A stretch of 13,256 nucleotides of DNA from Myxococcota bacterium (GTDB lineage Bacteria; Myxococcota_C; UBA6777). The translations under genes and the position numbers were made by a program. Positions 1-13,256 of the stretch are shown here, piece by piece; positions within the stretch are counted from its first letter, which is position 1; each line of letters opens with the position of its first letter. The stretch covers positions 1 to 13,256 of the forward strand of contig JAKLKB010000190.1 in assembly GCA_023150835.1 (NCBI GenBank), written 5' to 3'. The notes beneath the pieces were generated by a model. It was given only the letters and a program-made list of their open reading frames with translations, was not told the origin of the DNA and did no database searches.

Positions 1-173
1 CGGGTGGATCTCGTATTCGACGCCCTATGCTCGGGCAGACACAGGGGTCTGCCCCTACGTCCTTGCGCTCACACAACGGGCGGATCTCGTATCACATACC
101 ACACCATCAACAACCGATCCCCACCTCGCTGGTTTCTCTTGATTCGGACGCTTGTTTCTTCGATGGATCGGTC
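1..173. repeat. Dispersed hairpin repeat family R1, two adjacent copies
   Basis: No gene is seen here. Bases 1-20 look like the tail of one repeat copy, and 31-96 is a nearly complete second copy. The second copy has a hairpin with GGGCAGAC (33-40), loop ACAGGG and GTCTGCCC (47-54). This is followed by CCCTACG, a spacer, and the tail GGGCGGATCTCGTAT around 80-94. The same arrangement recurs at 2868-2927 and, degenerate, at 4645-4704. Bases 97-173 show no recognisable structure. Confidence 0.7.
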
Positions 174-353
174 TTATTTCTTGGGGGCTGTTTTGGCAGG
201 CGGTGCGCTGTGATCCGCCACTCCGCCCAACCAAGAGACCGGCGGTAACAGCCAAGACATCAATGTAAAAAACACGATCACACCGGCACTTCCGAGCATA
301 ACAAACTTTGCGCGTTGTTCGAGAGTGTTGCTTTGGACTTGTGGACTCGTCAT
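174..353 (-). CDS. Small single-span membrane protein, unknown function
   Basis: This 59-residue protein was not recognised as a named family. It has a polar N-terminus, one strongly hydrophobic segment at about residues 18-36 that reads like a transmembrane helix, and a short Pro/Ala/Lys tail ending PPAKTAPKK. The ATG at 353 is chosen because AAGGAG lies six bases upstream (complement of 360-364). A TTG one codon earlier is possible but fits that site less well. It is divergent from the penicillin-binding protein gene, with 31 bases between start codons. Each gene's ribosome-binding site therefore lies in the shared gap, and promoters must lie inside or beyond the opposite gene. The hydrophobic core and good ribosome-binding site argue it is real, but it is short and has no recognised homologue. 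Confidence 0.55.
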   Translation of the reverse strand: MTSPQVQSNTLEQRAKFVMLGSAGVIVFFTLMSWLLPPVSWLGGVADHSAPPAKTAPKK

Positions 354-359
354 CAAAGA

Positions 360-377
360 CTCCTTAGAAAGAGAGGA
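360..377. promoter_or_regulatory. Two back-to-back ribosome-binding sites
   Basis: CTCCT at 360-364 reads AGGAG on the minus strand, six bases before the small-protein ATG at 353. GAGAGGA at 371-377 lies seven bases before the plus-strand ATG at 385. These sites decide both starts. The plus-strand frame is open further upstream (to 325), but that extension has no comparable site. Confidence 0.65.
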
Positions 378-384
378 TCACATC

Positions 385-2583
385 ATGCAAACAGGCCAAG
401 ACGACCTTTCTTTTGCGGGGCGCAGCATAGAGCGGCCCACACAAGAGATCAAGACGCCCCGTCGCCGCCTGTTGCGTTGGTTTGTCCTCCTCTTCGCATC
501 CATCGGCTTCGCGCTCCTCTGCTTCGTCGGCTTCGTCTGGTGGGCTTGTCGCGATCTCCCTGATCTATCCAAGATCCAAAACTACCGTCCTTGGGGCATT
601 ACACGCATCGTTGACCGCGACGGACAAGTCGTCGCCGAGTTTGCCGATCAGCGCCGCACACCCATCCCTTATTCCGAGATGCCGCGCCACCTGATCCAAG
701 CCGTTGTCGCCGCCGAAGATGCCGACTTTTTCAAACACAAAGGACTCGATTACACGGGCATTCTTCGCGCTTTTTGGAAAAATCTCTGGCGCAGACGCGG
801 CTCTCCCAAACAAGGCGGCTCCACCATCACCCAACAAGTCGTCAAAACCTTCTTGTTGACCTCCGACCAGTTTTACATCCGAAAGATCCGAGAGGCCGTA
901 CTCGCACGACAACTCGAACAATACCTCAAAAAAGAAGAGATCCTCTACCTTTACCTCAACCAGATCTACTTTGGCCGCTTTTGCTACGGTGTCGAAGAAG
1001 CCGCACGATTCTACTTCCACAAAAGCGCACGCCAACTCAACCTCTCCGAAAGCGCCATCCTTGCGGGTGTTCCCAAAAATCCCGAGCGCTACAACCCCGC
1101 CCACTCCATCCCTCTGACCGAACGCCGACGCCGCTATGTGTTGCGCATGATGTTGCGCAATGGATGGATCGATCCACCCACCTTCACAAAAACCCTACAA
1201 ATCCCCATCCTACGCCCCACCACAGCCCCATCTCCCCCGCTCCAAGACGACTACTACACCGACACCGTCCGCCGAGAAACCCTCAAAAAGCTTCAAGAGT
1301 CCCTTGCTTCCACGCTTTCTGATCCGACCAAACGTGCCGAGCGTGCCCGTGAATTATTCTATCGCAGCGCTCTGCGCATCGAAACGCCCCTTGATACCGC
1401 CCTCCAGATCCAAACCCAACAGCTCCTCGCCAAACACCTCCAACGCCTCCATCCCACCGACCCGATCTCTTCTCCCTCCTCACAACCCTCTCCCTCCTCA
1501 CAAACCTCTCACAAGACGCCTTCTCTGCTGGCGCATCCTTCTCACCAGACGCCTCTCCAAGGCGCGGTCGTCCTTCTTGAGCCGCACACTCGCCTTGTTC
1601 GCGCACTTGTCGGCGGAAACGACTATCGCCAAAGCCCCTTCAATCGAGCCGTACAAGCCCGCCGTCCACCCGGCTCTGCTTTCAAACCGATCCTCTACGC
1701 CGCCGCCATCGAATCCCGCCAGTACACCGCCGCAAGCCTCGTCAACGATGCTTTCTTTGCTGTCCTCCAAGACGGCAAACGCTGGATCCCGCAAAACAAC
1801 AACCGAGCCTACAGCAACCGACAAATCCGCATCCGCGAAGCCCTCGCTCAATCCATCAACACCGTCGCCGTCCGCGTCATGGATACCCTCACTCCCAACC
1901 GCGTGATCGAGATGGCTCAACGCCTCGGTATCCACGATCCGCTCGAACCCCGACTCCCCCTTGCTCTCGGCGCTTCCGCGATCCAGCCTCTTGCCCTCAC
2001 CAATGCCTACGCCACCTTTGCCGCGCAGGGTGTCTTTGATGATCCCGCGCTGATCGAACGCATCCTCGACTCAAAAGGCCACGCCCTTTACCAACGCCTG
2101 CCCAATCCGCGTGGTGTGCTTTCTTCTGCCGTCGCTTACGTCATGACCTCCATGCTCGAAGAAGTCGTCAAGTCCGGCACCGCGCAATCCGCACTCCGCC
2201 TTGCCCGACCCATCGCAGGAAAAACGGGCACCACCAATCAGACCCGAGATGCTTGGTTTGTCGGATATTCTCCTCAATGGTGCGCAGGCATCTGGATCGG
2301 CTTCGATGACCGCCGACCCATCGGACCCTCAGGCACAGGCAGCCTCGCTGCCCTCCCCCTCTTCCTCGACCTCTTTTCCCTCCCTGCTCTCCGCTCCGCC
2401 CCTGCCCTCCCCTTCCCCACCGCCGAAGAACTCCGATTCGTCAAGATCGACCCCAAAACAGGCTATCGCGCACCACCCGATCACCCCGCTGTCCTCGAAG
2501 TCTTCCTCCTCGGCACCGAACCCCGACGCTTCGCCTCCTCCTCCAACCTGCTCCACCCCGATGACTTCTCCAGACTTCCTTAA
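385..2583 (+). CDS. Class A penicillin-binding protein (PBP1A-type transglycosylase/transpeptidase)
   Basis: This is a bifunctional peptidoglycan synthase of 732 residues. It polymerises lipid II glycan chains and cross-links stem peptides on the periplasmic face of the inner membrane. A Pro/Arg-rich cytoplasmic tail leads into one transmembrane helix at about residues 29-52. The GT51 glycosyltransferase domain follows, with the catalytic-Glu motif AAEDADFF (Glu111), GGSTITQQ (144-151) and a KKEEILYLYLNQIYFG motif. The transpeptidase domain has SAFK (nucleophile Ser431, Lys434), SIN (490-492) and KTGT (613-616), so all catalytic residues are present. A Ser/Pro/His/Gln-rich insert lies between the domains at about 356-393. 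The start at 385 follows GAGAGGA by seven bases. Length is within the usual range for the family. It is divergent from a small membrane protein and convergent with the FGE-fold gene, with no operon partner visible. Confidence 0.96.
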   Translation: MQTGQDDLSFAGRSIERPTQEIKTPRRRLLRWFVLLFASIGFALLCFVGFVWWACRDLPDLSKIQNYRPWGITRIVDRDGQVVAEFADQRRTPIPYSEMPRHLIQAVVAAEDADFFKHKGLDYTGILRAFWKNLWRRRGSPKQGGSTITQQVVKTFLLTSDQFYIRKIREAVLARQLEQYLKKEEILYLYLNQIYFGRFCYGVEEAARFYFHKSARQLNLSESAILAGVPKNPERYNPAHSIPLTERRRRYVLRMMLRNGWIDPPTFTKTLQIPILRPTTAPSPPLQDDYYTDTVRRETLKKLQESLASTLSDPTKRAERARELFYRSALRIETPLDTALQIQTQQLLAKHLQRLHPTDPISSPSSQPSPSSQTSHKTPSLLAHPSHQTPLQGAVVLLEPHTRLVRALVGGNDYRQSPFNRAVQARRPPGSAFKPILYAAAIESRQYTAASLVNDAFFAVLQDGKRWIPQNNNRAYSNRQIRIREALAQSINTVAVRVMDTLTPNRVIEMAQRLGIHDPLEPRLPLALGASAIQPLALTNAYATFAAQGVFDDPALIERILDSKGHALYQRLPNPRGVLSSAVAYVMTSMLEEVVKSGTAQSALRLARPIAGKTGTTNQTRDAWFVGYSPQWCAGIWIGFDDRRPIGPSGTGSLAALPLFLDLFSLPALRSAPALPFPTAEELRFVKIDPKTGYRAPPDHPAVLEVFLLGTEPRRFASSSNLLHPDDFSRLP
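424..452 (-). promoter_or_regulatory. Possible weak sigma70-like promoter for the small minus-strand gene
   Basis: On the minus strand, TTGATC (447-452) and TATGCT (424-429) are 17 bases apart, each matching four of six consensus bases. The site lies inside the penicillin-binding protein coding region, upstream of the small membrane-protein gene. It could easily be chance. No convincing promoter for the plus-strand gene was found. Confidence 0.2.
1471..1504 (+). repeat. 18-base tandem duplication inside the penicillin-binding protein gene
   Basis: TCTCCCTCCTCACAA occurs at 1471-1485 and again at 1489-1503. The copies are 18 bases apart and in frame, and encode SPSSQP then SPSSQT. This looks like replication slippage that lengthened the low-complexity linker between the glycosyltransferase and transpeptidase domains. 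Confidence 0.7.
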
Positions 2584-2610
2584 CCCATCCCTTCTGTTTT
2601 TTCTTTTTTT

Positions 2611-2727
2611 GGGGCGCTGCCCCATACCCCGCAAGGGACCGATGGCCCCTTGACCCCATATCGGCGAGGCGAGCAGACGTTTTTCAAACCCACAACAGCA
2701 CCGCTTGAAACAGCGCGAACACGGCTT
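2611..2727 (+). repeat. Dispersed structured repeat family D, copy 1
   Basis: A repeat of about 117-120 bases starts 27 bases after the penicillin-binding protein stop codon. It begins with the hairpin GGGGC-GCT-GCCCC. A second hairpin follows, with arms CAAGGG and CCCTTG around ACCGATGGC, in which CC pairs with GG. A TATCGGCG stretch, TTTTTCA and CCGCTTGAA come next. By hand alignment it is ungapped and about 79% identical over 120 bases to 10111-10230. A third copy lies inverted at 4782-4897. It is not a normal intrinsic terminator, because the T-run precedes the first hairpin. Confidence 0.8.
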
Positions 2728-2834
2728 TGTTCTGCTACATCACACACATCTCCATGCCAGATCACCCGTACTGAGAGGGTGTCTAACATAGCGAGATCTG
2801 AACGCGATATCTCCGCGTAATGTATGATCGCATG

Positions 2835-2927
2835 ATGTAGGGGCGGTTCGCGAACCGCCCGATGGTTGGGCAGCCACAGGGGGCTGCCCCTACATTTTTA
2901 CGATCACACTACGGGCGGATCTCGTAT
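2835..2927 (+). repeat. R1 repeat with perfect 20-base palindrome and nested inverted repeats
   Basis: Outer arms ATGTAGGGGC (2835-2844) and GCCCCTACAT (2886-2895) are perfect inverted repeats. Inside them are a perfect palindrome GGGCGGTTCGCGAACCGCCC (2841-2860) and a hairpin with GGGCAGCC (2868-2875), loop ACAGGG and GGCTGCCC (2882-2889). The tail CGGGCGGATCTCGTAT matches the copy at 31-96. This resembles REP/BIME-type elements. Confidence 0.8.
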
Positions 2928-2999
2928 GACTTTCTCGCATGGCTGCGCGAAGTCCACGCCCTCTGGGGCGAAGGCGACTTCGATCACAACCACATCTAA
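2928..2999 (+). pseudogene. Possible 3' end of a lost coding sequence
   Basis: Directly after the R1 repeat, one frame reads 23 codons to a TAA at 2997-2999. The peptide ends WGEGDFDHNHI, and the codons (GAA, GGC, CTC, ATC) resemble those of the real genes here. No start codon or ribosome-binding site precedes it, because the upstream sequence is repeat. It may be the C-terminal scrap of a gene truncated by repeat insertion or deletion. The family is not recognised, and a chance reading remains possible. Confidence 0.25.
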
Positions 3000-3088
3000 C
3001 CGACCTTCCTCATCCAACCCCAAATCAAACACTTTTAAGCGCATCTTTTTATTCTGATCCTTTGTTCAATATACCAATCCTCCACGCC

Positions 3089-3192
3089 TTGGGGGGGACT
3101 CCCCCCCAAACCCCCCTCTGCCCCTTGCTTCGCTTCGGCTTCGTGCGCTTCCGGCTTCGCTTCTTCGCGCTACTCCGCCTTCGCTTCGCTTT
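3089..3192. repeat. G7/C7 hairpin followed by GCTTCG-rich low-complexity sequence
   Basis: TTGGGGGGG (3089-3097), ACT and CCCCCCCAA (3101-3109) form a perfect 9-base-pair hairpin with a three-base loop. Bases 3127-3192 then consist largely of GCTTCG/GCTTC variants. It lies 3' of the minus-strand FGE-fold gene and could block transcript ends, although there is no U-tract. No gene is seen between 3000 and 3261. Confidence 0.6.
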
Positions 3193-3261
3193 CTCTCCTT
3201 AAACACCTTCTCTTTTTCTCCCGTCATTTTCCCAAACCCTGAAACGGTAAAACGCCAAACC

Positions 3262-4539
3262 TTAATGCCTGAGCAACCGAAAACCGACATCGTGGCCGGC
3301 GTCCGCTGGCGCGTTCCCGCCGCGATTCGCTGACCGCAAGCGCTGCGCGTTGCCGCTCCAACTACCGCCCCGACCGCCGCGGTCCGACGCCGCTGCTACG
3401 TAGACTGGATCAACCGCTCCTAGCTCCTGATATGCTGTGTCCTTGTACCCGTCATACACCCACTCCCATACATTCCCGTGCATATCGCACAACCCCCATG
3501 CGTTCCGCCCTAAACTACACACCTCTATCGTCTTCGACCGATACTCCCCCTTCTCGCAATTCGTTTGGGGGTTGTTCCCATCGTAGTTCGCTTGTCCTGC
3601 TGAGATGCAGTCCCCTGTGTGATACGCCGTCTTTGTTCCTCCTCGCGCTGCGTATTCCCACTCCGCTTCCGTCGGCAACCTCCATCCCTTGCACTTCACA
3701 TAATCGCTTCCCTTGTTTCCCACTCCCTCGCATTGCATCTTTTCCCCCTCACCAATACACACAAAGCACTTCTCCAGTCCCCCCTTTTCCGACAACTTGT
3801 TCGCATACGCCGCTGCTTGATGCCAATTCACACCTTCTATCGGACACTTTTCTCCACAATTCTTGTGCCCAAGCTTTTTTGGCGCGCTTCCCATCACTTC
3901 TTTCCATTGCCCTTGTGTCACCTCGCTTTCCATCATCCAATACCCCCGACTTATCCGCACCGTCCGTTGTGGCCCTTCATCCTTGTCTCGATTCGGCTCA
4001 TTCGACGGACTCCCCATCACAAATTCCCCTGCCGGAATCCAACGCATCCGACCCGACGACAGTCCCTGAATCTCGCGTGGTGTCCCTGCCATCAGATGCT
4101 GCGCCAAAGCACGCAACCGAGCGATCCGAAGCCGAAGATCCGAAGAGACCTCCGATATCTGCTTCTGTAGTGCTTCACGTAACAATGTCCGTTCTACGAA
4201 CTGGGCGACGTTGTGCTTTTTCAGCCATTCCGCTTGATTTGCTGCTTCTTTCTCGATCCGCCCCTTAAGTGCGTCGTATTGCTGCTTGATCTCTGCGGCT
4301 TGCTTGTGTTGGTTGGCTTCCAACACCATCAAACGCCCTTCGATCCGACTCATCTTCTGCGTCAAACGCTCCAGCTTTTCGTTCAACTGCTTCAACAGCA
4401 ACACCAACGACACGCCTTGCCGCCCCGACCCTCCTTCTTGCGATTCCACCCGTTCCTTCGGCTTTTCTGCATACCCATCCCCAAACACCCACATCACCCC
4501 CATCATCCACGCGCACAACCACAACGCTCTTTTTCCCAT
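3262..4539 (-). CDS. Secreted coiled-coil protein with FGE-sulfatase (SUMF1-like) domain
   Basis: The 425-residue protein has a signal peptide (residues 1 to about 24), a long Lys/Glu/Gln-rich predicted coiled coil (about 44-150), and an FGE-sulfatase fold from about 164 to the end. Family motifs include IPAGEFVMGS, a variant EVTQGQW, WRLPTEAEWEYAARGG, the LCDMHGNVWEWV block and a final RGGSW...GFRLLRH. True formylglycine-generating enzymes have two catalytic Cys after RGGSW. Here those positions hold Gly396 and Leu401, so sulfatase activation is unlikely. Other Cys (NCGEKC, KCFVC, GDC, CSLGRNAWGLC) probably form structural disulfides. The start is set by AAGGAG (complement of 4549-4554) nine bases before ATG. 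It shares a strand with the Cys-rich lipoprotein gene but is separated by 588 bases of repeats, so co-transcription is doubtful. Confidence 0.9.
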   Translation of the reverse strand: MGKRALWLCAWMMGVMWVFGDGYAEKPKERVESQEGGSGRQGVSLVLLLKQLNEKLERLTQKMSRIEGRLMVLEANQHKQAAEIKQQYDALKGRIEKEAANQAEWLKKHNVAQFVERTLLREALQKQISEVSSDLRLRIARLRALAQHLMAGTPREIQGLSSGRMRWIPAGEFVMGSPSNEPNRDKDEGPQRTVRISRGYWMMESEVTQGQWKEVMGSAPKKLGHKNCGEKCPIEGVNWHQAAAYANKLSEKGGLEKCFVCIGEGEKMQCEGVGNKGSDYVKCKGWRLPTEAEWEYAARGGTKTAYHTGDCISAGQANYDGNNPQTNCEKGEYRSKTIEVCSLGRNAWGLCDMHGNVWEWVYDGYKDTAYQELGAVDPVYVAAASDRGGRGGSWSGNAQRLRSANRGGNAPADAGHDVGFRLLRH

Positions 4540-4573
4540 CGATGTTTTCTCCTTTTTGGCTCAAACATTCCGT

Positions 4574-4579
4574 ATTTTA
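4574..4579 (-). promoter_or_regulatory. Possible -10 element for the FGE-fold gene
   Basis: The minus strand reads TAAAAT here (five of six consensus bases), about 35 bases before the start codon at 4539. No good -35 hexamer lies 16-18 bases upstream, so this is a weak call. Confidence 0.25.
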
Positions 4580-4644
4580 CGAAACAGCGGGATCTTCTTT
4601 GGATCTACATCCGCTCTGCCTCGCGCTGTAAACGCCCTGCCCTT

Positions 4645-4704
4645 GAGCTGCTACAGGGGACAGCCCCTACCCTTTCGAGCACACAACGAGCGGATTTCGT
4701 ATTC
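4645..4704 (+). repeat. Degenerate R1 repeat copy
   Basis: GAGCTG (4645-4650), CTACAGGGGA and CAGCCC (4661-4666) form a weaker hairpin. CCTAC, a spacer and ACACAACGAGCGGATTTCGTA follow, matching the order in the copies at 31-96 and 2868-2927. The inner stem pair is flipped (CAG/CTG becomes CTG/CAG), so pairing is kept. One A-C mismatch is present. Confidence 0.6.
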
Positions 4705-4781
4705 TACCCAAGAATAGCAGCAATCCATGCCGGCTTCATTCCAAAAAGTGAAAAAGGTGCTCTGCAAGACGCAGAAAGAAA

Positions 4782-4897
4782 AAACCCGTGTCCGCCCCCC
4801 CCAAGCGACACCGTTGTTGTTTTGAAAAACCGCTGTTTGCCTCGCCAACACGGGGTCAAGGGGCGACAGTCCCTTGCGGGGCGTGGGGCAGCGCCCC
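4782..4897 (-). repeat. Structured repeat family D, copy 2 (inverted)
   Basis: Read on the minus strand this gives, in order, the GGGGC-GCT-GCCCC hairpin (4885-4897), CCCCGCAAGGG, a short loop region, CCCCTTGACCCC, TTGGCGAGGC, TTTTTCA, CGCTTG and a final ACACGGG. That is the same order as at 2611-2727 and 10111-10227. The CAAGGG/CCCTTG stem is intact with a one-base-shorter centre. Confidence 0.75.
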
Positions 4898-5115
4898 ATA
4901 GGCGTTAGGTTAAGGTGAAAACCTCGTAGAGTCGGTCTTGATCGCCTTTTCTTTTGTTCTCCCCCCCTCAATCCCCCCGTGAACGGGGGGAAGTTGGAAC
5001 GGGCAGCGAACAAAATCCCCGATGCTTCCGACTTTCGCTCCCTCCCCTGTTCACGGGGGAGGGCGGGGTGGGGGGCTTTCCTCCGCTTAACAAGGCGCGT
5101 ATGGGGCAGCGCCCC
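4885..5115. repeat. Composite inverted repeat of two family-B elements around a short core
   Basis: A forward element (4885-4992) starts with GGGGC-AGC-GCCCC and ends with a hairpin of CCCCCCGT, GA and ACGGGGGG (4973-4990). A reverse element (5038-5115) has a related hairpin, CCCTCCCC (5040-5047) with GGGGAGGG (5056-5063), and ends with GGGGC-AGC-GCCCC (5103-5115). On its own strand the reverse element continues CATACGCGCCTTGTTAAG, close to the copy at 12797. About 45 bases lie between the halves. With the inverted D copy to the left and R1 at 4645-4704, most of the 588-base gap at 4540-5127 is repeat. No gene is seen in it. Confidence 0.7.
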
Positions 5116-5127
5116 AAAAACACAAAA

Positions 5128-8073
5128 TTAGAGGCAGTGTTGGCCGCCTTGGGAGGAGATGGTTTGGCAGCTAAGGAAAGAGGCGGTGCATTTGAAGTCG
5201 GCGGAGGCACAGCGTTCTAAGCAAGCTCCGCCGCCGTTGTTGAGAGAGAAGCAATCCCAACCATTCGGACAGCCCGAAGGATTCGTACCCGGGCTGCAAA
5301 CAGGCGAACAGAACGAGCGGTAGGGTGTCTCAGGCCCACCAAGGCACAGATGCGCAGAAGGACAGCGGGTGGTGGCATTGTCGCAAGGGGCGTAGGCAAG
5401 GACATCTTTGATCGGATCTTCGCGACAGATGTATTGTGCGCTTGGATCGCGCTGGCAGGAGAGACCAGTTTCGCAGAGCTTGGCGTCGGCAGCGTTGCAA
5501 GCAGCGTCCTTTGCGACGGAAGTTCCGCAGTATCCCAAAGTGCCGAGCCGCAAACAGGTCTTTCCACCACCACAAGCAGGATTGGCAAGATCGCAAGGCT
5601 TGACACAACGCGCTCCGCTGGCATCAGGCGCATTCAAGCAGCGCAAACCCTCGGCGCAACGGAGGTTATCGGCTGCACGCACCAACGTCTCGCAAGCCTC
5701 GCCTTCTTGTGCTGTTCCCGCGATCACCAAGGAGGCCGCAGGTTGGCAGATATTGACCGATGCACCACCAAGAGAGATCGCTTGGCAACTCCCAAGCTCG
5801 GGAGGACAGTCTTTTCCGCCACGTTGGGGATTACAGGTCAACAGGCACGCCCCCCCTGCTGCAGTTCCTTGGCTGTTGCGCAGCCCCACACAACGCGACA
5901 AAGCCGTCGTGATCGCGGTCCATGTTTTCCCATCGTCTTGGCTGAAAAACACCGTCCCACCGTCGCCTGAGACCAAAACATTTGCCCCGCGAAACGCCAA
6001 ACCATACAACATCCGATTTTCAGGGAAGGTCGGTTTGGCCCATGTACCGGCTTCTTCTCGCAAGAAGATGCCCGAAGCCCCCGACGCATAGGATTTTCCA
6101 GATCCTACAGCTACCGCAAGGATCTCTGCCGTCGTACCCGAAGTGTCCTTTTGCCAGTTTTGCCCGTCTGTGGTCGAAAGCAAGACGCCGTTGGCTCCGC
6201 CGATCAAACCGATCTTTCCCGTTGCGACCTTGTCACGGGCCAAAGCAACGGCCCCGAGATCTTCGGTGACACCCGCAACTGTGACGGTCGTCCAGCTTTG
6301 CCCCGCATCGGTCGAACGCACGATGGTTGCGGCAGTTCCGACGATCATCCAAGCAGGAGTCGGGGCGGTGCCTTGGTCGGCTCCGACCGCAACGGCTTTC
6401 AACACCGCACCGCTTGCCAGCCCTGCGATCGAAGCAGTTTGCCATGTTTTGCCTTCATCCGTCGAACGCAAGACCGTCTGCTTGGAACCGATGACAAGAG
6501 CGGCGGTTCCATCTTCGGAAAGCGCGACATCCACAAAGTCCACTCCTGCGGGGATCGCCGAAGAGACCACTTGTTTCCACGTCACACCGCTGTCTTCGGA
6601 GCGCAAGATCACACCGCGCTCTCCCACCACCAAGACCAACTGACCGGACTTTGCAGCCGCGATCCCACGATACACCACCGCACGCGGCGAAGCCGTCCGC
6701 TCCCACGCTGCCCCCGCATTGGAAGACACAAAGATCTCTCCTAGCGCGCCCGTCGCAAGGACTTTTTGATCACTCAGCCACACAAGATCGTAAAGCGTCC
6801 CCGCAGACAAGACACCACACAGCCGCGCAGAAGTCGCTGTCCCCAATGAACAATCGGGCAAGCAGATCGCAGGGGTGGTTTGCGATATCTGCAAGGCACG
6901 ACTGCCCGTTGCACACGCCGTCTGATCATCCAAAACACTCCCACCCACAAGCGCTTTTTTACAAGCTCGCGTCGTACCCGAGACCACTTCGCAACGCTCT
7001 CCTGCTTGGCAACCTGCATCGTTGGTGCAGCGGGTCAAGCAACGCGCAGACAGCGGAAAGCTCGCATCATCGGGGATACACAGATCGTTGTTGCCTTTGC
7101 ACTGTTTTCCGCCAAGACAAGCACCGCCCGTCTCCGATGCCTTAAAGCAAAAAACACCGACGACATTCGAGCCATTAAACCCACGACAGACTTCGTCGGT
7201 CGCACAATCGGTTTGCGTACCGCATCGCTTTAAGCAACGCCCCAACACGCCCACCAGTTGGCTCGGAACGCACGTCGCCCCCGCCTCGCAAGAGTCTTCG
7301 ACCGCACAAGCCTGTCCTGTTTTTCGGGCCGTCTTGCAAGCTTTGATCGGTTGGTCTGCGGAAAGCGCTTCGCAATTTTTCCCCGTCCCACAAGCGTTTG
7401 CATCCGCACTGCAATCTTTCTGACAAACCCAGTAAGTTCCTGTCGTTCCATAACGCATACAAGTCAGCCCTTCCGCGCAAGCCTGCGTGTTGGCGCAAGA
7501 CTCGCCATCTCCGACTTGTTTGGCGCAGACAAAGATCCCCGTAGATTGGCGGGTTTTGGTGTCGTAGGTTTCCGCACACCGCGTTCCCGCTGGACAAGCC
7601 GAAGGATTGTCTTTGGAACACTCTTTGAGACAGATCCCCACAGGCTGCGGCGCACCTTCTTCTGGACTGGTTTGGCGAAGCTCCGCACACGCGAGGCCCG
7701 TTCCACAACGATCATACCACCACGCCAAACGACGCGGATCACACGTCTGGCCCTCTTTGCGGATCGCGGGTGGCTCGGCTTCAACGATCGCTTCGGGCTG
7801 CGCCTCCACCTGTGCCTCGGGCTGCGACTCTTCAGGCCCCGCTTCAGGCGTCACTTCTGCCGCAGATTCGGCCACAGGCTCCACAACCACCTCGGCAGGC
7901 TGCGACTCCTGCGGCTTTTCCGAAGGCTCCGCACACTTTCCATTTAAGCAGATCCGCCCTCCTGTGCATTGTTGATCATTTTGGCACACAGCAGGCTCAC
8001 CACACGCTTGCAGCCACAAGCCGCACAGCACCACCACACAAAACACCCCAAACCCTCGAACCCGACGCATCAT
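5128..8073 (-). CDS. Cys-rich surface lipoprotein with seven-bladed Asp-box (Ycf48-like) propeller
   Basis: This 981-residue lipoprotein has a signal peptide ending LQAC, with lipidated Cys24. A four-Cys module (Cys30, 36, 42, 47) and a Pro/Glu/Ala/Val-rich linker (about 48-107) follow. Next come four consecutive eight-Cys repeats and a shorter fifth one. A Cys-free region at about 415-728 holds seven Asp-box-like turns, including SEDSGVTW, STDEGKTW, STDAGQSW and SQDDGKTW. That is one per blade of a seven-bladed propeller, as in Ycf48/BNR proteins. More Cys repeats follow to the C-terminus. By hand count there are about 70 Cys in all, presumably disulfide-bonded. The start at 8073 follows AGGAGG by ten bases. 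It is anchored to an envelope membrane and likely exposed. The function is unknown; ligand binding, adhesion or assembly of partners are possible roles. It is divergent from the thioredoxin-fold operon. Confidence 0.93.
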   Translation of the reverse strand: MMRRVRGFGVFCVVVLCGLWLQACGEPAVCQNDQQCTGGRICLNGKCAEPSEKPQESQPAEVVVEPVAESAAEVTPEAGPEESQPEAQVEAQPEAIVEAEPPAIRKEGQTCDPRRLAWWYDRCGTGLACAELRQTSPEEGAPQPVGICLKECSKDNPSACPAGTRCAETYDTKTRQSTGIFVCAKQVGDGESCANTQACAEGLTCMRYGTTGTYWVCQKDCSADANACGTGKNCEALSADQPIKACKTARKTGQACAVEDSCEAGATCVPSQLVGVLGRCLKRCGTQTDCATDEVCRGFNGSNVVGVFCFKASETGGACLGGKQCKGNNDLCIPDDASFPLSARCLTRCTNDAGCQAGERCEVVSGTTRACKKALVGGSVLDDQTACATGSRALQISQTTPAICLPDCSLGTATSARLCGVLSAGTLYDLVWLSDQKVLATGALGEIFVSSNAGAAWERTASPRAVVYRGIAAAKSGQLVLVVGERGVILRSEDSGVTWKQVVSSAIPAGVDFVDVALSEDGTAALVIGSKQTVLRSTDEGKTWQTASIAGLASGAVLKAVAVGADQGTAPTPAWMIVGTAATIVRSTDAGQSWTTVTVAGVTEDLGAVALARDKVATGKIGLIGGANGVLLSTTDGQNWQKDTSGTTAEILAVAVGSGKSYASGASGIFLREEAGTWAKPTFPENRMLYGLAFRGANVLVSGDGGTVFFSQDDGKTWTAITTALSRCVGLRNSQGTAAGGACLLTCNPQRGGKDCPPELGSCQAISLGGASVNICQPAASLVIAGTAQEGEACETLVRAADNLRCAEGLRCLNAPDASGARCVKPCDLANPACGGGKTCLRLGTLGYCGTSVAKDAACNAADAKLCETGLSCQRDPSAQYICREDPIKDVLAYAPCDNATTRCPSAHLCLGGPETPYRSFCSPVCSPGTNPSGCPNGWDCFSLNNGGGACLERCASADFKCTASFLSCQTISSQGGQHCL

Positions 8074-8083
8074 TTGACAAAAA

Positions 8084-8089
8084 CCTCCT
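8084..8089 (-). promoter_or_regulatory. Ribosome-binding site AGGAGG of the Cys-rich lipoprotein
   Basis: The minus strand reads AGGAGG ten bases before the ATG at 8073, and 13 before a second ATG at 8070. It excludes the longer open frame that starts at 8115, which would put residues containing a Cys before the signal peptide. Confidence 0.75.
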
Positions 8090-8135
8090 GAGAAGACGCA
8101 CCTTCTCCATCCCAAAACGGAGACAAGGATGGGTT

Positions 8136-8164
8136 GTTGTATGGTTTTTCTTTGCCTCGGTCAA
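8136..8164 (-). promoter_or_regulatory. Sigma70-like promoter of the Cys-rich lipoprotein gene
   Basis: On the minus strand, TTGACC (8159-8164) and TACAAC (8136-8141) are separated by exactly 17 bases, matching five and four of six consensus bases. Predicted transcription starts near 8128, giving a leader of about 55 bases. Confidence 0.45.
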
Positions 8165-8269
8165 CCGTAGCACGGGTTTTTTGTTCGCTGCGTCCATCCG
8201 ATCTGGGCCTCGACCTGTGCTGTTCCTGTGCGCAGTCATACGAATCCGCAGGACGTGCCATCGAAAAAG

Positions 8270-8307
8270 GTAGGAGCAGCCCCCTGTGGCCCGACCACTG
8301 GGCGTTT
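8270..8307 (-). repeat. R1 repeat copy, inverted and diverged
   Basis: GTAGGAGCAGCCCCCTGTGG followed by CCGACCACTGGGCG matches the reverse complement of 2856-2894 with a few changes and a short gap. It sits in the divergent 451-base region, between the two predicted promoters. The rest of 8074-8524 shows no gene. Confidence 0.6.
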
Positions 8308-8375
8308 ACAACGGATCGCATCGACGTCTCGTGTGTGCTTCTCACAAAGTATCGTAGGCGTCGATCCCTAGCCGC

Positions 8376-8405
8376 TTGACAAGCTGCGCTTTTTCTTTCT
8401 ACATT
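8376..8405 (+). promoter_or_regulatory. Sigma70-like promoter of the thioredoxin/barrel operon
   Basis: A perfect -35 TTGACA (8376-8381) is followed after 18 bases by TACATT (8400-8405), four of six matches. Predicted transcription starts near 8412, giving a leader of about 113 bases before the ATG at 8525. The leader holds a small hairpin, GCGGA (8424-8428) with TCCGC (8434-8438). Confidence 0.5.
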
Positions 8406-8524
8406 GCCGCTTTATGCCGTAACGCGGAGGCGATCCGCCACGTCAAGCAGACGCTGTGCGTATCCAACGATGCTTGAAGCCTCCTCGATACATCCCCAAC
8501 ATCCGAACGAAACGAGACCTTGCC

Positions 8525-9307
8525 ATGAAACGTATCTGTTTTGTCTTTTCGATCACCCTTCTTTGGGCAGCAAGCCTCGCTTGTAGCCCCGCCAACAACC
8601 CCCTCCCCTGCAACCAAGATTACAACTGCGTCTCTGGCGAAAAGTGCTACCAAGGCTTTTGCACCCCCGCCGACAAAGTCCCCGTCAGCAACACCGAGAC
8701 CACCACCGAGACCACCAACACACCCGACGGCGGAACCCCCGATAGCAGCGCCGCTGAGACCGCCCCAGAAACCACCAACAACCCCGAAACGACGCCAGAA
8801 ACCACCCCCAATCCCGTCGATTATCCCGCAGGCCCCTATGGTGCGGATGTTGGCGAAGTCAGCATCAATATCGATCTCGAAACGTGCGCAGATCCGAGCA
8901 AGCGCGTCAGCCTCAAACAATACTTCAAAGACAACGGCGTCAAAGTGCTTTACCTCAGCGTCCACACAGGCTGGTGTCCAAGCTGTAAGTCACAAGCCCA
9001 AACCCTCGAACCCATCTACCAAAAATACAAAGCCAAAGGTCTGATGGTGTGGAACATCATGACCGAAGACGCCAACGCAGGCGGCGGCAAGATCACTTCC
9101 CAATACTGCGTCGCTCACGGCGCACAATACAAATACACCTTCCCGCTTTTGCGCGACGAAGGCAGCGCCCTCATGCGCAAGTTCTTCGACCGCAACGCTG
9201 TCCCCCTCACCATGCTGATCCGCACCTCCGACATGAAGATCCTTTACAAACTCTCTGGCTCTATCCCCGATCGCATCGAAGGCTTGATCGCCACCGAACT
9301 CCAATAA
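8525..9307 (+). CDS. Thioredoxin-fold lipoprotein with CPSC motif
   Basis: This 260-residue protein has a signal peptide ending SLAC, probably lipidated at Cys20. The -3 Ser makes the lipobox slightly off consensus. A four-Cys module follows (Cys29, 35, 41, 46), then a Thr/Glu/Pro-rich linker (about 54-95). A TlpA/Redoxin-like domain carries WCPSC (Cys151, Cys154) and a likely cis-Pro in NAVPLTMLI. It probably does thiol-disulfide chemistry with substrates in the periplasm or at the outer membrane; direction (oxidase, reductase or isomerase) cannot be read from sequence. The ATG at 8525 is chosen because it begins a textbook signal peptide; the ribosome-binding site is weak. It is first gene of the operon, 56 bases before the next. 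Confidence 0.9.
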   Translation: MKRICFVFSITLLWAASLACSPANNPLPCNQDYNCVSGEKCYQGFCTPADKVPVSNTETTTETTNTPDGGTPDSSAAETAPETTNNPETTPETTPNPVDYPAGPYGADVGEVSINIDLETCADPSKRVSLKQYFKDNGVKVLYLSVHTGWCPSCKSQAQTLEPIYQKYKAKGLMVWNIMTEDANAGGGKITSQYCVAHGAQYKYTFPLLRDEGSALMRKFFDRNAVPLTMLIRTSDMKILYKLSGSIPDRIEGLIATELQ

Positions 9308-9351
9308 CCCCCGCCATCCACACCGACCCTCCGCCCCTTTCCACTACCCTC

Positions 9352-9357
9352 AAAGGA
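9352..9357 (+). promoter_or_regulatory. Ribosome-binding site AAAGGA before the TlpA-like gene
   Basis: AAAGGA lies six bases before the ATG at 9364 and supports that start. The alternative GTG at 9484 lacks a comparable site at proper spacing. Confidence 0.6.
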
Positions 9358-9363
9358 TCAATT

Positions 9364-10047
9364 ATGCCACTTCTTGACCCGATGCTTCCGCCTCAAACGA
9401 TCCCGCCCCACCTGCCCCATCGGTCGCTGCCTTTGCGACTGGACCGAGGCTTCCGTCCCCTATTATCGCAGACAGGCCGAGGGGTGCGCCACACAGCAAA
9501 GCTCGCACTCGTTTTCCTCGGACTGATGGGGTGGATCGGGTGTACAGGAACACAAACCAAGACGGATGCCAACACCCCCGCTGCAAGCAAGTTTGTGGCC
9601 CAAGAAGCGGCCCCTGCCCCGAGATTTCAACTGCGTGATCTACGCGGAGAGACCCACAGTCTCGATGCTTTGCGTGGAAAGGTCGTCTTGCTGAACTTTT
9701 GGGCGACATGGTGCGCACCTTGCCTCAAAGAACTCCCGCATTTTCAAAAGATGCACGAACAATACAAAGCCCAAGGTCTGGAGATCGTCACCGTCAGCGT
9801 CGATGAAGCCCAAACAGTCGCCCAAGTCGGACCCTTGATCAACCGCTACGGCTACAGCTTCCGCGTGCTGCTCGATACCGAAGGCCGCGTTGTCACACAA
9901 TACAATCCCAACCGACACAATCCTTTTTCCGCCCTGATCGACCACAAAGGCAACCTGCGCATGACCCACCAAGGCTACACCCCGGGCGACGAGATCGAGA
10001 TGGAAAAAAAAGTCAAGCTCCTGCTCCAAGAAGCCGCAGCCAAGTAA
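9364..10047 (+). CDS. TlpA/ResA-family thiol-disulfide oxidoreductase lipoprotein (CAPC)
   Basis: This 227-residue protein has a classic TlpA domain: APRFQLRDLRGE, VVLLNFWATWCAPC (Cys117, Cys120), LEIVTVSVDE, a cis-Pro candidate in NPFSALID, and a final helix. Family members usually reduce disulfides in the periplasm, for example in cytochrome c maturation, but no cytochrome gene is present here. A lipobox-like GWIGC gives lipidated Cys60. The ATG at 9364 has a good AAAGGA site but leaves about 40 residues of unusual, Pro/Arg/Leu-rich sequence before the hydrophobic segment. A GTG at 9484 would give an ideal 20-residue lipoprotein signal peptide. The start is therefore uncertain, while the domain call is firm. 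Confidence 0.9.
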   Translation: MPLLDPMLPPQTIPPHLPHRSLPLRLDRGFRPLLSQTGRGVRHTAKLALVFLGLMGWIGCTGTQTKTDANTPAASKFVAQEAAPAPRFQLRDLRGETHSLDALRGKVVLLNFWATWCAPCLKELPHFQKMHEQYKAQGLEIVTVSVDEAQTVAQVGPLINRYGYSFRVLLDTEGRVVTQYNPNRHNPFSALIDHKGNLRMTHQGYTPGDEIEMEKKVKLLLQEAAAK

Positions 10048-11868
10048 ATGCGCACGATTCATCTTCCTTTCTTGGATGGACTTTACGGGGCGCGGATAGG
10101 TGGGCTTCATGGGGCGCGGCCCCAAACCCCGCAAGGGAACTTCGTCCCCTTGACCCCCTATCGGCGGAACGAACACAGGTTTTTCACACCAACGTCTGCT
10201 CCGCTTGAAGCAGCACGATCACGGCTATTTCCACGACGCTGCTTTGGGGCCGTTTGGTCTGTGCTGTGGGTGTGTGTTTGCGTGTGGGGATGGCTGACAA
10301 GCGCGTGGGCCTTCAACTTTCCGATCAAAAAGCCCCGTATCTCGATGGATATCAACCTATCCACGATCTTTGAGTACCACACGTATAACCCTGCTTCTCA
10401 GCGCCCTGCCCACGCCTTTAACTACTTCGATCTCCAAAACCGCCTTGATCTCAAGGTTTCCGTCGATGACGTCAGTTTTGGTGGCCGCCTTGATACCTTC
10501 AACTTCTTTGGCGATGCGGCCCCTTGCCCTGCCAAATTCCCCAACTGCGCGGCGGCTTACATCCCCGAGAAACTCTTCCTCAACGTCCGTGTCGGTCGCT
10601 TCGAGTTCACCGCAGGCGATTATTATCTCACCGTCGGAAGAGGGATCGCCCTCGCCATCCGAAAAGTCGATACCTTCGGCATTGACACCACCTTACGCGG
10701 CGCACGCGCCACTTACCAACACGACGACTTCCAAGCCACCGTTGCAGGCGGCTTTACCAACACCAACAACTTTGAACCCGTTCAAGAGATCATCCTCGAC
10801 GATCCCAACGACTTCATCTTTGCCGCAGATGTCGAACAACGTTTTCTCAAGCTGTTTCGGCTGGCCGCTCACTACGTTTTTTCACGCATCGATCAGCGCG
10901 TCGTAGAGGCCAACGGCACCGAAAAAACCCTGATCCGCACCACCTCTCACATCGGCGGTGGGCGCATCACGTTTCCCCGTATCTTCGACAAGATGGATGT
11001 TTACTTTGAAGGGAACTTTCAGATCGAAGACAACAACGGGCTTTATCGCGACCCGGGTTATGCCCTGTATTTCAACTACAACGGCTATTTTTTCCCCTTC
11101 ACTGTCCAGCTTGAAGCCCAGTGGTACTCGCGTTATCGTCTACAAAGCACTTTTACCCAACGCTACAGCACCGTATCAACGCCTCCTGTGCTGTACCTCA
11201 ATCAGCCAAGTATGGAGCGCCCCGATCTCGATACCCAAGGCGACAACGCCAACTCCAAAGGCTTGCGCTTGCGCATCGATTACACCTTCCTCAACCGCGC
11301 TGCTGTCGTGCATCTCAATTACCTGTTCCGCTACGGATTTACCGACCGCGCCGATGCAGAGCAGCTCATGATCCACCATGCCTACGCTGGCTTCGAATAT
11401 CACGGCGATATCGTGCATCTCAATCTCAGCGGTGGATGGCGGCACATCACAGGCTTCGAATACTGGCGACTGATCCACGCAGACGCCGATATCTCGATCC
11501 GCTTTGCACAAAAACACGCCTTCGATATCGTCGGTCGCTACTGGAACAACGAACGCGGCGAATCCTTTTTGCCCGGCATCCCCATCGAACAGCAGATGCG
11601 CGCCTTCCATATCGTCGATGCACAGGTCGGCTACACCTTCTCTGGCATCGGAAGCCTCGCCTTCTTGTTTTCTTACACCAACGAAAGCAGCGACCTCAGC
11701 GTGCGGCAGCTCTACTATGCCGTCGAAGCCAAGATCCTGCTTTCGCGCTTTGGCTTTCTCAAACTTTTTTATGGCAACGTGCGTGGCGGACTGCGCTGCG
11801 TTTCAGGCGTCTGCCGCATCTTCCCGCCCTTTGAGGGCTTCCGCACCGAGTTGCTTTTCCGTATATAA
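10048..11868 (+). CDS. Outer-membrane beta-barrel protein (possibly DUF6029-like), start uncertain
   Basis: The open frame encodes 606 residues. From about residue 89 (after the cleavage-like SAWA/FNFP) it is rich in alternating polar/aromatic strands typical of outer-membrane barrels, ending ELLFRI. The GDYYLTVGRGIAL...GIDTTLRGA region recalls DUF6029-type barrels; this is memory-based and tentative. Two close Cys pairs occur, CPAKFPNC and CVSGVC, the latter near the C-terminus. The first 55-60 codons overlap a family-D repeat (10111-10227), so the ATG at 10048, directly after the upstream TAA, may be wrong. However, no other ATG lies between it and the signal peptide in this frame. No clear ribosome-binding site is seen, and translational coupling to the TlpA-like gene is possible. 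Likely function: pore or platform for the neighbouring lipoproteins. Confidence 0.8.
   Translation: MRTIHLPFLDGLYGARIGGLHGARPQTPQGNFVPLTPYRRNEHRFFTPTSAPLEAARSRLFPRRCFGAVWSVLWVCVCVWGWLTSAWAFNFPIKKPRISMDINLSTIFEYHTYNPASQRPAHAFNYFDLQNRLDLKVSVDDVSFGGRLDTFNFFGDAAPCPAKFPNCAAAYIPEKLFLNVRVGRFEFTAGDYYLTVGRGIALAIRKVDTFGIDTTLRGARATYQHDDFQATVAGGFTNTNNFEPVQEIILDDPNDFIFAADVEQRFLKLFRLAAHYVFSRIDQRVVEANGTEKTLIRTTSHIGGGRITFPRIFDKMDVYFEGNFQIEDNNGLYRDPGYALYFNYNGYFFPFTVQLEAQWYSRYRLQSTFTQRYSTVSTPPVLYLNQPSMERPDLDTQGDNANSKGLRLRIDYTFLNRAAVVHLNYLFRYGFTDRADAEQLMIHHAYAGFEYHGDIVHLNLSGGWRHITGFEYWRLIHADADISIRFAQKHAFDIVGRYWNNERGESFLPGIPIEQQMRAFHIVDAQVGYTFSGIGSLAFLFSYTNESSDLSVRQLYYAVEAKILLSRFGFLKLFYGNVRGGLRCVSGVCRIFPPFEGFRTELLFRI
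10111..10227 (+). repeat. Structured repeat family D, copy 3, inside the barrel reading frame
   Basis: GGGGC-GCG-GCCCC, then CCCCGCAAGGG and CCCCTTGACCCC, TATCGGCG, TTTTTCA and CCGCTTGAA line up base for base with 2611-2727. In the second hairpin the centre reads A-AC-TTC-GT-C instead of A-CC-GAT-GG-C. The inner pairs changed but still pair. Confidence 0.8.
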
Positions 11869-11902
11869 GCAATCTGTTGGATGGACTTGAGTGAATCTTG
11901 TT

Positions 11903-11907
11903 GGAGG
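11903..11907 (+). promoter_or_regulatory. Ribosome-binding site GGAGG of the last lipoprotein
   Basis: GGAGG lies seven bases before the ATG at 11915. It selects this start over the GTG at 11891, which would place a non-hydrophobic octapeptide before the signal peptide. Confidence 0.75.
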
Positions 11908-11914
11908 TTTTGAT

Positions 11915-12763
11915 ATGCAACGACGGCTCGCCTATTTGGGCCTATTTCTCGGCTTGTTTTTTTTCTACCTCGCTGCTTGCAACGGTGACACCCGCTGTTT
12001 CTTTGATTACAACTGCCCTCAAGGGCAGTATTGCGTCGGTGGATCCTGCCAAGACACCCCTCCCCCCGGTGTCGAAGTCCCCAAAGAAGCCACGCCAGAA
12101 GCGGGTCCCGAGCCGATGCCCGAGCCGATGCCCGAACCCGCCCCCGAGCCGACGCCCGAACCCACTCCCGAAGGCCCTCAAAGCTGCCAAGCCCACAGCG
12201 ATTGCACCCGCGAACCCAACAAGACCTGCTACGACAAACTCTGTGTTCCCGGATACATCGAGTTCAGCTTCACCGCAGGCCACCCTATCATCAACCTCAA
12301 AGCCGCTGCCACGGCCTGCACCTCCAACACCAACTGCCAGCCATGGCAATTCTGCGAAACCCGCGCAAGCCCCGTCCGATGCTACCCCAAACTCGATAAC
12401 AACGCCCAAGCCAAGGGCCGCATCGGTTCCGATACCTACTTCCTCGATGGCTACGCCACTTCCACCGTCCAATCCATTGACGGCAAAAACTACCTCGTCA
12501 CCTACGTGACAGGCGATGTTTCCGAAAAATTACAGCGCATCCTTGAGATCCACATCCCTCTTGACAACGTGCAGATCGGCCAATTCGAGATCAAACCTGA
12601 TGGCGCAAAAGCCTTTCTCTTCAATGATTACATCGAATTCTCCCCCACCCGCCGCGTCCTCACCGCCGAAGCCATCCGTGGTGATATCCAACTCACTCTC
12701 GCTGGAAAAACCCTCGGAAACACCATCGCTGGTTCCGCCAACCTGATCTTTCAAGCCCGCTAA
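11915..12763 (+). CDS. Cys-module lipoprotein with Pro-Glu linker and beta-rich C-terminal domain
   Basis: This 282-residue protein has a consensus lipobox LAAC (Cys22) and a four-Cys module (Cys28, 34, 40, 45) with the same 5-5-4 spacing as its two neighbours. A linker of repeated Pro-Glu-x-Pro units (about 60-88) follows, probably spanning the cell-surface layer. Two more four-Cys stretches with 5-7-4 and 5-5-8 spacing come next. The last 120 residues are Cys-free and strand-rich, with unknown function. It starts 46 bases after the barrel gene and is probably the last gene of the operon, so it may be an accessory or substrate of the barrel. No enzyme motif is seen. Confidence 0.88.
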   Translation: MQRRLAYLGLFLGLFFFYLAACNGDTRCFFDYNCPQGQYCVGGSCQDTPPPGVEVPKEATPEAGPEPMPEPMPEPAPEPTPEPTPEGPQSCQAHSDCTREPNKTCYDKLCVPGYIEFSFTAGHPIINLKAAATACTSNTNCQPWQFCETRASPVRCYPKLDNNAQAKGRIGSDTYFLDGYATSTVQSIDGKNYLVTYVTGDVSEKLQRILEIHIPLDNVQIGQFEIKPDGAKAFLFNDYIEFSPTRRVLTAEAIRGDIQLTLAGKTLGNTIAGSANLIFQAR

Positions 12764-12796
12764 CCCCTCCCATATCTCACGATCGGTGATTTGTTT

Positions 12797-12920
12797 ATGG
12801 GGCGCTGCCCCATACGCGCCTTGTTAAGGCGGAAATATCGGATAATCGAGGATGATCGCTCTTTCTTTTGTCGCCCCCCCCCTCATTCCCACCGTTGGCC
12901 GATGGGAATGAGGGGGGGCG
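12797..12920 (+). repeat. Family-B repeat ending in a long C-rich hairpin
   Basis: It begins ATGGGGC-GCT-GCCCCAT (12797-12813) and continues ACGCGCCTTGTTAAGGCGG, TGATCGC and TTTCTTTTGT, matching 4885-4960. It ends in a hairpin of about 18 pairs: CGCCCCCCC then TCATTCCCA (to 12891), an 11-base loop, and TGGGAATGA then GGGGGGGCG (12903-12920), with two extra C on the left arm. It lies 34 bases after the operon's last stop and could stall transcription, but has no U-tract. Confidence 0.7.
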
Positions 12921-12984
12921 AAGACGCTCTCTCGTGCAAACAGCGTGCGGCATGCAAAACCAAAACCTCGCGGCCTCCGAAGAT

Positions 12985-13256
12985 CGAGGGCAGGCACACC
13001 TGTCTGCCCCTACGAAACACCGTGTGATCTCCAGCACGTAGGGGCAACCCGGTGTGGTTTGCCCTGTTGTTGGGGTTCATTCAAAACAGATGGCGATGAA
13101 GAGGTCACCAACGCAACAGAGCGAGGGCAGGCACACCTGTCTGCCCCTACGAAACACCGTGTGATCTCCAGCACGTAGGGGCAACCCGGTGTGGTTTGCC
13201 CTGTTGTTGGGGTTAGTTCAAAACAGATGGCGATGAAGAGGTCACCGACGCAACAG
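12985..13256. repeat. 137-base direct tandem repeat running off the window edge
   Basis: Unit 1 is 12985-13121, and unit 2 runs from 13122 to the window end (135 of 137 bases). Only three differences were found by hand: two adjacent in the GTT/CAT-TTC region and one A/G near the end. Each unit contains the R1-like GGCAG...CTGCCCCTACG, a 10-base perfect inverted repeat TGCCCCTACG/CGTAGGGGCA with a 22-base loop, and a second GGGCAA...TTTGCCC hairpin. The array may continue beyond the window. No gene is seen from 12764 on. Confidence 0.85.

Follow-up and report, generated by a model that had tools for sequence, protein, structure and literature searches.

A TlpA-type thioredoxin gene paired with a DUF6029 outer-membrane barrel gene in many bacterial phyla, with a possible role in thiol-disulfide exchange

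INTRODUCTION

DsbD, CcdA and ScsB are helical inner-membrane proteins that pass thiol redox equivalents across the membrane via a cysteine pair. We know of no thiol-disulfide relay across the outer membrane, and the outer-membrane counterpart proposed below is drawn by analogy with these proteins. The thioredoxin-fold proteins TlpA, ResA and CcmG share their fold and WCxPC active site with the product of one gene, tlpA, of the locus described here. ResA and CcmG are linked to cytochrome c maturation, whereas the TlpA-like protein of this locus is linked to an outer-membrane barrel.

Two outer-membrane systems also invite comparison. LptD is matured by the general Dsb enzymes, whereas the thioredoxin described here is dedicated to its barrel and can be fused to it. 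The likeness to LptD is that of a large outer-membrane barrel whose cysteines matter, activation of LptD being controlled by two native disulfides (PMC10567701). In the MtrCAB porin-cytochrome conduit, electrons cross the outer membrane through a barrel of similar size, and the MtrB protein of S. oneidensis has an N-terminal CxxC of which the first Cys is needed (PMC12175506). Our locus differs in that no cytochrome was found at it and the Cys pair of the barrel is C-terminal.

By Pfam score, this barrel is a member of the DUF6029 family (PF19494). Some Wzi-type barrels near OPX genes show HHpred similarity to DUF6029 (PMC9603273). In a literature search that most subscription journals lay outside, a single paper was found to name DUF6029, and its pertinent passages do not describe the pairing with TlpA, the Cys hairpin or the fusion; nothing relevant emerged that connects Omp28 to TlpA or deals with thiol relays at the surface. 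Here we report this undescribed pair of TlpA and DUF6029 barrel genes, which occurs in many bacterial phyla beyond the window, the whole stretch of 13,256 nucleotides that was analyzed and one whole contig of a 7.56-Mb genome.

RESULTS

Gene content of the operon

The preliminary description proposed a same-strand operon of four genes with short gaps. Its coordinates proved right (Table 1), with gaps of 56, 0 and 46 bp in order; the tlpA stop codon abuts the barrel ATG, and a single TAA separates both genes. The two thioredoxin-fold proteins with CPSC and CAPC sites were also confirmed, since Pfam finds AhpC-TSA/Redoxin in both; the lipoboxes of both are imperfect (SLAC in trxA and WIGC in tlpA). 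The trxA product scores 39 bits to AhpC-TSA, also matches Redoxin and is distantly TlpA-like (hhalign 99.6% to TlpA). Its homologue family in Polyangia has an invariant WCxxC and cis-Pro in the alignment.

The tlpA product scores 89.5 bits to AhpC-TSA (PF00578) against a Pfam cut-off of 26, and its nearest solved structures are those of ResA. It falls below the NCBIfam models for ResA (114.3 versus a cut-off of 170) and DsbE/CcmG (48.9 versus 123.15), and also misses the cut-off of the rhizobial TlpA model. Neither these ResA and DsbE scores nor the tested neighbours support a cytochrome c maturation cluster: in relatives, where such a cluster would have spoken against the original proposal, no cytochrome-maturation gene was seen among the flanking proteins around the pair that were tested by Pfam, a sample of the neighbours.

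Table 1. Features of the operon and its surroundings in the window
Feature	Position	Strand	Basis
Divergent Cys-rich lipoprotein, BNR/Ycf48-like repeats	5128..8073	-	Pfam, Cys count
Promoter-like TTGACA-18-TACATT	8376..8405	+	10/12 consensus match
trxA, thioredoxin-fold lipoprotein	8525..9307	+	N-terminal Cys module, GWCPSC active site
tlpA, TlpA/ResA-like thioredoxin, WCAPC, probable lipoprotein	9364..10047	+	AhpC-TSA
DUF6029 (PF19494) outer-membrane beta-barrel, ~24 strands	10048..11868	+	Pfam and AlphaFold prediction
153-bp interspersed repeat, in frame near 5' end of barrel gene	10099..10251	+	Lacking in sister genome G001
Second conserved barrel segment GDYYLTVGRGIALAIRKVDTFGIDTTLRG	10615..10701	+	Conserved alignment columns; predicted outer-side or lumenal loop
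C-terminal hairpin RGGLRCVSGVCRIFPPFEG with Cys pair 584/589	11782..11838	+	Cys invariant in alignments
Lipoprotein with Cys modules, fourth gene of operon	11915..12763	+	LAAC lipobox

The divergent lipoprotein, credited earlier with about 70 cysteines, has 75 in total and 71 counted from the lipobox on. The 'one good promoter' ahead of the operon stood up only in part: such matches are not above chance (three in the window against 3.9 expected), but the bases of this one are kept in the sister species G001. The genome of the window encodes DsbD_TM proteins. No PADLOC match was obtained, and a phage-defence system was set aside. Farther off on the reverse strand, window 3262-4539 encodes a secreted protein that resembles formylglycine-generating enzyme, has an N-terminal coiled coil and scores weakly to GldK/PorK (type IX secretion, T9SS).

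Conservation and repeats within the phylum

The phylum of the window is small, with five members in the genome collection including the sister genome G001. The order of divergent Cys-rich lipoprotein, trxA, tlpA, barrel and Cys-module lipoprotein is common to G001, G003 and G004, except that the G004 locus is without trxA, and the locus proteins are ~33-56% identical outside the genus. The Cys-rich lipoprotein is conserved as the divergent neighbour in three genera, and the fourth-gene lipoprotein lies downstream of the barrel in G001, G003 and G004. This shared order indicates that both genes are part of the locus as it exists in this phylum.

The in-frame repeat of 153 bp inflates the first ~65 residues of the window barrel, and the residues that it encodes match 150 scored places in the same genome. 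Interspersed copies of roughly 120-150 bp are also present at window 2610-2726 and 4816-4899, with 575 candidate copies in this genome and 500 in the sister genome; the family's three remaining genomes have none. The copy within the barrel gene recalls the Rickettsia palindromic elements. A second repeat family, of the GGGCAGCCACAGGGGGCTGCCCCTACA type (L031:3729-3855), is found at window 21-95 and 2856-2930; in the sister genome a copy lies between trxA and tlpA, a place where the window has none. Both families thus differ in position between the sister species within the operon, with copies present in one and lacking in the other. At the end of the contig (12981-13254) a 137-bp repeat forms a tandem pair that is 97% identical.

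Linkage of TlpA and barrel genes across phyla

Three queries were used to search for homologues: the barrel sequence, PF19494 and a degenerate DNA pattern for the Cys hairpin. Barrel homologues were found in Myxococcota, including several Sorangium cellulosum strains, in CSSED10-310, in LCP-89/Tariuqbacter-type bacteria and in Calditrichaeota and Ignavibacteria records, with one copy in most barrel-bearing genomes. DUF6029 is present in 56 of the 198 species sampled in one phylum, that to which an Ignavibacteria genome belongs and which we took as Bacteroidota, in 32/39 and 7/7 in two smaller phyla and in 4/5 in the window's own. Barrels of the Myxococcota type are homologous over their full length to those in the phylum of genome G011, which had been found with PF19494 (hhalign 100%, E 1.4e-77, 454 columns).

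Among 92 distinct barrel loci, 91 have upstream sequence, and in 85 of these a thioredoxin-fold gene adjoins the barrel or is fused with it: 78 on the same strand, five divergently on the other strand and two fused in frame. Rarity of such genes beside barrel homologues, which would have spoken against the original proposal, was thus not what was seen. By chance, adjacency would be expected at about 1% per gene, judging from 20 AhpC-TSA stretches in the genome of the window. The species sampled are related, so the loci are not independent, but the linkage holds separately in at least six lineages. Six of the 92 loci are without a thioredoxin-fold gene within 400 bp and one is without upstream sequence. 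In L075, tlpA lies three genes upstream of the barrel, and in L214 beyond an Omp28 gene; an Omp28 gene is found upstream in L211 and on the other side of the barrel in L194 and L195.

The spacing between linked genes is often zero or an overlap of 1-11 bp (0 to -11 bp), and the CxxC is retained in 83/83 linked TlpAs. In a tree with paralogues the linked TlpAs cluster weakly (2 changes versus 4.8 when shuffled), with only five unlinked controls placed and two very long branches. G(Y/F)xPGDE was rejected as a marker of these TlpAs, being missing from many linked ones.

In G010 and G115, which belong to one genus, TlpA and barrel form one open frame that encodes, in order, a signal peptide, the TlpA domain, about ten linker residues and the barrel. 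An even strand number normally leaves the N-terminus of an outer-membrane protein in the periplasm. With the N-terminus of the barrel expected there, the fusion would put TlpA at the periplasmic mouth.

The invariant cysteine pair and the predicted barrel

The claim of an outer-membrane barrel holds: the protein scores 52.9 bits to PF19494, above the curated Pfam cut-off of 27, and is predicted to form a barrel. AlphaFold modeled the mature protein from a 31-row alignment with a pLDDT of 83.7 and a pTM of 0.82, and the strand count of ~24 was read off the DSSP string of this model. Two close Cys pairs had been noticed; both are present (160/167 and 584/589), but only the C-terminal pair is conserved beyond the window's phylum. 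It lies in a hairpin between the last two strands with the motif G-(L/I/V)-x-C-x-x-G-x-C-R, and both cysteines are invariant in three barrel alignments (A1, A3 and A4). The motif is found in 90/92 barrels, the exceptions being a copy cut by a contig end and a frameshifted copy; 26 of the loci were found by the DNA-pattern scan and carry it by construction, while the other 66 are independent of the pattern. Matches of the scan come from genomes having the barrel. Outside the window's phylum and Myxococcota, most mature barrels lack any cysteine besides the two of the hairpin.

Long loops alternate with short turns in the model, as in known outer-membrane proteins, and from this alternation the Cys hairpin would lie on the outer side or be folded into the lumen, as would the conserved GRGIAL...TTLRG segment. 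In whole-length structure alignment the best matches are the ushers FimD and PapC (in the better rows, Z ~16-17 and rmsd ~4-5 across 366-387 residues), followed by the Mtr-complex barrel and an LptD model; AlgE is among the partial matches. The usher sequence family is absent from the barrel's Pfam matches, although size and shape match ushers, and the LptD family is absent from its Pfam and NCBIfam matches, the likeness being structural only (Z 15.1). A fold search for a specific relative returned general barrel similarity in which ushers, LptD and the Mtr barrel cover most or all of the protein and none stands out, and sequence search found no solved relative. On these models, the resemblance to ushers, LptD and the Mtr barrel is one of size class and not of kinship.

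When the window's TlpA and barrel were joined by reading through the TAA, the predicted chain had a pLDDT of 79.0 and a pTM of 0.80 over 775 residues; for a TlpA left unplaced we roughly estimate a pTM of ~0.64. Taken from the pTM alone, this is suggestive only, and TlpA is probably placed confidently in the model.

Further thioredoxin-fold partners and neighbours

Many loci encode a further thioredoxin-fold protein. A trxA-type protein is carried by loci of the Polyangia type, and it occupies the usual place of tlpA in L109 and L110. In Bacteroidota, Omp28 (PF11551) adjoins the barrel in 21 of 30 loci, 13 of them confirmed by Pfam; its alignment shows an invariant CxxC with an invariant Pro after it, and hhalign matches the N-terminal part of Omp28 to TlpA (95.6%). 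Omp28 was not found in the window, where trxA may fill its place. Some barrel-adjacent Omp28 proteins bear T9SS sorting tails and should therefore be extracellular. An Omp28-related, T9SS-dependent surface protein of Paraprevotella clara (00502) recruits trypsin (PMC9477747). Not every barrel locus was found to have a trxA or Omp28 gene.

In the phylum of G011 a PEGA-AhpC/TSA lipoprotein is encoded upstream. Small T9SS-tailed proteins with a close Cys pair (for example CNDSGCYPP or CFGINCFSP) are also encoded upstream in this phylum and in some Bacteroidota; such a small secreted protein lies just upstream of TlpA in L081, L082, L085, L086, L089, L186, L212, L213 and L215. Two members were tested, and the N-terminal part of neither matched a Pfam family. 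The gene directly upstream of TlpA in part of the G011 phylum encodes a subtilisin-family (S8) protease with a T9SS-type tail (L076:2724-5852, L042:4064-7201), tested by Pfam for L076 and with similar lengths in L078, L079 and L091. The selenocysteine synthase gene selA comes next after the barrel in the two genomes of this phylum tested (L042:9190-10557, L076:8171-9595), and genes of SelA-like length follow it in several more.

DISCUSSION

The TlpA and the barrel are very probably functional partners. What the pair does is less certain, and the reading that we tentatively favour is a cytochrome-free thiol-disulfide relay from the periplasm through the barrel to surface thioredoxin-fold proteins, a counterpart of DsbD extending from Myxococcota to Bacteroidota. 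DsbD would be the electron source for TlpA, which would act from the periplasm on the single invariant Cys pair of the barrel. Redox equivalents would then pass to an outer thioredoxin-fold protein, trxA here and Omp28 in Bacteroidota, and this protein would act on disulfides of surface proteins, which in the window may be the Cys-rich lipoproteins. The barrel system would thus play at the outer membrane, without cytochromes, the role that DsbD and CcdA play at the inner one.

A relay is the simplest reading of three components taken together: a periplasmic thioredoxin as constant partner, an invariant Cys pair standing alone in the barrel and a further, putatively outer, thioredoxin-fold protein. 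It is favoured by the linkage (85/91 against about 1% by chance), the fusion, the tight spacing and the CxxC retained in all linked TlpAs, and further by Omp28 at 21/30 Bacteroidota loci, by a barrel of usher, LptD and Mtr size and by the DsbD_TM proteins. Against it we count the loci that lack trxA or Omp28. Its weak point is the hairpin: on the strand and loop pattern, an outer-side or lumenal position means that TlpA could get to it only through the barrel or prior to insertion.

That position fits better with the main alternative, in which TlpA is a dedicated maturation factor that forms, isomerizes or keeps reduced the barrel Cys pair during assembly, an outer-side hairpin being most accessible before insertion; the barrel would then do another job, with no electron relay. 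We consider this possible but somewhat more doubtful. An invariant Cys pair that comes with a dedicated thioredoxin speaks for it, as does the precedent of LptD activation under the control of two native disulfides (PMC10567701). However, the barrel often has these two cysteines alone, which leaves nothing to isomerize, and neither a permanent 1:1 fusion nor extra thioredoxin-fold partners would be needed for a single assembly step.

Three other readings, protein export, metal loading and polysaccharide export, have less in their favour than relay or maturation. As an exporter of Cys-bearing surface proteins, the barrel would pass cargo kept reduced by TlpA, and the outer thioredoxin-fold protein would re-form the disulfides. 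This is unlikely: the barrel is in the size class of the protein-conducting ushers, and its neighbours include the Cys-rich lipoproteins within the phylum of the window and, in other groups, small T9SS-tailed proteins with a Cys pair, but the T9SS-tailed ones already own an exit route, no cargo family is common to all phyla, and the invariant Cys pair of the barrel is left unexplained. TlpA-type proteins reduce the CuA site of cytochrome oxidase for metal binding, and a lone invariant CxxGxC with a dedicated reductase-like thioredoxin could likewise be read as a site that TlpA reduces in a metal-dependent channel. We regard this as very improbable, given that none of the tested neighbours was a metal transporter or a metallochaperone and that no further conserved metal ligand pattern was noticed. 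Least likely of all is a polysaccharide exporter with a secondary thioredoxin link, to which the resemblance that HHpred finds between DUF6029 and certain Wzi-type barrels encoded near OPX genes (PMC9603273) and the partial match to AlgE would point, since the constant partner is a thioredoxin and no OPX, Wzc or glycosyltransferase gene was found among the flanking proteins sampled by Pfam.

Of the surface-directed thiol-redox system in the preliminary description, a thiol-redox function centred on the barrel is therefore well supported, given the linkage and the absence of a cytochrome c cluster among the neighbours tested. Its proposed purpose, the folding or repair of Cys-rich lipoproteins, is not carried over in general, as such lipoproteins are linked to the locus only in the window's own phylum, and in other phyla this core is accompanied by Omp28 or by small proteins with T9SS tails.

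DUF6029 is common yet without an assigned function, and its ties to a thioredoxin, to a Cys pair and to Omp28 provide a sharp, testable hypothesis for the family. Even if only the maturation reading were true, TlpA would still be a helper of a new kind, one dedicated to an outer-membrane barrel.
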